Below are positions 1 through 64,000 of a DNA stretch of 64,000 nucleotides, one piece after another. The notes beneath the pieces are model-generated. The model worked only from the letters and a program-made list of their open reading frames with translations, did no database searches and was not told the DNA's origin. The first letter of the stretch is position 1. Each line of letters starts with the position of its first letter. Source of the DNA: Microbacterium sp. LWO14-1.2 (GTDB lineage: Bacteria > Actinomycetota > Actinomycetes > Actinomycetales > Microbacteriaceae). The DNA lies in assembly GCF_038397715.1 (NCBI RefSeq), contig NZ_CP151633.1, positions 1,674,001 through 1,738,000 on the forward strand, read 5' to 3'. A program made the translations under genes and the position numbers.

Positions 1-233
1 GCGACGGAATCGGCTTCGTCGGCGCCCGGCACGTCGTAGGCGAGGAGGCGGAAGCCGTCGGCGTTCACGACCTGCCCGAACACGACGCGATCGGAGCCGG
101 GCGCCTCGGCCGGCATCCCGAAGTCGGCGTACGTCGCGATCGAGACGTCGGCGGCGAACACCGTTCCGTAGAACTCGAGCGCCTGGCGGGCGGTGCCGCG
201 GAAGTTGAGGTGGGTGGTGGTGGTGACGGTCAT
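1..233 (-). CDS. VOC (glyoxalase/PhnB-like) superfamily protein, C-terminal part outside the window
   Basis: The first 77 codons of a gene that runs off the left edge. The protein starts MTVTTTTHLNFRGTAR and continues with QALEFYGTVF and a GQVVNADGFRLLAYDV segment. This beta-alpha-beta pattern is typical of the PhnB-like branch of the vicinal oxygen chelate fold, whose members bind metals or small ligands and are usually not assigned a substrate. An AGGAG ribosome binding site (positions 240-244, minus strand) supports the ATG. It is divergent from a WYL-domain regulator, a common pairing in actinobacteria, so the regulator probably controls it. The exact function cannot be given. Confidence 0.8.
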   Translation of the reverse strand, partial: MTVTTTTHLNFRGTARQALEFYGTVFAADVSIATYADFGMPAEAPGSDRVVFGQVVNADGFRLLAYDVPGADEADSV

Positions 234-302
234 GAGGTTCTCCTGTCGATGAGGCGGCGGATGCCGTGAGAACCACGATCACAGCAGTAGAGGTCAGTTT
301 CG

Positions 303-317
303 GTCCGCTTCTCGGAC
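303..317. promoter_or_regulatory. Small inverted repeat in a divergent promoter region
   Basis: GTCCG and CGGAC arms with a 5-nt spacer sit between the divergent VOC and WYL genes, 13 nt before the regulator start. A dyad in this position could be the regulator's own operator. The arms are short, so this is only a candidate. Confidence 0.3.
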
Positions 318-329
318 GAGAATGGAGAC

Positions 330-1277
330 ATGTCCCGTCCCTCGTCACGGATGCTGTCGTTGCTGTCGCTCCTGCAGGCGCGGCGCGACTGGCCGGGCCC
401 CGTGCTGGCCGAGCGCCTCGATGTCAGCCCGCGCACCGTCCGCCGTGACGTCGACCGGCTGCGCGAGCTCGGCTACCGCATCACCGCGACCAAGGGACCG
501 GACGGCGGCTACCGACTGGATGCCGGATCGGAGCTGCCCCCGCTGCTCTTCGACGACGCGCAGGCCGTCGCGATCGCGGTCGCCCTGCAGGGTATGCCCG
601 CGAGCGGCATCGACGTCGACGACGCAGCGGCGCGCGCCCTCGCGACCGTGCGCCAGGTGATGCCGTCGCGACTGCGGCACCGCATCGACGGCATCCGCTT
701 CTCCGGGGTCGAGAACGAGACGCGCGTGGATCCGCGCGTGCTCGAGGCCGCGAGCGCCGCCACGCGCGATCGACTCGTGCTGCGGTTCGACTACGGTCCG
801 GCCGATCGTCCGCCCCGCCGCACCGAGCCGCACGCGGTCGTGGCGAGGGAGGGCCGGTGGTACCTGCTCGCCTGGGACCTCGACGCCGACGACTGGCGCA
901 CCTTCCGACTCGACCGGATGACCCCGCGCGTGCCGACCGGCCCCTCGTTCACCCCGCGCCCCCTGCCCGCCGCGGACGCGCAGACCTACCTCGCGGCCCG
1001 AGCCAAGGGGTCGGATGCCGAGGACCGCTGGCCCTGCTTCGGCGAGGTCGTGATCGAGCTCCCGGCGCACGAGGTCGCTCCGTGGATCGGATCCGACGGC
1101 TCGGTGGTCCCGGTCGACGACCGGTCGTGCCGCGTCAAGGTCGGGTCGTGGTCCTGGGTCGGGGTGCTCGCCGCCGTGACCCGCTTCGACGCTCCGTTCA
1201 CGGTCGCGGGTCCCGAGCCGCTGGCCGAGGCGGCGCGCACCCTCTCGGCGCGCTTCGCCGCGGCATCCCCTCGCTGA
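330..1277 (+). CDS. YafY-like HTH/WYL-domain transcriptional regulator
   Basis: 315 aa. Residues 1-60 form a winged HTH of the HTH_11 type (LAERLDVSPRTVRRDVDRL, then the wing GGYRLDAG). A WYL domain follows around residues 130-200, seen as GRWYLLAWDLDADDWRTFRLDR, with a C-terminal WCX-like extension. Proteins of this layout are cytoplasmic DNA-binding regulators whose WYL domain is thought to sense a nucleotide or small molecule. The gene is divergent from the VOC gene with 96 bp between them, so local regulation is likely. Length and domain order are normal for the family. The ligand is unknown. Confidence 0.88.
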   Translation: MSRPSSRMLSLLSLLQARRDWPGPVLAERLDVSPRTVRRDVDRLRELGYRITATKGPDGGYRLDAGSELPPLLFDDAQAVAIAVALQGMPASGIDVDDAAARALATVRQVMPSRLRHRIDGIRFSGVENETRVDPRVLEAASAATRDRLVLRFDYGPADRPPRRTEPHAVVAREGRWYLLAWDLDADDWRTFRLDRMTPRVPTGPSFTPRPLPAADAQTYLAARAKGSDAEDRWPCFGEVVIELPAHEVAPWIGSDGSVVPVDDRSCRVKVGSWSWVGVLAAVTRFDAPFTVAGPEPLAEAARTLSARFAAASPR

Positions 1278-1322
1278 TCCCGCTCGCCCCGACGCACGGG
1301 CGAGAGCACGATCCGCCCCCGG

Positions 1323-1328
1323 TAGACT
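1323..1328 (+). promoter_or_regulatory. Likely -10 element of the purL promoter
   Basis: TAGACT in the context GGTAGACTGG lies 36 nt before the preferred GTG start of purL, and fits the actinobacterial TANNNT -10 pattern. No clear -35 is visible. Confidence 0.35.
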
Positions 1329-1364
1329 GGGATCGCCCCGCCGGCCCCTTCCTTAGGAGTGCGC

Positions 1365-3695
1365 GTGACCACCGCCCCTGCACCTGCCCACAAGCACGTC
1401 CCCGACTCCGTCGAGAACGCGATCGCGACTCCCGAGAAGGAGCAGCCCTACGCGGCGCTGGGCCTCAAGGACGACGAGTACGCCCGCATCAAGGAGATCC
1501 TGGGCCGCCGCCCGACCTCCGGCGAGCTGGCGATGTACTCGGTCATGTGGTCGGAGCACTGCTCGTACAAGTCGTCGAAGAACTACCTGCGCCGCTTCGG
1601 CCAGAAGGTGTCCGACGAGATGAAGGAACGCCTCATGGTCGGCATGGGGCAGAACGCCGGCGTCATCGACGTGGGCGAGGGCTGGGCCGTCACGTTCAAG
1701 GCCGAGTCGCACAACCACCCCTCGTTCATCGAGCCGTTCCAGGGCGCGGCGACCGGCGTCGGCGGCATCGTCCGCGACATCATCTCGATGGGCGCCCGCC
1801 CCGTCGCGGTCATGGACGCCCTGCGCTTCGGCGCGATCGACCACCCCGACACCGCCCGCGTCGTGCACGGCGTGACGAGCGGCATCAGCTTCTACGGCAA
1901 CTGCCTCGGCCTGCCGAACATCGGCGGCGAGACGGTCTTCGACTCCGTCTACCAGGCCAACCCGCTGGTCAACGCGCTGGCCGTGGGCGTCCTCCGCCAC
2001 GAGGACCTCAAGCTCGCCAATGCCACCGGCGTCGGCAACAAGGTCGTGCTCTTCGGCGCCCGCACGGGCGGCGACGGCATCGGCGGCGCCAGCATCCTGG
2101 CATCCGACACCTTCGCCGACGGCGGACCCACCAAGCGCCCCGCAGTGCAGGTCGGCGACCCGTTCGCCGAGAAGGTGCTCATCGAGTGCTGCCTCGAGCT
2201 GTACCGCGGCGAGCTCGTCGAGGCCATCCAGGACCTCGGCGCCGCCGGCATCTCCTGCGCGACCTCCGAACTCGCGGCCAACGGCAACAGCGGCATGAAG
2301 GTCTCGCTCGACAACGTGCTGCTGCGCGACCCGTCGCTCACGGCCGAAGAGATCCTCATGTCGGAGTCGCAGGAGCGCATGATGGCGATCGTCGCCCCCG
2401 AGAAGCTCGACGCGTTCCTCGAGGTCGTCGGCAAGTGGGAGGTCGAGACCTCCGTGCTCGGCGAGGTCACGGGCGACGGACGCCTCGTCATCGACTGGCA
2501 GGGTGAGCGCATTGTCGACGTCGACCCCTCGACCGTCGCGGTCGACGGCCCCGTCTACGACCGCCCGGTCGCCTATCCGACGTGGATCGACGCACTCCAG
2601 GCGGATGCCGCGGAGAACCTCCCCCGCTCGAACGACCCGGCCGAGCTGCGCGAGCAGTTCCTCGCGCTCGTCGCGAGCCCGAACCTCGCCGACACGCGCT
2701 GGATCACCAACCAGTACGACTACTACGTGCTCGGCAACACCGCCCTGGCGTTCCCCGACGACGCCGGCATGATCCGCGTCGACGAGGAGTCGGGTCTCGG
2801 CTTCGCGATCTCGACCGACGCCAACGGCCGCTACTGCCAGCTCGACCCGTATGCGGGCGCGCAGCTCGCGCTCGCCGAGGCGTACCGCAACGTCGCCGTC
2901 ACCGGTGCCGTGCCGACCGCGATCACCGACTGCCTGAACTTCGGCTCCCCCGAGAACCCCGAGGTCATGTGGCAGTTCGGCCAGACCGTCGACGGCCTCG
3001 CCGACGGATGCTACGAGCTCGGCACCCCGGTGACCGGCGGCAACGTCTCGTTCTACAACCAGACGGGCGACGTGCCGATCCACCCGACGCCGCTCGTCGG
3101 CGTGCTCGGCATCATCGACGACGTGTCCCGCCGCATCCCGTCCGGCTGGCAGGACGAGGGTCAGAACATCTACCTGCTCGGCACGACCTCGACGGAGCTC
3201 TCGGGTTCCGCGTGGGCCGAGACCGTGCACCAGCACCTCGGCGGGCTCCCCCCGAAGGTCGACCTCGCGGGCGAGAAGCGCCTGGCAGGTCTGCTGTCGG
3301 CGGCGCGCGACGAGTGGCTGATCTCGTCGGCGCACGACGTGTCGGAGGGCGGCCTCGCGCAGGCGCTCGCCGAGGGCGTCTCGCGCTTCGGCGTCGGCGC
3401 GCGCGTCTGGCTCAACGAGATCATCGAGCGCGACGGAGTGGATGCCGCATCCGCGCTGTTCTCGGAGTCGACCGGCCGTGTGATCGTGACCGTGCCCCGC
3501 GAGGACGACGTGAAGTTCCGCGGGCTGTGCGAGGGCCGTGGCTACCCGGTCGCCCGCATCGGCGTGACCGACAGCGAACCGCAGCTCGAGGTGCAGGACG
3601 TGTTCACGATCCCCGTCGCCGAGATCCGCGAGCGCTCTCAGGCCACCCTTCCCGCGGCCTTCGGCCCGACGGTCGCGGAGCCGGTCGGCGCATGA
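1365..3695 (+). CDS. purL: Phosphoribosylformylglycinamidine synthase subunit PurL
   Basis: 776 aa, the short PurL of the PurS/PurQ/PurL type. It makes formylglycinamidine ribonucleotide from FGAR, ATP and glutamine-derived ammonia in the fourth step of purine synthesis, in the cytoplasm with PurQ and PurS (neither is in this window). Signatures are the N-terminal [17 protein letters not shown], the glycine-rich [26 protein letters not shown] in the first half and GGNVSFYN in the second. I chose GTG 1365 because AGGAG at 1355-1359 is 5 nt upstream; an in-frame GTG at 1359 overlaps that site. The stop overlaps the next start (ATGA). Confidence 0.97.
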
Positions 3696-3838
3696 GCGAG
3701 ATCAGCCGCCCCGACGACGACTACGGCGACCTCGGCGAACGCCGCAACCGCCGCATCCGCGTGGTCGCGTGGGTGGTGATCGTGGCGCTGCTGCTCGGCG
3801 GCGGCGGCGCGACCGTGATCACGCTGATCCTCGGCTGA
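3692..3838 (+). CDS. Small single-pass membrane protein coupled to purL
   Basis: 48 aa. A charged N-terminus ([16 protein letters not shown]) is followed by one hydrophobic segment, [16 protein letters not shown], and a short hydrophobic tail. The ATG overlaps the purL stop (ATGA), so it should be translated by coupling. I recognise no family. The acidic-basic head followed by one membrane span suggests a small inner-membrane protein with its head in the cytoplasm. Link to purine synthesis is not implied beyond co-transcription. Confidence 0.7.
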
Positions 3839-3890
3839 GCGACGCCGGAGCGGCGACGCGCACAGATTCGACCGTTCCCGAGACGGAAGT

Positions 3891-3920
3891 GAGGGGTGAC
3901 CGCCCGAGCGGCCACCCCTC
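3891..3920. terminator. Hairpin terminator between purL operon and mscL
   Basis: Two 12-nt arms (GAGGGGTGACCG and CGGCCACCCCTC, one mismatch) around a 6-nt loop, 52 bp after the small membrane protein gene and before the 3' end of the convergent mscL. There is no T-tract, as is usual in high-GC actinobacteria. It may serve both strands. The rest of 3839-4079 shows no gene. Confidence 0.6.
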
Positions 3921-4079
3921 TCCGGTTCCGAGGGGAGGTCTCGTCACCGGCATAGGCTCAATCCCGTACTGAGCCTCTTGTCGACCGCGCCCTACGGGGA
4001 GCGGGGCCGACGGTCGGGATGCGGTAACGGGACCGCACCTCGACGATCAGCGGGACCACGGGAGTCCCTGGTCCTGATG

Positions 4080-4490
4080 TCAGCGCGCCGACGAGTTCTC
4101 GCGGAGCAGGTCGCGGATCTCGACGAGCAGCTCGGTCTCGGTCGGTGCGATGACCTCGACGACCGCCGGCTGACGAGCCGCCTGGCGCTCCTTCCACTTG
4201 TTCATCGGCAGGACGAAGACGAAGTAGACGACGAGCGCGACCGCGAGGAAGGCGATGACCGCCGACAGGAGGTCGCCGAGCGGGAACGTGACCTCGTGGC
4301 CGTAGATGTTCGTCAGTTTCGGCCCGAACTCGCCGGTCGCGTCGGCCTCGAAGAAGAGTCCGACGAGCGGGGTGATGACGCTGGCCACGACGGCGTTGAC
4401 GATCGCGGTGAACGCGCTGCCGATCACGACGGCGACCGCGAGGTCGATGACGTTGCCCTGCGCGATGAAGTCGCGGAATCCCTTGAACAT
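4080..4490 (-). CDS. mscL: Large-conductance mechanosensitive channel MscL
   Basis: 136 aa, the normal length. The channel opens under membrane tension and releases solutes on hypo-osmotic shock; it works as a homopentamer in the cytoplasmic membrane. The N-terminal amphipathic helix MFKGFRDFIAQGNVIDLAVA and TM1 VVIGSAFTAIVNAVVASVITP are highly typical. TM2 (LLSAVIAFLAVALVVYFVFVLP) and a charged C-terminal helix ending LVEIRDLLRE follow. The start is the MFKGF methionine; the frame is open further upstream, but that part has no family resemblance. It seems monocistronic, with a promoter at 4568-4596. Confidence 0.96.
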   Translation of the reverse strand: MFKGFRDFIAQGNVIDLAVAVVIGSAFTAIVNAVVASVITPLVGLFFEADATGEFGPKLTNIYGHEVTFPLGDLLSAVIAFLAVALVVYFVFVLPMNKWKERQAARQPAVVEVIAPTETELLVEIRDLLRENSSAR

Positions 4491-4567
4491 GTGTCCCCAA
4501 TGCAGAAGTCGGCCCCAGCCGAGAAAGAAGGAGTGTCGTGGGACGAATGCCCCGGTGACGCCCCTCG

Positions 4568-4596
4568 ATAATGCACGACCGGTGCGCATTGTTCAA
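4568..4596 (-). promoter_or_regulatory. Putative sigma70-type promoter of mscL
   Basis: On the minus strand TTGAAC (4591-4596), a 17-nt spacer and CATTAT (4568-4573) give a good -35/-10 pair. Transcription would start near 4561, leaving a leader of about 70 nt before mscL. This stretch is notably richer in A/T than its surroundings. Confidence 0.5.
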
Positions 4597-4723
4597 CCGC
4601 ATTTCGCGTTAACTTTATGGGTTGAATTGTGTTAACGAGCCGGTGATATCGTCCCAGTGCTGACACATCAGGGGGACGATTCGGGGGAATCGTTGTCAGC
4701 AGCCTTCCGTAGGGGTGAAGGAA

Positions 4724-4753
4724 GAGGCGCGATATCCCGGGATATCGCGCCTC
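4724..4753. repeat. Perfect 30-bp palindrome
   Basis: The 15-nt arm GAGGCGCGATATCCC is followed directly by its exact reverse complement with no loop. It lies 232 bp after the TetR gene stop (minus strand) and 234 bp before mscL. With no spacer it is a better candidate for a dimeric protein site or a recombination/cleavage site than for a normal terminator. It contains two GATATC sites and a central CCCGGG. Confidence 0.9.
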
Positions 4754-4984
4754 ACCTCTGCCCAGGCCCGGATTTCCGCGGCGGCCGCCCTCAGATGGGG
4801 ACACGTCCGAGGGCCGCAGCGCGGGCGTGTGACGCCCCGGGGCAGGCGCACCCACTCCATTTCGGAATACCGCCCGAATTCGACCGCCGAGACGTTCTCA
4901 CGCGCTGCGGGGCGACTGCCGAGATGCATGCACCTGCACGAATTCCTGACCGGCGGTCAATATCCCGGACCACCGGAATTCAAT

Positions 4985-5557
4985 TCAGCGCGAGAAGAGG
5001 AAGCGCGTCAATTGCACCACCGAGGCGGTGTCGTGCGCCTCCCGGGCGAGCGCCTCCACGACGATCGCCCCGAGGATCGCGCGCCCGATCTGCTCGACCG
5101 GAGCATCGGCGGCGAGCTGTCCGTCGCGGATGCCGCCGCGCAGCCGCTCCGCGAGGTACTTCTCCACCCCCAGGCTCTCGCCCAGGTGGGCGCCGACCCC
5201 GGCATCCTCCGTCGCCGCCGCGACCAGCGACCGCAGCAGCGCGCCACCCTCGGGGGCATCGAGGATCGACAGCACGCTCCGCAGCCACGTCTCGACGTCG
5301 GCCGCGAGGTCACCGGTGTCCGGCACGACGAAGTCGACCGGGATCAGCCGACCCTCGGCGAGGCATTCGCCGATCAGCGCGCCACGCGACGGCCACCAGC
5401 GGTAGATCGTCTGCTTGCCGACGCCGGCTTCCTTCGCGATGCCCTCGATCGTGAGCCGGTCGTAGCCCCTGTTGTGGAACAGCCGGGCGGTCGCGTCGAG
5501 GATCGCCTCGCGGGCAGCCGTGCTGCGCACGGGCCCGCTCCGATGCTCGTTCACCAC
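4985..5557 (-). CDS. TetR/AcrR family regulator, divergent from an MMPL exporter
   Basis: 190 aa. The N-terminal HTH reads AREAILDATARLFHNRGYDRL then IEGIAKEAGVGKQTIYRWW, a standard TetR recognition helix. The rest is the variable ligand-binding domain. The start is GTG (5555-5557); a second GTG follows directly, so either may be used. The gene is divergent from the MMPL transporter with only 69 bp between them, and a 25-bp dyad lies in that gap. The usual arrangement is a repressor that releases both promoters when it binds a substrate of the pump. Confidence 0.9.
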   Translation of the reverse strand: MVNEHRSGPVRSTAAREAILDATARLFHNRGYDRLTIEGIAKEAGVGKQTIYRWWPSRGALIGECLAEGRLIPVDFVVPDTGDLAADVETWLRSVLSILDAPEGGALLRSLVAAATEDAGVGAHLGESLGVEKYLAERLRGGIRDGQLAADAPVEQIGRAILGAIVVEALAREAHDTASVVQLTRFLFSR

Positions 5558-5581
5558 GTGTTCAGGATAACCACAGAACGC

Positions 5582-5606
5582 TAGACGATACGCACCGTAT
5601 GATCTA
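5582..5606. promoter_or_regulatory. Candidate TetR operator for the MMPL gene
   Basis: TAGA-nn-ATACG, a CAC spacer, then CGTAT-nn-TCTA: an imperfect 25-bp palindrome centred on 5594, 20 bp before the MMPL start codon and 25 bp from the regulator start. Position and size fit a TetR dimer site. Confidence 0.6.
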
Positions 5607-5626
5607 AACGACTGAAGGAGATCGCG

Positions 5627-8191
5627 TTGGCTTCACTGCTGTTCCGTCTGGGTTCGTTCGCCGCACGCCGCGCCTGGGCGGTGGTGATCTCCTGGCTCGT
5701 GATCCTCGGCATCGGGGTGGGCGCGTTCCTCGGTCTGGGCGGCACGCTCAGCAACAGCTTCGACATCCCCGGCACGGCCTCCGGCGCGGTGACCGACCAG
5801 CTCGCCGAGAAGCTTCCCGACACCGCCGGAGGCACCGGCACGGTCGTCTATCGCACGACCGACGGCTCCGCGTTCACCGACGAGCAGAAGAAGGCGATCT
5901 CCGAGCTCGCGGCGAGCGCAGAGGACCTCGACGGGGTCGCCTCCGTCATCGATCCGTTCGATGCCCAGCAGCAGCAGGCCAATCAGGCCGCACAGCTCGC
6001 CGACGGCGAGAAGCAGATCGCCGACGGTCGCGCGCAGCTCGACGCCGGGCAGACGCAGCTCGACGAAGGCCGCGCCCAGCTCGACGCCGGCCTGCAGCAG
6101 CTCACCGCCGCCCGCGCACAGGCCGAGGCAGCCGGCGCCCCGTCCGCACAGCTCGCCGCCCTCGATGCGCAGCTCGCCGGGCTCAACGCCCAGCTCGCCG
6201 AGATCGAGGCCCAGGCGAAGACGCTCGACGAATCGCGCACCACGCTCGAGACCAACGAGAAGCAGGTCGCCCTCGGCTCGACCCTCCTCGACCTCGCCGA
6301 CGGAATCGGCGTCGTGTCGGAGGACGGCTCGACCGCCATCGTGAACGTCTCGTTCGAAGACCCCCGCCTCGAACTCTCCGAGGAGATCAAGCAGGGCACG
6401 ATCGAGCACTTCGAGTCGTCCCCGATCGACGGGGTCGAGGTCGACTTCGGCACCGACATCGCCCAGGGCGTCCCCGAGATCTTCGGCATCGGCGAGGCGG
6501 TCGGCCTCGCGATCGCCGCCATCGTGCTCATCGTCATGCTCGGGTCGCTGCTCGCGGCATCCTTCCCGATCATCACGGCGATCATCGGCGTGGGCGTCGG
6601 CGTCACGGCATCCCTCGCGTTCTCCGGCGTCGTCGACATGGCATCCGTGACCCCCGTGCTCGGCGTCATGCTCGGACTCGCCGTCGGCATCGACTACTCG
6701 CTGTTCATCGTCAACAGGCACCGCAAGCAGCTGCTCGCCGGCTCCCCCGTGCAGGAGTCGATCGGCCTCGCGACCGGCACCTCCGGCACGGCGGTCGTGT
6801 TCGCGGGCTCCACCGTCATCGTCGCGCTGCTCGCGCTCAACGTCACCGGTGTGCCGTTCCTCGGCCTCATGGGAACCGTCGGCGCCGTCTGCGTGGCGGT
6901 CGCCGTGCTCGTCGCGATCACGCTCACCCCCGCGCTGCTCGGGCTCGCCGGTATGCGCCTGCTGGGTCGCAGGGCCCGCGCCACGATCGGTCAGCCGCAC
7001 GCCGCGGGCAAGCCGGTCACGCGCATGTCGACGCTGCGCGCCATCGTGACCGTGCTCGTCAGCGTGATCGCGCTGCTCGTGGTCGCGATCCCCTCCCTGT
7101 CGATGCGCCTCGGGCTGCCTGACGGATCGAGCGAACCCGCCGACTCCACGAGCTACCGCGCCTTCCAGGCCGTCGACGAGCAGTTCGGCGAGGGCGCGAA
7201 CGGACCGCTGCTCGTCACGGCGACCCTCGACGAGGCGGTCAGCGACGACGATCTGCTCGCCACCCAGGTCGAGGTCGCGCAGAAGATCGCCGACCAGGAC
7301 GACGTGGTCGCGGTCGCGCCCGTCGCGGCATCCGACGACAACACCCTGCTCGCGTTCCAGGTGCTGCCCGCCGAAGGCCCCAACAGCAGCTCCACCGAGA
7401 AGCTCGTGCAGGACATCCGCGCCCTGCCCGCGAGCGACGGCATCACGCTCGGCGTCGCAGGACAGGCGGCGATCAACATCGACATCTCCGAGGCGCTGGC
7501 CGGCGTGCTGCCGATCTACCTCGTGGTCGTCGTCGGGCTCTCGCTGCTCATCATGATCGTCGTGTTCCGATCGCTGCTCGTGCCGCTCATCGCCACCGGC
7601 GGCTTCGTGCTGTCGCTGTTCGCGACCTACGGCCTCATCGTCGCGGTGTTCCAGTTCGGCTGGGGAGCCGAGCTGATCGGGCTGCACAGCACAGGACCGA
7701 TCCTCAGCTTCCTGCCGGTGATCCTCGTCGGCATCCTGTTCGGGCTCGCGATGGACTACCAGCTGTTCCTCGCCTCCGGCATGCGCGAGGCGTACGTGCA
7801 CGGGGCGTCGGCCCGGGATGCCGTGGCGCAGGGCTTCCGCGCCGGCCGCTCGGTCGTCATCGCCGCCGCGCTCATCATGGTCTCGGTGTTCGGCGGGTTC
7901 ATCTTCTCGGAGTCGACCATCATCCGCTCGATCGGATTCGGCCTCGCTTTCGGGGTGCTGCTCGACGCGTTCGTCGTGCGGATGCTGCTCATGCCCGCGC
8001 TCATGCACCTCCTCGGGCGCTCGGCATGGTGGCTGCCGCGGTGGCTCGACCGCATCCTTCCCAACGTCGACATGGAGGGCGCCGCGCTCGAGCGCGACCA
8101 CCCCTCGGTGCACACCGACACGGTGTCGGTCGCGGAGCCCGAGGCGGAGGCGGCTCCCGGGACTCGGCGGGCGCGGCGCGAACGGGGCTGA
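5627..8191 (+). CDS. MMPL-family RND transporter
   Basis: 854 aa inner-membrane transporter of the MMPL family, which export lipids or drugs using the proton gradient. TM1 is at residues 15-38 (RAWAVVISWLVILGIGVGAF). A large external loop follows, then a TM block near 285-440 with the signature GVMLGLAVGIDYSLFIVNRHR. A second half has its TM block near 615-800, including GILFGLAMDYQLFLASGMREAY. Residues 112-213 are a Gln/Ala-rich insert with QLDAG-type heptads, probably a coiled coil. The start is TTG, 6 nt after GAAGGAG. The divergent TetR gene probably represses it. Confidence 0.93.
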   Translation: MASLLFRLGSFAARRAWAVVISWLVILGIGVGAFLGLGGTLSNSFDIPGTASGAVTDQLAEKLPDTAGGTGTVVYRTTDGSAFTDEQKKAISELAASAEDLDGVASVIDPFDAQQQQANQAAQLADGEKQIADGRAQLDAGQTQLDEGRAQLDAGLQQLTAARAQAEAAGAPSAQLAALDAQLAGLNAQLAEIEAQAKTLDESRTTLETNEKQVALGSTLLDLADGIGVVSEDGSTAIVNVSFEDPRLELSEEIKQGTIEHFESSPIDGVEVDFGTDIAQGVPEIFGIGEAVGLAIAAIVLIVMLGSLLAASFPIITAIIGVGVGVTASLAFSGVVDMASVTPVLGVMLGLAVGIDYSLFIVNRHRKQLLAGSPVQESIGLATGTSGTAVVFAGSTVIVALLALNVTGVPFLGLMGTVGAVCVAVAVLVAITLTPALLGLAGMRLLGRRARATIGQPHAAGKPVTRMSTLRAIVTVLVSVIALLVVAIPSLSMRLGLPDGSSEPADSTSYRAFQAVDEQFGEGANGPLLVTATLDEAVSDDDLLATQVEVAQKIADQDDVVAVAPVAASDDNTLLAFQVLPAEGPNSSSTEKLVQDIRALPASDGITLGVAGQAAINIDISEALAGVLPIYLVVVVGLSLLIMIVVFRSLLVPLIATGGFVLSLFATYGLIVAVFQFGWGAELIGLHSTGPILSFLPVILVGILFGLAMDYQLFLASGMREAYVHGASARDAVAQGFRAGRSVVIAAALIMVSVFGGFIFSESTIIRSIGFGLAFGVLLDAFVVRMLLMPALMHLLGRSAWWLPRWLDRILPNVDMEGAALERDHPSVHTDTVSVAEPEAEAAPGTRRARRERG

Positions 8192-8205
8192 CGCCCGACG
8201 CCGTT

Positions 8206-8276
8206 GCGAAGGAGATCTCCCGCAACGAAGGAGCCGACCCCCGGATCGCTCCTCCGCAGCGGGAGATCTCCTTCGC
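8206..8276. repeat. Dispersed palindromic element, family A copy 1
   Basis: Two 29-nt arms (left begins GCGAAGGAGATCTCCCGC, 3 mismatches) around a 13-nt loop, 15 bp after the MMPL stop and 56 bp before the cupin gene. Related elements occur at 41128-41196, 59285-59355 and 60925-60995. All have GGAGATCTC near the base and GAAGGAG near the loop. Confidence 0.85.
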
Positions 8277-8331
8277 TGCGTGCGCGCGGCGCGAGTCACG
8301 GCACGGTAGCCTCGGCGTGCGAGGAGGCACC

Positions 8332-8655
8332 ATGACGATCCACCCCACGGACATCGGCCCCGACGAGAACATCGAGGGGTACCTGATCGGGTCGCCCGTG
8401 AGCCTGATCCGCGAGTTCACGGCGGTGCCGGGGTCGGGGCCTCGGCTGCACCGGCATCCGTACGTCGAGACGTTCCTCGTGCACTCGGGGCGGGCGCTCT
8501 TCACGCTCGGCGACGAGCAGGTCGTGGTCGAAGGCGGGCAGGTGATCGCCGCGCCGGCGCTCGTCGCCCACCGTTTCGAGGTGCTCGACGGCGGGACGTA
8601 CAACGCGACGCACATCCACGCGAACGATCGGTTCGTCACGGAGTGGCTGGAGTAG
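8332..8655 (+). CDS. Small cupin-domain protein
   Basis: 107 aa, a single cupin barrel. The metal-site motif 1 reads GPRLHRHPYVETFLVHSGRALFTLGD (HxH and E) and motif 2 lies around GGQVIAAPALVAHRFEVL with a conserved His. Such single-domain cupins may be small enzymes or sensors; no substrate can be given. GAGGAGG (8321-8327) supports the ATG. The gene stands alone between repeat family A copy 1 and the zinc-finger gene. Confidence 0.85.
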   Translation: MTIHPTDIGPDENIEGYLIGSPVSLIREFTAVPGSGPRLHRHPYVETFLVHSGRALFTLGDEQVVVEGGQVIAAPALVAHRFEVLDGGTYNATHIHANDRFVTEWLE

Positions 8656-8728
8656 ACCGGGTGGCGGATTCTGGCGGGATGGATGCCGCGGCGGTATCCG
8701 TGTCGGTGGGGCGGCGTAGGGTGTGCGG

Positions 8729-9076
8729 ATGACCGATGCCCGTGACGCGCTCGACCGGCTGCGCGCCGACGCGCTCGCTCGGGTGGCGACCACACGGGCC
8801 ACGCTCGACCAGCTCACACACGACCGCGAGGGGTCGAACGACGACGACGAGCACGATCCGGAAGGCGTCACGCTGTCGTCAGAGTGGTCGAGACTGACCG
8901 GACTCGCCGAGGCCGCGGCATCCGAGCTCCGGCAGGTCGACGAAGCGATCGAACGACTGGATGCCGGGACGTACGGCATCTGCGCGAACTGCGGCCGCCC
9001 CATACCCGCCGGCCGACTCGAGGTGCGCCCCTTCGCCACGCACTGCGTCGCCTGCGCCGAGAAGCTCGGCGGCTGA
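8729..9076 (+). CDS. DksA/TraR-type zinc-finger protein
   Basis: 115 aa. A coiled-coil N-terminal part (LRADALARVATTRATLDQL) and an acidic stretch (NDDDEHDPEG) precede the C-terminal zinc finger: CANC, 17 residues, then CVAC. The motif GTYGICANCGRPIPAGRLEVRPFATHCVAC is strongly typical, though written here only as a pattern of four cysteines is needed. DksA-like proteins bind the RNA polymerase secondary channel; small actinobacterial forms are not well characterised. I chose ATG 8729 over the GTG two codons upstream because GTAGGG precedes it at a usable distance. Confidence 0.88.
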   Translation: MTDARDALDRLRADALARVATTRATLDQLTHDREGSNDDDEHDPEGVTLSSEWSRLTGLAEAAASELRQVDEAIERLDAGTYGICANCGRPIPAGRLEVRPFATHCVACAEKLGG

Positions 9077-9096
9077 GAGGTTCCGCGGAGGGGACC

Positions 9097-9245
9097 GCGT
9101 TTCGTCTCGCTCCGCTCGCTCAACGACCGGAAGGGGCGGGTTCCGGCCGCTCAACGACCGGAAGGGGCGGGTCCCGGCCGCTCGACGACCGGAGCGGACG
9201 AGGTCCCGGCCGCTCGACGACCGGAGCGGACGGGGTCCCGGCCGC

Positions 9246-9259
<14 letters not shown>
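9097..9259. repeat. Family B repeat: tandem 31-32 bp units ending inside a gene
   Basis: GCGTTTCGTCTCGCTCCGCT leads into about 4.5 tandem units that each start CGCTC(A/G)ACGACCGGA (9117, 9148, 9179, 9211, 9243). It fills the gap between the convergent DksA-like and dehydrogenase genes. Read on the minus strand the last unit supplies the codons GGT CGT TGA, the final Gly-Arg-stop of the dehydrogenase. A related array is at 19995-20199. Confidence 0.85.
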
Positions 9260-10331
<1,072 letters not shown>

Positions 10332-10355
10332 GGGTGTCCTTCCGGAAGGGTGGGG

Positions 10356-10420
10356 GCTTTCGAATCGCTTGATGTGCAGAATCCCGAGGTGGAAAGTCGC
10401 ACATCAGGCGATTCGAAAGC
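10356..10420. terminator. Long 22-bp-stem hairpin after the peptide ABC operon
   Basis: Arms 10356-10377 (GCTTTCGAATCGCTTGATG...) and 10399-10420 pair over 22 nt with one mismatch, loop 21 nt. It is directly after the last ABC gene (stop at 10430) and before the dehydrogenase start, so it should weaken or end readthrough. No T-tract follows. Confidence 0.65.
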
Positions 10421-10429
10421 TCGGGCAGG

Positions 10430-11458
10430 TCAGAGCACGTCGCGCTCGGCAGGGTGGTGGCACGCGACGCGGTGCGTGCCACCCGGCGTGACGAGCTCGG
10501 GTTCGGCGAGCTCTGGCACGACCTCGGCGCAGATCTCGGTGGCCTTCCAGCAGCGGGTGCGGAACCGGCATCCGCTCGGCGGGGCCACCGGGCTCGGCAC
10601 GTCTCCCGTGAGCACGATGCGCTCGCGGGCCCGCTCCGCCCGCGGGTCGGGAACGGGGATCGCCGACAGCAGCGCCTGCGTGTACGGGTGCAGCGGACGC
10701 TCGTAGAGCTCGTCGACCGGGGCCTCCTCGACGAGCTTGCCGAGGTACATGACGCCCACGCGGTCGCTGAGATGCCGCACGACCGACAGGTCATGGGCGA
10801 TGAACAGGTAGGTGAGGCCCAGGTCGCGCTGCAGGTCGTCGAGCAGGTTGAGGACGCCGGCCTGCACGCTGACGTCGAGCGCGCTGACCGGCTCGTCGAG
10901 CACGATGACCTCCGGCTCGACGGCGAGCGCCCTGGCGATGCCGATGCGCTGCCGTTGGCCGCCGGAGAACTCGTGCGGGAAGCGGTCGGCGTGAGCGGGG
11001 TTCAGCCCGACCTGCGCGAGCAGCTCCTCGACGCGTCGATCGCGGTCGCCGCGGTGCAGCCCGTGGATGATGAGCGGCTCGGTGAGCGTCGCCCGCACCG
11101 ACTTGCGCGGGTTGAGCGAGGCGTACGGATCCTGGAACACGAACTGCACCCGCCGTCGCAGCAGGCGCAGGCGCTCCCCCGACACGGCGGTGATGTCGTC
11201 GTCGCCGAGCCGGATCGAACCGGCTTCGCTGGGCTGCAGGCGGGCGATGCTGCGTCCGAGCGACGACTTGCCGCATCCCGACTCGCCCACGAGCCCGAAG
11301 GTCTGCCCGCCCTCGATCGACAGGCTCACATCCGACACCGCCTGCACGACGTCGCGGCCTCGGCCGAACAGGCCTCCGCCGACGCGGTACTCCTTGACGA
11401 GTCCGTCGACCGTCAGACCGGTGCTGCCGGTGCGTTCCCCCACCTGCGACGCGCTCAT
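10430..11458 (-). CDS. Peptide-type ABC importer, second ATPase (OppF/DppF-like)
   Basis: 342 aa. Walker [19 protein letters not shown]-loop region [15 protein letters not shown], signature [15 protein letters not shown], Walker [15 protein letters not shown], and the C-terminal extension typical of oligopeptide ATPases ending [16 protein letters not shown], whose cysteines resemble the iron-sulfur/metal site reported for this subfamily. It works with the ATPase encoded directly upstream. The ATG overlaps that gene's stop (ATGA). The open frame continues upstream, but only this methionine matches the family start. Confidence 0.94.
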
Positions 11459-12480
11459 GACACCGCCTCCTTCTGCCATTCGTCGACCCGCAGGCACGCT
11501 GCGGTGTGCCCGATGCCGACCTCGACCGGCGGCGGCACCACCGCGTCGCAGAGCCCCGCGACGGCGTGGGCGCAGCGCGGTGCGAAGCGGCATCCCTGCG
11601 GCCATTCCGTCGCCACCGGCGGCTGTCCGGCGATCTGGTACAGACGTTCCTCGCGTGACGAGCGCCTGTCGAGCCGCGGCAGCGAGGCGAGCAGCCCGGC
11701 GGTGTACGGATGCGCGGTCTCGTAGAAGAGCGGGTCGACGTCGGCGGCCTCGACGAGTCCCCCCGCGTACATGACCAGCACACGGTCGGCGGTGCCCGCG
11801 ACGACGCCGAGGTCGTGCGTGATGAGCAGCACGGTCGTGCCGGTGCGGCGCTGCACCTCGCGCAGCACCTCGAGCACCTGCGCCTGCACGGTCACGTCGA
11901 GGGCGGTGGTCGGCTCGTCGGCGATCAGGAGGTCCGGTTCGTTCGCGATGCTCATGGCGATCATCACGCGTTGGCGCATGCCGCCGGAGAACTCGTGCGG
12001 GTAGCGGTCGACGCGCAGTTCGGGAGAGGGGATGCCGACGAGGTCGAGCAGTTCGACGGCCCTGGCCCTCCGCTCGGCGGCCGTGCTCTCGGGGCGGTGC
12101 ACGCGCACGGCCTCGATCAACTGCTCGCCGACGCGCATCACCGGGTTCAGCGCGGTCAGAGCATCCTGGAACACGATCGCGACGTCCTTGCCGCGGATCT
12201 CACGCAGCTCGTCGTCGGAGAGCCCGACGAGCTCGCGGCCACGCAGTCTGATCGACCCGGTGACGACGGCCTTCTTCGGCAGCAGTCCCATGATCGCCAT
12301 CGCGGTCATCGACTTGCCCGATCCGGACTCGCCGACGATGCCGACGGTCTCGCCCGTGCGCAGGGTGAACGAGACCCCTTCGACGGCGCGAGCGAGCCCG
12401 TGATCGGTGGGGAAGCTGATCGCGACGTCCTCGACCTGGAGCAGGATCTCGCCGCGTCCGCCGACAGAGGGGCTGGTCAT
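11455..12480 (-). CDS. Peptide-type ABC importer, first ATPase (OppD/DppD-like)
   Basis: 341 aa. Walker A GESGSGKS at residues 50-57, [17 protein letters not shown] Q-loop region ([15 protein letters not shown]), signature [16 protein letters not shown], Walker [16 protein letters not shown], and a C-terminal oligopeptide-transporter extension ([13 protein letters not shown]... QGCRFAPRC). It forms the cytoplasmic ATPase pair with the gene at 10430-11458. Both its start and stop overlap neighbours by ATGA, so translation through the operon is coupled. Confidence 0.94.
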
Positions 12481-13379
12481 AGGTTCTTCCCCTGCGGGTC
12501 GAGGGCGTCGCGGAGACCGTCTCCGATGAAGTTGACGCAGAGCACGGTGACGAGGATGAACAGGCCGGGGAAGTACAGCAGGTACACCTGCGGCGTGCCG
12601 ACGTATCCCGCGGCCTGGCTGAGCATCGATCCCCAGCTCGTCTGCGGCGGCTGCACGCCGAACCCGAGGAAGCTCAGGGTCGACTCGGCGATGATCGACG
12701 AGGCCACCGCGAGGCTCATCGCGACCGCGATCACCCCGGCGAGGTTCGGCAGCAGATGCGACACGACGATGCGGAACCCGGATGCGCCGATGCCGCGCGC
12801 CGCGTCGATGAAGTCCTTCTCGCGCAGCGACAGCACCTGCGCCCGCACGACCCGGGCGATGTACGTCCAGCCGAGCGCGGTGAGGGCGAACACGATCGTC
12901 GTGGGCGACGATCCGAGCCCCTGCAGGATGACGGCGAGCAGTGCGATCGCCGGGACGATGAGGAACAGGTCGGTGATGCGCATGATGAGCTCGCCGATCC
13001 ATCCGCCGAGGTAGCCGGCGATCGCACCCAGCGCTGTCCCGACGACGGTGGCGAGGAGGGCGACGGCGAGACCGATCGCGAGGGAGATCTGCCCGGCGAA
13101 CAGGATCTCGCTGAGGTAGTCGCGCCCCAGCTCGTCCGTGCCGAGCCAGTGCGCGCCCGACGGCGGCGTGGGTCCGGTCAGGAGGTCCTGCTGTCCCTGC
13201 GGGTACGGCGCGATCCACGCAGCACCGAAGCAGACCACGAGCAGGATGACGAGGACGACGAGACTCACGACACCGAGCCGGTGCCGCAGGAACCCCTTCA
13301 GCAGCTGACGGGTCGGCGCCTTCTGCGGATCCTGCTCGGCGAGCAGCTCCTCCCGGCCGGCGATGCCTGCACCGCTCAT
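12477..13379 (-). CDS. Peptide-type ABC importer, permease DppC/OppC-like
   Basis: 300 aa inner-membrane permease. An N-terminal OppC-type segment (RHRLGVVSLVVLVILLVVCFGAAWIAPY) precedes the HWLGTDELGRDYLS motif typical of DppC/OppC. Five further TM segments follow, and the EAA loop DAARGIGASGFRIVVSHLLPN contacts the ATPases. The partner permease is encoded just upstream. Confidence 0.94.
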   Translation of the reverse strand: MSGAGIAGREELLAEQDPQKAPTRQLLKGFLRHRLGVVSLVVLVILLVVCFGAAWIAPYPQGQQDLLTGPTPPSGAHWLGTDELGRDYLSEILFAGQISLAIGLAVALLATVVGTALGAIAGYLGGWIGELIMRITDLFLIVPAIALLAVILQGLGSSPTTIVFALTALGWTYIARVVRAQVLSLREKDFIDAARGIGASGFRIVVSHLLPNLAGVIAVAMSLAVASSIIAESTLSFLGFGVQPPQTSWGSMLSQAAGYVGTPQVYLLYFPGLFILVTVLCVNFIGDGLRDALDPQGKNL

Positions 13380-14341
13380 GACAGCCTCACTCTCGGGTCG
13401 AGCACCGCGTACGCGATGTCGGCGATCAGGTTGCAGACGACGACCGCGACGGCGACCACGATCATCCAGGGCAGCAGCACGTACACGTCACCCGCGACGA
13501 GCGACTGCAGGAACAGGCGGCCCATGCCGGGGATCGCGAAGATCTGCTCGGTCACGACGAGTCCGCCGATGAGGATCGCCGCATCGAGGGCCACGACCGT
13601 CACGAAGGGGGCGAGGGAGTTGCGCACCGCGTGCCGCCAGATGACCTGGCGGCGCGGCACGCCCTTCGCCCTCGCGGTGCGGACGTAGTCGCTGGACAGC
13701 GCGTCGAGCATGGCCGCGCGCCCGAACCGGCTCCACGACGCGACGAGCGCGATCATCAGCGCCGCCACCGGGAGGACGAGGTGACGGAGATAGTCGAGCG
13801 GATCGCTCTGCCCCGGAGAGTTCAGCCCGATGAAGAACAGCGGCGGCTCGCTGAGGCCGAACTGCTCCTTGGGCCACACCGCGAAGGTCTGGATGAGGAT
13901 GAGGCCGAACCAGAACGCGGGCATGGCGATGCCGATGTACGAGGCGCCCGTCAGCAGGTTGTCGCCCAGCGAGTACTGCCGAACGGCCGAGTACACGCTC
14001 ACTGCGCCGGCGATCAGCACGGCGACCAGGAGTCCCCAGAACGCGAGCTGCAGCGTCGGCCACAGCGCCTCGCCGATGAGCGGCAGCACCGGCGTGCCGG
14101 TGCGGGTGCTGAGACCCCAGTCCCCGACGACCATCGATCGCAGCCACAGGAAGTACTGCTCGGGGATGCTGCGGTCGAGGCCGAGCCGCTCGATCTCGCG
14201 TGCGATCACCGAGGGGTCGTGCGCCAGACGGAGCTTCGCCAGCGGATCGAACGTCGAGCGCACGGCCCAGAAGAGGATGAACGAGGCGACGACGATCACC
14301 GGGATCGAGTAGAGAACCCGTCGGGTGATGAATGTGAGCAC
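13376..14341 (-). CDS. Peptide-type ABC importer, permease DppB/OppB-like
   Basis: 321 aa. Begins LTFITRRVLYSIPVIVVASFILFWAV, the standard TM1 of DppB-type permeases. A long external loop, five more TM segments and the EAA loop RTARAKGVPRRQVIWRHAVRN follow. The start is GTG 14341 (GAGG about 8 nt upstream). The reading frame is open further upstream without family resemblance. It lies 40 bp after the substrate-binding protein gene, with no hairpin between. Confidence 0.92.
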   Translation of the reverse strand: MLTFITRRVLYSIPVIVVASFILFWAVRSTFDPLAKLRLAHDPSVIAREIERLGLDRSIPEQYFLWLRSMVVGDWGLSTRTGTPVLPLIGEALWPTLQLAFWGLLVAVLIAGAVSVYSAVRQYSLGDNLLTGASYIGIAMPAFWFGLILIQTFAVWPKEQFGLSEPPLFFIGLNSPGQSDPLDYLRHLVLPVAALMIALVASWSRFGRAAMLDALSSDYVRTARAKGVPRRQVIWRHAVRNSLAPFVTVVALDAAILIGGLVVTEQIFAIPGMGRLFLQSLVAGDVYVLLPWMIVVAVAVVVCNLIADIAYAVLDPRVRLS

Positions 14342-14381
14342 GTCGTCGCCTCGTTCCTGTCCTGCTGTGCCGGAGCGCGGC

Positions 14382-16082
14382 TCAGCCGGCCAGGCCCCAC
14401 TCGGCGAGGTTCCAGAACGGACCCTCGATCGGGTTGATCTGCAGCGGGCCGCCGACCTTCTCGCTCCACAGGAGCACGTTCGGCACGACGTCGAGCGGCA
14501 GCGATGGCACGTTCTCGGCGATGAGCGCGTCGGCTTCCTGCGACGCCGCGACCCGGGCATCCTGATCCACCTCGGTGTCGACCTGCGCGAGCAGGTCGTC
14601 CAGCCCCTCGATGTCGGTGCGGTAGAAGTTGATGCCCGAGAAGCCGTTCGCGTCGCTGGGGATGTTCACCGACGAGAAGGTCGACGACAGCGTGGGGTCG
14701 GGGAACGTGTCGACCAGCGCCCAGATGCCGGCCTGGAAGTCGCCCTCGGGCGCGATCGTGCCGAACAGGTCGGCGGGGGTGACCTGGTCGATGGTCATCT
14801 CGAATCCCGCATCCGCCAGCTGCGACTGCAGCACCTGCACCGTGAGGTCGCGGCGCTTGTTGCCGGCGAGCGTCTTGATCGAGAAGGTCGCGGTCTCGCC
14901 GCCCTTGGCCCAGACGCCGTCGCCGTTCTTCGACCAGCCGTCACCCTGCATGAGCTCGTCGACCTTGTCGAGGTCGAGCGAGTACTGCGAGAAGTCGTCG
15001 GCGGCGAACGGCGCGACCATAGGGGAGTTGAAGCTCTGCTGCGCCTCGTCGATGCCGAGGCTGCCGAACAGTCGCTTGACGATCGCGTCGCGGTCGATCG
15101 AGTACGCGAGAGCCTGACGCACCGCGACCGAGTCGAAGGGCGCGACGGCGTTGTTCAGCCAGATCGCCTCGAGGTTGCCGCTGCGCGCATCGACCTGCGA
15201 ACGGATGCCGGGCAGCCCCGCCTCGATCTGGTTCAGCGCATCGAGCTGCGGGGTCGGAGCGAGGACGCTGACCTGGCCGCTCTTGAGCGCCTGGAACGCC
15301 GCGGTGGTGTCGGGCAGGAAGAGGAACGTGACCTTGTCGAGGTGCGGCTTCTCACCCCAGTAGTTCTCGTTCGGAACCAGCGTGACCGAGGTGCCGCGCG
15401 TCCACTTCTCGATCTTCCACGGGCCGCCGCTGAAGTCGTACCCGTCGGCCATGATGGCTGCGCGGTCCTGCCCCTCGAGCAGGTGGGAGGGCATCACGCC
15501 GTAGACGCTGAAGAGAGTGCGCCATCCGGCGTAGGCGGAGCTCAGAGTCACCACCGCGGTCGCCGGGTCGGACGAGTCGACCGCGGTGATGCGGTCGTAG
15601 CCCGTCTTGTCGAAGATGTCGTCGCCGTCGCGGATCTGCAGCGCGGTGTACGCGAAGTCGGCCGAGGTGATCGGCTCTCCGTCCGACCACACGGCGTCGG
15701 GGTTGATCGAGTACGTGATGGTCTGGGTGCCGTCGTCGCCGACGACGACCTCCGGCTCGCCCGTGACGAGGTCGGACGGGGTGGGCTGCCACTCGTCGTC
15801 GACGAGTCGGGTCTGGAACACGCTCGGCATGGTCGGGATCTGCATCACGTACGTGCCCCAGATCGAGCCGGCGCAGGTCGCGATCCAGTCGGTGCAGTCG
15901 GGCTCCTGCTCGGCGCCGATGACGATCTCTCCGCCGTCGACGACGGCGACGTCGCTCGGCTCGGGCGTCGTCGCCGACGAGGTGCAGGCGGCGAGCGAGC
16001 CGACGAGGGCGGCGGCGGTCAGGGCCGCGATGACAGCGCGGCGCGAAGCGGGTACAGCGGTGCGGAGGCGTGATTTCGACAT
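14382..16082 (-). CDS. Peptide-type ABC importer, substrate-binding lipoprotein (SBP family 5)
   Basis: 566 aa. A signal peptide with basic head (MSKSRLR... SRR) and lipobox LAAC at about residues 30-33 marks it as a lipoprotein. The mature part has the family 5 fold with motifs VWSDGEPITSADFAYT, GPWKIEKWTRGTSVTLVPNENYW and VRQALAYSIDRDAIVKRLFG. The ligand could be peptides, nickel complexes or oligosaccharides; the dipeptide-type ATPase pair makes peptide-like substrates likely. It is the first gene of a five-gene operon (16082 to 10430). Confidence 0.93.
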   Translation of the reverse strand: MSKSRLRTAVPASRRAVIAALTAAALVGSLAACTSSATTPEPSDVAVVDGGEIVIGAEQEPDCTDWIATCAGSIWGTYVMQIPTMPSVFQTRLVDDEWQPTPSDLVTGEPEVVVGDDGTQTITYSINPDAVWSDGEPITSADFAYTALQIRDGDDIFDKTGYDRITAVDSSDPATAVVTLSSAYAGWRTLFSVYGVMPSHLLEGQDRAAIMADGYDFSGGPWKIEKWTRGTSVTLVPNENYWGEKPHLDKVTFLFLPDTTAAFQALKSGQVSVLAPTPQLDALNQIEAGLPGIRSQVDARSGNLEAIWLNNAVAPFDSVAVRQALAYSIDRDAIVKRLFGSLGIDEAQQSFNSPMVAPFAADDFSQYSLDLDKVDELMQGDGWSKNGDGVWAKGGETATFSIKTLAGNKRRDLTVQVLQSQLADAGFEMTIDQVTPADLFGTIAPEGDFQAGIWALVDTFPDPTLSSTFSSVNIPSDANGFSGINFYRTDIEGLDDLLAQVDTEVDQDARVAASQEADALIAENVPSLPLDVVPNVLLWSEKVGGPLQINPIEGPFWNLAEWGLAG

Positions 16083-16150
16083 TGCCGGATCTCCAGTGAT
16101 CGTGCGACTGAGGGACGGTGCGAACGTGCTGTCGTGCGGGTAGTGGTCTG

Positions 16151-16179
16151 ACTCTAAGGCGGTCGAGGCGAGATAGCAA
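16151..16179 (-). promoter_or_regulatory. Putative promoter of the peptide ABC operon
   Basis: On the minus strand TTGCTA (16174-16179), a 17-nt spacer and TAGAGT (16151-16156) match -35/-10 elements at 4 of 6 positions each, 68 bp before the SBP start codon. Confidence 0.45.
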
Positions 16180-16259
16180 GCACTTTAGTCAATGTTCGTG
16201 ACTATGCGACGGACAGGCACCCTGTTCGCCGGCGCGACGGGTCGGAGAGTCGCCCGGAA

Positions 16260-16547
16260 TCAGGCGTCCGGCGCGGCTGCGTCAGGCCGCCGCCCACCGA
16301 GACGCAACCCGGCGAGGAAGGCGAGGGCGACGAACCCCAGCGCCAGCAGAACGAACCCGATAGCTGTCGTGCGCGACACGAAGAAGCCGCTGCCGTCTCC
16401 CACGAACGTCGCCGAGGAGAGCGGCTGATACGCGAACCACCCGAACGAGACGGGGGTCATCAGACCGACGACCGTCGCCGCCAGTCCCGCGATCACGAGC
16501 AGGGTCGCGGCAGTCCAGGCGATCGTGGTCTTGCGTCGGCGGCTCAT
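16260..16547 (-). CDS. Small two-span membrane protein, function unknown
   Basis: 95 aa. A basic head MSRRRKTT is followed by TM1 (AATLLVIAGLAATVVGLM). An external loop of about 25 residues with aromatic residues (FGWFAYQPLSS) precedes TM2 (AIGFVLLALGFVALAFLAGL) and a basic/proline tail. This N-in, C-in hairpin shape is common among unnamed actinobacterial membrane proteins. It is divergent from a small lipoprotein gene (86 bp apart). Confidence 0.7.
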   Translation of the reverse strand: MSRRRKTTIAWTAATLLVIAGLAATVVGLMTPVSFGWFAYQPLSSATFVGDGSGFFVSRTTAIGFVLLALGFVALAFLAGLRLGGRRPDAAAPDA

Positions 16548-16632
16548 CCCCCGACGCTATCGCGGTGGCGGATTCTTCTCGACGTCAGCGATGTCGCGCC
16601 GGACATTGCCCGGGACGTGAGACGATCTGGCG

Positions 16633-17169
16633 ATGGTCATGAAGCGTGCTCTCCTGGTCGCCGGCTCCGCGGCGCTCGCGGGAGCGAGCATGATGCTCAC
16701 CGGGTGCACCGACCCTCAGCCAGTACCACCGGTGCCGACGAACGCGGCTCCGGTCCCGGTTCGCACACTTCCCGTCCGTGAGGACCCTCCGACCCCCAAT
16801 CCCCACCGAGAAGAGGAGTATCGCGCGGCTCTCTCGCAGTTCCCGTACGCATTGCCCACGGGCGCCTCGTTTCCCACAACGGTCCCTGCCTACGATTACC
16901 CGGCCAACGTGAAAGCGACCGACTCCGGCGCGGTCGTCGCATACCACTGGTGGGGCTGCTCGCTGTTGAACGCCGCGTGGGACGCCGCCTCCGAAGGCGA
17001 TGATGCCCGAGCCGCATCGCTCTTCTCGGTCCTCGAACAAGCCGTTGACGCGGATGCGCCAGGACTCAGCGCCTGGGACACCTCGATTCTGAACCTCCAG
17101 AGCGCCGAAGCGCCGAACATGGGCGAATCGGGTCTCTGCCGGCAGTGGTTCGACATCATCGACGGGTAG
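16633..17169 (+). CDS. Secreted lipoprotein of unknown function
   Basis: 178 aa. Signal peptide KRALLVAGSAALAGASMMLTGC with lipobox LTGC. A proline-rich linker follows (PVPPVPTNAAPVPVRTLPV, then DPPTPNP), typical of a spacer through the cell wall. The C-terminal 120 residues have three cysteines or tryptophan-rich parts (YHWWGCSLLNAAWDAA, GLCRQWFDIID) and no domain I recognise. The start may be ATG 16633 or ATG 16639. The two cysteines after the lipobox could form a disulfide. Confidence 0.75.
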   Translation: MVMKRALLVAGSAALAGASMMLTGCTDPQPVPPVPTNAAPVPVRTLPVREDPPTPNPHREEEYRAALSQFPYALPTGASFPTTVPAYDYPANVKATDSGAVVAYHWWGCSLLNAAWDAASEGDDARAASLFSVLEQAVDADAPGLSAWDTSILNLQSAEAPNMGESGLCRQWFDIIDG

Positions 17170-17228
17170 GACGCTCCTCACATCCTCGGCGACCATGAGG
17201 CGCGACCAGCGGGGCGCGCCGCGTCGGG

Positions 17229-19061
17229 TCAGCCGTCCCAGCGCTCTCCCGCACGGGTGCGGCGGGCGAGCTCGTGCATCCGGCGCTGGTCGACTGCCGC
17301 GGCATCCAGGCCGGTGGGCTCGTGCCCGCCCTCGAAGACGTCCAGTACGACGTCGCCGCCGCGCGCGCTCAGTTCGTCGACGTACCGCTGCACGCCGACG
17401 ATCGGAGTGCGGGTGTCGACGTCGCCCTGGTTGATCCACACGGAGGCCGTCACGTCGTCGAGGTAGGTGATGGCCGAGAAGGGCTCGACCATCTCCGGCG
17501 GCACCCACGAGCTCCACACGCTGCGCACCGCAGGGTTCATCGCGTCGATCGCCGCCGACCACTCCGCCACCGCGACGTGCGCGAGGCCGCCCGCGAACAG
17601 ATCGGGCAGCCGTCCGACGCTCAGCAGGGTCATGTGGCCCCCGTAGGACGCCCCCGTGATGAACGTCGTCGCGGGATCGGCGAGGCCCTGCTCGCGCAGG
17701 AAGCCGATCGCCGCCGCGACGTCTTCGATCTCCCGATCGCCGCCGACGCCCCAGAAGCCCTCCCGGAACGCGCGGCCGAAGGTGACCGACCCGCGGTAGT
17801 TGAGCGAGGCGACGGCGAACCCGGCATCCAGCCAGGCCTGCGCCGAGGGGTCGTAGCTGTCGACCGTCACGAGGTTCGGCCCGCCGTGGATGGTCAGCAC
17901 CGTGCCGAGCGGCTCATCGCCCTCCGGCCTCCCCCACCAGAGCTGCACTCGGGTGCCGTCGGTGCTCGGCACCATGGCGGACGCGAGCGGACGCCCCGGC
18001 GGCACCGGCGCGGGCTCGACCAGCGTCACCGCGGTGCCGTCGGCGGCGATCTCCTCGACATGCAGCGGCACGTCCCAGGTCGAGCGCACGGCACGCACCG
18101 CGCCGGTCGGTGCGAAGTACGACGCCCATTGGAACGGATGCAGATCGGCGACGTCGGGGTCGAAGACGCTGCCGCCCTCCGCCACCACACGCGCGTCGCC
18201 GGAGGCCTCATCGATCTCGACCAGGCGGTGGATGCCGTCGTCGACGTGCACGGCGAGGATCCGGCCGCTCGGGGAGTGCCAGTCGACCGGGACGACCTCA
18301 CCGGCGAGATCGGGCAGGTCGAAGTCGACGCGCTCCCCCGTGCGGACGCTCCAGATCGCGGGGCGCGAGAACCCGCTGCGCTCGGTGTTCAGCAGGAGAC
18401 GGTCGTCACCGGCATCCGACGCGAAGCGCACTCCGCGCACGGGCCCGGCGGGGAGGTCGTCGAGAGTCGCGACGACCTCGCCGGTACGACCGTCGACGAC
18501 CGTGAGCAGCGGACGCCGGATGCCGGGATTGTGCGCCGTCGTGTCGACGGAGACGAGCGCGCCGTCAGGGGAGATCTGCCCGTACCAGGCCTCCGCGGGG
18601 TTCGAGTAGACGACCCGGGGCTCGCCCCACGGAGCTGCGGGGATCACGAGCACGTGGAAGCCGTCCTCGTCGACCACCGTCGCGACGACCGAGCGGCCGT
18701 CGAACGACGACTCGAGGCCGCGCAGGACGTACGGGGCACGGCCGGGTGTGAGCTCGACGCGCTCGGAGCCGTCGACCGCGAACGCGACGAGGCCGCCGAC
18801 CTCCGACCCGCCGCCGTCGTCGAGGTCGACCACCCAGCGGGCATCCGCCGTGAGGATCGCGCCGACGCCGACCGGGAACGGAAGGAGGTCACTCGGCGCA
18901 GCGGGCGCACGCCAGATGCGGCCGCGTGCGCCGTGGGGGTGGTTCTCGACGAGGAGGGCGAGGTCGTCCGGGCCGGGCACCGGCCGCACCGTCAGCAGAT
19001 ACGGCACCGCGAAGCGCGCATCGAGCGCCTCGTCGGACGGGACTGCAGGGACCTCGAGCAT
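17229..19061 (-). CDS. S9-family (prolyl oligopeptidase-type) serine peptidase
   Basis: 610 aa. The N-terminal half (to about 350) is a beta-propeller-like region with repeated strand/turn patterns. The C-terminal half is an alpha/beta hydrolase with HGGP (392-395, oxyanion region) and GASYGGHM giving nucleophile Ser472. Asp549 (in NQGDVDTRTP) and His580 (FEGGHEPTG) complete the likely triad. It has no signal peptide, so it acts in the cytoplasm on short peptides or acylated amino acids. GAAGGAG just upstream of ATG 19061 decides the start. It is divergent from a TetR gene with an operator-like site between. Confidence 0.92.
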   Translation of the reverse strand: MLEVPAVPSDEALDARFAVPYLLTVRPVPGPDDLALLVENHPHGARGRIWRAPAAPSDLLPFPVGVGAILTADARWVVDLDDGGGSEVGGLVAFAVDGSERVELTPGRAPYVLRGLESSFDGRSVVATVVDEDGFHVLVIPAAPWGEPRVVYSNPAEAWYGQISPDGALVSVDTTAHNPGIRRPLLTVVDGRTGEVVATLDDLPAGPVRGVRFASDAGDDRLLLNTERSGFSRPAIWSVRTGERVDFDLPDLAGEVVPVDWHSPSGRILAVHVDDGIHRLVEIDEASGDARVVAEGGSVFDPDVADLHPFQWASYFAPTGAVRAVRSTWDVPLHVEEIAADGTAVTLVEPAPVPPGRPLASAMVPSTDGTRVQLWWGRPEGDEPLGTVLTIHGGPNLVTVDSYDPSAQAWLDAGFAVASLNYRGSVTFGRAFREGFWGVGGDREIEDVAAAIGFLREQGLADPATTFITGASYGGHMTLLSVGRLPDLFAGGLAHVAVAEWSAAIDAMNPAVRSVWSSWVPPEMVEPFSAITYLDDVTASVWINQGDVDTRTPIVGVQRYVDELSARGGDVVLDVFEGGHEPTGLDAAAVDQRRMHELARRTRAGERWDG

Positions 19062-19103
19062 CCTTGCTCCTTCGTGTCGTGCTCCCTTCGCATCCGGGAG
19101 CTT

Positions 19104-19130
19104 GCCAATGGCGTTGACTATAACAGTGGC
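19104..19130. promoter_or_regulatory. Operator-like 27-bp element shared with 22186-22212
   Basis: The element lies between the S9 peptidase and TetR genes. It matches the element at 22186-22212 at 22 of 27 positions and has outer arms GCCA.../...TGGC. In the other copy the arms read GTCA.../...TGAC, so the changed base pair is compensated on both sides. A TATAGT on the minus strand inside it could be the -10 of the peptidase gene, so binding would repress it. Confidence 0.65.
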
Positions 19131-19249
19131 TAACGACCGGAGGCTAGACTTCGACCATTGTCGACGGCACTGACAGCACGGCTGACAGGCATGGGGTACC
19201 GTGAATCCGCGCGGGCCCCGACGGCCGCGATCTGCGAACGGAGTACTCG

Positions 19250-19981
19250 ATGGCGACACGGAAGGCCGCGGATCCGGCGAAGAAGCCGGCAGCGACATCC
19301 GCCGCGAAGGCGACCAAGGCGACCGGTCGCCCGCGCCGAGCCCGCGACTCGCTCAGCCGCGAGATCATCGTCGCCGCCGCCGACCGCGTCGTCGAGCGCG
19401 AGGGCCTCGACCGTCTCACATTCCAATCGATCGGCGAAGAGCTCGGCGCACACCCCACATCGATCTACCGGCACTTCCGCGACAAGGACGAACTGCTGCT
19501 CGCGCTCATCGACACGCTGCGAGCCCGCTCCTACAGCGGCGGCATGGTCGCGACCGACGACTGGCTCGCCGACCTGCGCGCCCAGGCGCACCTCATCCAC
19601 GACCACTACATGCGCTACCCCGAGTTCGCGCTACAGATGGCGCTGCGCCGGCCCACCGACTTCTCCTCCATGGAGTTCTCCATCGGAGCGCTGCGCCGCG
19701 GCGGCTACGACCGCGAACAGGCCGCGCTGTATGCGCGAGCGCTCGGACAGCTGATCCGCTCGGCGTCGAGTATCCAGGCGGCACTCACCGCGATCCCCGC
19801 CGAGGTGCAGGATGCCGATGAGCTGACGTGGCAGATGGACCGCCGCCGCCTCGACCCGGAGGAGTACCCGGAGATCGCCTGGGCGGGCGAGGCCCTGCCC
19901 GGCATCCGCGACCCCCGCGCCTGGGAGACGGCCCTCGACCTGCTCCTGGAGAGCATCGAACGTCACGCCCCCGGGGTCTGA
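19250..19981 (+). CDS. TetR-family regulator with a lysine/alanine-rich N-terminal tail
   Basis: 243 aa. Residues 1-33 are a basic, Ala/Lys-rich tail (KKPAATSAAKATKATGRPRR), unusual for the family and able to add non-specific DNA binding. The HTH follows: SREIIVAAADRVVEREGLDRLTF and IGEELGAHPTSIYRHFRDKDELL. The C-terminal ligand domain resembles TetR_C-type folds. It is divergent from the S9 peptidase gene and probably controls it and the hydrolase/M20 operon through the shared 27-bp element. Confidence 0.9.
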   Translation: MATRKAADPAKKPAATSAAKATKATGRPRRARDSLSREIIVAAADRVVEREGLDRLTFQSIGEELGAHPTSIYRHFRDKDELLLALIDTLRARSYSGGMVATDDWLADLRAQAHLIHDHYMRYPEFALQMALRRPTDFSSMEFSIGALRRGGYDREQAALYARALGQLIRSASSIQAALTAIPAEVQDADELTWQMDRRRLDPEEYPEIAWAGEALPGIRDPRAWETALDLLLESIERHAPGV

Positions 19982-19994
19982 CTCGGGACCTTCG

Positions 19995-20199
19995 GGTCGT
20001 TGAGCGAGGAGCGCAGCGGGAGACGAAACGCGGTGAGGAGCGCAGTGCGGCGTCGCGCGGGCGGAACCGCGTTTCGTCTCGCTCCGCTCGCTCAACGACC
20101 CGTGAGTCCGCCGCTCGACGACCCGTGAGTCCGCCGCTCGCTCAACGCCCCGTGAGTCCGCCGCTCGACGACCTGTGAGTCCGCCGCTCAACGACCGGC
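19995..20199. repeat. Family B repeat: inverted pair plus tandem 23-27 bp units
   Basis: Left arm 19995-20031 (GGTCGTTGAGCGAGGAGCGC...) pairs with right arm 20069-20100 (...CTCGCTCAACGACC). The right arm then runs into units starting CGCTC(A/G)ACGACC with GTGAGTCCGC (20089, 20112, 20135, 20162, 20185). The last one again supplies the Gly-Arg-stop of the adjacent minus-strand gene. It fills the gap between two convergent genes, like the array at 9097-9259. Confidence 0.85.
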
Positions 20200-21288
20200 G
20201 CGTGCGGCGGCGTCGAGGTCCTCGATCATGCCGGCGAGCAGGTCGATCCGCTCGTGCAGCGACGCGATCGACACCCACTCGTGGTCGGCGTGGGCACCGG
20301 ATCCGCGCGGGCCGAGCCCGTCGAGGGTCCTCGCGCCGACCGCGGCGGTGAAGTTGCCGTCCGACGCTCCTCCCGCCGATACCGCCTCGACCTCGGCGTG
20401 CCCCAGCCGTTCGGCGACACGGCGCGCACACGCGAGCAGCTCCTCCGACACGGACTGCTCCATGGGCGGCCGGTTGATCCCGCCGTGCACGTCGACCCGC
20501 ACATCGGGCGTGTGAGCGCCGAGCGACTGCATCCGTCCGTCGACCCGTTCGAGCTCGTCGAGCGTCCACGCGCGCACGTCGATGCGCAGCTCGGCGTGCT
20601 CGGGGATGACATTGGTGACGGTGCCCGCCTGCGCGACGGTCGGGCTCACCGTCGTGCCACGGTCGTCGTCGGCGAGGTGCGGCAGCGCCAGCACGTGGTG
20701 GGCGAGCTCGGCGAGCGCACTGCGCCCCTTCGCCGGTTCGAGTCCGGCGTGCGCGGCGCGTCCCGTGAAGGCGAGACGGTAGATGCTGCCGCCGCGCCGA
20801 GCGATCTTGAGCGCCCCGTCGAGGCTCGGCTCGAGCACGAGCACCGTGCCCACCCGGGCGGCCTCGCGTTCGATCAGCACACGGGACGTGATCGAGCCGA
20901 CCTCTTCGTCGCTCGTGAGCAGGATCGCGACGCGTTCGGGGCGAGCGACCCGTTCGAGGGCGGCGGCCATGATGACGATGCCCGCCTTCATGTCGAAGAC
21001 ACCTGGTCCGGTGGCGCGGTCGCCCTCGACCTGGAACGGGCGCTCGGCGATCGTGCCGGTCGGGAAGACCGTGTCGACGTGGCCGATCAGCAGCACGCTC
21101 GGATCCTCCCCACCCGACCACCGCAGATGCGTGACGCCGTCGACGGTCTCGAGCTCGCCGTCGTCGCCCACGACGGGGCTGATCCACGAGCGGATGAGCT
21201 GCTGCGCGGCGGCCAAGCCCGCGGCATCCCCCGTCGGCGTCTCGATCGTCACCAGCTCGGCGAGCCGGTCGACCTCCCGCGCGGTCAT
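20188..21288 (-). CDS. M20-family zinc metallopeptidase (carboxypeptidase G2-like)
   Basis: 366 aa. Metal and catalytic residues are visible: His70 and Asp72 in GHVDTVFPTG, Asp99 in GPGVFDMKAG, the Glu128-Glu129 pair in TSDEEVGS, Glu153 in VLEPSLDG, and a C-terminal His in SGAHADHEW. A dimerisation domain lies between about 170 and 280. No signal peptide, so a cytoplasmic amidohydrolase or exopeptidase. The ATG overlaps the stop of the hydrolase gene upstream, so they form one operon. The final Gly-Arg and stop come from repeat family B. Confidence 0.92.
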   Translation of the reverse strand: MTAREVDRLAELVTIETPTGDAAGLAAAQQLIRSWISPVVGDDGELETVDGVTHLRWSGGEDPSVLLIGHVDTVFPTGTIAERPFQVEGDRATGPGVFDMKAGIVIMAAALERVARPERVAILLTSDEEVGSITSRVLIEREAARVGTVLVLEPSLDGALKIARRGGSIYRLAFTGRAAHAGLEPAKGRSALAELAHHVLALPHLADDDRGTTVSPTVAQAGTVTNVIPEHAELRIDVRAWTLDELERVDGRMQSLGAHTPDVRVDVHGGINRPPMEQSVSEELLACARRVAERLGHAEVEAVSAGGASDGNFTAAVGARTLDGLGPRGSGAHADHEWVSIASLHERIDLLAGMIEDLDAAARAGR

Positions 21289-22160
21289 GCGCCCACCTCC
21301 GCGAGGAAGGAGCGGAGTGCGGATGCCGTGGGCTCCGGCGCCTCCTCGGCGAGGTAGTGGTCGGCGTCGATCGCTCGTCCCGCGATACCGGGGGCGTAAG
21401 GCTCCCAGGTCGACAGCACGTCGAAGTTGCGGCCGACGTAGCTGTGCGCGCCCCAGAGGGCGAGGGTCGGCGCGGTGACGACTCGCCCCGCCGAGCGGTC
21501 GACGCGGTCGTGGTCGAGATCGACGGATGCCGCGGCGCGGTAGTCCGCGCCCGAGGCGTACACGGTGTCGAGGTCGAAGCAGCGCAGATACTCATCGAAC
21601 GCATCGGGCAGGGCATCGCCGTCGTGGCGTCGACCGGTGAAGCGGCTGCGGAGCCACGTCTCGCGGTCCGCGCCGATCAGCGCCTCGGGCATCCCGTCTG
21701 CGCGCGCGAGGAAGAACCAGTGGAAGTACGCGGTGGCCATCGCACGGTCGACGTTCTCGAACATGTGCAGCGTCGGCACGATGTCGAGCACGGCGAGCGC
21801 CGTCACGGCCTCCGGGTGGTCGAGCGCCAGTCGGTGCCCGACACGACCGCCGCGGTCGTGGCCGATGACGGCGAAACGGTCGTGACCGAGACCGCGCATG
21901 AGCGCGACCTGGTCGCGCGCCATGTCGCGCTTGGCGTACGACGCGTCACGCGGCTTGTCGGAGTCGCCGTAGCCGCGCAGGTCGGCGGCGACGACCGTGT
22001 GGTCCGCGGCGAGGGCGCCCGCGACGGCATCCCACATCGCCTTGGTCTCGGGGTAGCCGTGCAGCAGCAGGACGGCGGGTCCGGAACCGCGCATCTGCGC
22101 CGCGATCCGGATGCCGTCGCACTCCGCCGCGATCGACACGGGAGCGGGAGGTGTGGTCAT
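21285..22160 (-). CDS. Alpha/beta hydrolase resembling haloacetate (fluoroacetate) dehalogenases
   Basis: 291 aa. LHGYPETKAMWDAVA and DLRGYGDSDKP are typical of the dehalogenase/epoxide hydrolase branch. The nucleophile elbow is GHDRGGR with Asp102, and Arg103 and Arg106 match the carboxylate-binding arginines of fluoroacetate dehalogenase. Further matches are Asp126 (VLDIVPT), His147-Trp148 (FHWFFLA), Tyr207 (ADYRAA) and His268 (DADHYLAEE), the residues known to hold halide and act as base. I chose ATG 22160; an in-frame TTG at 22190 would lie inside the operator. It leads an operon with the M20 gene. Confidence 0.88.
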   Translation of the reverse strand: MTTPPAPVSIAAECDGIRIAAQMRGSGPAVLLLHGYPETKAMWDAVAGALAADHTVVAADLRGYGDSDKPRDASYAKRDMARDQVALMRGLGHDRFAVIGHDRGGRVGHRLALDHPEAVTALAVLDIVPTLHMFENVDRAMATAYFHWFFLARADGMPEALIGADRETWLRSRFTGRRHDGDALPDAFDEYLRCFDLDTVYASGADYRAAASVDLDHDRVDRSAGRVVTAPTLALWGAHSYVGRNFDVLSTWEPYAPGIAGRAIDADHYLAEEAPEPTASALRSFLAEVGA

Positions 22161-22185
22161 CGTCGTCCAACCGTCGGAACTGCAA

Positions 22186-22212
22186 GTCAATAGCGTTGAC
22201 TATATCAATGAC
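22186..22212. promoter_or_regulatory. Operator-like 27-bp element, second copy
   Basis: 22 of 27 positions match 19104-19130. It also contains AGTCAA-TAGCG-TTGACT, a perfect 6-bp dyad. It ends 25 bp before the hydrolase start codon and includes a TATAGT that could be the -10 of this operon. Confidence 0.65.
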
Positions 22213-22240
22213 GACGAGATCCGCCAGCCCCGGGCGTCGA

Positions 22241-22900
22241 TCAGTCGAAGCTGATGATCCCGGCGCGCACCGCGCGGATCAGGACCTGAACGCGGTCGCG
22301 CACATCCCATTTCGCCATGACGTTGCTCAAATGCGACTTCACCGTCGCCTCGCTGATGCTTTGCGTGCGCGCGATCTCGGCGTTGGACAGACCGTGGGCC
22401 AGGAGCGCGACCACCGCGCTCTCGCGCGGAGTCAGGCGCTCTGTCTCGGTCAACCGCGTCACCCGTGCATCCGTCGCCGGAGACAAGGACGATACGAGCA
22501 TGGCCGCGACGGCCGGCGACAGCACCCGGAGCCCACGGTGCACATCGCGGATCGCAGCGATGATGTCGTCAGGGTCCGAGTCCTTGAGCAGATATCCGCC
22601 GGCTCCGGCCTGCAGCATCGGCACGATCGTGTCGAGCGAGCCGAAGGTCGTGAGCGCGAGCACCGCGGTCGATGGATGGTCGCTCGTGATGGCTCGCGTG
22701 GCCGAGGCGCCGTTGAGTACGGGCATCTGCGCGTCCATCATCACGACATCCGGGGCCAACCTCCGTACGAGATCGACGACTTCCGCGCCGTTCGCCGCCT
22801 GGCCGACGACCTCGATGTCGTCCGCCTCGCTGACGAACACCGTGAGCGCCCGGCGCAGCAACGACTCATCGTCCGCGATGACCACTCGGAGGCGACTCAT
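22241..22900 (-). CDS. NarL/FixJ-type (LuxR HTH) response regulator
   Basis: 219 aa. Receiver domain 1-120 with Asp10-Asp11 acidic pair, phospho-acceptor Asp56 (VVMMDAQMP) and Lys106 (LLKDSDP). The C-terminal LuxR-type HTH reads LTPRESAVVALLAHGLSNAEIARTQ then SEATVKSHLSNVM. The ATG at 22900 follows GGGAG; another ATG six codons upstream is possible. It is divergent from its likely partner histidine kinase gene at 23135, with a micro-ORF between. The placing next to the RiPP operon suggests that it controls that operon. Confidence 0.93.
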   Translation of the reverse strand: MSRLRVVIADDESLLRRALTVFVSEADDIEVVGQAANGAEVVDLVRRLAPDVVMMDAQMPVLNGASATRAITSDHPSTAVLALTTFGSLDTIVPMLQAGAGGYLLKDSDPDDIIAAIRDVHRGLRVLSPAVAAMLVSSLSPATDARVTRLTETERLTPRESAVVALLAHGLSNAEIARTQSISEATVKSHLSNVMAKWDVRDRVQVLIRAVRAGIISFD

Positions 22901-22954
22901 GCTCCCAGGATGACCCATTCCCCCAGGATAGGGACGGACCGCCGCCGCCTCCGA

Positions 22955-22966
22955 CGAAAGTGGCAG
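22955..22966 (+). promoter_or_regulatory. CGAAAGT(G/C)GCAG motif, copy in the two-component promoter region
   Basis: CGAAAGTGGCAG between the response regulator and kinase genes matches CGAAAGTCGCAG at 24353-24364, upstream of the RiPP precursors, at 11 of 12 positions. It may be a binding site of the response regulator. Confidence 0.4.
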
Positions 22967-23037
22967 GCGTCTCCGCCTTGCGAGGGAGGCAGTCGGTGGG
23001 GAAGAGAGACAGGCTGGAGGTGACGAGAGGAGAAGCC

Positions 23038-23100
23038 ATGCTCAACGCATCAGGGGGACTCTGGACCGCTCTGTGCCAGCTCTTCGGCATCTGCAACTGA
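23038..23100 (+). CDS. 20-aa peptide with two cysteines, upstream of the histidine kinase
   Basis: ATG with an excellent ribosome binding site (AGAGGAG, 23026-23032, 5-nt spacing) opens a 20-codon frame: MLNASGGLWTALCQ then LFGICN. It is hydrophobic, amphipathic, and has cysteines at 13 and 19 that could form a ring. It ends 34 bp before the kinase start. No family is recognised. It could be a signalling peptide for the kinase, a leader peptide or a small toxin. The strong ribosome binding site is the main support that it is translated. Confidence 0.5.
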   Translation: MLNASGGLWTALCQLFGICN

Positions 23101-23122
23101 AAGGTTCGCCCCAGCGCCTTTG

Positions 23123-23128
23123 CATAAT
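23123..23128 (+). promoter_or_regulatory. -10 element giving a leaderless histidine kinase transcript
   Basis: CATAAT lies 6 nt before ATG 23135 and no ribosome binding site precedes that ATG. Transcription would start at or very near the A of the start codon. Leaderless mRNAs with this geometry are frequent in actinobacteria. Confidence 0.4.
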
Positions 23129-23134
23129 GGACTG

Positions 23135-24322
23135 ATGGAGCCGAGCGCCGAGCACCCAGAGGCGGCCCTCCCGCCTCTGCGAGCGCTGGGAGCATCGATA
23201 CGCGCCGTGTCGCCGCTGACACGTCCCGAGCGGTGGGCGCTGCTCGGGGTCGTCGGAGTCGCGTTCGCCGCCCACCTCATCGTGAGCGCCGTATCGGGCA
23301 CCGACACGGCCGATGTCTTGTTCCAAGGGCTCACGACGCTCGTTTTCGCGGTGGCTGTGTGGAGCCCGCCGGTCTTCGCCGGCGTCGTGATCCTGCTCGC
23401 GGTCTCCTCCCTCGCCGTCGAGGCGCAGCAGGAGGCCATCCTCGCGCTCGCGATCGCCGCCGGGATCGTCATGCGCACGTGCAGCACGGCGATCCGTGCG
23501 CTCTACCTCGCGGGATTCGTCGGATTCGCCGTCTGGGTGCACCTCGCGTTCCCCTTGGCGGAACCAGTCTCGAGTTTCATCGCCGCCCTCATCGTCGCCG
23601 TCTGCGCGAGCATCGTCGGCGTCGTGCTGCGCGCCGTGGTGACGCGGGAGATCCGGGTGCGACGCCAGCTTCTCCGCGCCGAACAGGCCCGTGCCGAGGT
23701 CGTGCTCGAAGAGCGCCGTCGCGTCGCCGACGACCTGCACGACATCGTCGCCCATGACCTCGTCGTGATCTCGATGCACGCCCGCCTCCTCGAACGAGCC
23801 GAAGACGAGGACGAGCGTCGGCACAGCGAACGCGCCATCATCGACGCGGCCCGGCAGGCGCTGGGCGACCTGCGCCGCGTCGTGATGCTCGTGGGCGACA
23901 CCGCGAACTCAGCGGAGCCCCCGCGGGATCAGCGAGGGATCGTCGCCGCGATGTCGCTGCTGCAGGACGAGCTCCGCGGCGCCGGCTTCCGCGTCGAGAC
24001 CGACACCGAGGTCGACGACGAGGGCGACCTCGACCGGTTGACCAGCGGGGCGCTGGCCCGGATCGTCCGCGAGGCCGGTACCAACATCCTCAAGCACGCC
24101 GCCGACGAGCAGCCGGTCGCTGTCGCCCTGCGCCGCGCTCCCGGCGAGATCCGCCTGTCCATCACGAACGGCGTGCACGCCCCGTCCGCTCCGCGCGACC
24201 GTTCAGGCAGCGGCTACGGACTCATGCGTATGAGGGAGAGGGCCGAGCTGTTGAGCGGCACCGTGACGGCAGGCCCGCACGGTCGCACCTGGCGTGTGGA
24301 GGCCGTGTTCCCGGCCGAGTGA
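23135..24322 (+). CDS. NarX-type sensor histidine kinase (HisKA_3)
   Basis: 395 aa. Five or six membrane segments occupy residues 34-168 with hardly any external domain, as in kinases that sense membrane-active peptides. The dimerisation/phospho-acceptor helix has LEERRRVADDLHDIVAHDL with His202. The ATPase part has Asn317 in REAGTNILKHA and the G-box GSGYGLMRMRERAELLSG. ATG 23135 is preferred; it lacks a ribosome binding site and is probably leaderless. It pairs with the divergent response regulator. The RiPP precursors begin 145 bp downstream. Confidence 0.92.
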   Translation: MEPSAEHPEAALPPLRALGASIRAVSPLTRPERWALLGVVGVAFAAHLIVSAVSGTDTADVLFQGLTTLVFAVAVWSPPVFAGVVILLAVSSLAVEAQQEAILALAIAAGIVMRTCSTAIRALYLAGFVGFAVWVHLAFPLAEPVSSFIAALIVAVCASIVGVVLRAVVTREIRVRRQLLRAEQARAEVVLEERRRVADDLHDIVAHDLVVISMHARLLERAEDEDERRHSERAIIDAARQALGDLRRVVMLVGDTANSAEPPRDQRGIVAAMSLLQDELRGAGFRVETDTEVDDEGDLDRLTSGALARIVREAGTNILKHAADEQPVAVALRRAPGEIRLSITNGVHAPSAPRDRSGSGYGLMRMRERAELLSGTVTAGPHGRTWRVEAVFPAE

Positions 24323-24351
24323 GCCTTCCGCCGCACCAGGCAGTCTCTCCC

Positions 24352-24383
24352 CCGAAAGTCGCAGATGGCCTCCATACTTTCGG
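24352..24383. promoter_or_regulatory. Inverted repeat upstream of the RiPP operon promoter
   Basis: CCGAAAGT and ACTTTCGG, perfect 8-nt arms 16 nt apart. It ends about 20 bp before the proposed -35, the right place for an activator. The left half resembles 22955-22966, so the response regulator is the first candidate to bind it. Confidence 0.55.
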
Positions 24384-24403
24384 CGGGATTCCCCGGGATT
24401 CGG

Positions 24404-24433
24404 TTGAGTCCGCCTCGGGCACCGAATGATGCT
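24404..24433 (+). promoter_or_regulatory. Putative promoter of the RiPP operon
   Basis: TTGAGT (24404-24409), an 18-nt spacer and GATGCT (24428-24433), with the precursor ATG at 24468. The -10 is weak (3 of 6), which fits a promoter that needs an activator. Confidence 0.35.
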
Positions 24434-24467
24434 GGTCATCCGAGTGGACTGACGAAAGGTGACTCAG

Positions 24468-24710
24468 ATGACTGTGACCATGCATTCCAGGGATGCCGTG
24501 CTCTCGCGACGAGTGGGCGACGCCATCAACAAGGTCGCCTCCGGCGACATGACCCATGCGACCGTCACCCCGCCCGTGCTCGGCACGCCCGCGGCGGTCG
24601 CAGCCCCCGCCGCTGCCGTCGCGACGTGGAAGCTGGCCGCGGGCGCGGTCGGCGGCGCCGCGACCGTCGTCGGCGCGTACTTCGCCGGCCGCGCCGTGGG
24701 GTCGTGGTGA
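24468..24710 (+). CDS. Linaridin-like RiPP precursor peptide 1
   Basis: 80 aa. A leader (about 1-38) with SRRVGDAINKVASGD ends in PPVLGTP; P36-V-L-G-T-P41 fits the PxxxTP motif known at the leader/core border of linaridin precursors. If cut as in cypemycin, before the residue preceding TP, the core would be residues 39-80, 42 residues rich in Ala, Gly and Val (GAVGGAATVVGAYFAGRAVG) with Thr at 40, 53 and 66 and a C-terminal Trp. There is no Cys, in line with the absence of a LinD-type decarboxylase. GAAAGG 8 nt upstream favours ATG 24468 over GTG 24459. Its stop touches the next start. Confidence 0.72.
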   Translation: MTVTMHSRDAVLSRRVGDAINKVASGDMTHATVTPPVLGTPAAVAAPAAAVATWKLAAGAVGGAATVVGAYFAGRAVGSW

Positions 24711-24712
24711 CC

Positions 24713-24916
24713 ATGAGCGCCCTGGAGACACGGGTCGGCGACGTGCTCGCGACGTTCTCGACGGACACCGGCGCCGACGGCATCCTGGTTACGACCTTCG
24801 ACGCACCGGTCCTCGCCACGCCCGTCGCGCTCGCCGGCGCGTTCGCCGGCGGAGTGGCCTGGGGCTCCGCGATGGTCGCGGCTTTCGAAGCGGGTCGCGC
24901 GGTCCGCGGGGGCTGA
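24713..24916 (+). CDS. Linaridin-like RiPP precursor peptide 2
   Basis: 67 aa, a diverged paralogue of peptide 1. Shared features are the leader motif RVGDVL (RVGDAI in peptide 1), the border motif P32-V-L-A-T-P37, and the C-terminal FEAGRAV (FAGRAV). The predicted core, residues 35-67, is Ala/Gly-rich (ALAGAFAGGVAWGSAMVAA) with several GxxxG spacings, but has just one Thr and one Ser. ATG 24713 lies 3 nt after the stop of peptide 1; GTG 24707, overlapping that stop, is also possible. Coupled translation is likely either way. Confidence 0.7.
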   Translation: MSALETRVGDVLATFSTDTGADGILVTTFDAPVLATPVALAGAFAGGVAWGSAMVAAFEAGRAVRGG

Positions 24917-24960
24917 CCGACGAATCAGCCGGTCGACTTCACGAGGAGAGGAACAGCGTC

Positions 24961-26802
24961 ATGACCCTGCTCACCCGGGTGCGCACCGCTCTCCGACGCG
25001 CGTCGGGGTCGCGCGAGCGTGCGCTGCGGGCGAGTGAGTCGTTCGCCGCCGTGACCGCGACCCTGGCGAGCCTCGAGGCGCTGTCGACACGACGCGACAC
25101 CGCGTCCGGAGAGCTCAACGACTGGACGGTGCTCCGCCGCGGCTTCACCGCCGACGCCCCGGTGATCGCTCGGGTCCTCGATCGACTCGACGGGCCGAGG
25201 GCCGACCGCGTCTTCCACGCCGTCCGGTGCGCGCTCGGCGTGGCCGTGCTGGTGCCCGGCCGGGGGAAGGTCTTCGACGGCCTCCGCCTCGGCGCCAACG
25301 CCGGGCTCAGCGTCCTCGGCATGATCAACCAGGCCCGATCCCGGTACGGCGGCGACGGGTCCGACCAGGCCGCTCTGCAGGTGCACACCGCTGCCACGAT
25401 CGCACGCCTGGGCGGCGACGCCCGCTCGATCGACGCCGGGCTCTGGTACCTCTCGATGCAAGGAGTGCTCTCGTACGCCGTCTCCGGCTGGATCAAACTG
25501 CTCGGCCGTCCCTGGCGCGAGGGTACAGCGGTATCCGGCGTCATGCGCACGCACACCTACGGGCACGAGGGTGTGTGGCGGTTCTTCCAGTCGCGCCCGG
25601 GGCTCGAGAAGGCCGCGACCCGGGCGATGCTGCTCTTCGAGTCCTCGTACCCCGTCGTGTACATCGCCGGTCCCCTCGTGAACGCCGCCTACACGGCCGT
25701 CGCGATGGGATTCCATGTCGCGAACGGGGTCGTCATGGGGCTCGGCCGCTTCATCTGGGGGTTCGCATCGTTTCATCCGGCCATCGCCTACACGAGCGAC
25801 CGGACGACGCGCGAACGCGGCCGATCCGATATCCTCCCCGCCGTGGCGGGCGCGGCCGTCGCCGTCGGACTCGCGGCCACCGCAGTCACCGCCACGCGGC
25901 GGAGGCTCCGCGTCCTCGACGGACCGGCCTATCTCTCGCGGCTCCGCACCGGTCGAGGCAGCGAGATCGCCTACGGAGGCAAGCAGCGCGGCAACACCAC
26001 GATGGTGTTCCTCGTCAACGCGCTGTTCTCGACGCAGGACCACTTCGGGTGGATCACCGCGCACCTCGACCGCGCCGACGACATCGACTTCATCACCTAC
26101 GACCGTGCAGGCTACGGGGCCTCGCGCGAGGCGCCGGGGGATGCGTTCCGCATCGACGACGCCGTCGACGATCTGGTAGACCTGATCGAGAACCTTGCCG
26201 CCCCCGACCAGAGGGTGGTGCTCGCCGGGCACTCCTACGGCGGGGAGATCATCCGACGCGCCGCGGAGCGCCTGTCAGCCGAGCGCATCGCGGGACTCGT
26301 GTTCGTCGACGCCACCCACCCCGAGCAGTTCTCCCAGTCGACGACGCAACGCGACGGACTGCGGCTCGTGCGCGACGCCCAGGGGCAGATGGGCGCGCTC
26401 GTGCGCGCCGGTTTCGGCGCACTCCTGGATCGGCCGACCTGGGTCACCCACCTGCCGCCGCCGTTCCGCGCGAACGCGGAGCTGCAGTATCGCGACGGGC
26501 GCATGTGGCGGGCCGGTCGACGCGAGCTCCGCGCCGTCGAAGAGGAGCTCGACATCCCGCATCCGCCCGCGCCGAGCCGCATCTCGGGCGTCGAAGGACT
26601 CGTGCTCTCCGCCTCTCGGACGATGACGGATGCCGACGCCGCACGTTTCCAGCGCGACCTCGCCGTCACGTTCGGCAGCGACCAGGGCGAACCGGTGGTC
26701 GTCGCCGGCACGCACGACACCCTGCTGACGGACCCGCTCACGGCCGGAGAGGTCGCCGACCACCTGATCGGGTTCGTGCGACGCGTGGAGGCAGCGGCAT
26801 GA
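24961..26802 (+). CDS. LinH-like fusion: HTTM-type membrane domain plus alpha/beta hydrolase
   Basis: 613 aa. Residues 85-275 resemble the HTTM/gamma-carboxylase-like membrane family: LSYAVSGWIKLLGRPWREG, then LLFESSYPVVYIAGPLV and HVANGVVMGLGRFIWGF. Residues 295-315 are a further TM segment. Residues 345-610 are an alpha/beta hydrolase with GHSYGG (Ser425), Asp450 (FVDATHPEQ) and His585 (AGTHDTLL). This two-part layout matches CypH/LinH of linaridin clusters, needed there for core modification. It sits right after the precursors and its stop overlaps the next start. Possible roles are Thr dehydration, epimerisation or leader cleavage; the role is not settled by sequence. Confidence 0.78.
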   Translation: MTLLTRVRTALRRASGSRERALRASESFAAVTATLASLEALSTRRDTASGELNDWTVLRRGFTADAPVIARVLDRLDGPRADRVFHAVRCALGVAVLVPGRGKVFDGLRLGANAGLSVLGMINQARSRYGGDGSDQAALQVHTAATIARLGGDARSIDAGLWYLSMQGVLSYAVSGWIKLLGRPWREGTAVSGVMRTHTYGHEGVWRFFQSRPGLEKAATRAMLLFESSYPVVYIAGPLVNAAYTAVAMGFHVANGVVMGLGRFIWGFASFHPAIAYTSDRTTRERGRSDILPAVAGAAVAVGLAATAVTATRRRLRVLDGPAYLSRLRTGRGSEIAYGGKQRGNTTMVFLVNALFSTQDHFGWITAHLDRADDIDFITYDRAGYGASREAPGDAFRIDDAVDDLVDLIENLAAPDQRVVLAGHSYGGEIIRRAAERLSAERIAGLVFVDATHPEQFSQSTTQRDGLRLVRDAQGQMGALVRAGFGALLDRPTWVTHLPPPFRANAELQYRDGRMWRAGRRELRAVEEELDIPHPPAPSRISGVEGLVLSASRTMTDADAARFQRDLAVTFGSDQGEPVVVAGTHDTLLTDPLTAGEVADHLIGFVRRVEAAA

Positions 26803-27371
26803 GCATCGTCCGCGACGCCGCGCGTCTGCTCGGACTGGGCCTGTTCGGCACCGGCCTCGCCGTCACCGCCTTCTCGCAGATGCCGGGGAACTCGTTCGAC
26901 CGCATCCGCCGGAAGGACTTCTTCGGACTCATCCCGAACTGGAAGTTCTTCGCGCCGATCCCCGCCATCGACGACCACGAAGTCTTCCACCGTATCCGCG
27001 GCGAGGACGGCACGTGGCAGGACTGGCAGCGCACCTCCCCACCCATGCCCCGGCGTCTCGCGCACCTCGTGTGGTTCCCCGGACGACGAGCCGACAAGGG
27101 CGTGTTCGACCACGCGTCCGAACTCGCGCAACTCGCGGCGACGGCTGATCCGACCGAGCTCGTCCTCTCCTCGTCGTACCTCGTGGTCGCGGCCACGGTG
27201 CGACGGCGCGTCGGAGAACTCCGGCCCGTTCCTGCGCATCAGTTCGCGATCATCAAGCATGCGGGATCCGACGAGTCCGTGACTCCCGAGGTCGTGCTGC
27301 TGTCGCCCGCCTTCGAGTCCCACCCCGGCACCGCGATGCGCGAGGCCGTTCCGTCCAGAGCGAAGGAGTAG
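26799..27371 (+). CDS. LinL-like protein of the RiPP operon
   Basis: 190 aa. One N-terminal hydrophobic helix (LLGLGLFGTGLAVTAF, 10-25) anchors a soluble part beginning RKDFFGLIPNWKFFAPIPAIDDHEVFHRIRGEDG. The FFAP-P-DD pattern is typical of proteins that accompany HTTM-type membrane proteins. In linaridin clusters a protein of this size (CypL/LinL) accompanies CypH/LinH. The assignment rests on order and on this motif, since no catalytic motif is visible. ATG overlaps the LinH-like stop (ATGA). Confidence 0.6.
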   Translation: MSIVRDAARLLGLGLFGTGLAVTAFSQMPGNSFDRIRRKDFFGLIPNWKFFAPIPAIDDHEVFHRIRGEDGTWQDWQRTSPPMPRRLAHLVWFPGRRADKGVFDHASELAQLAATADPTELVLSSSYLVVAATVRRRVGELRPVPAHQFAIIKHAGSDESVTPEVVLLSPAFESHPGTAMREAVPSRAKE

Positions 27372-27376
27372 ATCCC

Positions 27377-27505
27377 ATGACATCTCTCATCATTCTCATC
27401 GTCGGCGGAGGCGCCTGTCTCGTCGCCGCAGCCTGGGCGGTGTGGCGGACCCCGGCGACCCGTGACTACCTCAAGCGCCTCTTCGGGGCGGACGGCGAGA
27501 GATGA
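27377..27505 (+). CDS. 42-aa single-span membrane peptide of the RiPP operon
   Basis: MTSLIILIVGGGACLV is the start of a membrane span that runs to AAAWAVW, followed by a basic tail RTPATRDYLKRLFG. GAAGGAG lies 8 nt upstream, inside the end of the previous gene. Its TGA overlaps the ATG of the methyltransferase. It has no leader motif, so I take it as a small membrane subunit or immunity peptide rather than a third precursor. Confidence 0.65.
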   Translation: MTSLIILIVGGGACLVAAAWAVWRTPATRDYLKRLFGADGER

Positions 27506-28323
27506 CGGTCCTCGCACCCGGCCGCGCGAAAGCGGTCTCGGAGGAGTACGGTACGGCGATCGCGACGATCTACGACGACATCTACGGCGAGCTGGAAGCG
27601 TCCTCGCCCGAGATCATCGCGCTGCGGAATCTCGTGCCGCCGTCGGATGTCGTACGGACGATCGTCGAGCTCGGGATCGGCACGGGGCGCGTGCTCGGTG
27701 CGCTCGGACGCGCCCTGCAAGACGAGGCGGGGCTCCGGCTCATCGGGATCGACGGGTCGCCCGAGCTCCTCGCCCGGTCGAGCACGCGGTACCCGGACCT
27801 CGATCTCCGGCTCGCCGAAGCGGATTTCAGCAGCGACGCGGTGCTCGACGTCGTGGAAGCGGGGTCGGCGGATCTCGTTCTGTGCGTCTGCGCGTCCTTC
27901 TCGATGCTCCCCGACCGCGAGAGCCAGGGCGCCACCCTCCGCAACATCGCCGCGATGCTCGCGCGCGACGGCGTGGCCGTGGTCGAGACGCACTCGCCGT
28001 CCTTCGTCCGCGAGGTGATCGGCGTCGACCCCACGGCGATGTTCATCCCCTATCCGCGTCACGAGACCGGGCTCGTCTGCTTCTCCTCGGTCGATGACGG
28101 GATCTGGCGGATGCGGCAGGTGTGGGTCGACGGGGAGGAGAGCACCACCGTGCTCGAGACGAGTCTGCTCACGCCTCCGCACACGCTCGCGGACCTGGCA
28201 GCGGCAGCGGGGCTCGAGGTCGTCGCCCTGACCGCGTCGCTCGCGGGAGCCGAGTACGTCGAAGCCTCCACGCCGATGTACGCCGTGACGCTCCGTCGAG
28301 CTGCCGCGCGGGCCGCCGCTTGA
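27502..28323 (+). CDS. SAM-dependent methyltransferase, probably the LinM/CypM-type N-methyltransferase
   Basis: 273 aa class I methyltransferase. Motif I is VELGIGTGRV (54-63), the acidic end of strand 2 is IGIDGSPELL, followed by LAEADFSS and a motif IV region LVLCVCASFSMLPD. The C-terminal TLADLAAAAGLEVVAL is typical of this fold. In linaridin clusters this enzyme dimethylates the N-terminal amine of the core. Position between the maturation genes and exporter supports that role. Both ends overlap neighbours (ATGA, TTGA). Confidence 0.8.
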   Translation: MTVLAPGRAKAVSEEYGTAIATIYDDIYGELEASSPEIIALRNLVPPSDVVRTIVELGIGTGRVLGALGRALQDEAGLRLIGIDGSPELLARSSTRYPDLDLRLAEADFSSDAVLDVVEAGSADLVLCVCASFSMLPDRESQGATLRNIAAMLARDGVAVVETHSPSFVREVIGVDPTAMFIPYPRHETGLVCFSSVDDGIWRMRQVWVDGEESTTVLETSLLTPPHTLADLAAAAGLEVVALTASLAGAEYVEASTPMYAVTLRRAAARAAA

Positions 28324-29228
28324 CGACCCTCGAACTCGTCGCCGTCGAGAAGAGCTACGGGTCGACTCGTGCGCTCGCGGACTATTCGCTGCAGGTCCCC
28401 GCGGGGCGGGTCACCGCATTCGTCGGCGCGAACGGCGCAGGAAAGTCCACCGCGATGCGGCTGCTCGGAGGCCTGCGCACCCCCGACCGCGGTGACGTGC
28501 TGCTCTCCGGGCGCGCGCTGGACACCGGGGACCGCGGTCGCATCGGGCACATGCCCGAGGAGCGCGGGCTGTATCCCGACGAACCGCTGCGCACGCAGCT
28601 CCACTACTTCGCGACCCTGATCGGCATACCGTCGCGCCGCACGCGCTCGCACGTCGAGGAGATCCTCGAACGGATCGGCGTCGCGGAGATCGCCGACCGC
28701 GCCTTCGGCGCGCTCAGCCTGGGCAACCGACAGCGGGCGCAGCTCGCGCTCGCCGTGCTCGGATCCCCCGATTTCCTGCTCCTCGACGAGCCTTTCTCCG
28801 GCCTGGACGTCGAGGGGCTGCGTCAGGTGTCGGACCTCGTCCGGAGCCTGGCGTCCGACGGGGTGGGGATCCTCGTGTCTAGCCATCAGCTGGAGGTCGT
28901 CGCAGCGATCTCCGAGCGCGTCGCCGTGATCTCCGACGGTCGGGCCGTGGTTGAAGGCGAACTCAGTGACGTCCTGAGCGCCACCGCGCGCGTCCTGCGA
29001 CTCATGTTCCGTCATGAGGGACTGTCCACCGCCGATGTGCAGGCCTTCGTCGCACGCAGCGGAGGGCGCCCCCGGCGGCGCGCCGGAGCCCTGATCGTCG
29101 AGGTGGCCCTCCCCGCCGGCCACGACATCGACGGCGACCTGGTGGCCGCTGCGGCCGCCGCCGGGCCCCTTGCTTCGGTCGAGGTCGTGCAGCCCTCGCT
29201 CCGCGACATCCTGGAGGCGGACCGATGA
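28320..29228 (+). CDS. ABC exporter ATPase of the RiPP operon
   Basis: 302 aa. Walker A GANGAGKST (36-44), signature LSLGNRQRAQLA (LSLGN in place of LSGGQ), Walker B FLLLDEPFSGLD and H-loop SSHQLEV. The C-terminal extension resembles that of ABC-2 type export ATPases (CcmA/NatA). The start is TTG 28320, whose last bases form the stop of the methyltransferase. Together with the permease that follows it should export the mature peptides and may give self-protection. Confidence 0.9.
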   Translation: MTTLELVAVEKSYGSTRALADYSLQVPAGRVTAFVGANGAGKSTAMRLLGGLRTPDRGDVLLSGRALDTGDRGRIGHMPEERGLYPDEPLRTQLHYFATLIGIPSRRTRSHVEEILERIGVAEIADRAFGALSLGNRQRAQLALAVLGSPDFLLLDEPFSGLDVEGLRQVSDLVRSLASDGVGILVSSHQLEVVAAISERVAVISDGRAVVEGELSDVLSATARVLRLMFRHEGLSTADVQAFVARSGGRPRRRAGALIVEVALPAGHDIDGDLVAAAAAAGPLASVEVVQPSLRDILEADR

Positions 29229-30397
29229 GCGGCGCGAGCCCGCGCCGCGCGTTCGCGACGGTGTTCTTCCGGGATCTGCGCCGACAGCTCCTGACCGCCG
29301 CCCAGCTCACGCTCTTCGCCCTGATGCTCGTGGTCGTCGTACTCGTCGTGATCGCCCCGAAAATCGTCGGCTCGGGCGGGCCCTCCGCGCCGACTGTGCA
29401 TGTCTCGGCACCGGACGACGTCGTCGCCGCCGTCGAAGGGTTGCAGCCGTCCTGGACGGTCACGGCGGCGGAGACGGCACCGGACGACCTCGGCGACGGG
29501 TTCTTCGTCGCGGTGGACGACGGTGAGGTCACTGTGACCACGGCCAAGGCGTCTCAGGCCGCTTCCGCGCTGCTCGTCGGTGAGGCGGTGTCGACGGCCG
29601 TGCTCGCCGTCTCGGCCGGAACCCCTCCGCCGTCGATATCGCATGCGTTCGCCGTCGACGACGGGGAGGCCGTGCTCTCGCGCATCATCACGCTCGTGGC
29701 GACTCTCCTGACGTTCTCGATCCTCACGGGCCGCGCCGCCTGGACCTTCGGCGCCCTCGGCCGCGACCTCACCCTGGGCCTGTTCGACGGTGTGCTCGCC
29801 CGTTCCTCGGCGGTGGGCCTGCTGGGCGGTCGTGCCCTCGCCGCGGTCACCGCGGGCGTCGTGCAGATGCTCGTCCTCGCCGCCGTCGCAGCCCTCACGC
29901 TCGTCGTCGCCGGCGAGTCGGACACGGCCACGCGCGTCCTCGTGCTCGCGGCGCCACTCGCCCTGTGGACCGCCGCTGGCATCGCTTTGCTCGTCACCGC
30001 ATCCATGGTGCTGGTGCTGCTTTTCCGCGGCGGGGGCACCGCCGCGCTCGGCATCGTGATCCAGCTGGTCGGGTTCGGTGCGTTCGGCGTCCTCATCGTC
30101 GCGCTGCTCGATCCGAGCGCGACATGGATCGCAGTCGCCAGTGTCATCCCTCCCGTCTCGGTGGTGCTGCTCCCCGTGCGTCTGGCGGAAGGCGCAGCGA
30201 CGGGAGTCGACGCAGTGATCGCCGTCGGCGCGATCGTCGGCGCGGTCCTGTCGCTGTTCATCCTCGCCCTGCGCGCCTGGCGGGCGGCGACGACCACCGA
30301 TTCCGGACGGGCGACATGGCGTGCGATCTTCCGCACGGACGGGATGCGGCGGCCGAGCGCCCGCGCGACGACCCGGCGGCGACAGGCTCCCGGCTGA
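29225..30397 (+). CDS. ABC-2 type permease of the RiPP operon (NatB-like)
   Basis: 390 aa. A first TM segment (TAAQLTLFALMLVVVVLVVIAP) is followed by an external domain of about 100 residues, then five or six TM segments from residue 155 to 360. This is the layout of NatB/ABC-2 exporters. The tail is basic (RRPSARATTRRRQ). ATG overlaps the ATPase stop (ATGA), so it closes an operon of eight genes running from 24468. Confidence 0.88.
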   Translation: MSGASPRRAFATVFFRDLRRQLLTAAQLTLFALMLVVVVLVVIAPKIVGSGGPSAPTVHVSAPDDVVAAVEGLQPSWTVTAAETAPDDLGDGFFVAVDDGEVTVTTAKASQAASALLVGEAVSTAVLAVSAGTPPPSISHAFAVDDGEAVLSRIITLVATLLTFSILTGRAAWTFGALGRDLTLGLFDGVLARSSAVGLLGGRALAAVTAGVVQMLVLAAVAALTLVVAGESDTATRVLVLAAPLALWTAAGIALLVTASMVLVLLFRGGGTAALGIVIQLVGFGAFGVLIVALLDPSATWIAVASVIPPVSVVLLPVRLAEGAATGVDAVIAVGAIVGAVLSLFILALRAWRAATTTDSGRATWRAIFRTDGMRRPSARATTRRRQAPG

Positions 30398-30460
30398 ACA
30401 CGTGCCTCAGCGGGAATCCGCGGTACTCCGGAACGCGACCGGAAGTAGGCTGAGGGCATC

Positions 30461-31297
30461 ATGGACGAGTTCATCCGCGGTTTCTGGGCCTTCGCCGGCA
30501 ACTACTGGTGGCTCATCTTCCCCGTCATGGGCATGGCCGGCGGCGCCGCGAAGGCCTGGGAGCGCAGCGCGAAGCGCCGGCATGAGCGACGTCTGGAGAC
30601 GCTGCGGGTCAAAGCCGAGCTGAAGGCGGCCCAGCTCGAAGCCCGCGGCGCAAAGCGGATCGGACCGTCGGTCGTCGACACCACGGCGCCACCGGTCGCA
30701 TCGAACACCCTTCTCGAGCGGCTCTTCTCCGAGCATGACGAGATCACCGCGCGATGGCTCGACTACGAGCTCGACGTCGCGAAACTCATCGCCTTCCCCG
30801 CGATGAGCGACGGCCGCCAGCCTCTCGTCGCCGCGTTCCTGCGGGCGAAGCGGACGGCTGACGCACTGCGACCGGCATCCGCCGACGCCTCGGTGACCGA
30901 GCAGCAGGTGTCGGAGTACCTCGATGCGGTCGGCGCGTACGCCGTGGCGTTCGAGGTGGCCGAGAAGGATGCCAGACGGCTGCGCGACTCGACGTTCACC
31001 GAGCCGGAGCGCAAGCGCCTCGACCGTGCGCAGCAGCTGCTCAAGGTCGCGGTCGACGAGTCGGCGACGCAGGCCGAGCGGAACATCGCCTACAAGAGGG
31101 TGCGCGACGAGCTCGACGGTCTGATCCTGCTCAGCGACGAGGCCGTGCAGGTGCTCGAGAAGCAGGTCGCGAGAGAGCTCCCCGCGCAGCCGGCCGCGGC
31201 CGCGGCCGCGGCTCCGCAGACCCCGGAAGCATCGGCGCCACCCGAAGGGACGCCCGAGCCGGAGCGGATGCCGCTGCGCCGCGACGACGCCTCATGA
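30461..31297 (+). CDS. Membrane-anchored coiled-coil protein, function unknown
   Basis: 278 aa. One N-terminal span (YWWLIFPVMGMAGGAAKAW) is followed by a basic, helical region (RRHERRLETLRVKAELKAAQLEA). A helical middle part of about 150 residues comes next, with acidic/basic heptads (FTEPERKRLDRAQQLLKVAVDESA). The tail is Ala/Pro-rich (AQPAAAAAAAPQTPEA). I recognise no named family. It is followed by the SMP-30 gene with an ATGA overlap. It lies 63 bp after the RiPP permease and has no sign of taking part in that cluster. Confidence 0.75.
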   Translation: MDEFIRGFWAFAGNYWWLIFPVMGMAGGAAKAWERSAKRRHERRLETLRVKAELKAAQLEARGAKRIGPSVVDTTAPPVASNTLLERLFSEHDEITARWLDYELDVAKLIAFPAMSDGRQPLVAAFLRAKRTADALRPASADASVTEQQVSEYLDAVGAYAVAFEVAEKDARRLRDSTFTEPERKRLDRAQQLLKVAVDESATQAERNIAYKRVRDELDGLILLSDEAVQVLEKQVARELPAQPAAAAAAAPQTPEASAPPEGTPEPERMPLRRDDAS

Positions 31298-32139
31298 CGC
31301 CCGAGAACCTCACCGGTCCCGTGTGCGTGCACGCCGAGGCCCCCGTGTGGTCGCCGTCGTGGGGCGGTGTGAGGTGGGTCGACGGCGAGGCCGCCGACCT
31401 CGTGACGCTGCGGGACGACGGCATCCATCGCCTGCACCTCGACGACGACTACGCGGCCTTCGTGCGTCCGCGCGCGAGCGGTGGCTTCGCGGCGTTCGGC
31501 ACCCGCACGCTGCACCTGTCCGACTCGGCCGACGGCCCCGCCGCCCCGGCGCTCCGATTCGACCTGGGCAGCGCCCGGTTCAACGACGGCACGGTCGACC
31601 CCCAGGGGCGCCTGCTCGCCGGGTCGATGGCGACAGACGACGCCGGAGCGGTCGGCCGCGTCATCCGCCTCACCGCCGAGCTCGAGCAGCGCGAGGTGCT
31701 CTCGGGCGTCGAGGTCTCGAACGGGATCGGCTTCGCCCCCGACGGCGACCTGGCCTATTACGTCGATACGACGACCGGCGGCGTCGACGTGTTCGATGTG
31801 ATCGACGGCGAGCTGACCGGACGACGCCGCTTCGTCGGCATCCCGGACGACCAGGGGATGCCGGACGGCCTCACCGTCGCGGCGGACGGCTCGGTGTGGG
31901 TCGCACTGTGGAACGGCTGGGCCGTGCACGGGTACTCGCCCGAGGGCGCGCTGATCGCCCGCATCCCGCTGCCGGTCCCGCAGGTCAGCGCGTGCGCGTT
32001 CGGCGGCGACGACCTCGGCACGCTGTTCATCACCACGTCGGCGCAGGGACTCGACCGCGACCACGGCACCGAAGCCGGATCGCTGTTCGCGGTGCGCCCC
32101 GGCGTGCGCGGTCTGCCGGTCGTCCCCTTCGCCGGCTGA
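31294..32139 (+). CDS. SMP-30/gluconolactonase-like protein
   Basis: 281 aa six-bladed propeller. Signatures are the N-terminal HAEAPVWSPSWGGVRWVDGE (metal Glu), RFNDGTVDPQGRLLAGSM (Asn-Asp pair), VSNGIGFAPDGDLAYYVDTT, and QGMPDGLTVAADGSVWVALWNG with the likely catalytic Asp. Enzymes of the family open sugar lactones with a divalent metal, in the cytoplasm. The convergent neighbour is an FAH-family hydrolase, and sugar acid genes follow, so a role in lactone opening in that pathway is plausible. Confidence 0.9.
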   Translation: MTPENLTGPVCVHAEAPVWSPSWGGVRWVDGEAADLVTLRDDGIHRLHLDDDYAAFVRPRASGGFAAFGTRTLHLSDSADGPAAPALRFDLGSARFNDGTVDPQGRLLAGSMATDDAGAVGRVIRLTAELEQREVLSGVEVSNGIGFAPDGDLAYYVDTTTGGVDVFDVIDGELTGRRRFVGIPDDQGMPDGLTVAADGSVWVALWNGWAVHGYSPEGALIARIPLPVPQVSACAFGGDDLGTLFITTSAQGLDRDHGTEAGSLFAVRPGVRGLPVVPFAG

Positions 32140-32180
32140 ACCGGGCACCGTCGGGCGGTGGCGGGGGTCCCGACGCCCTC

Positions 32181-32227
32181 CGCCCGCGACACGGCTGCAC
32201 TCAGCCGGATGAACCGTGTCGCGGGCG
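32181..32227. terminator. Bidirectional hairpin between convergent genes
   Basis: Perfect 14-nt arms (CGCCCGCGACACGG and its reverse complement) around a 19-nt loop, between the SMP-30 and FAH genes. The loop can form an inner GGCTG/CAGCC pairing. The symmetric position between two 3' ends fits a terminator for both. Confidence 0.7.
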
Positions 32228-32248
32228 CAAGGCGCCGGGTCCGCGGGA

Positions 32249-33103
32249 TCAGCGCACCCGGGCGCGCTCCACCCGCTGCCGCTGGCGACCGAGTCCCTCG
32301 ATCTCGATCACCATCTCGTCGCCCTCCGCGAGATACGGGAACCGCCCCGACAGCGCCACACCCTCCGGTGTTCCGGTGTTCACCACGTCGCCGGGCTCCA
32401 GCACCATGTACTGGCTGAGGTCGCGGACGAGCTCGAGCACCGGGAACACCATGTCGGCTGTCGACGAGTCCTGTCGGGCAGCGCCGTTCACCGACGACCG
32501 GAGGCGCAGTGCCTGCGGGTCGACCTCGTCGGCAGGCACCAGCGCAGGCCCGAGCGGATTGAAGGTCTCGGCGCACTTGCCCTTCGACCACTGGCCGCCC
32601 GACACCTCGATCTGGAAGGCGCGCTCGGACACGTCGTTCGACACCGCGTACCCGGCGATCACGTCGCGCGCCGCCTCGGCCGAGGGGAGGTAGCGCGCCG
32701 TGCGACCGATCACGACGGCGAGCTCCACCTCCCAGTCGACCTTCTCGGCGTCCGGCGGCAGCAGCACCACGTCGTCGGGCCCGACGACGGTGTTCGGATG
32801 CTTGAAGAAGACCACCGGATGCTCGGGAGGGAGCGACCCCGATTCGGCGGCGTGCGCGGCGTAGTTCATGCCGATGCAGATCACGGCTCCGGGGCGCGCG
32901 ACCGGCGCGCCGATGCGCAGACCGCTGATGTCGGCCGCCGGCAGCGCGCCTGCGGCAAGTGCCGCCCGGACGCCGGTGATGCCGCCATCCGCGAGGAACG
33001 CCCCGTCGATGTCGGGCGTGAGCGAGGACAGATCGTAGACGGCACCGTCGTGTCGCACGAAGGGCTTCTCCGAGCCGAGCGATCCGAGACGCAGCAGTTC
33101 CAT
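32249..33103 (-). CDS. Fumarylacetoacetate hydrolase family protein
   Basis: 284 aa. C-terminal FAH domain with GAVICIGMNYAAHAAESG, PVVFFKHPNTVVGP, and the metal glutamates in VDWEVELAVVIGR. Further typical parts are GYAVSNDVSERAFQ, WSKGK, and VVNTGTPEGVALSG. The family cleaves C-C bonds of beta-diketo acids such as 2,4-diketo-3-deoxy-sugar acids, or acts as decarboxylase/isomerase. With the lactonase, enolase-type dehydratase and SDR genes nearby the former is plausible. GAGG upstream of ATG 33103. It lies 13 bp after the dehydrogenase gene, same operon. Confidence 0.92.
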   Translation of the reverse strand: MELLRLGSLGSEKPFVRHDGAVYDLSSLTPDIDGAFLADGGITGVRAALAAGALPAADISGLRIGAPVARPGAVICIGMNYAAHAAESGSLPPEHPVVFFKHPNTVVGPDDVVLLPPDAEKVDWEVELAVVIGRTARYLPSAEAARDVIAGYAVSNDVSERAFQIEVSGGQWSKGKCAETFNPLGPALVPADEVDPQALRLRSSVNGAARQDSSTADMVFPVLELVRDLSQYMVLEPGDVVNTGTPEGVALSGRFPYLAEGDEMVIEIEGLGRQRQRVERARVR

Positions 33104-33116
33104 GGTCGCCTCGCGA

Positions 33117-34094
33117 TCAGCCGGCGTGGGCGGGGGCAGGAGTGATGAGCGGGACGGACTCGCCGGCGAGGAAGCGGATGACGTTGTCCGCCGCGTGCAC
33201 GGGCAGGTCGTCGAGCGCCTCCGGTGAGAACCACGCGGCGTGCGGGGTGAGCAGGACGTCGTCGAGATCGCGCAGCGGGGAGTCCGCCGCGAGCGGTTCG
33301 CCGTCGAAGACATCCAGCGCCGCACCGCCGAGGTGCCCGGATCGGAGGGATGCGGCGAGCGCCCCCTCATCCACCAGCGGCCCGCGGCACGTGTTCACCA
33401 CGACCGCTCCCCGCTTCATCGTCGCCAAGGCGTCGGCGTCGATCAGGTGCCGGGTCTCATCGGTGAGCGGCACGTGCAGGGTGAGGATGTCGGCGGCGGC
33501 GATCGCCTCGTCGATCGCGACCGGCTCGCAACCGGCCGCCCGCACGGAGTCGGCGGCGGCGAACGGATCGGCGACGAGAACACGGAACCCGAGCGCACGG
33601 CATCCGCTCGCGACGACGCGTCCGATGCGCCCGAAACCGAGCACCGAGACGGTGGTGCGCGAGGGGCGCACGGCGAGAGGACGCGCGTCGACGGCCTTCC
33701 ACGTGCCGGCGCGCACCGCGCGGTCGTACGCGAGGAGGCCGCGCGCCTGAGCCATGATCATGGCGACGGTGTGCGCGGCGACCTCTTCGATGCAGTAGCT
33801 CGGGGTGTTGGCGACCGCGATCCCGCGCTCGCCGGCGGCGTCCACGTCGATCATGTCGTAGCCGATGCCGACGCGGCTGATGATCCGGAGATTCGGCAGG
33901 CGGTCGAGGACGTCCGCGGTGATCGGCATCCACTGCACGACGAGTCCTGCCGCGTCGGCGGCGCCGGCTGCGAGGAGGTCGTCGACCGTGTCGGAGGCGG
34001 CCCGCTCGGCACGTAGACCGGCGGCGCGAAGGGTGTCTTCGATGACGGACCCCGGCAGGTCGCAGTCGGTCACGATGATGAGGGGCTCGGCCAT
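33117..34094 (-). CDS. D-2-hydroxyacid dehydrogenase, CtBP-like
   Basis: 325 aa. NAD site VLGFGRIGRVVASGCRALGF; catalytic Arg in NTCRGPLVDEGAL, Glu in ALDVFDGEPL and His in LTPHAAWFSPEAL. The N-terminal part (LIIVTDCDLPGSVIEDTLRAAG) and AANTPSYCIEEVAAHT-like region (VANTPSYCIEEVAAHTVAM) are typical of the C-terminal-binding-protein-like branch. Oxidises or reduces an unspecified 2-hydroxy acid in the cytoplasm. First gene of a two-gene operon with the FAH gene. The start at 34094 is 7 bp from a perfect ATGCTATAGCAT dyad. Confidence 0.93.
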   Translation of the reverse strand: MAEPLIIVTDCDLPGSVIEDTLRAAGLRAERAASDTVDDLLAAGAADAAGLVVQWMPITADVLDRLPNLRIISRVGIGYDMIDVDAAGERGIAVANTPSYCIEEVAAHTVAMIMAQARGLLAYDRAVRAGTWKAVDARPLAVRPSRTTVSVLGFGRIGRVVASGCRALGFRVLVADPFAAADSVRAAGCEPVAIDEAIAAADILTLHVPLTDETRHLIDADALATMKRGAVVVNTCRGPLVDEGALAASLRSGHLGGAALDVFDGEPLAADSPLRDLDDVLLTPHAAWFSPEALDDLPVHAADNVIRFLAGESVPLITPAPAHAG

Positions 34095-34100
34095 GGATAG

Positions 34101-34114
34101 GATGCTATAGCATC
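34101..34114. promoter_or_regulatory. Palindrome GATGCTATAGCATC, candidate GntR operator
   Basis: Perfect 14-bp palindrome 6 bp upstream of the dehydrogenase start and in a 78-bp divergent promoter region. Related sites are at 34155-34166 and at 39538-39549 next to the GntR gene. Confidence 0.65.
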
Positions 34115-34154
34115 TAGCATCCCCACCGCCAGGTTGTTTCGGGTGATCACACAT

Positions 34155-34166
34155 TTGCTATAGCGT
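34155..34166. promoter_or_regulatory. Second candidate GntR site in the same divergent region
   Basis: TTGCTATAGCGT, two mismatches from ATGCTATAGCAT, 6 bp before the SDR start at 34173. The two sites are 53 bp apart centre to centre, about five helical turns. Confidence 0.5.
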
Positions 34167-34172
34167 TCAGGT

Positions 34173-34922
34173 ATGACACAGCGACGAGCGCTCATCACCG
34201 GCGCGAGCTCGGGCATCGGAACCGCAGCCGCCCGCGAACTCGCCACCGAGGGGTACGCCCTCTGGATCACCTACACCGGGCGCGAGGCCGAAGCCGCCCG
34301 CGTCGCCGACGAGTGCCGCGCCGCCGGCTCTCCCGACGTGCGCGTCTCACGGCTCGACCTGCGCGATCAGGCGTCGATCGACGCACTGCTCGCGGAGATC
34401 ACCGCCGAGTGGGGATCGCTGCACGTGCTGATCAACAACGGCGGCGTCTGCCCCTACACCCCGTACGACGACATCGACATCGAGGAGTGGGACTTCGTGC
34501 TCGAGACGAACGTGCGCGGCATGTTCTTCCTCACCCGCGGCGCGCTCCCCCTGCTGCGCGCCGCCGACGGCGACCGCTCCGTCGTCAACCTGTCGTCGAT
34601 CGCCGGCCAGGTCGGCGCGCTGCAAACCGGACTCCACTACTCCGCGAGCAAGGGAGCGATCCTCGCACTCACCCGCAGCTTCGCGCGCCATCTCGCCCCC
34701 GAGGGCATCCGGGTGAACGCCGTCAGCCCCGGCCCCGTCGCGAGCGCCATCACCGATCGACTGCAGGGCGACGGACGCGACCGGCTCGCGGCATCCATCC
34801 CCCTCGGCGCCTTCGGACAGCCGGCCGACGTCGCGTGGATCATCGCCTCCCTCGCCTCCGAGCGGGCGGGCTTCATCACCGGCGCCACGTACGACGTCAA
34901 CGGAGGAGTGCGCATTGACTGA
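34173..34922 (+). CDS. Short-chain dehydrogenase/reductase
   Basis: 249 aa classical SDR. NAD(P) motif ALITGASSGIGTAAA, NNGG in place of the usual NNAG (LINNGGVCPY), Ser in NLSSIAGQVG, catalytic YSASK, and VNAVSPGPVAS. Substrate unknown; probably a sugar or sugar acid, given the neighbours. Divergent from the hydroxyacid dehydrogenase operon, with candidate GntR sites between. The end overlaps the next gene by 8 bp. Confidence 0.93.
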   Translation: MTQRRALITGASSGIGTAAARELATEGYALWITYTGREAEAARVADECRAAGSPDVRVSRLDLRDQASIDALLAEITAEWGSLHVLINNGGVCPYTPYDDIDIEEWDFVLETNVRGMFFLTRGALPLLRAADGDRSVVNLSSIAGQVGALQTGLHYSASKGAILALTRSFARHLAPEGIRVNAVSPGPVASAITDRLQGDGRDRLAASIPLGAFGQPADVAWIIASLASERAGFITGATYDVNGGVRID

Positions 34923-35256
34923 CAGCATCCGCTCGGCCGCGCTCACCGTGCAGGCACAGCTCGACGCGTTCAACGCGCACGATCTCGACGCGTTCGTCGC
35001 GACCTACGCGGCGGATGCCGTGATCACCGGCGTCGCGCCGGAGCCGATCATCGGGGCGGCGGCGATCCGCGCGTTCTACGAACCCCGGCTGCAGAACCCC
35101 GAGCTGTCGTGCGTGATCGAGAACACCGTGCTGTTCGGATCACGGTGGGTCGTGGCCCAGGAGCAGGTGGTGAACGCGGGCGTCGCCACCGAGACCATCG
35201 CGACCTTCGACGTGGTCGACGGTCTCATCGCGCGCGCCTCGATGCTCAAGGCCTGA
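34915..35256 (+). CDS. NTF2/SnoaL-like small protein
   Basis: 113 aa with a cone-shaped NTF2-like fold: VQAQLDAFNAHDLDAFVATYAADAVI at the N-terminus, then GAAAIRAFYEPRL and a beta-rich C-terminal half. Members act as isomerases, dehydratases or ligand-binding subunits. The start is TTG 34915, overlapping the SDR stop region, so translation is coupled with the SDR. The last 11 bp overlap the 3' end of the convergent SDR gene. Confidence 0.85.
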   Translation: MTDSIRSAALTVQAQLDAFNAHDLDAFVATYAADAVITGVAPEPIIGAAAIRAFYEPRLQNPELSCVIENTVLFGSRWVVAQEQVVNAGVATETIATFDVVDGLIARASMLKA

Positions 35257-36049
35257 GCCGGCCGTCGAAGCGGGCGCGGAGCGCCGGGTCGACGACGACC
35301 TCGCCGAAGGATGCCGTCCACGCGCCGTCCACGGCGATCGACTGCCCCGACAGATACGGCGCCTCATCGGAGAGCAGGAACGCCGCGACAGCCGCGACCT
35401 CCTCGGCTCGGGCGATCCGGCCCATGGGCGGCCCCTCCGCGAGCGCGCGCTCTGCAGCCACCGGGTCGGAGGATGCCGCGATCTGCGCCTCGAGGTGCGG
35501 CGTGCGCACGCCACCCGGCGCGACCGTGTTCGCGCGTATGCCGAGTCCGCCATATGTCACGGCCACACTGCGGCTGAGCGCGTCGATGCCACCCTTCGTG
35601 AACTCGTACGCCGCGTGGTCGACGAAGCTGGAGCGGCCGTGGATCGACCCGACGTTGACGATCGCACCCGCGACGCCCTGGTCGAGGAACGACGACACCG
35701 CCGCCGAGCACCCCCAGACGTACCCGAGGCCGTTGATGTCGAGGATCTCGCGCACCACCGTCTCGTCGAGCTCGTGCAGGGGTGTGCGCTTGGTGATGCC
35801 CGCGTTGTTGACCCAGCCGCGCAGGGGCGCGTAGGCGAGGGCGGCATCGGCGGCACGCTCGTGGGCGCTGCGGTCCGCAGCATCCCCCACCACGACCTCG
35901 GCGACGATCCCCTGCTCGATGGTGCCCGACCCGGCGGACCGCTCGAGCCCCACCACCGTCCACCCGTCGGCGGTCAGCCGTTCGGCGATCGCCCGGCCGA
36001 TGCCCTTGCCGCTGCCGGTCACGACAGCGCTCCTCGGGGCGGATGTCAT
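35246..36049 (-). CDS. Short-chain dehydrogenase/reductase
   Basis: 267 aa. AVVTGSGKGIGRAIAERL, WVNNAGITKR, IVNVGSIHGRSSF and the catalytic pair in AAYEFTKGG (Tyr and Lys), then RANTVAPGGVRT and a C-terminal YLSGQSIAVDGAWT. It is the last gene of a three-gene minus-strand operon; its ATG overlaps the stop of the enolase-superfamily gene (ATGA). In non-phosphorylative sugar pathways an SDR of this kind oxidises a 2-keto-3-deoxy acid. That is inferred from neighbours. Confidence 0.93.
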   Translation of the reverse strand: MTSAPRSAVVTGSGKGIGRAIAERLTADGWTVVGLERSAGSGTIEQGIVAEVVVGDAADRSAHERAADAALAYAPLRGWVNNAGITKRTPLHELDETVVREILDINGLGYVWGCSAAVSSFLDQGVAGAIVNVGSIHGRSSFVDHAAYEFTKGGIDALSRSVAVTYGGLGIRANTVAPGGVRTPHLEAQIAASSDPVAAERALAEGPPMGRIARAEEVAAVAAFLLSDEAPYLSGQSIAVDGAWTASFGEVVVDPALRARFDGRLRP

Positions 36050-37131
36050 GGTCGCTCCTCTCGGTCGAAGGCGAAGACGGCCGGGTCGAGGTCGAAGCCG
36101 AGTCCCGGACCGCCGGCGGGACGGACGTCGCCCGCGAACGTCGGCCCGCCCGTCACGAAGCTCGGCGCGGGGTCGTACGGATTCACTCCGCGCGCGAACG
36201 TCTCCACCTCGATCCCGAGGTGGGCGGTGACCTCCGGGTACACGTGCCCGGACACCCGGATGCTGCGCTCCGCCGCCCACGACACGATCTCGCGCGCGGG
36301 AGTGATGCCGCCGATCGCGACAACGTCGAGGCGCAGCACATCGACCCCGCCCTGCTCGACGAGCGCACGCAGCACGGCGGGGTCGGTGACCTCGTCGCCG
36401 ACCGACAGCGGCAGCCCGCTCTCGGCGCGGATCCGTGCGCATCCCGCTGCATCCTCGGGCAGGATCGGATCCTCGAGCCAGGCGAGGTCGGGCGCTCCCC
36501 ACTGCGCGATCTCGGAGAGGGCCTCATCGGCGTCGCGCCATCCGAAGCCCACATCGACCACGAGGCCCGTCTCCCGCGGCAGCTCCGCACCGAGGATCAC
36601 GAACAGCTCGCGCATGTATGCCGGATCGGGAATGCGCGACACCTTGACCTGCGCCCATCCCGCCGCCTGGCGCAGAACCTCGTCGGCGACGTCGCGAGGA
36701 GTGCGCTCCGGCGACGGGTACGCCGCGACGAGCATCGCGCGACGAGGGGCGTCGCCGGTCCCGAGGAGCTGCCACAGCGGCACTCCCGCCCGGCGAGCGG
36801 CGATGTCCCACAGGGCGATGTCGACGAGGCCGATCGCGCGCCGCACGAGGCCCACGCGTCCGACGATCGCGCTGCCCCGCAGCATCCGATCCCACGCGGC
36901 CGACGGGTCGTCGGCATCCGCCCCGATCGCGTGCGGAGCGACCAGGCGGTCGACGATCTCGGCCATCGGCGCCTCCCGCGACAGGCAGTACGCGACCCCG
37001 GTCGTGCCGTCGTCGTCGGTCACGCGCACGGCGCTGTACTCGCGACGGGTCACCGTCATGGCACCGAGGTGCAGCGGAGCAGGAAGCGGCAGCACCGCCG
37101 TCGCGGTGTCGACCCGTGCGACCGCCGTCAT
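36046..37131 (-). CDS. Enolase-superfamily (mandelate racemase/muconate lactonizing-like) dehydratase or racemase
   Basis: 361 aa. The capping domain is followed by a barrel with Lys in AQVKVSRIPD, metal ligands Asp in VVDVGFGW, Glu in WLEDPILPED and the GDEVTDP region. A C-terminal His-containing SGHVYPEVTAHLGIE completes the mandelate racemase-like set. The second lysine of the usual KxK motif is Ser (KVS). Family members dehydrate sugar acids such as fuconate, rhamnonate or galactonate. Both ends overlap SDR genes (ATGA), fitting one pathway. Confidence 0.9.
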   Translation of the reverse strand: MTAVARVDTATAVLPLPAPLHLGAMTVTRREYSAVRVTDDDGTTGVAYCLSREAPMAEIVDRLVAPHAIGADADDPSAAWDRMLRGSAIVGRVGLVRRAIGLVDIALWDIAARRAGVPLWQLLGTGDAPRRAMLVAAYPSPERTPRDVADEVLRQAAGWAQVKVSRIPDPAYMRELFVILGAELPRETGLVVDVGFGWRDADEALSEIAQWGAPDLAWLEDPILPEDAAGCARIRAESGLPLSVGDEVTDPAVLRALVEQGGVDVLRLDVVAIGGITPAREIVSWAAERSIRVSGHVYPEVTAHLGIEVETFARGVNPYDPAPSFVTGGPTFAGDVRPAGGPGLGFDLDPAVFAFDREERP

Positions 37132-37889
37132 TCGGGCCTCTTCGCGAGCGGCACGCCGTAGTCGACCAGGAACCCGCCGTCGACGTAGAGCGTCTGGCCG
37201 TTCATGTAGCGCGACTGATCCGACACGAGGAAGCTCACGGCATCCGCGATCTCACTCGCCTCCGCGAGACGACCCGCCGGGATGCGCGACAGGATCGTGT
37301 CGAGGCTCAGCGTGCCCTGCTCGACACCCTGGCGGAAGACGCCCGTGTCGACATAACCCGGTGCGACCGCGTTCACGCGCACCCCGCGGGCCGCCCACTC
37401 CGCCCCCGCGGTCGAGGTGAGACCGATCACCGCGGCCTTCGTCGTCGCGTACGGCGCACGACCGGCGGAGCCTCGCGACGAGATCGACGAGATGTTCACG
37501 ATCCGGCCGGCGCCGCGCGACAGCATCCGTCGTCCGGCTGCCTGCAGCGCCGAGAACACGCCGTGCAGGTTCACGTCGACCACGGCCGACCACTCGTCCC
37601 ACGAGAGGTCTTCGATCGCGCGATGGCGCTGGATGCCGGCATTGTTCACCAGCACCTCGATCGGCCCCAGCTCCGCCTCGATGGCCCCGAAGACCCGGTC
37701 GGTCTCATCGTGGTCGGTGACGTCGAGCTCGCGCCACAGCACGCCGGCGCCCGCATCGGATGCCGTGAGGCCCGGCACCCGGTCGGCGGCGACGACGCGA
37801 TAGCCGTCTGCGACGAGGCGGCGCCCGATCTCCCAGCCGATGCCGGCGGATCCTCCCGTGACGATGGCGACGGGGGCATGGTCTGTCAT
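37128..37889 (-). CDS. Short-chain dehydrogenase/reductase
   Basis: 253 aa. IVTGGSAGIGWEIGRRL, VLVNNAGIQRHR, IVNISSISSRGSAG, catalytic Tyr and Lys in APYATTKAAV and NAVAPGYVDTGVF. First gene of the operon with the enolase-type enzyme and the second SDR. GAGAGAA upstream of ATG 37889 serves as ribosome binding site. A likely role is oxidation of the free sugar or of the dehydrated acid. The upstream gap holds repeat family C. Confidence 0.93.
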   Translation of the reverse strand: MTDHAPVAIVTGGSAGIGWEIGRRLVADGYRVVAADRVPGLTASDAGAGVLWRELDVTDHDETDRVFGAIEAELGPIEVLVNNAGIQRHRAIEDLSWDEWSAVVDVNLHGVFSALQAAGRRMLSRGAGRIVNISSISSRGSAGRAPYATTKAAVIGLTSTAGAEWAARGVRVNAVAPGYVDTGVFRQGVEQGTLSLDTILSRIPAGRLAEASEIADAVSFLVSDQSRYMNGQTLYVDGGFLVDYGVPLAKRPE

Positions 37890-38078
37890 TTCTCTCCTCT
37901 GGTCGGGGCGGATGCGGGTCGCGCGGATGATGTGGATGTCGCGGATGTCGTGGATGGCGCGGATTCTTCGTCGAGACCCATCACGCGCGTCGAGACCCAT
38001 CGCCCGATACGTCGTTCGTGGTGGGTCTCAACGGGGGTGGTGGGTTTCGGCGCACTAGGGGTGGTGGGTTTCGGCGCA
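37890..38078. repeat. Gap with GGATG-rich stretch and family C palindromic repeat
   Basis: From 37905 to 37970 the motif (G/T)(C/G)GGATG recurs seven times. From 37971 family C begins: TCGAGACCCATCACGCGCG, a second CGAGACCCA, ACGTCGTTC, then GGTGGGTCTCAACG. Two exact copies of the 26-bp unit starting GGTGGTGGGTTTCGGCG follow (about 38035-38084) and three short GGCGGGAGC units after them. The last part lies inside the 3' end of the ceramidase-like gene. A related element is at 55481-55560. Confidence 0.75.
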
Positions 38079-39506
38079 CTAGGGGAGGCGGGAGCGAGGG
38101 GGAGGCGGGAGCACGGGGGAGGCGGGAGCGAGGAGGGCAGCGACGACCTCGCAGGCATGCTCCTCGAGAAGCTCGAGGCTGCCCGCGGCGAGGGGCGTCT
38201 GCCAGGCCTGATACCCGCCGCGCTCGTAGGCCTCTCGTGTCGGCAGGTACACGAAGCCCGGGCCGTTCGTGAGGTTCATCACCACGATCGGGATGCCGGG
38301 GAACCGGGCGCGCAGCGTCGTCTGCAGCCGCGAGTACGCCTCGCCGGGGTGGCCGACGATCACCGCGTGCCCCCACCGCCAGGCCCATACGGGATGCGCG
38401 ACGGTGGGCCCGTCGATGTACCCCTCGCGCAGATTGCGGGCGCGGCCGAGCCGCTCGTCGCGCGAGCGCGGATCGATGTCCTTCCACTCCTCGGAGAGCT
38501 GATCGAGCGTGGGCAGGTCGCGGAGCGGCAGGTCGACCGTCGTCGTCGAGCCCGCGGCATCCTCCCCTCCGTCCCCCGGGCGTCCCTCCCAGATCGCGAG
38601 CGGTGCGCCGGACTCGACGACCCCGCCGAGGGTCAGCTCGTCTCCGGGCAGCGGCAGGCCGTCGAGGGCCGAGAGCACCGCGTGTCCGAGCGATCGTCCG
38701 TGCCGGTCGGCCACGGCGACATCGCCGGTGTACTGCTCGCGCGGCGCGAGCTCGCCCGACGCTCCCTGCACGAACAGGCACGGCGCTCCGGTCGCCGTCT
38801 CGACGATCTCGCGCATGGCGCCGACGTAGTCGGGGGACACCTCGCGGTTCTGCCACGCGAGCGTGGTGGGGTGGCACGCGTAGTTCACGATCGTCGCGCG
38901 CACCGCCCCGCCGACGCTCACCCGTCCGATCGTCACGGTGTCGTCGGCGGCGACTCCCGGGTTCCAGCCGACGAGGGCCCGGCCGTCGAGGTCGAGCTCG
39001 CGATCGGCGGCGAGGTCGCAGCGCCCGGTCGTCCACTCGATGAGGCCGGGTCGGGCGGAGTCGAGTGCTTCGCGACCGGCCGCGATGCCCTGCTCTGCGA
39101 GGGTCTCGAGGTATCCGGGAATGAGCTCGCCGCCCTCGAGGTGCGCGTCGGCCGCGCACAGCACCGCGCCGGCGTGCGTGTGCGAGAGCGACAGCATGAG
39201 CTGATCAGCGTCGAGGCCGAGCCCGTCGAGGATGGCCCCTCGCACCCCGATCTCGTCGGCCACCCGTCGCCACCATGTGCCGTCGACCGCGAGCAGCACA
39301 CGCGCGCGCCCGTCGCCACCGGTCACCGCGAGCGCGGTCAGTTCGAAGGGCCGATGAGCGCCCTCCGCCCGCTCCCAGTCGGCGGGACCCCAGTTCTTCG
39401 CGCGGATGCCGACCGGCGGCGTCACATCGCGCCTGGCCACGCCGACGAGCGCCGACGTGCGCGGGACGCGGATGCTGTCGCCGATCGCGAGCGGGGCGGT
39501 GGTCAT
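38079..39506 (-). CDS. Neutral/alkaline ceramidase-like protein
   Basis: 475 aa. N-terminal LVGVARRDVTPPVGIRAKNWGP, LSLSHTHAGAVLC (metal histidines), VNYACHPTTLAWQNREVSPDYVGAM and CLFVQGASGELAPRE are hallmarks of the neutral ceramidase N-terminal domain. There is no signal peptide, and it is shorter than true ceramidases (about 650 aa), so a related amidase or hydrolase on another substrate is likely. The C-terminal residues after ALLAPAS (PVLPPPPRSRLP) and the TAG stop come from tandem repeats of family C, so the end has probably been changed by repeat insertion. Confidence 0.82.
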   Translation of the reverse strand: MTTAPLAIGDSIRVPRTSALVGVARRDVTPPVGIRAKNWGPADWERAEGAHRPFELTALAVTGGDGRARVLLAVDGTWWRRVADEIGVRGAILDGLGLDADQLMLSLSHTHAGAVLCAADAHLEGGELIPGYLETLAEQGIAAGREALDSARPGLIEWTTGRCDLAADRELDLDGRALVGWNPGVAADDTVTIGRVSVGGAVRATIVNYACHPTTLAWQNREVSPDYVGAMREIVETATGAPCLFVQGASGELAPREQYTGDVAVADRHGRSLGHAVLSALDGLPLPGDELTLGGVVESGAPLAIWEGRPGDGGEDAAGSTTTVDLPLRDLPTLDQLSEEWKDIDPRSRDERLGRARNLREGYIDGPTVAHPVWAWRWGHAVIVGHPGEAYSRLQTTLRARFPGIPIVVMNLTNGPGFVYLPTREAYERGGYQAWQTPLAAGSLELLEEHACEVVAALLAPASPVLPPPPRSRLP

Positions 39507-39537
39507 GCGGACTCCTTCGGGTGTGCAGGGGGAGGGA

Positions 39538-39549
39538 ATGCCATAGCAT
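39538..39549. promoter_or_regulatory. Candidate GntR site next to its own gene
   Basis: ATGCCATAGCAT, one base from the perfect palindrome ATGCTATAGCAT, lies between the divergent ceramidase-like and GntR genes, 31 bp before the first. Confidence 0.55.
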
Positions 39550-39605
39550 CGAGCGGAGCGCCCCGGCATCCGCTGACGGCGTCGCGCATCGAGGAGGGCA
39601 TACGA

Positions 39606-40262
39606 GTGCGCAGCGTGTCTGACCAGAACATCGCCGAACAGGTCGCCGATGAACTGCGCTCCGCGATCCATTCCGGGGAACTCGCTCCCGGCGAGAGACT
39701 CGTCGAGCGCAAGCTGGCGGAACGGCTCGGCGTGAGCCACATCCCCGTGCGCGAAGCGCTCACGAGGCTCGCGCAGGAACGCCTCGTCGTGCACGAACCG
39801 CGCCGCGGAGCCCGCGTGGCCGCGCTCACCGCCCGTGACCTCGAGGAGATCTCGAGCCTGCGGATCGTGCTCGAGCAGTTCATGGCCATCCGCGTGCAGG
39901 AGCGGTGGGACGAGGAGGCGGCCGTGCGCCTCGGCTCCGTGGTCGAGGCGATGGCGGCGGTACCCGAGGGCGACATCGCCGAGCTGCTGCGGCAGGACCG
40001 GCTGTTCCACGAGACGCTGTCGGAGCTCGCCGACCACCGCTTCCTCGACGAGGTCACCTCGCACCTGCGCGGCCGCGTCGCCGGGTTCCTGCACGCGGCG
40101 AACTCCGCTCTCGACCCCGCCGAGCAGGAGGAGCACGTGCGCAGCCACCAGCGGATCGTGGACGCGATCGCCGGCCGCGACCCCGAGACCGCTCGCGCCG
40201 TGATCGCCGAGCACGTGACCAGAGCGGCCCAGCGCATCACCCCGACCGACGCGGAGGCATGA
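39606..40262 (+). CDS. GntR-family (FadR/FCD-type) regulator
   Basis: 218 aa. N-terminal winged helix: QVADELRSAIHSGELAPGERLVERKLAERLGVSHIPVREALTRL, here described by its typical pieces PGERLVE and VSHIPVREAL. The FCD domain follows from about residue 80 with FHETLSELADHRFL and HQRIVDAIAGRD carrying the metal-site histidines. The start is GTG 39606 with GAGGAGGG 7 nt upstream. It probably represses the sugar acid genes on both sides through the ATGCTATAGCAT sites. Ligand unknown, probably a pathway acid. Confidence 0.93.
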   Translation: MRSVSDQNIAEQVADELRSAIHSGELAPGERLVERKLAERLGVSHIPVREALTRLAQERLVVHEPRRGARVAALTARDLEEISSLRIVLEQFMAIRVQERWDEEAAVRLGSVVEAMAAVPEGDIAELLRQDRLFHETLSELADHRFLDEVTSHLRGRVAGFLHAANSALDPAEQEEHVRSHQRIVDAIAGRDPETARAVIAEHVTRAAQRITPTDAEA

Positions 40263-40267
40263 CCCCC

Positions 40268-41107
40268 ATGACGAAGACCATCGTGATCACCGGAGCGTCC
40301 GACGGCATCGGCGCCGCCGCCGCGCGACAGCTCGCGGATTCCGGACACCGGCTGCTGCTCGTCGGTCGATCGGCCGAGAAGACCCGCGCGGTGGCCGACG
40401 ACACCGGCGCCGAGGCGCTGACCGCTGACTTCGCGCGACTCGACGACGTGCGGGCGCTGGCCGGTCGGATCGACGACCTCCTCGGCGACGACGGCCTCGA
40501 CGTGCTCGCCAACAACGCCGGCGGCATCTTCGGCGACCGCACCCCCACCGTGGACGGCCACGAGAAGACCATCCAGGTCAACCATCTCGCACCGTTCCTG
40601 CTGACGAACCTGCTCCTGCCCCGACTGCTGCGCAGCCGAGGGGCCGTCATCAACACGTCGAGCGTCGGTCACCGCCTGTTCGGCGACCTCGACGTCGACG
40701 ACCTCGACAACGAGCGGCGCTTCAGCGCGAACAAGGCCTACGGCGACGCCAAGCTCGCGAACGTCCTCTTCGCGAAGAGCCTGCACACGCGATTCCATGC
40801 CGACGGGCTGAGCGCGGTCGCCTTCCACCCCGGCACCGTGCGCACGAACTTCGCGGCCGACTCGTCGAGCCTCATGCGCCTCGTCTACCGCAGCTTCCTC
40901 GGCCGGCTCATACTCACGGGCGTCGAGGAGGGCGGCAGCATCCTGCGCTGGTTCATCGAGGGCACCCCCGACGAGACCTGGTTCTCGGGCGCCTACTACG
41001 ACGAACGCACCCTCTCGAACCGCGTCAATCCGCAGGTTGACGACCCAGCCCTCGCCGAGGCGCTGTGGCACAAGAGCGCCGAGCTCGTCGGCATCCCGGC
41101 ATCCTGA
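40268..41107 (+). CDS. Short-chain dehydrogenase/reductase (retinol dehydrogenase-like)
   Basis: 279 aa. IVITGASDGIGAAAARQL, VLANNAGGIFGDR, INTSSVGHRLFGDLD and a KAYGDAKLAN active site, with FHPGTVRTNF. The DLD and KAYGDAKLANVLF wording is typical of the retinol dehydrogenase/WW-oxidoreductase-like SDRs. ATG 40268 is 10 nt after GGAGG. ATG 40259, overlapping the GntR stop, would add three residues. Repeat family A copy 2 follows the stop. Confidence 0.92.
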   Translation: MTKTIVITGASDGIGAAAARQLADSGHRLLLVGRSAEKTRAVADDTGAEALTADFARLDDVRALAGRIDDLLGDDGLDVLANNAGGIFGDRTPTVDGHEKTIQVNHLAPFLLTNLLLPRLLRSRGAVINTSSVGHRLFGDLDVDDLDNERRFSANKAYGDAKLANVLFAKSLHTRFHADGLSAVAFHPGTVRTNFAADSSSLMRLVYRSFLGRLILTGVEEGGSILRWFIEGTPDETWFSGAYYDERTLSNRVNPQVDDPALAEALWHKSAELVGIPAS

Positions 41108-41127
41108 CCTCGCGCGCCCGCGCGGCT

Positions 41128-41196
41128 GCGAAGGAGATCTCTCATAACGAAGGAGCGGATGGGGCATCTGCTCCTTCGTTACGCGAGATCTCCTGC
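41128..41196. repeat. Dispersed palindromic element, family A copy 2
   Basis: GCGAAGGAGATCTCTCATAA with GAAGGAGCGGAT pairs with ATCTGCTCCTTCGTTACG and CGAGATCTCC: about 28-nt arms, 3 mismatches, loop about 5-13 nt. It sits between two convergent genes. Confidence 0.85.
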
Positions 41197-41219
41197 ACAG
41201 CACGGGGTGACCAGGATGC

Positions 41220-43373
41220 TCAGACCGCGATGTTCGCGGTGTCGACGACGCGGTCGCCCTCGGCGGGGAACGCCGTGCGGGTGACGCCTGATTCGACGTT
41301 GCCGGTGTGCAGCAGGGTCGATTCCGCTCCGAAGGCGCCGTCGGCGAGTTCGAGCGCGCCGCCCTCGAAGCGGTTGCCGACCGCGCGGTAGTGCGTGGCC
41401 CCGGTCTTCAGCGAGACGTGCGTCGCCGACCCCTCCGCGCGCAGGGTGCTGTCGCTCAGGGTCAGGTGCAGCGGCCCGGCGCCGGTCCGCGTCACCCCGG
41501 TGCCGCCCTTCAGCAGGACGTCCGACCCGGCGATCTCGACGGCCTGACGCTCGCCGCGGGCGGCAGCGATGCGGGCGTTTCGCAGCGTGGACCCCTCGAA
41601 GCGCAGGCGCTCGGATGCCGAGGTGATCGGCGCCGCGTCGTCGGCCGCGGTGAGCGTCGACCCGCGGAAGGTGACCGCTCCGGGCCCGGTGATCTTCATG
41701 CCGCCGACGCCGCTGAGCACGGTGTCGACGAAGGTCACGGGTGTGGTGACCGCCGCGCTCGTGAGCTCGCCGGGGGCGACGAACGTGAAGTGCGAGTCGG
41801 CGATCACGTTCGGCCGAGCCGACGCATCCGACTGCTGCGTGATGATCAGGGTGTCGGATGCCGTGCAGCCGCGCAGCTGCGCTCCGTCGGCGTTGATCCA
41901 CAGCATCCCGGAACCGGAGAGCGAGGGCTTGCCGATCACCTGCACGTCTTCCAGGGTGAGATCGGTGATGCGCACCCTGGCGACGAACCACGAGCAGACG
42001 TGCTTGCGCACCGTGATGCGCTTGGCCGCCGAGCCCCAGGCCGCGCCCGAGTTCGCGAACGTCATGAGGCCCGAGTTCCCGGTGTAGGTGAGGTCGTGCT
42101 CGTACTGGCCGTGCGTCACGAACGGTCCCTGATCGTCGCCGTCGCCGTGGCAGTTCTCGACGAGGCAGTAGGCGCTGGCGGTGAAGTCGTTGAGGTGCCG
42201 GGCGTTCGAGGTGTGGCAGTTCGCGACGTAGCCGTACAGGCAGTAGATCTGCTGCGTCAGGTACCCGGCGCCGCCCCATGTGACCGACGTCGGGTTCGAG
42301 AGGTTGCAGCTCTCGGTGGTGAAGTACGTGTTCCAGCGGCGCTGGATGAGCGGCCAGAACGTCGCGGTCCCGTCGATGTGGTCGACGTCGCAGCGCACCG
42401 CGTACTCGAAGGCGAGCGGGTGCGAGCCGGTGTACTCGTCGGCCCCGCCGCCCAGGAAGCGCAGGTTCGACACCGTCACGTCGTGCACGGGTTTCACGAG
42501 CCGCCACGTGATCGCGCGGTCCTTGCCGAGCGGCCAGCCGTTCTTGTAGTTGACGCGGATGTGGGTGCCGTCGACGATCTGGGTCACCTGCACGAGCCGC
42601 TGCAGCTCGCGCTCCCACCGACCGGCCAGGCCGTTCACCTCCGCGGCGTACCAGCTGCCCACGGCGAAGAACGACGAGTCGGCGACCGGGAAGACGTCGG
42701 CCAGGTCCGGCACGTTCTCTCCGAGCTTCGCCTCCTGCACGGCATCCGTCACCTCGCCGCGGAAGAACATGACTGCGGCGAACGGGTCGTCCTTGGGGGC
42801 GTTCTCGATGCCGACGGTGGTCATGAGGTTGTTGCCGAAGTCGAAGGCCAGGTTCGAGCGGGTGAAGCGGTGCCGTCGCACGAAGTTCAGGTCGGTGTGC
42901 GCCTCGATGCGGTGGATCGAGAGGTCTCCGACCATCGCGTCGAGGGCGTCGTCGGCGGGCGCGGAGGCGTCGAACAGCCCGAACTGACGGAACTCCACGA
43001 CGCCGGAGTGCACGAGCAGCCACGCGCCCTCCTTCTTCGCGGCGAGCACGGTGCCCCCGTTCACGGCCGGCGCGTCCTTCTTCACGAAGCGGTAGAGCCC
43101 GTGCCCGCCGTCGCCCGGTGCCGCGTACCCGGAGGTGCGCACGAGGTCACCGTCCTTGCCCTTGAGCCCGGCGAGGTCGGCGGCGGTCCCGGCGTTGCCG
43201 ACGGCCTTCGACGTCGCGGCGCTCAGCGGAGCCACCGGGCCAACGGCCTGCGCGGGCGCGTGGCTCGCGACCGCCGCCACCCCGCCCAGCGCTGCGGCCC
43301 CGAAGCCGGCGAGCAGCATCCGCCGGCTGCGGAACGCGGCGGTCTCGGTCCTGTCCTCGTTCGTGATCGTCAT
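41220..43373 (-). CDS. Tat-exported protein with a right-handed beta-helix
   Basis: 717 aa. The N-terminus has SRRMLLAGFGAAALGGVAAV and a cleavage region HAPAQA, a plausible Tat signal. A short GxxxDGDLVRTSGYAAPGDGG segment of the kind found before pectate lyase-like domains follows. The long middle and end consist of short repeated strands with turns such as NCHTSNARHLND, LENCHGDGDD and DSHFTFVAP. This fits a parallel beta-helix of polysaccharide lyases or hydrolases. The substrate is unknown; the carbohydrate genes downstream suggest a polysaccharide. Confidence 0.8.
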   Translation of the reverse strand: MTITNEDRTETAAFRSRRMLLAGFGAAALGGVAAVASHAPAQAVGPVAPLSAATSKAVGNAGTAADLAGLKGKDGDLVRTSGYAAPGDGGHGLYRFVKKDAPAVNGGTVLAAKKEGAWLLVHSGVVEFRQFGLFDASAPADDALDAMVGDLSIHRIEAHTDLNFVRRHRFTRSNLAFDFGNNLMTTVGIENAPKDDPFAAVMFFRGEVTDAVQEAKLGENVPDLADVFPVADSSFFAVGSWYAAEVNGLAGRWERELQRLVQVTQIVDGTHIRVNYKNGWPLGKDRAITWRLVKPVHDVTVSNLRFLGGGADEYTGSHPLAFEYAVRCDVDHIDGTATFWPLIQRRWNTYFTTESCNLSNPTSVTWGGAGYLTQQIYCLYGYVANCHTSNARHLNDFTASAYCLVENCHGDGDDQGPFVTHGQYEHDLTYTGNSGLMTFANSGAAWGSAAKRITVRKHVCSWFVARVRITDLTLEDVQVIGKPSLSGSGMLWINADGAQLRGCTASDTLIITQQSDASARPNVIADSHFTFVAPGELTSAAVTTPVTFVDTVLSGVGGMKITGPGAVTFRGSTLTAADDAAPITSASERLRFEGSTLRNARIAAARGERQAVEIAGSDVLLKGGTGVTRTGAGPLHLTLSDSTLRAEGSATHVSLKTGATHYRAVGNRFEGGALELADGAFGAESTLLHTGNVESGVTRTAFPAEGDRVVDTANIAV

Positions 43374-43458
43374 GCTGTCGTCCCTTCGTGCGGCGGCATC
43401 GCCGCTGTCGGGCGTGCGACCGGCCGGTCGGCACGCGGCATCCGGTACCTCTCCTGCG

Positions 43459-44400
43459 TCACCACGAATCCCCGCCGTCACCGGAGCGCGCGAGCTGCGC
43501 TGCGCGCACGGTGTTCTCGACGACGACCTGCGCCGAACGCCACGGGGCGACGACGCGTCGATCAGCACTCGCATCGAGCAGAGCGCCGATCAGTCCCTCG
43601 AAGCCGAGGGCAGCATGGGGGTTCTCGACATCGAGCACGCACGAGCGGAGCCCGTCGGTCGTGACGATGTCGATCGCATAGGCATCCGGGCCGGGGATCC
43701 CCGACAGCGATACCTGCACGGGCAGCTCGCGCCCACCGACGGAGACGCGGACATCGAGGCCCGCGGCATCCTCCGAGTGCGGCGATCCCGCGGCCCGGCG
43801 CGTCCAGCCGGTGCCCGAGGTCAGCCGTGCGCCGGGCAGCACGACATCGACCATCTCCCAGGCGTGCACGCCCACGGTCGCCAGGATCCCGCCTCCGAGA
43901 TCCGGCGCGTCCTGCCAGTTGCGCTCCGGCGTACGGAACCCGGCCGCGTCGTGCTGCGCCCGCACTCGCACTGCGAGCACCTCGGCGTGCTCGACCTCGG
44001 CGCGGAGCGCGGCGAGCGCGGGCGCGAAGCGCAGCACCGAGCTCGTTCCGACGAGCGCGGGGTCTGCGGCATCCGACCACTCGTGGAGCTGCGCCGAGGT
44101 GGCGGCCACGACCTTGTTCACGAAGACCGGAGTCACGCCGTCCTGCAGCACCCGGATCAGCGCCGCCGCCTCGTGCGTCCGCGGCGTGGCGATCACGAGA
44201 TCCGGACCGAGCGCGAGCAGGTCGGCCGGTGAGCCGACGGATGCCGTGCCGTGCCGCCGCGCGAAAGCCGCCGCCGCGAGGTGGTCGTCGTCGTACACGC
44301 CCACGACCTCGCCGCCGAGTGCGCGGACGTGGGTCGCATCGCTGTCGGGATGGGAGTGCGCGAGACCGGCGAAGGCCACGCGCTGCGGCGACGTCGTCAT
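43459..44400 (-). CDS. Gfo/Idh/MocA-type oxidoreductase
   Basis: 313 aa. Begins RVAFAGLAHSHPDSDATHVRAL with a modified Rossmann motif, and VNKVVAAT replaces the usual EKP motif (Lys kept, Glu replaced by Asn). The C-terminal beta-sheet domain has GTSSVLRFAPAL and DLGGGILATVGVHAWEMVD. Uses NAD(P) on a sugar or sugar acid. The loss of EKP makes its catalytic mode uncertain. ATG overlaps the stop of the hydroxyacid dehydrogenase gene. It is the last gene of a long minus-strand operon starting near 50711. Confidence 0.87.
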   Translation of the reverse strand: MTTSPQRVAFAGLAHSHPDSDATHVRALGGEVVGVYDDDHLAAAAFARRHGTASVGSPADLLALGPDLVIATPRTHEAAALIRVLQDGVTPVFVNKVVAATSAQLHEWSDAADPALVGTSSVLRFAPALAALRAEVEHAEVLAVRVRAQHDAAGFRTPERNWQDAPDLGGGILATVGVHAWEMVDVVLPGARLTSGTGWTRRAAGSPHSEDAAGLDVRVSVGGRELPVQVSLSGIPGPDAYAIDIVTTDGLRSCVLDVENPHAALGFEGLIGALLDASADRRVVAPWRSAQVVVENTVRAAQLARSGDGGDSW

Positions 44401-45449
44401 GCCATCGACGCCAGCTGGGCTCGATCGACGGCTTCGACCAGCGGCCGGCCCTCCGCGAACGCGGTGATCTCGTCGGCCACGATGCGGCCCTGGCGCAGAC
44501 GACCCTCGACCGTGCCGGCGGCGCGGTGCGGGGTGAGCAGCACGTGCGGGAGTCCGCGGAAGGGGCTGGTGGCCGGCAGCGGCTCCTCGTCGAACACGTC
44601 GATCGCCGCACTCAGGCGTCCGCTGCGCACCTCGTCGAGCAGCGCCGCCTCGTCGACCAGCCAGGATCGGGCCGTGTTCACGAGTCCGGCGCCGTCCGGC
44701 ATGAGTGCGAGCTCGCGTCGCCCGATGAGGTGGTGGGTCTCGGGGAGGGTGGGCGCGTGCACCGCGACGATGCGGGCTCGGCACAGCGCCTCGTCGAGGG
44801 GCAGCAGCTCGGCGCCGAGAGCGGCGGCCTGCGCGGCGTCGAGGGTCGGATCCACGAGCAGGGGCTCCGCCCCGAGCAGCCGCACGAGCTCCAGGTACGC
44901 ACGACCCGTGCGCGAGGCGCCGATCACGGCGATCGGCGCGCCGAGGATCTCGTGCTGCGCGCCGGCGGCGCCGGCGTCGTCCCAGCCCGCCGCGTCGCGC
45001 AGCGCGTTGTGCATGCTCGGGATGCGGTGCAGCAGCGCCAGCGTGAACGCCAGCGCCACCTCGGCCACCGGTCGGGCCATCGCCGCACCGGCCTGCGTCA
45101 CGACCACGCCGTGGTCGAAGAGCGCGTCGGTCGCGAAGGCCTTCACCGATGCGCCGATGTGCGCGACGACCTGCAGCTTCGGGAGCCGCGCGAGCAGCGC
45201 CTCGTCGAACGGCGGAGCACCCCAGCTGGTCAGCACCACGCGGGCATCGTCGAGTCGGGCGCCGTCGAGTCGGGCGCCGTCGAGTCGGGCGTCGCCGAGT
45301 CGGGGGTCGTCGAGTGCGTCGACCCGCGCGAAGGCGCCGCCGAGCGCGCGTGCGGCGGCGTGCAGGCGCTGCTCGTCGTCGCGTGAGAACAGCTCGGCGA
45401 AGAGCGGTGCCGGCACAGCGGCGACGACGACGACCGGTGCGGCGCTCAT
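44397..45449 (-). CDS. D-2-hydroxyacid dehydrogenase with an internal LDGAR repeat
   Basis: 350 aa. NAD motif VIGASRTGRAYLELVRLLG, Arg in NTARSWLVDEAAL, Glu in DVFDEEPLP and His in LTPHRAAGTVEG. Residues 51-70 are four tandem pentapeptides LGDAR, LDGAR, LDGAR, LDDAR, coded by a 15-bp tandem repeat (45249-45308) just before the strand VVLTSWGAPPF. The insertion is in frame and does not touch the catalytic core. Starts and stops overlap neighbours by ATGA. Confidence 0.9.
   Translation of the reverse strand: MSAAPVVVVAAVPAPLFAELFSRDDEQRLHAAARALGGAFARVDALDDPRLGDARLDGARLDGARLDDARVVLTSWGAPPFDEALLARLPKLQVVAHIGASVKAFATDALFDHGVVVTQAGAAMARPVAEVALAFTLALLHRIPSMHNALRDAAGWDDAGAAGAQHEILGAPIAVIGASRTGRAYLELVRLLGAEPLLVDPTLDAAQAAALGAELLPLDEALCRARIVAVHAPTLPETHHLIGRRELALMPDGAGLVNTARSWLVDEAALLDEVRSGRLSAAIDVFDEEPLPATSPFRGLPHVLLTPHRAAGTVEGRLRQGRIVADEITAFAEGRPLVEAVDRAQLASMA
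45249..45308. repeat. 15-bp tandem repeat inside the dehydrogenase gene
   Basis: Four units of GTCGAGTCGGGCGCC: two exact (45249, 45264), one with one change (45279), and one diverged (45294). Read on the minus strand each gives five codons, so a change in copy number keeps the frame. Confidence 0.85.
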
Positions 45450-46531
45450 GCCAGCCAGGCCTCGAGATGCTCGGCGATGAAGGCGTCGTCGTTCAGGTCG
45501 GGGTAGGCCAGGCGCACGCGCCGGATCTCCTCGGCCTGCCCGGGCGAGAGCCCTTCGGCGGGATCGAGGCACCAGGTGCCCTCGAGCAGGCCCTGCTGGC
45601 GCAGCAGCTCGTGCACCCCGGCGATCACGCCATGGAAGTCGTTGCCCGGATCGAACACCGCCTGGTTCACATCGACCATGTCGGACGCGACGAGCCCCAG
45701 TTCGCGGTAGGCGACGGCATCCCCCTCCATGGCCGTCCTGGCCCGGGAGAGCAGGTCGACCGCGGCCTTGGTGCCCACGGCCCACTGCCCCAGCAGCCCG
45801 CCGACGAAACGCAGCGTGCGCGGGCCGTCCGGCGACTCGACGTGGAACTCCGACAGCAGGTCGGCGACGATCGCGTCGTCGTTGCCCGTGTACAGGGCGA
45901 TCTCGTCGGCGCGGCCGGAGGCGGCGACGCCGCGCACCAGCTCCAGCGTGCGGTACCGGTCGAACGGCGCGGCCTTGACCGCCACGACCGCGGGGATCGC
46001 GGCGAACTCGCGCCAGAACTCCCGATCGAGCACAGGACCGCCGATCGCGGTCTGCAGGTAGAAGCCGACGATCGGCAGCACCTCGCCCACCGCGCGCGCC
46101 CGGTCGAGCAGAGCCCGATCGTCGGCGCCGGCGACCCGCGGGCTCACCAGCACGGCGTCGTAGCCGAGCGAGCGCGCGAGCTCGGCCTCGGCGACGGCCT
46201 GCGCGGTATCGCCGGCCACGCCCGCGATGCGCACGACACCGGCGTCGGCCCGTGCGTCCATCTCCTCCGCCGCGAGCGCGAGCACCGGCTCGAACAGGGC
46301 ATGCTCGGGGTCGCGGATCTCGAACTGGGTCGTGTGCACGCCCACCGCGAGGCCGCCGGCGCCCGCATCCAGGTAGTACCGGGTCAGTGCGCGCTGGCGG
46401 CGCTCGTCGAGCGTGCGATCGGCGGTCAGGGCGAGCGGATGCGCGGGGATCACGGCCCCCTGCGCGAGGGTCGCGGCGGCCTCCGCGCGGAGCACCGGCA
46501 CGGTCGAGGTGTGCGCAGCGTACCCGCGCAT
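45446..46531 (-). CDS. Dihydrodipicolinate synthase-family aldolase/lyase-like protein
   Basis: 361 aa. A TIM-barrel of the DHDPS type: AVIPAHPLALTADRTLDERRQRALTRYYLDAGAGGLAVG at the start, given here by the piece VIPAHPLALTADRTLDE, then VGVHTTQF, GYDAVLVSPRV, and VVAVKAAPFDRYRTLE, where Lys is the likely Schiff-base residue. Members cleave or condense pyruvate with aldehydes. Longer than the usual 300 aa, with a helical C-terminus. Its ATG overlaps the stop of the upstream gene (TGATG). Part of the carbohydrate operon; substrate unknown. Confidence 0.85.
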   Translation of the reverse strand: MRGYAAHTSTVPVLRAEAAATLAQGAVIPAHPLALTADRTLDERRQRALTRYYLDAGAGGLAVGVHTTQFEIRDPEHALFEPVLALAAEEMDARADAGVVRIAGVAGDTAQAVAEAELARSLGYDAVLVSPRVAGADDRALLDRARAVGEVLPIVGFYLQTAIGGPVLDREFWREFAAIPAVVAVKAAPFDRYRTLELVRGVAASGRADEIALYTGNDDAIVADLLSEFHVESPDGPRTLRFVGGLLGQWAVGTKAAVDLLSRARTAMEGDAVAYRELGLVASDMVDVNQAVFDPGNDFHGVIAGVHELLRQQGLLEGTWCLDPAEGLSPGQAEEIRRVRLAYPDLNDDAFIAEHLEAWLA

Positions 46532-47565
46532 CAGAACTTGCCGTCCCGCACGGCCCACTTCGTGGGCTTGGCGATCATCGGAAGGCCGGCGGTGATCCAC
46601 TCGGCCTGCAGACCGATCAGCGTCTCGGCGGCGACGGAGGGGTAGCCGAACAGCGCCATGCAGCGGCGGGCGTCGCTGAGGAGCGCGGTCGGCTGCGGCT
46701 CGTCGACGAGCGTCACCTCGCGCTCGAACAGCTCGCCGAAGCGCCGGGCGATCGACTCGACGCTCAGCAGCTCGGGACCGGTCAGGTTGATGGTGAACGG
46801 GTCGGTCGAGGCGTGCACGAGGCTGCGCAGCACGACCTCGTTCGCATACCCCTGCCACACCACGTTGACGTTCGCCGTCGCGAGAGACACGGGCTGACCC
46901 GCATGCACGGCGCTGCCGATGTCGGCGAGCACCCCGTAGCGCAGGTCGATCGCGTAGTTGAGTCGGATGATCGCCACCCGGGTGCCGCGCTCCTGCGCGC
47001 CGAACTCGAAGACGCGTTCGCGCCCGAGGCACGACTGCGCGTACTCGCCGATCGGCGCCGGCGTCAGCTGCTCGGAGGCACCGCCGGACGCGGCGGGCAC
47101 GAACGGATACACGTTGCCGGTCGAGAGCACCGAGATGGCGCTGTCGCGGTAGCGCCGGGCGACGCGGTCGGGCAGAGCGGCGTTGACCTCCCACGCCCAC
47201 GACGCATTGGTCGCCGCCCCGAACTTGGCCCCCACCATGAACACGACGTTCGGGGCGTCGGGGAGGCCGCTGAAGTCGTCGTTCTCGATGAGGTCGAACG
47301 GCACGACGGTGACGCCCGCGGCGTCGAGGCGGTCGCGGATCTCGCCGTCGCCGAACCGCGACACCGCGTAGACGGCATCCTTCTCCCGCCCTGCGGCGTC
47401 CATGCCCCGACGCGCGAGCATCGCGAGGGTCGGACCCATCTTGCCGCCTGCGCCGAGGATGACGAGGTCGCCCGAGCCCTGGGCCAGATCGGCGATGAGC
47501 GCGTCGGAGGGTGTCGAGAGGACCTCCTCGAGGTGCGCCTCCGAGGTGAATGCGTGCTGAGTCAC
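46531..47565 (-). CDS. NAD-dependent epimerase/dehydratase-like protein lacking the YxxxK lysine
   Basis: 344 aa. Rossmann motif LVILGAGGKMGPTLAMLARRG near residue 33, NVYPFVPAASGG, then EYAQSCLGRERVFE where an extended SDR would have YxxxK. Here the lysine position is Cys. The rest, IRLNYAIDLRYGVLADI and INLTGPELLSVESIARRF, is normal for the fold. It may act without classical catalysis or use another base. It follows the sugar ABC permease gene by 18 bp and belongs to that operon. Confidence 0.82.
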   Translation of the reverse strand: MTQHAFTSEAHLEEVLSTPSDALIADLAQGSGDLVILGAGGKMGPTLAMLARRGMDAAGREKDAVYAVSRFGDGEIRDRLDAAGVTVVPFDLIENDDFSGLPDAPNVVFMVGAKFGAATNASWAWEVNAALPDRVARRYRDSAISVLSTGNVYPFVPAASGGASEQLTPAPIGEYAQSCLGRERVFEFGAQERGTRVAIIRLNYAIDLRYGVLADIGSAVHAGQPVSLATANVNVVWQGYANEVVLRSLVHASTDPFTINLTGPELLSVESIARRFGELFEREVTLVDEPQPTALLSDARRCMALFGYPSVAAETLIGLQAEWITAGLPMIAKPTKWAVRDGKF

Positions 47566-47584
47566 GTGGTGATTCCCTTTCTTC

Positions 47585-48499
47585 TCAGCCCTTGATGCCC
47601 GTGCCGGTGACGCCCTCCTGCACGTACCTCTGGGCGATGAGGTAGGCGAGGAAGATGGGCAGCAGCGCGACGACGGATCCGGCGAGCATGGTGCTCAGCG
47701 GCACGTTCTGCTGCTGCAGAGACGAGATGCCGACGGTGAGCGTGAACATCGAGTTGGACTTCGCGATGATGAGCGGCCACAGGAAGTCGTTCCAGTGCCA
47801 GAGGAACACGAAGATGCCGAGGGTCGCGAGGATCGGCTTGCACAACGGCAGCACGATGCGCAGGAAGATCCGGAACTCGCCCGCGCCGTCGATGCGGGCG
47901 GCCTCGAAGAGCTCGTCGGGCAGCCCCTGGATGAACTGCCGCATGAGGAACACGGCCTGCGCATTGGCGAGCGTCGGCAGGATGAGGCCCCAGTAGGTGT
48001 CGATGCCGCCCAGGTTCGCCATGAGGATGAAGGTCGGGATGAGGGTGACGTGGAACGGCACCATCACCATCGCGAGGAACGACCAGAACATCACCTCCTT
48101 GCCGGCGAACCGCTTCTTGGCGAAGGCGTATCCGGCCATCGCCGAGAGGAAGAGCACGGCCACGACCGACACGAGGGAGTAGACGACCGTGTTCCACAGC
48201 CAGCCGAGGATGTTCTGGCCGCCGAGCACCTGCTCGTACGACTCGAACGAGATGTCGGTCCACGGCAGCAGCGAGCCGGGGAGCTCGACGACCAGCCCCG
48301 GCTTGAGGCTCAGCACGACCATCGCGTAGAAGGGGAAGAAGCTCAGGATGCCGGCGATGCTCAGCCAGATCCACCGCACGACCACACCCATGCGGGTCGG
48401 TTCGAGGGCACGGAACGACCGGTGGCGGCGCGGGGCGGCCGGCTTCTTCGGAGGCGCCGAGACCGGCGTCTGCGTGGGCGGCTGGATCAGGGCGGTCAT
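47585..48499 (-). CDS. Carbohydrate ABC importer permease (MalG-like)
   Basis: 304 aa. A proline-rich cytoplasmic head (QPPTQTPVSAPPKKPAAPRR) precedes six TM segments, starting WIWLSIAGILSFFPFYAMVVLS. The EAA loop reads ELFEAARIDGAGEFRIFLRIVLPL. Works with the MalF-like permease; no ATPase gene is present in the locus, so it probably shares a multi-purpose MsiK-type ATPase encoded elsewhere. Start overlaps the upstream stop (ATGA). Confidence 0.94.
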   Translation of the reverse strand: MTALIQPPTQTPVSAPPKKPAAPRRHRSFRALEPTRMGVVVRWIWLSIAGILSFFPFYAMVVLSLKPGLVVELPGSLLPWTDISFESYEQVLGGQNILGWLWNTVVYSLVSVVAVLFLSAMAGYAFAKKRFAGKEVMFWSFLAMVMVPFHVTLIPTFILMANLGGIDTYWGLILPTLANAQAVFLMRQFIQGLPDELFEAARIDGAGEFRIFLRIVLPLCKPILATLGIFVFLWHWNDFLWPLIIAKSNSMFTLTVGISSLQQQNVPLSTMLAGSVVALLPIFLAYLIAQRYVQEGVTGTGIKG

Positions 48500-49401
48500 T
48501 TCTGCTTTCCGATCACGAGGCGCTGGATGAGGGCGACCGCGAGGGTCATGATGAACAGGGCGACGCCGACCGCGGCCGCATAGCCGTAGTCGAAGTACCG
48601 GAAGCCCTGGTCGTACAGCAGGTAGACGAGCGAGTAGCTGGCGTTCGCGGGGCCGCCCTGGGTCATGACGTAGATGACGTCGAAGACCTGGAAGGCCGCG
48701 GTCGTCTCGATCACCGCGAGGAAGAAGAAGGTGGGGCGCAGGTACGGGAACACGATGTACCGGAAGCGGTTCCACGCGTTCGCGCCGTCGACCAGCGCGG
48801 CCTCCTCGAGTTCCCGGGGCACGTCCTGCAGCGCGGCGATGACGATCATCATGCCGTAGCCGAACCGCGACCAGACGCCCACGACGACGATCGCGGGGAT
48901 GACGAGCACGGTGCTGCCGAGCCACGAACCGCCGAGTCCCAGCGGAGCCATGAGCTGCGACCAGGGGCCGTTGCTCGAGAAGATCCAGACGAAGATGCTC
49001 CCGGCGAGCACGAGCGAGGTGATGACCGGCAGGAAGAAGATCGAGCGGAAGAACCGTGCGCCGCGGAACGCGCGCCGCACGCCGAGCGCCATGATCGTCG
49101 ACAGCGCCAACGAGATCGGCACCGCGAACACCGTGTAGATGAGAGTGGTGCCCATCGCCCGCCAGAACAGCGGATCGGCGACGAGACGCTGGAAGTGATC
49201 GAGACCCCGCCACGCCACCTCGCCGGAGATGTCGTAGTCGAAGAAGCTCAACGCGACGCCGGCGATGCTCGGACCGAAACGGAACGCGATGAAGAGCAGG
49301 AACGCGGGCAGCACGAACAGGAACGCCACGCGCGCCTCGCGCCTGGCCAGGACCCGCGCCACCCGACCCGGTGGTCGCTTCGCGATGGTTGCCGTCGTCA
49401 T
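48496..49401 (-). CDS. Carbohydrate ABC importer permease (MalF-like)
   Basis: 301 aa, six TM segments: EARVAFLFVLPAFLLFIAF at the start and the EAA loop ELEEAALVDGANAWNRFRYIVFPYLRP, seen as EEAALVDGANAWNRF. Sugar-type permease of the CUT1 class by length and loop wording. It is the second gene after the binding protein, separated from it by an attenuator-like hairpin. Confidence 0.94.
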   Translation of the reverse strand: MTTATIAKRPPGRVARVLARREARVAFLFVLPAFLLFIAFRFGPSIAGVALSFFDYDISGEVAWRGLDHFQRLVADPLFWRAMGTTLIYTVFAVPISLALSTIMALGVRRAFRGARFFRSIFFLPVITSLVLAGSIFVWIFSSNGPWSQLMAPLGLGGSWLGSTVLVIPAIVVVGVWSRFGYGMMIVIAALQDVPRELEEAALVDGANAWNRFRYIVFPYLRPTFFFLAVIETTAAFQVFDVIYVMTQGGPANASYSLVYLLYDQGFRYFDYGYAAAVGVALFIMTLAVALIQRLVIGKQK

Positions 49402-49434
49402 CAGGAGACCTCACCTCGGTGATGGAAGGGGGAC

Positions 49435-49464
49435 GGGGGTGCACGGCGATCGCCGCGCACCCCC
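49435..49464. terminator. Hairpin between binding-protein and permease genes
   Basis: A 15-bp stem (GGGGGTGCACGGCGA against TCGCCGCGCACCCCC, one mismatch) with no loop between the arms as counted, so 3-5 central bases would stay open. Placed just after the binding protein stop, it should let some polymerases stop and protect the 3' end, giving more binding protein than permease. Confidence 0.6.
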
Positions 49465-49472
49465 GATGGGGG

Positions 49473-50711
49473 CTACTTGATGAGCGGGGCGGCCGCGCTC
49501 GCGGCATCCTTCAGCGCATCGGCCGGCGACTTCTGGCCGAGCAGCGCCGCCTGGATCTCGGGCGCGAGCACGCCCATCAGCGCGCGGGAGCTGGCGTTCA
49601 GCTCGCCGACCGTCGTGTCGGGGACGTACTTCTCGACCTCGCCGAGCAGCGGGTCGTCGGCGTACAGCGGCTCCGTGGTGCTGAGGGCCGAGAAGTAGCC
49701 GGCCGCTGTCAGGTACGGCTCGACGACCTCGGCGCTCGTCGCGTACTCGGCGAAGGCTGCCGCGGCATCCTGCGCCTTGGAGCCCTTGAGCACCGAGAGC
49801 GAGCCGACCGTTCCGTACGCCACCGACTCCTCGTCGGTGAGCGGTGCGAGCACCTTGACGTTCTCCTCGCCCCAGAACGGTGCGACCTCGGTCACGCCGT
49901 TGTTCCAGGTGCAGGCGACCTTGCCCTGGGCGATCGCGGTCTGCTCGAGCGGGACGTTGGTGGTGAGCGCCTCGGGGTCGAGCGCGCCGGCCTCGGCGAG
50001 GTCGGTGATGAAGGTCAGTGCCTCCTCGCCCGCCTTGCTGTCGAACCCGACCTCGCCCTCGTCGGTGTAGACCGCGCCGCCCGCCTGCCACAGCAGCGGG
50101 TAGAAGGTGAGGTTGAGGGTGTTCTCGGCCGAGGCGGGGTAGTTCAGCACGTACATGTCGGCCGCCGTGAACATCGGAGCGATGTCGACGATGTCGTCCC
50201 ACGTCTCGGGGTACTCGGTGACGCCGGCCGCCTCGAACGCGGCGGCGTTGCAGATGAGCGGCTGCGCGCTCGTGAGGATGGGAGCGCCGAGGATGTCGCC
50301 GTCGATCGTGACGGAGTCCTTGACGTTCGGGAGCAGATCGTCCTGGCGCTGCTCGCTGAGCAGATCGTTCAGCGGTGCGATCGACTTCTGGTACGCGGCG
50401 AGCTGATCGGGGATCAGGTAGACGACGTCCGGACCCTTGCCCGCGGCGATGGCCGTCTGCAGCGCCTCGTCGCGGTTCGCCCACGGGAAGATCTCGTAGG
50501 AGACGTTGATCCCCTCGTTCTCCTTCTCGAAGTCGGCGATCGTGGAGTCCCAGAACTCCTTGTGAGCCGCCTCGTCGGCGATGACCGGGTACAGCCAGAC
50601 AGTGATGTCCTGCTCGCCCTCTGCGGTGGTGCCTCCGCCGGCCGAACATCCGGCCAACAGGGTGGCGGCCGCGATGCCCGCGGCGACGCCGGTGAACTTG
50701 CTGACGCGCAT
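49473..50711 (-). CDS. Carbohydrate ABC importer, substrate-binding lipoprotein (SBP family 1)
   Basis: 412 aa. Signal MRVSKFTGVAAGIAAATLLAGC with lipobox LLAGC, mature protein from Cys22. Family 1 features: ITVWLYPVIADEAAHKEFW, FEKENEGINVSYEIFPWANRDEALQTAIAAGKGPDVVYL, here given by the pieces VSYEIFPWANRDE and GKGPDVVYL. CUT1 sugars (oligo- or monosaccharides) are expected. First gene of an operon running to 43459 and divergent from a ROK regulator. Confidence 0.94.
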   Translation of the reverse strand: MRVSKFTGVAAGIAAATLLAGCSAGGGTTAEGEQDITVWLYPVIADEAAHKEFWDSTIADFEKENEGINVSYEIFPWANRDEALQTAIAAGKGPDVVYLIPDQLAAYQKSIAPLNDLLSEQRQDDLLPNVKDSVTIDGDILGAPILTSAQPLICNAAAFEAAGVTEYPETWDDIVDIAPMFTAADMYVLNYPASAENTLNLTFYPLLWQAGGAVYTDEGEVGFDSKAGEEALTFITDLAEAGALDPEALTTNVPLEQTAIAQGKVACTWNNGVTEVAPFWGEENVKVLAPLTDEESVAYGTVGSLSVLKGSKAQDAAAAFAEYATSAEVVEPYLTAAGYFSALSTTEPLYADDPLLGEVEKYVPDTTVGELNASSRALMGVLAPEIQAALLGQKSPADALKDAASAAAPLIK

Positions 50712-50728
50712 GGTGCTCCTTTGCTCAT

Positions 50729-50778
50729 ACCGTGCTGAGTACGGTTTATTATGACATCGGGTTGGGATAATTAGTCAA
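50729..50778 (-). promoter_or_regulatory. Promoter and operator-like dyad of the sugar ABC operon
   Basis: Minus-strand TTGACT (50773-50778) and CATAAT (50748-50753), spacer 19 nt. ACCGT-7 nt-ACGGT (50729-50745) lies at the predicted start point. The 186-bp divergent region is the most A/T-rich stretch around and holds a further GTACAAC/GTTGTTAC near-dyad (50779-50805). Confidence 0.45.
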
Positions 50779-50897
50779 GTACAACTTCTCAAGCTGTTGT
50801 TACAGGCGTGTTTCCGGGAGGAAAACGACTGATCTTGATTTGAGAATGCGGTGTGCTATTTTGATCGCACCCCGCGACGACGAGAAGGAGGCCGCAC

Positions 50898-52064
50898 ATG
50901 GTCGTGCCGACCCCGCTGTCGATCGTCGCCCGCTCGGCGCAGCACCTGCGAGACGCGGGCGCCGCCACGGTGAACGAGATCGCACGCTCGCTCGAGGTCT
51001 CCCGCACCTCCGTCGAGAACGCGGTCGCCACCCTCAGCGAGTCAGGGCTCATCGTCGAGGGCTCGGCCGCACCGTCGGCCGGTGCCGGACGCCCCGCGCG
51101 CCACTACTCCTTCCACGCGGCAGCCGGCACGGTCGTCGGCATCGACATCGGCGTGGCCAGCGTGCGCGTCATCCTCGCCGACCTCACCGGCCGCGTGATC
51201 GCCCAGCAGGCCTTCGCCGGGGTCGCCGCGCAGAGCGACGGCGCCGCCAAGCTCGCCGCCGTGATCGACGACGTCCGCCGGACGCTCGCCGCCGCCTCCG
51301 TGCCGGCATCGCGGGTGCGCGCGATCGGAGTCTCGCTCCCCGGTCTCGTCGACGACGCGGGCCGCGTCGTGATGTCGGTCGTGATCCCCGAGTGGTCGGG
51401 CGTCGACATCGGCGCGCAGCTGCACCAGGCCTTCGGCTGCCCCGTATCCGTCGACAACGGCGTGCGTCTCGCCGCGGTCGCCGAACACCACCTCGGCGTC
51501 GCCCAGCTCGTCGACGACGTCGTCTACCTGTCGGTGGGCAACCGCATCTCGATGGGGCTCATCCTGGGCGGTCGGCCGCGTCGCGGCATCCACAACGCCG
51601 CCGGCGACATCGGGCGCCTCGCGTTCCGCGGGCTGAACACCGAGACGGGTCAGATCACGTGGCGCACCGCGGGATCCGCTGCCGAGGTCTTCGCCCTCGC
51701 CCGCTCGGGCGACGCCGACGCGCAGCACGAGCTGGACGCCTTCATCGACGAGCTCGCCCACGGCATAGCGACCCTCATCATGACCGTCGATCCGGCCATG
51801 ATCGTGATCGGCGGCGGGCTGTCGGCCGCGCACGAGCAGCTGCTCGACCCACTTCGCGCCGCCCTGCCCGGCCATCTCGGACTCCCGTTCCAAGTGCCCG
51901 TGGCCGAAGCGCGGCTGGGCGCCGAAGCCGCCGCTCACGGCGCCGTCGTGCACGCTTTCCGCCGTCACGCCGCGAGCATCTACGGCATCGACGACATGCC
52001 GGTGCCGCCCATCACCCCGCTGACCCCCGAGTCGGCGACCCACCCCGCAGAGGAGAAGCAGTGA
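50898..52064 (+). CDS. ROK-family transcriptional regulator without kinase or zinc motifs
   Basis: 388 aa. N-terminal winged helix (AATVNEIARSLEVSRTSVENAV) followed by a ROK domain with ATP-type motif GIDIGVASVRVILADL and IGVSLPGLVDDAGRV. The sugar-kinase aspartate motif is replaced: VDNGVRLAAVAE has Gly188 where kinases have Asp. The CxCGxxGC zinc motif is absent (GDIGRLAFRGLNTETGQ). It is therefore a pure regulator, likely for the divergent sugar ABC operon. ATG follows AAGGAGG. The stop overlaps the next gene (GTGA). Confidence 0.9.
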   Translation: MVVPTPLSIVARSAQHLRDAGAATVNEIARSLEVSRTSVENAVATLSESGLIVEGSAAPSAGAGRPARHYSFHAAAGTVVGIDIGVASVRVILADLTGRVIAQQAFAGVAAQSDGAAKLAAVIDDVRRTLAAASVPASRVRAIGVSLPGLVDDAGRVVMSVVIPEWSGVDIGAQLHQAFGCPVSVDNGVRLAAVAEHHLGVAQLVDDVVYLSVGNRISMGLILGGRPRRGIHNAAGDIGRLAFRGLNTETGQITWRTAGSAAEVFALARSGDADAQHELDAFIDELAHGIATLIMTVDPAMIVIGGGLSAAHEQLLDPLRAALPGHLGLPFQVPVAEARLGAEAAAHGAVVHAFRRHAASIYGIDDMPVPPITPLTPESATHPAEEKQ

Positions 52065-53059
52065 GCACGCTGACGGTCGGACTCATCGGCGCCGGAGGCA
52101 TCTCGCGCGTCCACGCCGACGCCTGGCGGGCCCTCGGCGCCCGCGGATACGTGACCTCGCTCGACGGGGCGGAGGAGATCGCCGCCGAATACGGCTTCGA
52201 GGTCGTCGCCGACGTCGACGCGCTCATCGACCTGGTCGACATCGTCGACATCGTCACGCCCAGCAGCACGCACGCCGACTTCGCGCTGCGCGCGATCGCC
52301 CGAGGACGCGACGTGATCTGCGAGAAGCCGCTGGCCGCGACGGCCGAAGCCGCCGCGCAGGTCGCAGCCGCCGCCGAGGAGGCGGGCGTGCGGCTGTTCC
52401 CCGCCCACGTCGTGCGGTACATGGCCGAGTACGCGGCGATCAAGGATGCCGTCGACGCCGGCCGCATCGGCGAGATCGCCGTGCAGAGGTTCAGCCGCAC
52501 CGGGTCCGCACCCCAGTCGCACTGGTTCTTCTCGGAGCGGGCGGGCGGAGGCGTCATCCGCGACCTCATGATCCACGACCTCGACCAGGCGCTGTGGTTC
52601 GCCGGCCCCGTCGACACCGTCTACGCGGTGCAGAACCCGCCGACGGTCGACGATCGGGTGCCGGTGCCCGTGTCGTCGCACGTCGTGCTCACGCACCGCA
52701 GCGGTGTGATCAGCCACGTGCACGCGAGCTGGGGGCTCCCCGGCATGCCGTTCCGCACGAGCGTCGAGGTCGCCGGGTCCGACGGGCGCCTGCGGTACGA
52801 CAGCGCCGAGGACCGCACCCAGCGCACGGATGCCGTGCTCGACGACACCGCGACCGACTACCTGCCGCCGATGTCGCCGCAGGAGAGCCCGTACTACGCC
52901 GAGATCGCCGACTTCGTCGCCGCCGTGCGCGAGCACAGGGACGCGCGGGTGGACCCCGCCGACGGCATCCGCGCGGTGGCCGTGGCGGAAGCGGCGATGG
53001 CGTCGATCGCGTCCGGCGCCCCGGTCGCCGTCGTCTCGTCCGAGGAGGTCGTCCGTTGA
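52061..53059 (+). CDS. Gfo/Idh/MocA-type oxidoreductase
   Basis: 332 aa. TVGLIGAGGISRVHADAW, CEKPLAATAEAA with the intact EKP motif, and the C-terminal domain with SGGGVIRDLMIHDLDQALWF-like wording (GGGVIRDLMIHDLDQAL). His and Asp in IHDLD are the expected active-site pair. NAD(P)-dependent sugar or inositol dehydrogenase; substrate unknown. Starts GTG overlapping the ROK stop and ends overlapping a TTG start. Confidence 0.92.
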   Translation: MSTLTVGLIGAGGISRVHADAWRALGARGYVTSLDGAEEIAAEYGFEVVADVDALIDLVDIVDIVTPSSTHADFALRAIARGRDVICEKPLAATAEAAAQVAAAAEEAGVRLFPAHVVRYMAEYAAIKDAVDAGRIGEIAVQRFSRTGSAPQSHWFFSERAGGGVIRDLMIHDLDQALWFAGPVDTVYAVQNPPTVDDRVPVPVSSHVVLTHRSGVISHVHASWGLPGMPFRTSVEVAGSDGRLRYDSAEDRTQRTDAVLDDTATDYLPPMSPQESPYYAEIADFVAAVREHRDARVDPADGIRAVAVAEAAMASIASGAPVAVVSSEEVVR

Positions 53060-54075
53060 CCGCTCCGCTGCGCATCGCCGTGCTCTCGTTCGCCCACACG
53101 CACGCCCTCAGCTACGTGCACGCGCTGCAGACGATGCCGGGGATCGAGCTCATCGCCACCGATCCCGACGGCGCCACGGCCCCCGACGATGCGCTGCGCG
53201 GCGCCGACCTCGCCACCGAGCTCGGTGTCTCCTACGTCGACGACTACGACGCCGCATTCGCGTGGAAGCCGGATGCCGTCGTGATCGCGGCCGAGAACTC
53301 GCGGCACCGTGAACTCGTCGAACGGGCGGCGAGCGCCGGTGCGCACGTGCTGTGCGAGAAGCCGCTCGCCACGACCGTCGACGACGCGGTCGCGATGCAG
53401 CGCGCGTGCGACGAGGCGGGTGTGATGCTCATGGTCGCGTACCCCGTGCGGTTCTCCCCCGTCGTGCGCGACGCCCTCGCCGAGCTGCGCGCGGGACGAC
53501 TGGGCCGCATCCTCTCCGTCACCGGCGTCAACAACGGCAAGCTGCCGGGAGACCGCGCCTGGTTCACCGATCCGGACCTCGCGGGCGGCGGCGCGCTCGT
53601 CGATCACGTGGTGCACTGCGCCGACCTGCTCGACGAGCTGCTCGGCGAGCGGGCGTCGTCGGTCAGGGCCGTGTCGAACGGCATCCTGCACGCGCAGCGC
53701 GACCTCGCGGTCGAGACGGGCGGGCTGGTGACGATCGGCTACCCGAGCGGTGTGATCGCGACGATCGACTGCTCGTGGAGCTGGCCGATGAGCTCGCCGA
53801 CGTGGGGCGGAGTGACGCTGCAGGTCGTCGCCGAGCGCGGCACCGTCACGGTGAGCCCGTTCGCGAAGGGCGTCGCCGGGCACGATGCGAGCGGCGAGAC
53901 GTGGACGCCGGTGGGCGCCGATCTCGACGCGCTGCTGCTCGACGAGTTCGTCGCCGCCGTGCGCGAGGGGCGGCAGCCGCAGCCCGACGCCGGCGTCGGC
54001 ATCCGCACCGTCGAGATCGTGAAGGCCGCGCAGGCCTCCGCCGCCTCGGGTGGGCAGGTCGTCGCCCTGGGCTGA
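53056..54075 (+). CDS. Gfo/Idh/MocA-type oxidoreductase
   Basis: 339 aa. Begins LRIAVLSFAHTHALSYVHAL, CEKPLATTVDDAVAMQ with the EKP motif, and GGGALVDHVVHCADLLDELL with the expected His/Asp. The start is TTG 53056, whose last bases form the stop of the preceding gene. It has a paralogue upstream and a third family member at 43459. It ends 9 bp before a GC-rich hairpin array. Confidence 0.9.
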   Translation: MTAPLRIAVLSFAHTHALSYVHALQTMPGIELIATDPDGATAPDDALRGADLATELGVSYVDDYDAAFAWKPDAVVIAAENSRHRELVERAASAGAHVLCEKPLATTVDDAVAMQRACDEAGVMLMVAYPVRFSPVVRDALAELRAGRLGRILSVTGVNNGKLPGDRAWFTDPDLAGGGALVDHVVHCADLLDELLGERASSVRAVSNGILHAQRDLAVETGGLVTIGYPSGVIATIDCSWSWPMSSPTWGGVTLQVVAERGTVTVSPFAKGVAGHDASGETWTPVGADLDALLLDEFVAAVREGRQPQPDAGVGIRTVEIVKAAQASAASGGQVVALG

Positions 54076-54083
54076 TCGGCCCC

Positions 54084-54182
54084 GCGGGGGCCGGGCCCAT
54101 CGGCCCGGCGCCCGGCGGGGGCCGGGCCCATCGGCCCGGCGCCCGCGGCCCGGCCCCCGCGGCCCGGCCCCCGCGGCCCGGC
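54084..54182. terminator. Tandem GC-rich hairpin array after the ROK operon
   Basis: Two exact 31-bp units (54084-54114 and 54115-54145), each holding GCCGGGCC-CATC-GGCCCGGC, an 8-bp stem with a 4-nt loop, then 14-bp units CGGCCCGGCCCCCG (54146, 54160, partial 54174). Two strong hairpins in a row directly after an operon fit a double terminator that grew by duplication. Confidence 0.75.
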
Positions 54183-54203
54183 TCGTCGGGAAGGTGGAGT
54201 AAC

Positions 54204-54257
54204 ATGGCTCGCCGGACGCGCTCGCGTCCGACCCCCGAGGAGTCCGAAAGGCGGTGA
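54204..54257 (+). CDS. 17-aa arginine-rich leader peptide candidate upstream of corA
   Basis: MARRTRSRPTPEESERR: seven arginines in 17 residues. AAGGTGGAG stands 4-5 nt before the ATG. Its TGA overlaps the ATG of the next micro-ORF (TGATG). Short leader peptides control several bacterial Mg transporter genes, but this one is not a known type. Existence is inferred from the ribosome binding site and coupling. Confidence 0.4.
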   Translation: MARRTRSRPTPEESERR

Positions 54258-54325
54258 TGGCGATGTCCGGTGATAGTTACGACGCCGCCACCGCTGCGTC
54301 GCGACTCCCTGCGCTCGCGCGTTGA
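54257..54325 (+). CDS. 22-aa second leader peptide candidate upstream of corA
   Basis: MAMSGDSYDAATAASRLPALAR, described as Ala-rich with an Asp-Ser-Tyr-Asp start and a Leu-Pro-Ala-Leu end. AAAGGCGG precedes its ATG by 2-3 nt and the first micro-ORF ends on it. It stops 120 bp before corA, upstream of the hairpin at 54361-54407. Confidence 0.3.
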   Translation: MAMSGDSYDAATAASRLPALAR

Positions 54326-54360
54326 GCATCCGCTCCGCGCCCGCGCACGTCCTCCGCAGC

Positions 54361-54407
54361 GTCGGCGGCGTCATCCGCCCCTGACGATTCCTGCGCACGC
54401 CGCCGAC
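54361..54407 (+). promoter_or_regulatory. Hairpin in the corA leader, possible attenuator
   Basis: GTCGGCGGCGT and ACGCCGCCGAC, perfect 11-nt arms 25 nt apart, 38 bp before the corA start. Together with the two micro-ORFs this gives the layout of an attenuated leader. No T-tract follows, so it could act on translation or with Rho. Confidence 0.5.
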
Positions 54408-54445
54408 CCTTCGCGGCGAGCGCCTGCGAGAACGGAGGCCGCATC

Positions 54446-55447
54446 ATGGCCCTCATCGACAACGGCGTGTACGTCCACGGACGTCGCGTGGAGACCCTGC
54501 ACAACCTCGACGACACGTCGCGCACCCTCGGCGCGCTCGGCGGCATCGCCTGGATCGGGCTGTACCGCCCGAGCCCGCAGGAGGTCGAATCGGTCGCGCG
54601 CGAGTTCGACCTGCATCCGCTCGCGGTCGAGGATGCGCTCTCCGGGCACCAGCGCTCGAAGGTCGAGCGCTACGGCGACACCCTGTTCGCCGTGCTGCGT
54701 CCGGCCCGATACCGCGACAAGGAGGAGTCGATCGAGTTCGGCGAACTGCACCTGTTCATCGGACCCGACTTCGTCGTGACCATCCGGCACGCCGAGTCGC
54801 CGAACCTCGCCGCCGTGCGGCGGCGCATGGAGGCGAACCCCGAGCTGCTCGCGATGGGGCCCGAGGCCGTGCTGTACGCGATCCTCGACGAGGTCGTCGA
54901 CGAGTACGAGCCGATCGTCGCCGGACTCGAGAACGACATCGACGAGATCGAGGACCAGCTGTTCGGCGACAGCGACGACGACGCCCTCTCCCGCCGCATC
55001 TACGAGCTGTCACGCGAGGTCATCGGTTTCCAGCGCGCCGTGCACCCGCTGGCCGGGATGCTGCAGTGGCTGCGTCGAGGATCGGACAAGTACCGCATCG
55101 ATGAGGAGCTGCAGCGGTCGCTGCGCGACGTGCTCGACCACGTCATCCGCGTGCAGGAGAAGATCGACTCGTTCCGCGCGATCCTCGAGAACGCGCTCAC
55201 CGTGCAGTCGGCGCTCGTCGCGCGACGGCAGTCGGAGGCCGGGCTGGCGCAGAACGACGAGATCAAGAAGATCTCGTCGTGGGCGGCGATCATCTTCGCC
55301 CCGACCCTCGTCGGCACCGTCTACGGGATGAACTTCGAGGGGATGCCGGAACTGCAGTGGACCTTCGGGTACCCGATGGCGATCGGCGCGATGGCGGCCT
55401 TCGCGGTCGGGCTGTACGGGGTCTTCAAGTACAAGCGCTGGCTCTGA
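54446..55447 (+). CDS. corA: CorA-family magnesium/cobalt transporter
   Basis: 333 aa. A large cytoplasmic N-terminal domain with a long coiled stalk (VIRVQEKIDSFRAILENAL) leads into two TM segments. The pore motif YGMNFEGMPEL near residue 300 has the invariant GMN. The C-terminus is the basic FKYKRWL. Works as a homopentamer and passes Mg2+, Co2+ or Ni2+. GGAGG precedes the ATG. The 370-bp upstream region is unusually long and structured, so the gene may be controlled in its leader. Confidence 0.95.
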   Translation: MALIDNGVYVHGRRVETLHNLDDTSRTLGALGGIAWIGLYRPSPQEVESVAREFDLHPLAVEDALSGHQRSKVERYGDTLFAVLRPARYRDKEESIEFGELHLFIGPDFVVTIRHAESPNLAAVRRRMEANPELLAMGPEAVLYAILDEVVDEYEPIVAGLENDIDEIEDQLFGDSDDDALSRRIYELSREVIGFQRAVHPLAGMLQWLRRGSDKYRIDEELQRSLRDVLDHVIRVQEKIDSFRAILENALTVQSALVARRQSEAGLAQNDEIKKISSWAAIIFAPTLVGTVYGMNFEGMPELQWTFGYPMAIGAMAAFAVGLYGVFKYKRWL

Positions 55448-55480
55448 CCGCATCCCCCTCCTGTTCCCTCCCTTTCTGCA

Positions 55481-55560
55481 CCGAGACCCACCTCCCGCGT
55501 CGAGACCCACCCGCAGCGACGTCGTTCCGGGTGGGTTTCGACGCGCGTGATGGGTCTCGA
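55481..55560. repeat. Dispersed palindromic element, family C copy 2
   Basis: CGAGACCCACCTCCCGCG, a second CGAGACCCACC, the centre ACGTCGTTC, then GGTGGGTTTCGACG and GCGTGATGGGTCTCGA. The two halves are complementary around the centre. It sits between convergent genes. The other copy starts at 37971. Confidence 0.8.
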
Positions 55561-55566
55561 TCACGG

Positions 55567-56730
55567 TCAGACGCGTTGCTCCTTTGCGCGGTTCGCGGCG
55601 ATCCGCGCTGCTATCGCGTGCGCCTTCGGGGACTCCGGGTCGAGGGGGCGGAGCGACTCCGGCATCCGCGCAGCCACGTCGACGAGGTCGCCGGTCTCGG
55701 GATCCCAGGTGGCCAGAAGGTCAGGGGAGACCCACGGGGTCCGGCCGATCAGCGAGGGCAGGTCTGTCGAGAGCGTGGGCGTCTCGCTCCACCGATGCAG
55801 GATGCCCTCGGGGTACTCGGAGATGTCGCCTGCGGTGAGGAACGGTCGGATCAGTTCGGCGTTCTGCGTCGAGTACCAGCTCATCCACACCGGCTCCGAC
55901 GGCATCCCCGCCCAACATCCTCGTGACATCACGTCGAGGGGGATGCCGGAGACGCTGAGTTTCACCGCAGCGAAATCGCAGGAGGCTCTGCGCGCCACCT
56001 CCTGGAAGAACGTCGTGATCGCCGCACTGCGCGCGCGGCTCAACCCGCTGGGATCGATGCGCAGGTGGATCTTCTGGACACGCGCCACAAAATCATCGGT
56101 CCAGTCGGAGATGCGGCCCGACATCCCCGGGCCGGAGAAGATGATCGAGGAGAGCGGCTCCCTGCGCGCCAGCTCAGCGAAGGCCTCATCGTCGTCGCGC
56201 GGGAACTTGCCCTGCATAGGCTCATGCGTTCCGAACCGAGCCGGAACGGCCGGAGGAAAATGCTCTCGGGCCGCCGCGAGATAGTGCTCCGCCATATCCG
56301 GAGATCCGTCTCGCCTGCGATACCAACTCATGTGAAGGTGTGGTTTCGGAGGCCGCTCCCGGGGCGCCCGGGCGATCGGGGAGTCCTCGAGTTGGGGATC
56401 GACGACGACCCCGCCCGTCGCGACCGCAAGCCGCGATGCAACGCCCTGCGCCGCGGTGGTGGCCTCCTCCAGGGTCCCTATCGCGATGAACGAGTAGAGA
56501 ACGGTCGACGGGGTGGCCTCTATCGCGAGCCCCGCGACGTCCTCGGGCTCGACGGCGAAAGGGCCATCGATCGTGAACAAGTGCCTGATCCCCAGCCGAT
56601 CAGAGACCGCCGTGACGTCGCCGTTCGATGTGTCCACGACTGGACGAAGACCAGACATCGACTCGATCAGCGATGCAAGCGCTTCGCCGGATAGACGGCG
56701 CGAACCGTAAACGTTCAGATCGTAGGACAC
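55567..56730 (-). CDS. Hypothetical protein of 387 aa, no recognised family
   Basis: Begins MSYDLNVYGSRRLSGEALA and has two alpha/beta parts, with LHMSWYRRRDGSPDMAEHYL in the first half and VWMSWYSTQNAELIRPFL in the second, which look like an internal MSWY duplication. No signal peptide, membrane span or catalytic motif is seen. Base use is slightly less GC-rich than in neighbours, with codons such as ATA and TTG appearing. Orphan genes of this size with Trp/Tyr-rich repeats can be immunity proteins of toxin systems, but no toxin is encoded nearby. Function unknown. Confidence 0.65.
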   Translation of the reverse strand: MSYDLNVYGSRRLSGEALASLIESMSGLRPVVDTSNGDVTAVSDRLGIRHLFTIDGPFAVEPEDVAGLAIEATPSTVLYSFIAIGTLEEATTAAQGVASRLAVATGGVVVDPQLEDSPIARAPRERPPKPHLHMSWYRRRDGSPDMAEHYLAAAREHFPPAVPARFGTHEPMQGKFPRDDDEAFAELARREPLSSIIFSGPGMSGRISDWTDDFVARVQKIHLRIDPSGLSRARSAAITTFFQEVARRASCDFAAVKLSVSGIPLDVMSRGCWAGMPSEPVWMSWYSTQNAELIRPFLTAGDISEYPEGILHRWSETPTLSTDLPSLIGRTPWVSPDLLATWDPETGDLVDVAARMPESLRPLDPESPKAHAIAARIAANRAKEQRV

Positions 56731-56790
56731 GGGAGCGACGCTACTGCATCCGCGCCTCCCCAGCCCCCGCGCGCCTCCCGAAGAACTTCG

Positions 56791-56860
56791 GTATTCGGTG
56801 TTGCTAGGTACCGGTACTCAGTGTTACTTTGTACCGGTAGCCAGTAACACTGAGTACCGG
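56791..56860. promoter_or_regulatory. PadR operator region with three half-sites
   Basis: CCGGTACTCAGTGTTACT (56811-56828) and its exact reverse complement (56843-56860) are 14 nt apart. A third, imperfect direct copy GTATTCGGTGTTGCT stands at 56791-56805. The spacer holds TACCGGTA, itself a palindrome. It lies 19 bp before the PadR gene and should be its autoregulatory site. Confidence 0.75.
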
Positions 56861-56879
56861 ATCACAGAAAGGAGAGCCG

Positions 56880-57260
56880 ATGGGCAAGCAGATGACCGAG
56901 ATGCTCAAGGGCACTCTGGAGGGCATCGTCCTGGCCCTCCTCGCCGAGCAGCCGGCCTACGGATACGAGATCACCGCACGACTGCGCGATCACGGATTCA
57001 CCGACATCGCCGAGGGCACGATCTACGCGCTCCTCGTGCGCATCGAGCAGAAGAAGCTCGTCGACGTCGAGAAGGTGCCGAGCGAGAAGGGACCGCCTCG
57101 CAAGGTGTACTCCCTCAACCCCGCAGGCACCCACGAGCTCGACGAGTTCTGGTCGACCTGGACCTTCCTCGCCCAGCGCATCGACCAGCTGAACAGCACC
57201 ACCGCGCGCAGCACGAACAGCACGAATACGACGAACAGCACCACCGACAAGGAGAACTGA
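56880..57260 (+). CDS. PadR-family regulator
   Basis: 126 aa. The winged helix reads MLKGTLEGIVLALLAEQPAYGYEI, TDIAEGTIYALLVRIEQKKLV and PPRKVYSLNPAGTHEL, each a PadR hallmark. Asn/Thr/Ser repeats (STNSTNTTNSTT) replace the usual C-terminal helix end. First gene of a four-gene operon with DUF1048, DrrA- and DrrB-like genes; PadR proteins with this layout repress exporters until a drug binds. GAAAGGAGAG before the ATG. Confidence 0.93.
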   Translation: MGKQMTEMLKGTLEGIVLALLAEQPAYGYEITARLRDHGFTDIAEGTIYALLVRIEQKKLVDVEKVPSEKGPPRKVYSLNPAGTHELDEFWSTWTFLAQRIDQLNSTTARSTNSTNTTNSTTDKEN

Positions 57261-57261
57261 C

Positions 57262-57633
57262 ATGGCCGCCAAGTGGCTCGAATTCATCACCGGATCGCTC
57301 GAGCAGAAGAAGCAGTACCGCGATGCGAAGAGGCGCATCGACGCCCTGCCCGAGCCCTACCGCACCGTCGCCAACGCCCAGCACCGCTACACGATGTACT
57401 ACGGCGGGATCACCGACGGCGACACCCTCGTGCGGATCTTCCTCGACCTCGCCGACCTGTGGGAGCGCGCAGCCGTCGACGGAACCCCCATTGCCGACAT
57501 CGTCGGAGACGACCCCGTCGAGTACGCCGAGAGCTACGCCGAGGCGTACGGCGGCTCGCAGTGGGTCGACAAGGAGCGCGCGCGCCTCGTCGAGGCCGTC
57601 GACGACGCCAAGAAGAAGGAGAGTCGATCATGA
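57262..57633 (+). CDS. DUF1048-family protein
   Basis: 123 aa, helical, with KWLEFITGSLEQKKQYRDAKRRIDALPEPYRTVANA, given here as EQKKQYRDAKRRIDALP, and YGGSQWVDKERARLVEAV. DUF1048 proteins are small cytoplasmic helical proteins found almost always next to PadR regulators and ABC-2 exporters; their role is unknown. The gene begins right after the PadR stop and its end overlaps the ATPase start. Confidence 0.9.
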   Translation: MAAKWLEFITGSLEQKKQYRDAKRRIDALPEPYRTVANAQHRYTMYYGGITDGDTLVRIFLDLADLWERAAVDGTPIADIVGDDPVEYAESYAEAYGGSQWVDKERARLVEAVDDAKKKESRS

Positions 57634-58412
57634 CCACGCCCGCCATCGCCGTCCGCGGCATCGAGAAGTCGTACCGCGACCTGCACGTACTGCGCGGCGT
57701 CTCCTTCGAGGTCGAGAAGGGGTCGATCTTCGCCCTCCTCGGCTCGAACGGCGCCGGCAAGACCACGATGGTGCGCATTCTGTCGACGCTGCTGCGAGCG
57801 GATGCCGGCGCAGCCGCCGTGCGGGGATTCGACGTCTCCGGCGAGCCGCTGCGGGTGCGCGAGTCCATCAGCCTCACCGGGCAGTTCGCCGCCGTCGACG
57901 AGATCCTCACCGGGCGCGAGAATCTCGCCCTCGTCGCGAAGCTCCGACACCTGCCCGACCCGGGGAAGGTCGCCGACGACCTGCTGGCCACGTTCCGACT
58001 GACGGATGCCGGGAGCCGCAAGGTCGGCACGTACTCCGGCGGTATGCGACGGCGACTGGACATCGCCATGAGCCTCGTCGGCGACCCCGAGGTGATCTAT
58101 CTCGACGAGCCCACCACCGGTCTCGACCCGGAGGCGCGCATCGAGGTGTGGGAGGTCGTGAAGCGTCTCGCAGACTCCGGCACGACCGTTCTCCTCACCA
58201 CGCAGTATCTCGACGAGGCCGAGCACCTCGCCGATCGCATCGGCATCCTGCACGAGGGCCGCATCATCGCGAACGGCACGCTCGCCGAGCTCAAGGCCCT
58301 GCTGCCTCCCGCGAAGGTCGAATACGTCGAGAAGCAGCCCACCCTCGAGGAGATCTTCCTCACGCTCATCGGCCCGTCCGACCACGGCACAGACAAGGAG
58401 ACCGCAGCATGA
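57630..58412 (+). CDS. DrrA-like ABC exporter ATPase
   Basis: 260 aa. Walker A GSNGAGKTT, Q-loop SLTGQFAAVDEILTGRENL (daunorubicin-resistance wording), signature YSGGMRRRLDIAMSL, Walker B VIYLDEPTTGLDPEAR, and H-loop LLTTQYLDEAE. A C-terminal EKQPTLEEIFL helix is the typical end. It should power export of a drug-like or lipid substrate with the permease directly downstream (ATGA overlap). Confidence 0.94.
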   Translation: MTTPAIAVRGIEKSYRDLHVLRGVSFEVEKGSIFALLGSNGAGKTTMVRILSTLLRADAGAAAVRGFDVSGEPLRVRESISLTGQFAAVDEILTGRENLALVAKLRHLPDPGKVADDLLATFRLTDAGSRKVGTYSGGMRRRLDIAMSLVGDPEVIYLDEPTTGLDPEARIEVWEVVKRLADSGTTVLLTTQYLDEAEHLADRIGILHEGRIIANGTLAELKALLPPAKVEYVEKQPTLEEIFLTLIGPSDHGTDKETAA

Positions 58413-59176
58413 CCACGCATTTCACCGCGGACACGGCGACCCTCACCGGCCGCTCGATGCGGCACATCTTCCGCAGTCCGGACACGATCATCACCACGGC
58501 GGTCACCCCGATCGCGCTGATGCTCCTGTTCGTGTACGTCTTCGGAGGGGCGCTCCGCACGAGCACCGGCTCCGAGAACTACGTGAACTACCTGCTCCCC
58601 GGCATCCTGCTGATCGCGATCGCGTCGGGCATCGCCTACACGGCGTTCCGGCTCTTCACCGACATGCAGAGCGGCATCTTCGAGCGCTTCCACTCCATGC
58701 CGATCGCGCGGTCGAGCGTCCTCTGGGCGCACGTGCTGACGTCGCTCACCGCGAACGCCATCACCCTCGCGATCATCTTCGGGGTCGGGTTCGCGATGGG
58801 ATTCCGCACCGGCGCCGGCGTGCTCGCCTGGCTCGGGGCCATCGGCATCCTGCTGCTGTTCACGCTGGCTCTCACGTGGCTCGCGATCATCGCGGGGCTC
58901 AGCGCCAAGACCGTCGACGGGGCGAGCGCGTTCTCGTACCCGTTTATCTTCCTGCCGTTCATCAGTTCGGCGTTCGTGCCGACCGACACGATGCCGGGGC
59001 CGGTGCGCTGGTTCGCCGAGAACCAGCCGGTGACGTCGATCGTGAACACGATCCAGGCGCTGTTCGCGGAGCAGCCCGTCGGCAACGACATCTGGGTCGC
59101 GCTCGCCTGGTGCATCGGCATCCTGGTGGTGGCCTACGTGCTCGCGATCGTGACGTACAGGAAGAAGATCTCTTGA
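58409..59176 (+). CDS. DrrB-like ABC-2 permease
   Basis: 255 aa, six TM segments: SPDTIITTAVTPIALMLLFVYVFGGAL at the start, seen as TPIALMLLFVYVFGG. The ABC-2 motif region is ERFHSMPIARSSVLWAHVL and FLPFISSAFVPTDTMPGPVRW is typical of DrrB. End of the PadR operon. Repeat family A copy 3 follows 108 bp later. Confidence 0.94.
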   Translation: MTTHFTADTATLTGRSMRHIFRSPDTIITTAVTPIALMLLFVYVFGGALRTSTGSENYVNYLLPGILLIAIASGIAYTAFRLFTDMQSGIFERFHSMPIARSSVLWAHVLTSLTANAITLAIIFGVGFAMGFRTGAGVLAWLGAIGILLLFTLALTWLAIIAGLSAKTVDGASAFSYPFIFLPFISSAFVPTDTMPGPVRWFAENQPVTSIVNTIQALFAEQPVGNDIWVALAWCIGILVVAYVLAIVTYRKKIS

Positions 59177-59284
59177 CCTCGCCCAGCGAGGCGGAACGCT
59201 CCGTCCGGACCCTGCGTCCGGCCGGGGCGTTTCGCCGCGCTCGGCGGCGGTCGACGGCTGTGGGGTGTCGAGTCACCGCGCGGT

Positions 59285-59355
59285 GCGCAGGAGATCGCAC
59301 GCAACGAAGGAGGTATCCGCGTGAAAGCTCCTTCGCAGCGCGAGATCTCCTTCGT
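59285..59355. repeat. Dispersed palindromic element, family A copy 3
   Basis: GCGCAGGAGATCGCACGCAA with CGAAGGAG pairs with CTCCTTCGCAGCG and CGAGATCTCC. Four mismatches in about 23 nt, loop about 14 nt. It sits between the convergent DrrB and lipase-maturation-factor genes. Confidence 0.8.
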
Positions 59356-59402
59356 TACGGGCGGCGCCGAGTCGAATACACAGCAGAGCGGATGCCGCGG
59401 CC

Positions 59403-60869
59403 TCACCGCAGCCCGAGCGGACCGAGCACGACGGCCTGACGGGTCCGCATCCACCGCACCCCGTGCGCCTGCCGCTCGGCGCGGGTCGCGAAGCGGTACC
59501 GGTACGACACCGCTCGCACCCACCGCGGCCGCTCCCCCTCGAACGGATCGGAGCGCAGCAGGGCGAGCGTCGGCGCGTCCGCCTCGAGGAGTCGCAGCAG
59601 GAACACCGTGAACCAGTCGTCGAGCGAGCGCCCGAGCGGCAGGAACCACATCAGCCAGTCGAGCCGCAGGTGGTACGGCGCGAACTGACCTGGCACGCGC
59701 CGCACATCACCGGGCTTGCCCTTGAACTCGTACTCGCGCCACAGCAGCTCGTCGTCGTCGGCCGACCCCTCGACGACCAGCTCGATGCGCTCCTTCGTGA
59801 CCGTGCCGAACGCGCCGTAGGCGTTGGCGATCTGCCAGCGGTTGAAGCTCGCGTTCATGAGCTGGCGTCGCGCGAAGAGGTTGCGCAGGGCGGGCCAGCT
59901 CAGCGCAATCACCAGCAGGCCGACGGCGGACGTGATCACGAACCAGTACAGGGGGATGCCGGGCCACAGCGCATCGGTCTCGTCACCGGCGGGCGCGCCC
60001 ACCCCCGGCAGCCCGACCGCCGAGAACGCGATCACGATCGTCACCCAGTTCAGCCACGCGAAGTTGCCGGTCGCGACGAGCCACAGCTGCGTCGCGATCA
60101 TGATGAGCGCGGCGGTCGTGCCGACGATCTGCGGAACCGGCCCCGGCATCCAGGTCGACAGCAGCGGAGCGAACACGAAGAACGGCACGACGAGCTGCGC
60201 GACGTGGTTCCCGACGACCTCCGCGCGGTGGAACCACCGCGGCAGCAGGTGCGCCTGACGGCTGAGCGGCCCCGGCATCGGCTGCGTCTCGTGGTGGTAC
60301 ATGAGCGCGGTGAGGTCCCGCCATTCGCGTCCGCCGCGGATCTTGATCATGCCCGCGCCGAACTCGACCCGGAACAGCAGCCACCAGAACAGCACGATCA
60401 CGACGGTCGGCGGCGGCTGGTCGTGCGAGCCGAGGAACGCCGCGAGGAACCCCGCCTCGAGCAGCAGCATCTCCCACCCGAACGAGTAGAACGTCTGCCC
60501 GATGCTCACGACCGACATGTACCCCAGCCACAGGGCGAGGAACGCGACCATCGGCACCCACGGCGGAGCGAGCTGAGGGATGCCGAGCACGAGCAGACCC
60601 GCGATCGCGATGCCGCACCAGCACAGCCCAGCGAGGCGCCGATCGGTGTAGCGGATGCGCAGGAAGAGGGTGGGATGCAGCATCCGCCGCCGTGACGGTT
60701 CGTCGCCGACCCAGTCGAGCAGCGCCGGCGCCGGGAGCAGCCCGCGCTCGCCGAGCAACGGCCGGAACTGGTTCAGCGTCGAGACGAACGCGACGAGGTA
60801 GAGCGCCGCGATGCCGCGCTGCAGCACCTCGCGAGCGAACCCGAAGTCGACCGCCGCGAACCCGTCCAT
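59403..60869 (-). CDS. Lipase maturation factor-like membrane protein
   Basis: 488 aa. Eight or nine TM segments with LMF1-type wording: EVLQRGIAALYLVAFVSTLNQFRPLLGERGLLPAP, seen as NQFRPLLGERGLLP, then SFGWEMLLLEAGFLAAF, REWRDLTALMYHHETQPMPGPLS and FNRWQIANAYGAFGTVTKERIELVVEG, given in short pieces. The soluble C-terminal domain has PGQFAPYHLRLDWLMWFLPL. In animals this family aids lipase folding; the role of the bacterial members is unknown. Apparently monocistronic. Confidence 0.9.
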   Translation of the reverse strand: MDGFAAVDFGFAREVLQRGIAALYLVAFVSTLNQFRPLLGERGLLPAPALLDWVGDEPSRRRMLHPTLFLRIRYTDRRLAGLCWCGIAIAGLLVLGIPQLAPPWVPMVAFLALWLGYMSVVSIGQTFYSFGWEMLLLEAGFLAAFLGSHDQPPPTVVIVLFWWLLFRVEFGAGMIKIRGGREWRDLTALMYHHETQPMPGPLSRQAHLLPRWFHRAEVVGNHVAQLVVPFFVFAPLLSTWMPGPVPQIVGTTAALIMIATQLWLVATGNFAWLNWVTIVIAFSAVGLPGVGAPAGDETDALWPGIPLYWFVITSAVGLLVIALSWPALRNLFARRQLMNASFNRWQIANAYGAFGTVTKERIELVVEGSADDDELLWREYEFKGKPGDVRRVPGQFAPYHLRLDWLMWFLPLGRSLDDWFTVFLLRLLEADAPTLALLRSDPFEGERPRWVRAVSYRYRFATRAERQAHGVRWMRTRQAVVLGPLGLR

Positions 60870-60924
60870 GGGGTCAGGCTACGTCCGGCGATTCCGGAGT
60901 CGAAGGGGGTTGCGTCCGCACGCT

Positions 60925-60995
60925 GTGCAGGAGATCTCTCGCAATGAAGGACGGCTACGCGTAGCCGCTCCTTCAGAACGCGAGATCTCCTTCCG
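60925..60995. repeat. Dispersed palindromic element, family A copy 4
   Basis: GTGCAGGAGATCTCTCGCAA with TGAAGGACGGCTAC pairs with GTAGCCGCTCCTTCA and CGCGAGATCTCCTTC. The apex CGGCTAC-GC-GTAGCCG is almost loop-free; one base is missing in the left arm. It stands 72 bp downstream of the ProX-like stop and 55 bp upstream of the lipase maturation factor start. Confidence 0.8.
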
Positions 60996-61067
60996 AAGCA
61001 CCGACAGCGATGGGCGGGGCTCCGTCCTGGATCCCCGCCCATCGTGCGTCAGGCGCTGAGGATCGGG

Positions 61068-61991
61068 TCAGTCGACGACCCAGTCGAACTCGGAGCCGTG
61101 CTCTTCGAGCCATGCGTCGATGGCCTCGGCCTCGCGCCCCTCGCCGTACTCGTTCACGACGAGGTCTTCGAGCGAACCGTACTGGGCGTCATCGAGCTGG
61201 ATCTTCTCGATGAGCGCGGCGGCCTCGGGGTGCTGCGCGGCGAAGCCCTTCGTGCCGAGGAAGTGCAGTCCTTCGGCCTCGCCCATCGCGCCCTTCGGGT
61301 CTTCGAGGTCCTTCACGGGGTACGCGTCGTTGGCCCAGAACGGACGCCACAGCGTCACGACGATGTCTTTCTCGTTCTCGGTCGCCGACTTCAACTCGGT
61401 GAGCATCGCGGCGGTCGACGAGGTGACGAGCTCGTAGCCGTCGAGACCGTACTCGGGCATCATCTTCTGGGTCTGCCCGGTGAGTCCGGCGCCCGGCTCG
61501 ATGCCGTAGATCCTGCCGCCGAACCTGTCGCTCGCGGCGGCGAGCTCGTCGATCGAGTCGATGTCGGTGTACTCGGGCACCGCGATCGTCAACTTCGCGT
61601 TGTCGTAGTACGTGCCGAGGTCTTCGATCGAGTCGCCGTACGTCGCCATGTACTCGGCGTGGGTGATCTCGGGCCACGCCGACGGGAAGATGTCGACGTC
61701 GCCCTGTGCGAGGCCCGTGTACAGCGGCCCCGCCTCGGTGAGGGTGTTCATCTCGACGGTGTACCCGAGCTTCTCGAGCTGATCCTGCAACAGGTACGCG
61801 GTGCTGAGGCCGTCGGTCCACGAGGGCAGGAAGCCGAGGGTGATCGTGCCCTTGTCGCCGCCGCCCGCGGCATCCGACCCGCCACCGGCGAGTTCGATCG
61901 TGCCGCCGGCGCCGTCGCTCGCGCACCCGGCGAGGGCGAGGGATGCCGCGGCGCCGAGCGCCGCGACGGTGATGAGCCTGCGATTACGCAT
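61068..61991 (-). CDS. Glycine betaine/proline-type ABC importer, substrate-binding lipoprotein
   Basis: 307 aa. Signal MRNRRLITVAALGAAASLALAGC, lipobox LAGC. OpuAC-type mature part: ITLGFLPSWTDGLSTAYLLQDQL, GDVDIFPSAWPEITHAEYM, IYGIEPGAGLTGQTQKMM and VVTLWRPFWANDAYPVKDLEDP. The two tryptophans (PSWTDG, WRPFW) could form part of the aromatic box for quaternary amines. Last gene of the operon; the gene overlaps the permease stop region by 8 bp. Confidence 0.93.
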   Translation of the reverse strand: MRNRRLITVAALGAAASLALAGCASDGAGGTIELAGGGSDAAGGGDKGTITLGFLPSWTDGLSTAYLLQDQLEKLGYTVEMNTLTEAGPLYTGLAQGDVDIFPSAWPEITHAEYMATYGDSIEDLGTYYDNAKLTIAVPEYTDIDSIDELAAASDRFGGRIYGIEPGAGLTGQTQKMMPEYGLDGYELVTSSTAAMLTELKSATENEKDIVVTLWRPFWANDAYPVKDLEDPKGAMGEAEGLHFLGTKGFAAQHPEAAALIEKIQLDDAQYGSLEDLVVNEYGEGREAEAIDAWLEEHGSEFDWVVD

Positions 61992-62940
61992 TCTGGAGCT
62001 CCTTCTCTTCGACGGACGCGGATGCCGGGGCGGATGCCGGCGCTGCCTCGATCGCGGCAGTGCGCTGCTGCGCGCGGCGATCGCGGATCAGCGCGAGCAG
62101 CGACCCGCGGTTGCGTCCGAGCGTGCCGAGGGCCGCGGTGACACGGTCGAGGAAGACGGCGATGAGCACGACTCCCAGACCCGCCTCGACGCCCTTGGCG
62201 ATGTTCACGGTGGAGATGGCCTCGACGACCATCTTGCCGAGCCCGTCGGCCCCGGCCATGCCGGCGATGACGGCCATCGACAGGGCGAGCATGATGACCT
62301 GGTTGACGCCGGCGAGGATCGTCGGCATGGCGAGCGGGAGCTGGATGCCGCGCAGGATCTGTCCCGGCTTCGCACCGAACGCCTGTCCGGCCTCGACGGT
62401 CTCGGAGTCGACGCCGCGGATGCCGAGTTCGGTGAGTCGCACGCCGGGAGGCAGGGCGAAGATCACGGTCGCGACGAGTCCGGGCACGACGCCGATGCTG
62501 AAGAACACGATGGCCGGGATCAGGTACACGAACGCGGGCATCGTCTGCATGAAGTCGAGGATCGGCTTGAGCACCGCCCGCACGGTGGCGTTGCGTGCCG
62601 ACCAGATGCCGAGAGGGATCGCGATGATCACGGCGACGAGCGCGGCGACGAGCACGAGGGCGAGCGTCTGCATCGCGGGGACCCAGAGGCCCATCGCGAC
62701 GATCAGCGTGAAGGAGATCACGGTGCCGATCGCGAGCTGCCACGACCGCACGAGCCACGCGATGAGCGCGGCGATCACGATCACGACGTAGAAGTACGGC
62801 AGGAGCAGCAGGAAGGTCAGGCCCTGCACGAGCGAGGTGACGACGAACGACACCACGTCGAGGAGGCCGTCGAGGTTGGTCTTGATCCAGTCGACGCCGG
62901 ATGCGACCCAGGTCCCGAGAGGAAGTCGGAAGCCGTCCAT
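61984..62940 (-). CDS. Glycine betaine/proline-type ABC importer, permease (ProW/OpuAB-like)
   Basis: 318 aa, six or seven TM segments. LDFMQTMPAFVYLIPAIVFFSIG and PGVRLTELGIRGVDSETVEAGQAFGAKPGQIL contain the family wording and EAA loop, seen as VEAGQAFGAKPGQILRG. The C-terminus is an Ala/Ser/Glu-rich tail (APASAPASASVEEKE). ATG 62940 overlaps the ATPase stop (TGATG); the earlier frame is not family-like. Confidence 0.94.
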   Translation of the reverse strand: MDGFRLPLGTWVASGVDWIKTNLDGLLDVVSFVVTSLVQGLTFLLLLPYFYVVIVIAALIAWLVRSWQLAIGTVISFTLIVAMGLWVPAMQTLALVLVAALVAVIIAIPLGIWSARNATVRAVLKPILDFMQTMPAFVYLIPAIVFFSIGVVPGLVATVIFALPPGVRLTELGIRGVDSETVEAGQAFGAKPGQILRGIQLPLAMPTILAGVNQVIMLALSMAVIAGMAGADGLGKMVVEAISTVNIAKGVEAGLGVVLIAVFLDRVTAALGTLGRNRGSLLALIRDRRAQQRTAAIEAAPASAPASASVEEKELQNA

Positions 62941-64000
62941 CAGCGCACCTCCCCTGTCATCTGCGTTCCCGTTGTCGTCGTGGCCCCCGGATCGGCGGTC
63001 CATCCGTCGTCGAGCACGGCGTCGATCTCGGCCTGCGGCATGGGCAGCAGCGGGAGCGTGAGCTCGCCGGTCGCGCCGGGTCCGGGGCCGAGGGCTGCGA
63101 GGAGGGTGATGCGGGGGATGACGCCGACGAGGCGTCCGTCGGCGTCGACCACCGCGAGCGGCAGCGGCGACTCGACCGAGGGCACGAAGAGGTTCATCAG
63201 GACCTCATCGACGCTGACGCTCTGCGGCACGGGCTTGAGGATCGACTCGAGCGTGGTGATTCCCTTGCGCACCAGCTTCACGGCATCCCGGTCGGTGACG
63301 ATGCCGAGCAGCTTGCGGTCGCGGCCCGTGACGTAGGTCGCCGACATGAAGGCATCCCGCATCTGGCGGAGGGCCGTGCGGGGTCCGGCCGTCTCGGCGA
63401 CGACGGGGCGCGGGCGCTCCATGACGTTGCCGGCCGTGAGCACGCGGGCCCGGTCGACGTCCTGCACGAACTGCTCGACGTAGTCGTTGGCCGGGTCGGT
63501 GAGGATGTCCTCTGGCGTGCCGATCTGCACGATGCGGCCGTCGCGCATCACGGCGATGCGGTCACCGAGGAACATGGCCTCGTTGAGGTCGTGCGTGATG
63601 AACACGATGGTCTTCTGGAACTTCTCCTGCAGCTCGAGCAGCTGCTCCTGCATCTCACGGCGGATCAGCGGATCGAGGGCGCTGAACGCCTCGTCCATGA
63701 GGAGGATGTCGGTGTCGGCGGCGAGCGCACGGGCGATGCCGACGCGCTGCTGCATTCCGCCCGACAGCTCGGACGGGAGCTTGTCGGCCTGACCCCCGAG
63801 GCCGACGAGGGACAGGATCTCCTCGGCCTTCGCGAGGCGCTCGGACTTTCCGACGCCCTTGAGCTCGAGCGGATAGGCGACGTTCGCGGCGACCGTGCGG
63901 TGCGGCAGCAGCGCGAAGTGCTGGAACACCATGGAGATGCGGTCGCGGCGGATCTCGCGCAGGCGCGAACCGGGGATGCCGGTGATGGCGTCTCCGCCGA
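62940..64000 (-). CDS. Glycine betaine/proline-type ABC importer, ATPase (ProV-like), start beyond the right edge
   Basis: 353 codons visible, the N-terminus with Walker A is outside. Seen: MVFQHFALLPHRTVAANVAYPLE, signature LSGGMQQRVGIARAL, Walker B LLMDEAFSALDPLIRREMQ, H-loop ITHDLNEA. Two CBS-like segments at the C-terminus (VMERPRPVVAETAGPRTALRQM and LKPVPQSVSVDEVLMNLF) are given here as starts only. ProV-type ATPases use CBS pairs to sense ionic strength, so uptake would follow osmotic stress. First of the three-gene operon in this window. Confidence 0.92.
   Translation of the reverse strand, partial: GGDAITGIPGSRLREIRRDRISMVFQHFALLPHRTVAANVAYPLELKGVGKSERLAKAEEILSLVGLGGQADKLPSELSGGMQQRVGIARALAADTDILLMDEAFSALDPLIRREMQEQLLELQEKFQKTIVFITHDLNEAMFLGDRIAVMRDGRIVQIGTPEDILTDPANDYVEQFVQDVDRARVLTAGNVMERPRPVVAETAGPRTALRQMRDAFMSATYVTGRDRKLLGIVTDRDAVKLVRKGITTLESILKPVPQSVSVDEVLMNLFVPSVESPLPLAVVDADGRLVGVIPRITLLAALGPGPGATGELTLPLLPMPQAEIDAVLDDGWTADPGATTTTGTQMTGEVR

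Follow-up and report, generated by a model that had tools for sequence, protein, structure and literature searches.

The window analysed here, a 64,000-nucleotide stretch of the Microbacterium sp. LWO14-1.2 genome, carries an accessory gene block that probably yields two small antibacterial peptides, a matched pair rich in Ala, Gly and Val, via linaridin-family membrane enzymes, even though the peptides are poor in the Thr residues whose dehydration (to dehydrobutyrine) is the hallmark of known linaridins. The operon encodes two precursors with a PxxxTP leader motif, a methyltransferase, LinH and LinL, an ABC pair and a membrane peptide of 42 aa; next to it lie genes for a histidine kinase and, in divergent orientation, a response regulator. 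Every gene named in the original prediction is present:

22213..30493: block missing from the same site in the relative G005 (flank alignment)
22241..22918, minus strand: NarL/LuxR-type response regulator (Pfam Response_reg 3.9e-24, GerE 1.4e-16; orthologues in the same place in L013 and L023)
22955..22966, plus strand: candidate regulator box CGAAAGTGGCAG, between regulator and kinase
23038..23100, plus strand: mini-gene of 20 aa, MLNASGGLWTALCQLFGICN, candidate signal peptide for the kinase (homologues in L013, L023 and L094-L099)
23120..24322, plus strand: HisKA_3 histidine kinase (Pfam HisKA_3 2.7e-10)
24352..24383: inverted repeat CCGAAAGT-16-ACTTTCGG, candidate operator of the operon, containing a second box (24353-24364)
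24468..24710, plus strand: PRE1, alpha precursor, 80 aa, PVLGTP (orthologues in L013 and L023; aligned alpha family)
24713..24916, plus strand: PRE2, beta precursor, 67 aa, PVLATP (orthologues in L013 and L023; aligned beta family)
24961..26802, plus strand: LinH, 613 aa, N-terminal HTTM-type membrane domain and alpha/beta hydrolase (hydrolase 2.3e-14; model pLDDT 84.9)
26799..27371, plus strand: LinL, 190 aa, N-terminal helix and soluble domain with the motif IPNWKFFAPxP, distant DUF5819 relative (CT34 match E 2e-14; model pLDDT 84.4)
27377..27505, plus strand: 42-aa single-helix membrane peptide, candidate immunity peptide (strongly hydrophobic stretch; present in L013 and L023)
27502..28323, plus strand: SAM methyltransferase, candidate alpha-N-methyltransferase LinM (Pfam Methyltransf_25 1.1e-9)
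28320..29228, plus strand: ABC transporter ATPase, for export or immunity (Pfam ABC_tran 7.4e-26)
29225..30397, plus strand: ABC-2 type permease (weak ABC2_membrane_3 match, 0.015; orthologues in L013 and L023)

PRE1 and PRE2 are separated by 2 bases, and the expected joining of genes by overlapping stop and start codons is found at 26799, 27502, 28320 and 29225, the ABC ATPase starting with a TTG that overlaps the methyltransferase stop. The kinase and regulator had been taken to precede the operon; both are linked to it, with the kinase upstream on the same strand, but the regulator lies on the minus strand and is therefore divergent from the kinase, not simply upstream in the operon. The region originally delimited begins at 24352, the first base of the inverted repeat. 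Rfam gave no matches in the window at the gathering threshold.

The whole gene set recurs in the same order in two other genomes, L013, of the same genus, and L023 (Microbacterium sp. RURRCA19A). Its spread is patchy, reaching 2 of 295 same-genus genomes, with three other matches (L014-L016) inspected separately. G005 lacks the entire block, regulators included; its flanks align at 78.8-81.9% identity, and neither blastn nor phmmer linked the 3.2 kb between them there to any part of the cluster. The regulators travel with the block. The genus had been considered one in which linaridin clusters are little described, a view modified by the cluster that PMC7438953 describes as previously reported in Microbacterium azadirachtae and by cypemycin-type precursors in two same-genus genomes, L014 and L015.

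PRE1 and PRE2 look like real genes under selection, with dN/dS values of about 0.15-0.35 (0.15-0.34 for PRE1 and 0.25-0.35 for PRE2, three pairwise comparisons each), and an origin as chance small ORFs was rejected on these ratios together with synteny. The predicted core of PRE1 (GTP...GSW) has 42 residues with three Thr and one Ser, and that of PRE2 (ATP...RGG) has 33 with one Thr, in xTP, and one Ser. Both are Ala/Gly/Val-rich, with Thr/Ser at 3 of 39 and 1 of 30 positions after TP, and end in W and G, respectively, the C-terminal Cys being absent from both. With so few Thr and a single Ser each, the loss of 18 Da per Thr once suggested as a mass signature would be a small effect. For cleavage inside PVL|xTP, the calculated monoisotopic neutral masses of alpha and beta are 3812.016 and 3045.561 Da unmodified, 3840.047 and 3073.592 Da dimethylated, and 3768.005 and 3037.571 Da when every Thr/Ser is dehydrated as well. 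Additionally, neither precursor was listed at E <= 10 by the NCBIfam linaridin precursor models NF033402, NF033403 and NF033752, a listing limited by HMMER filters that drop most matches above about 0.1; the alpha precursors of S. radicis (0.0074) and S. katrae (0.0051) matched NCBIfam linaridin models, both under the cut-off.

A conserved peptide pair, missed by the original prediction, extends beyond this genus. The identical combination of an alpha core (GAYxxG, no Glu) and a beta core (A[FY]EAG) occurs in 11 of 35 loci, including Microbacterium and Streptomyces; this count leaves out L065 and L067, whose pair-like cores do not fit these motifs and which both carry the label "pair" in the LinL tree. 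Family-wide, Thr and Ser after TP amount to 28/357 in alpha cores (a set that includes L065 and L067), 11/354 in beta cores (including L067) and 10/57 in the cypemycin type. Because 20 other cores stand at 65/612, closer to alpha than to the cypemycin type, and loci with 1, 3 or 5 precursors also occur, neither the pair nor the poverty in Thr is universal or sharp among loci. PxxxTP precursors accompany 25 of 27 hydrolase-bearing loci versus 0 of 7 without a hydrolase (Fisher 6.7e-6, on rows that are not independent).

GxxxG motifs are found in most of the Ala/Gly-rich cores, a composition that would suit an unmodified, class IIb-type two-peptide bacteriocin built on GxxxG helices, in which LinH and LinL would serve as SdpB-like membrane helpers of maturation or export and leave the residues unchanged. 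A weak SdpB match (TIGR04033, E 0.0032) of the HTTM protein from L020 and the lack of a hydrolase in seven HTTM+LinL loci fit such a role; yet the leaders carry PxxxTP, the methyltransferase is retained in the operon of all three genomes (window, L013 and L023), and the PxxxTP-type products corynaridin and cypemycin carry modified residues, as described in PMC9927463 and PMC10373908, so that we consider this reading improbable.

LinL has a homologue in Streptomyces sp. CT34, which produces legonaridin (E 2e-14; hhalign 97.4%), and, as a query, matches the LinL proteins of L014, L015, L021 and L020, which lie beside cypemycin-type or legonaridin-type precursors, at 9e-19 to 1e-10; the precursors of L014, L021 and L020 pass NCBIfam cypemycin or linaridin models. 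In the LinL tree, a branch with 100/99 support separates the type A and type B rows from the window LinL. DUF5819 was found in 18 of 25 aligned LinL members, the window protein itself reaching only 0.13; among the families listed for these members, none was SdpA. Against the PDB, a sequence search of LinL gave no match and a fold search nothing at E <= 0.001. Strong LinL matches (E <= 2e-29) fall at 19 places in 17 of 394 genomes, and an HTTM gene is adjacent or one gene away in 34 of 34 strong-LinL loci, a count from which two of 36 loci had been dropped (L022, no hit; L078, weak hits) and which includes the near copies L025 and L027; survey E-values for members of alignments A2, A3 and A4 are strong by construction. 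Weak, mostly short matches, the only ones in 46 further genomes, were rejected as LinL.

The window LinH likewise matches L014, L015, L021 and L020 at 2e-26 to 3e-30 (L015, 4.1e-29; L021, 2.2e-29), aligning over its length at 24% identity, and the LinH and LinL similarity anticipated for profile searches was thereby recovered for both proteins. The HTTM model itself was not matched by the window LinH and was reached by 2 of 12 LinH members (best 4.5e-4), with LinH relatives at 5.8e-6, under the cut-off. In the fold search, the best 50 of 1319 matches were, by their titles, alpha/beta-hydrolase-type proteins. A search of PDB sequences with the HTTM part gave nine matches, the best at E 0.51; the carboxylase GGCX, to which its SGxxK motif is presumably akin, was not among them. 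In L024, LinH is spread over two overlapping frames.

Among the ten genes scanned, none is a LinD-like flavoprotein decarboxylase, in agreement with the original prediction, none is an SDR gene, and Pfam revealed no peptide-modifying lyase or peptide kinase. The genome yielded neither a Lant_dehydr_N nor a DUF4135 gene, the absence of the latter being weak evidence because the DUF4135 model detected no control; PF04738 matches occur in 4 of 119 genus genomes, two of them over the cut-off. The epimerase gene is reportedly the subject of a study, Xiao 2022, and the cypemycin pathway is said to be that of another, Xue 2023. As summarized in the review PMC10373908, grmL, which is indispensable for grisemycin, may code for a novel peptide epimerase, and several D-residues occur in grisemycin, salinipeptins and cypemycin; PMC10880069 describes kinases and lyases as taking part in cypemycin formation. 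The six-gene cluster behind corynaridin encodes homologues of HTTM, hydrolase and LinL, and the description in PMC9927463 includes neither a kinase nor a lyase; all 8 Thr/Ser of the main corynaridin species are dehydrated. Dehydration can thus accompany LinH/LinL homologues, and the xTP Thr may be a substrate here.

These data bear on the alternative of an ordinary two-precursor linaridin cluster resembling type B, whose LinH and LinL would dehydrate every Thr and Ser, LinM dimethylate and the ABC pair export, few Thr meaning few sites. Besides the LinL homology to the legonaridin producer, the methyltransferase matches that of the legonaridin-type locus L020 at 8e-21 (and weakly a daptide MTase model, far under its cut-off), and corynaridin is dehydrated in a cluster described in PMC9927463 as having neither methyltransferase nor decarboxylase gene. 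However, no linaridin model lists the precursors, the SDR gene given in that source as a feature of type B clusters is missing, LinL falls outside the well-supported type A+B branch, and the predicted beta core offers one Thr, in xTP, and one Ser. We therefore regard this reading as possible rather than probable; the cluster is probably not that of an ordinary linaridin. LinH, LinL and the leader motif agree with the linaridin family; the precursor models and the position of LinL in the tree do not fit an ordinary member.

As for regulation, the CGAAAGTGGCAG box has two matches in the window versus 0.75 expected, a number reached in 17 of 100 shuffles. The 12-mer between regulator and kinase also occurs in L023 but not L013, and the exact 12-mer at the inverted-repeat position is absent from both, the repeat being kept in L013 and, with paired changes, in L023. 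The best match of the kinase among 118 other genus genomes is in an operon carrier, G054 (50%). The 20-aa mini-gene recurs next to related kinases in L094-L099, and this conserved peptide between regulator and kinase may be a signal; pattern matches in G278 and G106 were rejected as mini-genes. A two-component system and a conserved mini-peptide beside the operon would also suit peptides acting as the producer's signals or cell-surface factors instead of antibacterials, but the patchy spread and accessory block suit a bacteriocin better, and corynaridin, from a cluster with homologous proteins, is active against Corynebacterium in the account of PMC9927463, which makes such a role very improbable.

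On balance, we lean towards a two-peptide linaridin-like bacteriocin in which LinH and LinL would mainly change stereochemistry and the methyltransferase would dimethylate the N-terminus. The alpha and beta leader-bearing precursors would be made together, and LinH, through its HTTM domain, and LinL would act on the cores at the membrane. Their main effect, we infer, would be to turn Ala, Val and Leu into D-residues, and dehydration would be confined to the few Thr/Ser, above all the xTP Thr. The leader would be removed at a site inside PVLxTP, perhaps by the hydrolase half of LinH, with S425 as its nucleophile, creating the N-terminus to be dimethylated. The ABC pair would export the peptides or protect the cell, and the 42-aa peptide (dN/dS 0.22, 0.30 and 1.32 in the window, L013 and L023 comparisons) would confer immunity. 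The kinase and regulator would turn the operon on through the GAAAGTSGCAG box, with the 20-aa peptide between them perhaps as the trigger. More speculatively, and in our view doubtful as a generalization, the locus may represent a class of two-component (alpha + beta) linear antibiotics whose main modification leaves the mass unchanged: an HTTM/LinL membrane enzyme, distantly kin to SdpB/DUF5819, would turn Ala, Val and Leu into D-residues, and a leaderless peptide of some 20 aa, from a gene next to that of the kinase, would switch production.

Substrates with few Thr/Ser separate the action of LinH and LinL from dehydration, so that changes in the core could be observed directly. Ordinary mining by mass would overlook a mass-neutral change. 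In the conserved pair, linaridin-type enzymes would be joined to a two-component product, and the kinship of the membrane domain to HTTM/SdpB offers a possible route to SDP toxin maturation, which to our knowledge is unexplained.

Among known systems, class IIb two-peptide bacteriocins likewise combine two small, jointly encoded peptides that are rich in Gly/Ala and contain GxxxG, but the leader type, the methyltransferase and LinH/LinL distinguish the present locus. The SDP system of Bacillus subtilis (SdpA/SdpB/SdpC) resembles it in the HTTM protein beside a LinL/DUF5819 protein and in the weakly SdpB-like HTTM protein of L020, and differs in its SdpA family; we know of no PxxxTP precursor in that system. 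Type A linaridins (cypemycin, grisemycin, salinipeptins) share the LinH fusion, LinL and PxxxTP, and their precursors are carried by L014, L015 and L021, those of L014 and L021 passing the model, whereas here we found no LinD, no C-terminal Cys, and two peptides with predicted cores of 42 and 33 residues versus 22. With type B (legonaridin; Streptomyces sp. CT34), the locus shares a LinL homologue and the lack of a C-terminal Cys, and the matching locus L020 has a related methyltransferase and a PxxxTP precursor; unlike type B, it has two Thr-poor precursors that no linaridin model lists, a LinL outside the type A+B branch, an ABC-2 ATPase/permease pair and no SDR gene. Corynaridin of Corynebacterium lactis, as described in PMC9927463, differs in its single Thr-rich precursor, separate HTTM and hydrolase genes, SDR gene and lack of a methyltransferase, and shares with the present cluster the LinL, HTTM and hydrolase homologues, the PxxxTP motif and the absence of a decarboxylase.

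The operon at 24468-30397 is made up of two small precursor genes (an alpha precursor, 24468-24710, and a beta precursor, 24713-24916), LinH, in which a membrane domain of HTTM type is fused to an alpha/beta hydrolase, its DUF5819-like partner LinL, a 42-aa membrane peptide, a methyltransferase and an ABC ATPase/permease, with stop/start overlaps at four gene pairs. A two-component pair lies upstream:

22241-22918 (-): response regulator, upstream of the operon, divergent
23120-24322 (+): histidine kinase, upstream of the operon

The host genome is a single contig of 3.78 Mb, and the named organisms with the closest LinL are Microbacterium, for which reason the host is treated here as a member of this genus. 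Two loci, L013 from the same genus and L023 from Microbacterium sp. RURRCA19A, carry the complete set in the window's gene order, from regulator and kinase through both precursors, LinH, LinL, the 42-aa peptide and the methyltransferase to the ATPase and permease. Pairwise dN/dS values among these three loci are 0.15-0.34 for the alpha and 0.25-0.35 for the beta precursor; those of the 42-aa peptide (0.22, 0.30 and 1.32) and of a mini-gene beside the kinase (0.31, 0.73 and 0.19) are less clean, both genes being too short for firm values. In L013 another homologue of the 42-aa peptide follows some 7 kb downstream of the one in the operon (16508-16633).

Streptomyces sp. CT34 is described as the producer of a linaridin-class RiPP (PMC4319589), and the legonaridin genes are described as genes of this strain (PMC9927463). 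The window's LinL matches P0052, a protein of CT34, at E 2e-14 and 27% identity, and hhalign of an eight-member profile gave 97.4%. The same query found the cypemycin-type loci L014 (9.4e-19), L015 (1.3e-11) and L021 (9.9e-11) and the legonaridin-type L020 (3e-11), whose LinL pairs with P0052 in the LinL tree (support 100/97) and whose precursor passes the NCBIfam linaridin model (3.5e-32); the NCBIfam cypemycin model is passed by the precursors of L021 (1.5e-28) and L014 (8.7e-26). With the window's LinH as query, L015 (4.1e-29) and L021 (2.2e-29) were found, both at 24% identity in the alignment. Two further genomes of the genus have cypemycin-type precursors next to LinH/LinL (L014 10281-10454, minus strand; L015 6139-6303, plus strand). 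On a Streptomyces katrae contig, LinH is split over two overlapping frames (L024 6083-7953), a broken gene or a sequencing slip.

Among the PxxxTP precursors collected beside LinL, an alpha type (GAYxxG, without Glu, near the end) and a beta type (A[FY]EAG) are jointly present in 11 of 35 loci when recounted by pattern: the window, L013, L023, L024, L025, L027, L028, L063, L064, L066 and L068. The alpha motif reads QVLATP in L025 and L027, which are near copies, and L065 has one alpha-like core that lacks the motif. Other loci carry two (L017, L029, L067), three (L069, L070) or five (L026) precursors, and eight have a single one (L014, L015, L020, L021, L030, L031, L032, L073). Counted after TP, the 11 alpha cores hold 28 Thr or Ser among 357 residues, the 12 beta cores 11 among 354, three cypemycin-type cores 10 among 57 and 20 other cores 65 among 612, the alpha set being counted with L065 and L067 and without L025 and L027, and the beta set with L067. 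Poverty in Thr is most marked in beta and is graded, not absolute; on recount, both this trait and the pair blur outside the 11 pair loci. The locus probably makes a two-peptide product, and we lean, by a modest degree, towards the overall reading of a two-peptide, linaridin-like system. Several precursors whose cores end in a common tail occur in L026 (1852-3153; GSKQPS/N), L070 (10336-10967; THPTLPHA) and L068 (5031-5703; EPxI), as if this end of the core served for recognition or could be removed, and in L017 (10717-11140) two PxxxTP precursors are arranged divergently, on the strand opposite to LinH/LinL.

An HTTM-type gene adjoins LinL or stands one gene away in every one of the 34 loci whose LinL match is strong, two further loci being excluded from the count (L022, no hit; L078, weak hits). 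The HTTM assignment comes via relatives (L031 5.8e-6, L029 9.5e-6, L074 7.9e-5), all under Pfam's cut-off; the remaining seven HTTM-type proteins scanned matched LMF1 weakly in three cases and gave no match in four, two of 12 full-length LinH proteins matched HTTM (best 4.5e-4), and the HTTM protein of L020 is weakly similar to SdpB (E 0.0032). DUF5819 matches were obtained in 18 of 25 LinL members (best 2.1e-6), with the window's LinL at 0.13. Of the 34 loci, 27 have a hydrolase domain. PxxxTP precursors were found in 25 of these 27 (exceptions L019 and L071) versus none of the seven without it (Fisher p 6.7e-6, on related rows and with a precursor search that filtered Arg/Pro-rich cores), a pattern which suggests that the hydrolase may handle the PxxxTP leader. 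The window's LinH contains GHSYGG with Ser425, plus His585, and this Ser and His are invariant in 12 aligned LinH. HTTM and LinL without a hydrolase domain, and with no PxxxTP precursor found, occur in L016, L018, L072, L074, L075, L076 and L077, which are possibly another peptide system; about 1.7 kb from the pair in L074, a CxxxCxxC-motif protein resembles a radical SAM enzyme (8627-9721).

Published accounts of linaridin core modification conflict. For grisemycin, grmL is described as indispensable and as potentially encoding a novel epimerase, and several D-residues are reported for type A linaridins (PMC10373908), while kinases and lyases are described as involved in the formation of cypemycin and others (PMC10880069). 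All eight Thr/Ser are dehydrated in the main corynaridin species, with some less dehydrated variants; that cluster, as described, has six genes without kinase or lyase, and crdG, crdE and crdL are named as the suspects (PMC9927463). Among ten window genes scanned there was no peptide kinase, lyase, LinD or SDR, and a genome-wide search found no Lant_dehydr_N or DUF4135 gene, the PF13575 search having no positive control; PF04738 matched in 4 of 119 genus genomes, in 2 above the cut-off. We take the cleavage point, carried over from cypemycin, to lie between PVL and xTP. The predicted beta core has one Thr and one Ser, so few that dehydration is improbable as its chief modification; because of this scarcity we favour epimerisation as the putative core change, with moderate confidence, and dehydration of the xTP Thr may occur besides.

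The gap between regulator and kinase contains a 20-codon ORF for MLNASGGLWTALCQLFGICN:

Window 23038-23100, L013 4752-4811, L023 4239-4298 and L094-L099: mini-gene, a conserved ORF of 18-24 codons with a W[TS]xLC motif and a second Cys near the end

Its DNA pattern, with up to 3 mismatches, matched in 9 of 295 genus genomes, and the reversed control pattern in 3. True matches lie in seven genomes (G000, G054, G102, G059, G009, G055, G197), and one spotted by eye in the locus of G113, together with L023, brings the total to nine loci; the matches in G278 and G106 were rejected after inspection. The mini-gene stands upstream of the kinase in five loci, and in L096-L099 it is read in a different frame, within the 5' part of a crude, probably overlong kinase call; a related regulator was called in all mini-gene loci except L098. 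Because six of the nine (L094-L099) have no LinH/LinL in the stretch fetched, the mini-gene is, judged by its neighbours, a companion of this kinase family and not of the linaridin genes. That its product is a signal is a guess. The kinase's best match among 118 other genomes of the genus is in G054 (50% identity), followed by G113 (43%) and G102 (42%).

The relative G005 lacks the block 22213-30493: at this site its copies of the flanking genes enclose 3.2 kb of sequence unrelated to it. In G054, which carries the operon, the cluster sits at about 2.0 Mb and the closest homologue (62%) of the gene flanking the block downstream at 74 kb; this is consistent with regulator, kinase and operon being kept as one group at differing genomic sites. 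The box CGAAAGTSGCAG occurs twice in 64 kb, once per promoter region; two copies also appeared in 17 of 100 shuffles, and the box count alone is therefore no evidence. This exact 12-mer is absent from L013, and L023 has it only in the gap separating regulator from kinase. Upstream of the alpha precursor, an inverted repeat, read by eye, is kept in the window, L013 and L023 with spacers of 16, 15 and 14 and paired changes in L023; alternatively, it may be an RNA hairpin.

Within the genus such a LinL is rare: a search with the LinL query A1 matched 5 of 295 genomes. The alpha/beta operon is confined to G000 and G054 among these; of the remaining three matches, L014 and L015 are of cypemycin type and L016 has no hydrolase. 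Across the class, query A2 matched 63 of 394 genomes at E <= 1e-3, strongly in only 17 (19 places).

Neither window precursor had an NCBIfam model listed at E <= 10, and relatives' precursors left only traces (S. radicis alpha 0.0074, S. katrae alpha 0.0051). The LinL tree, of 37 rows and with corynaridin's LinL outside the set, places types A and B on one side of a branch with support 100/99 and the window on the opposite side. Support is weak at its deepest forks, and four changes are required for the label 'pair'; we therefore do not claim a single origin of all alpha/beta clusters. The window locus is real, conserved, accessory and linaridin-like. LinH, LinL and PxxxTP are common to it and to linaridins, yet its precursors fail the precursor models and its LinL falls outside the type A/B placement, and for these reasons we file it, on sequence grounds, as a putative new variant beside, not inside, the described linaridin types.
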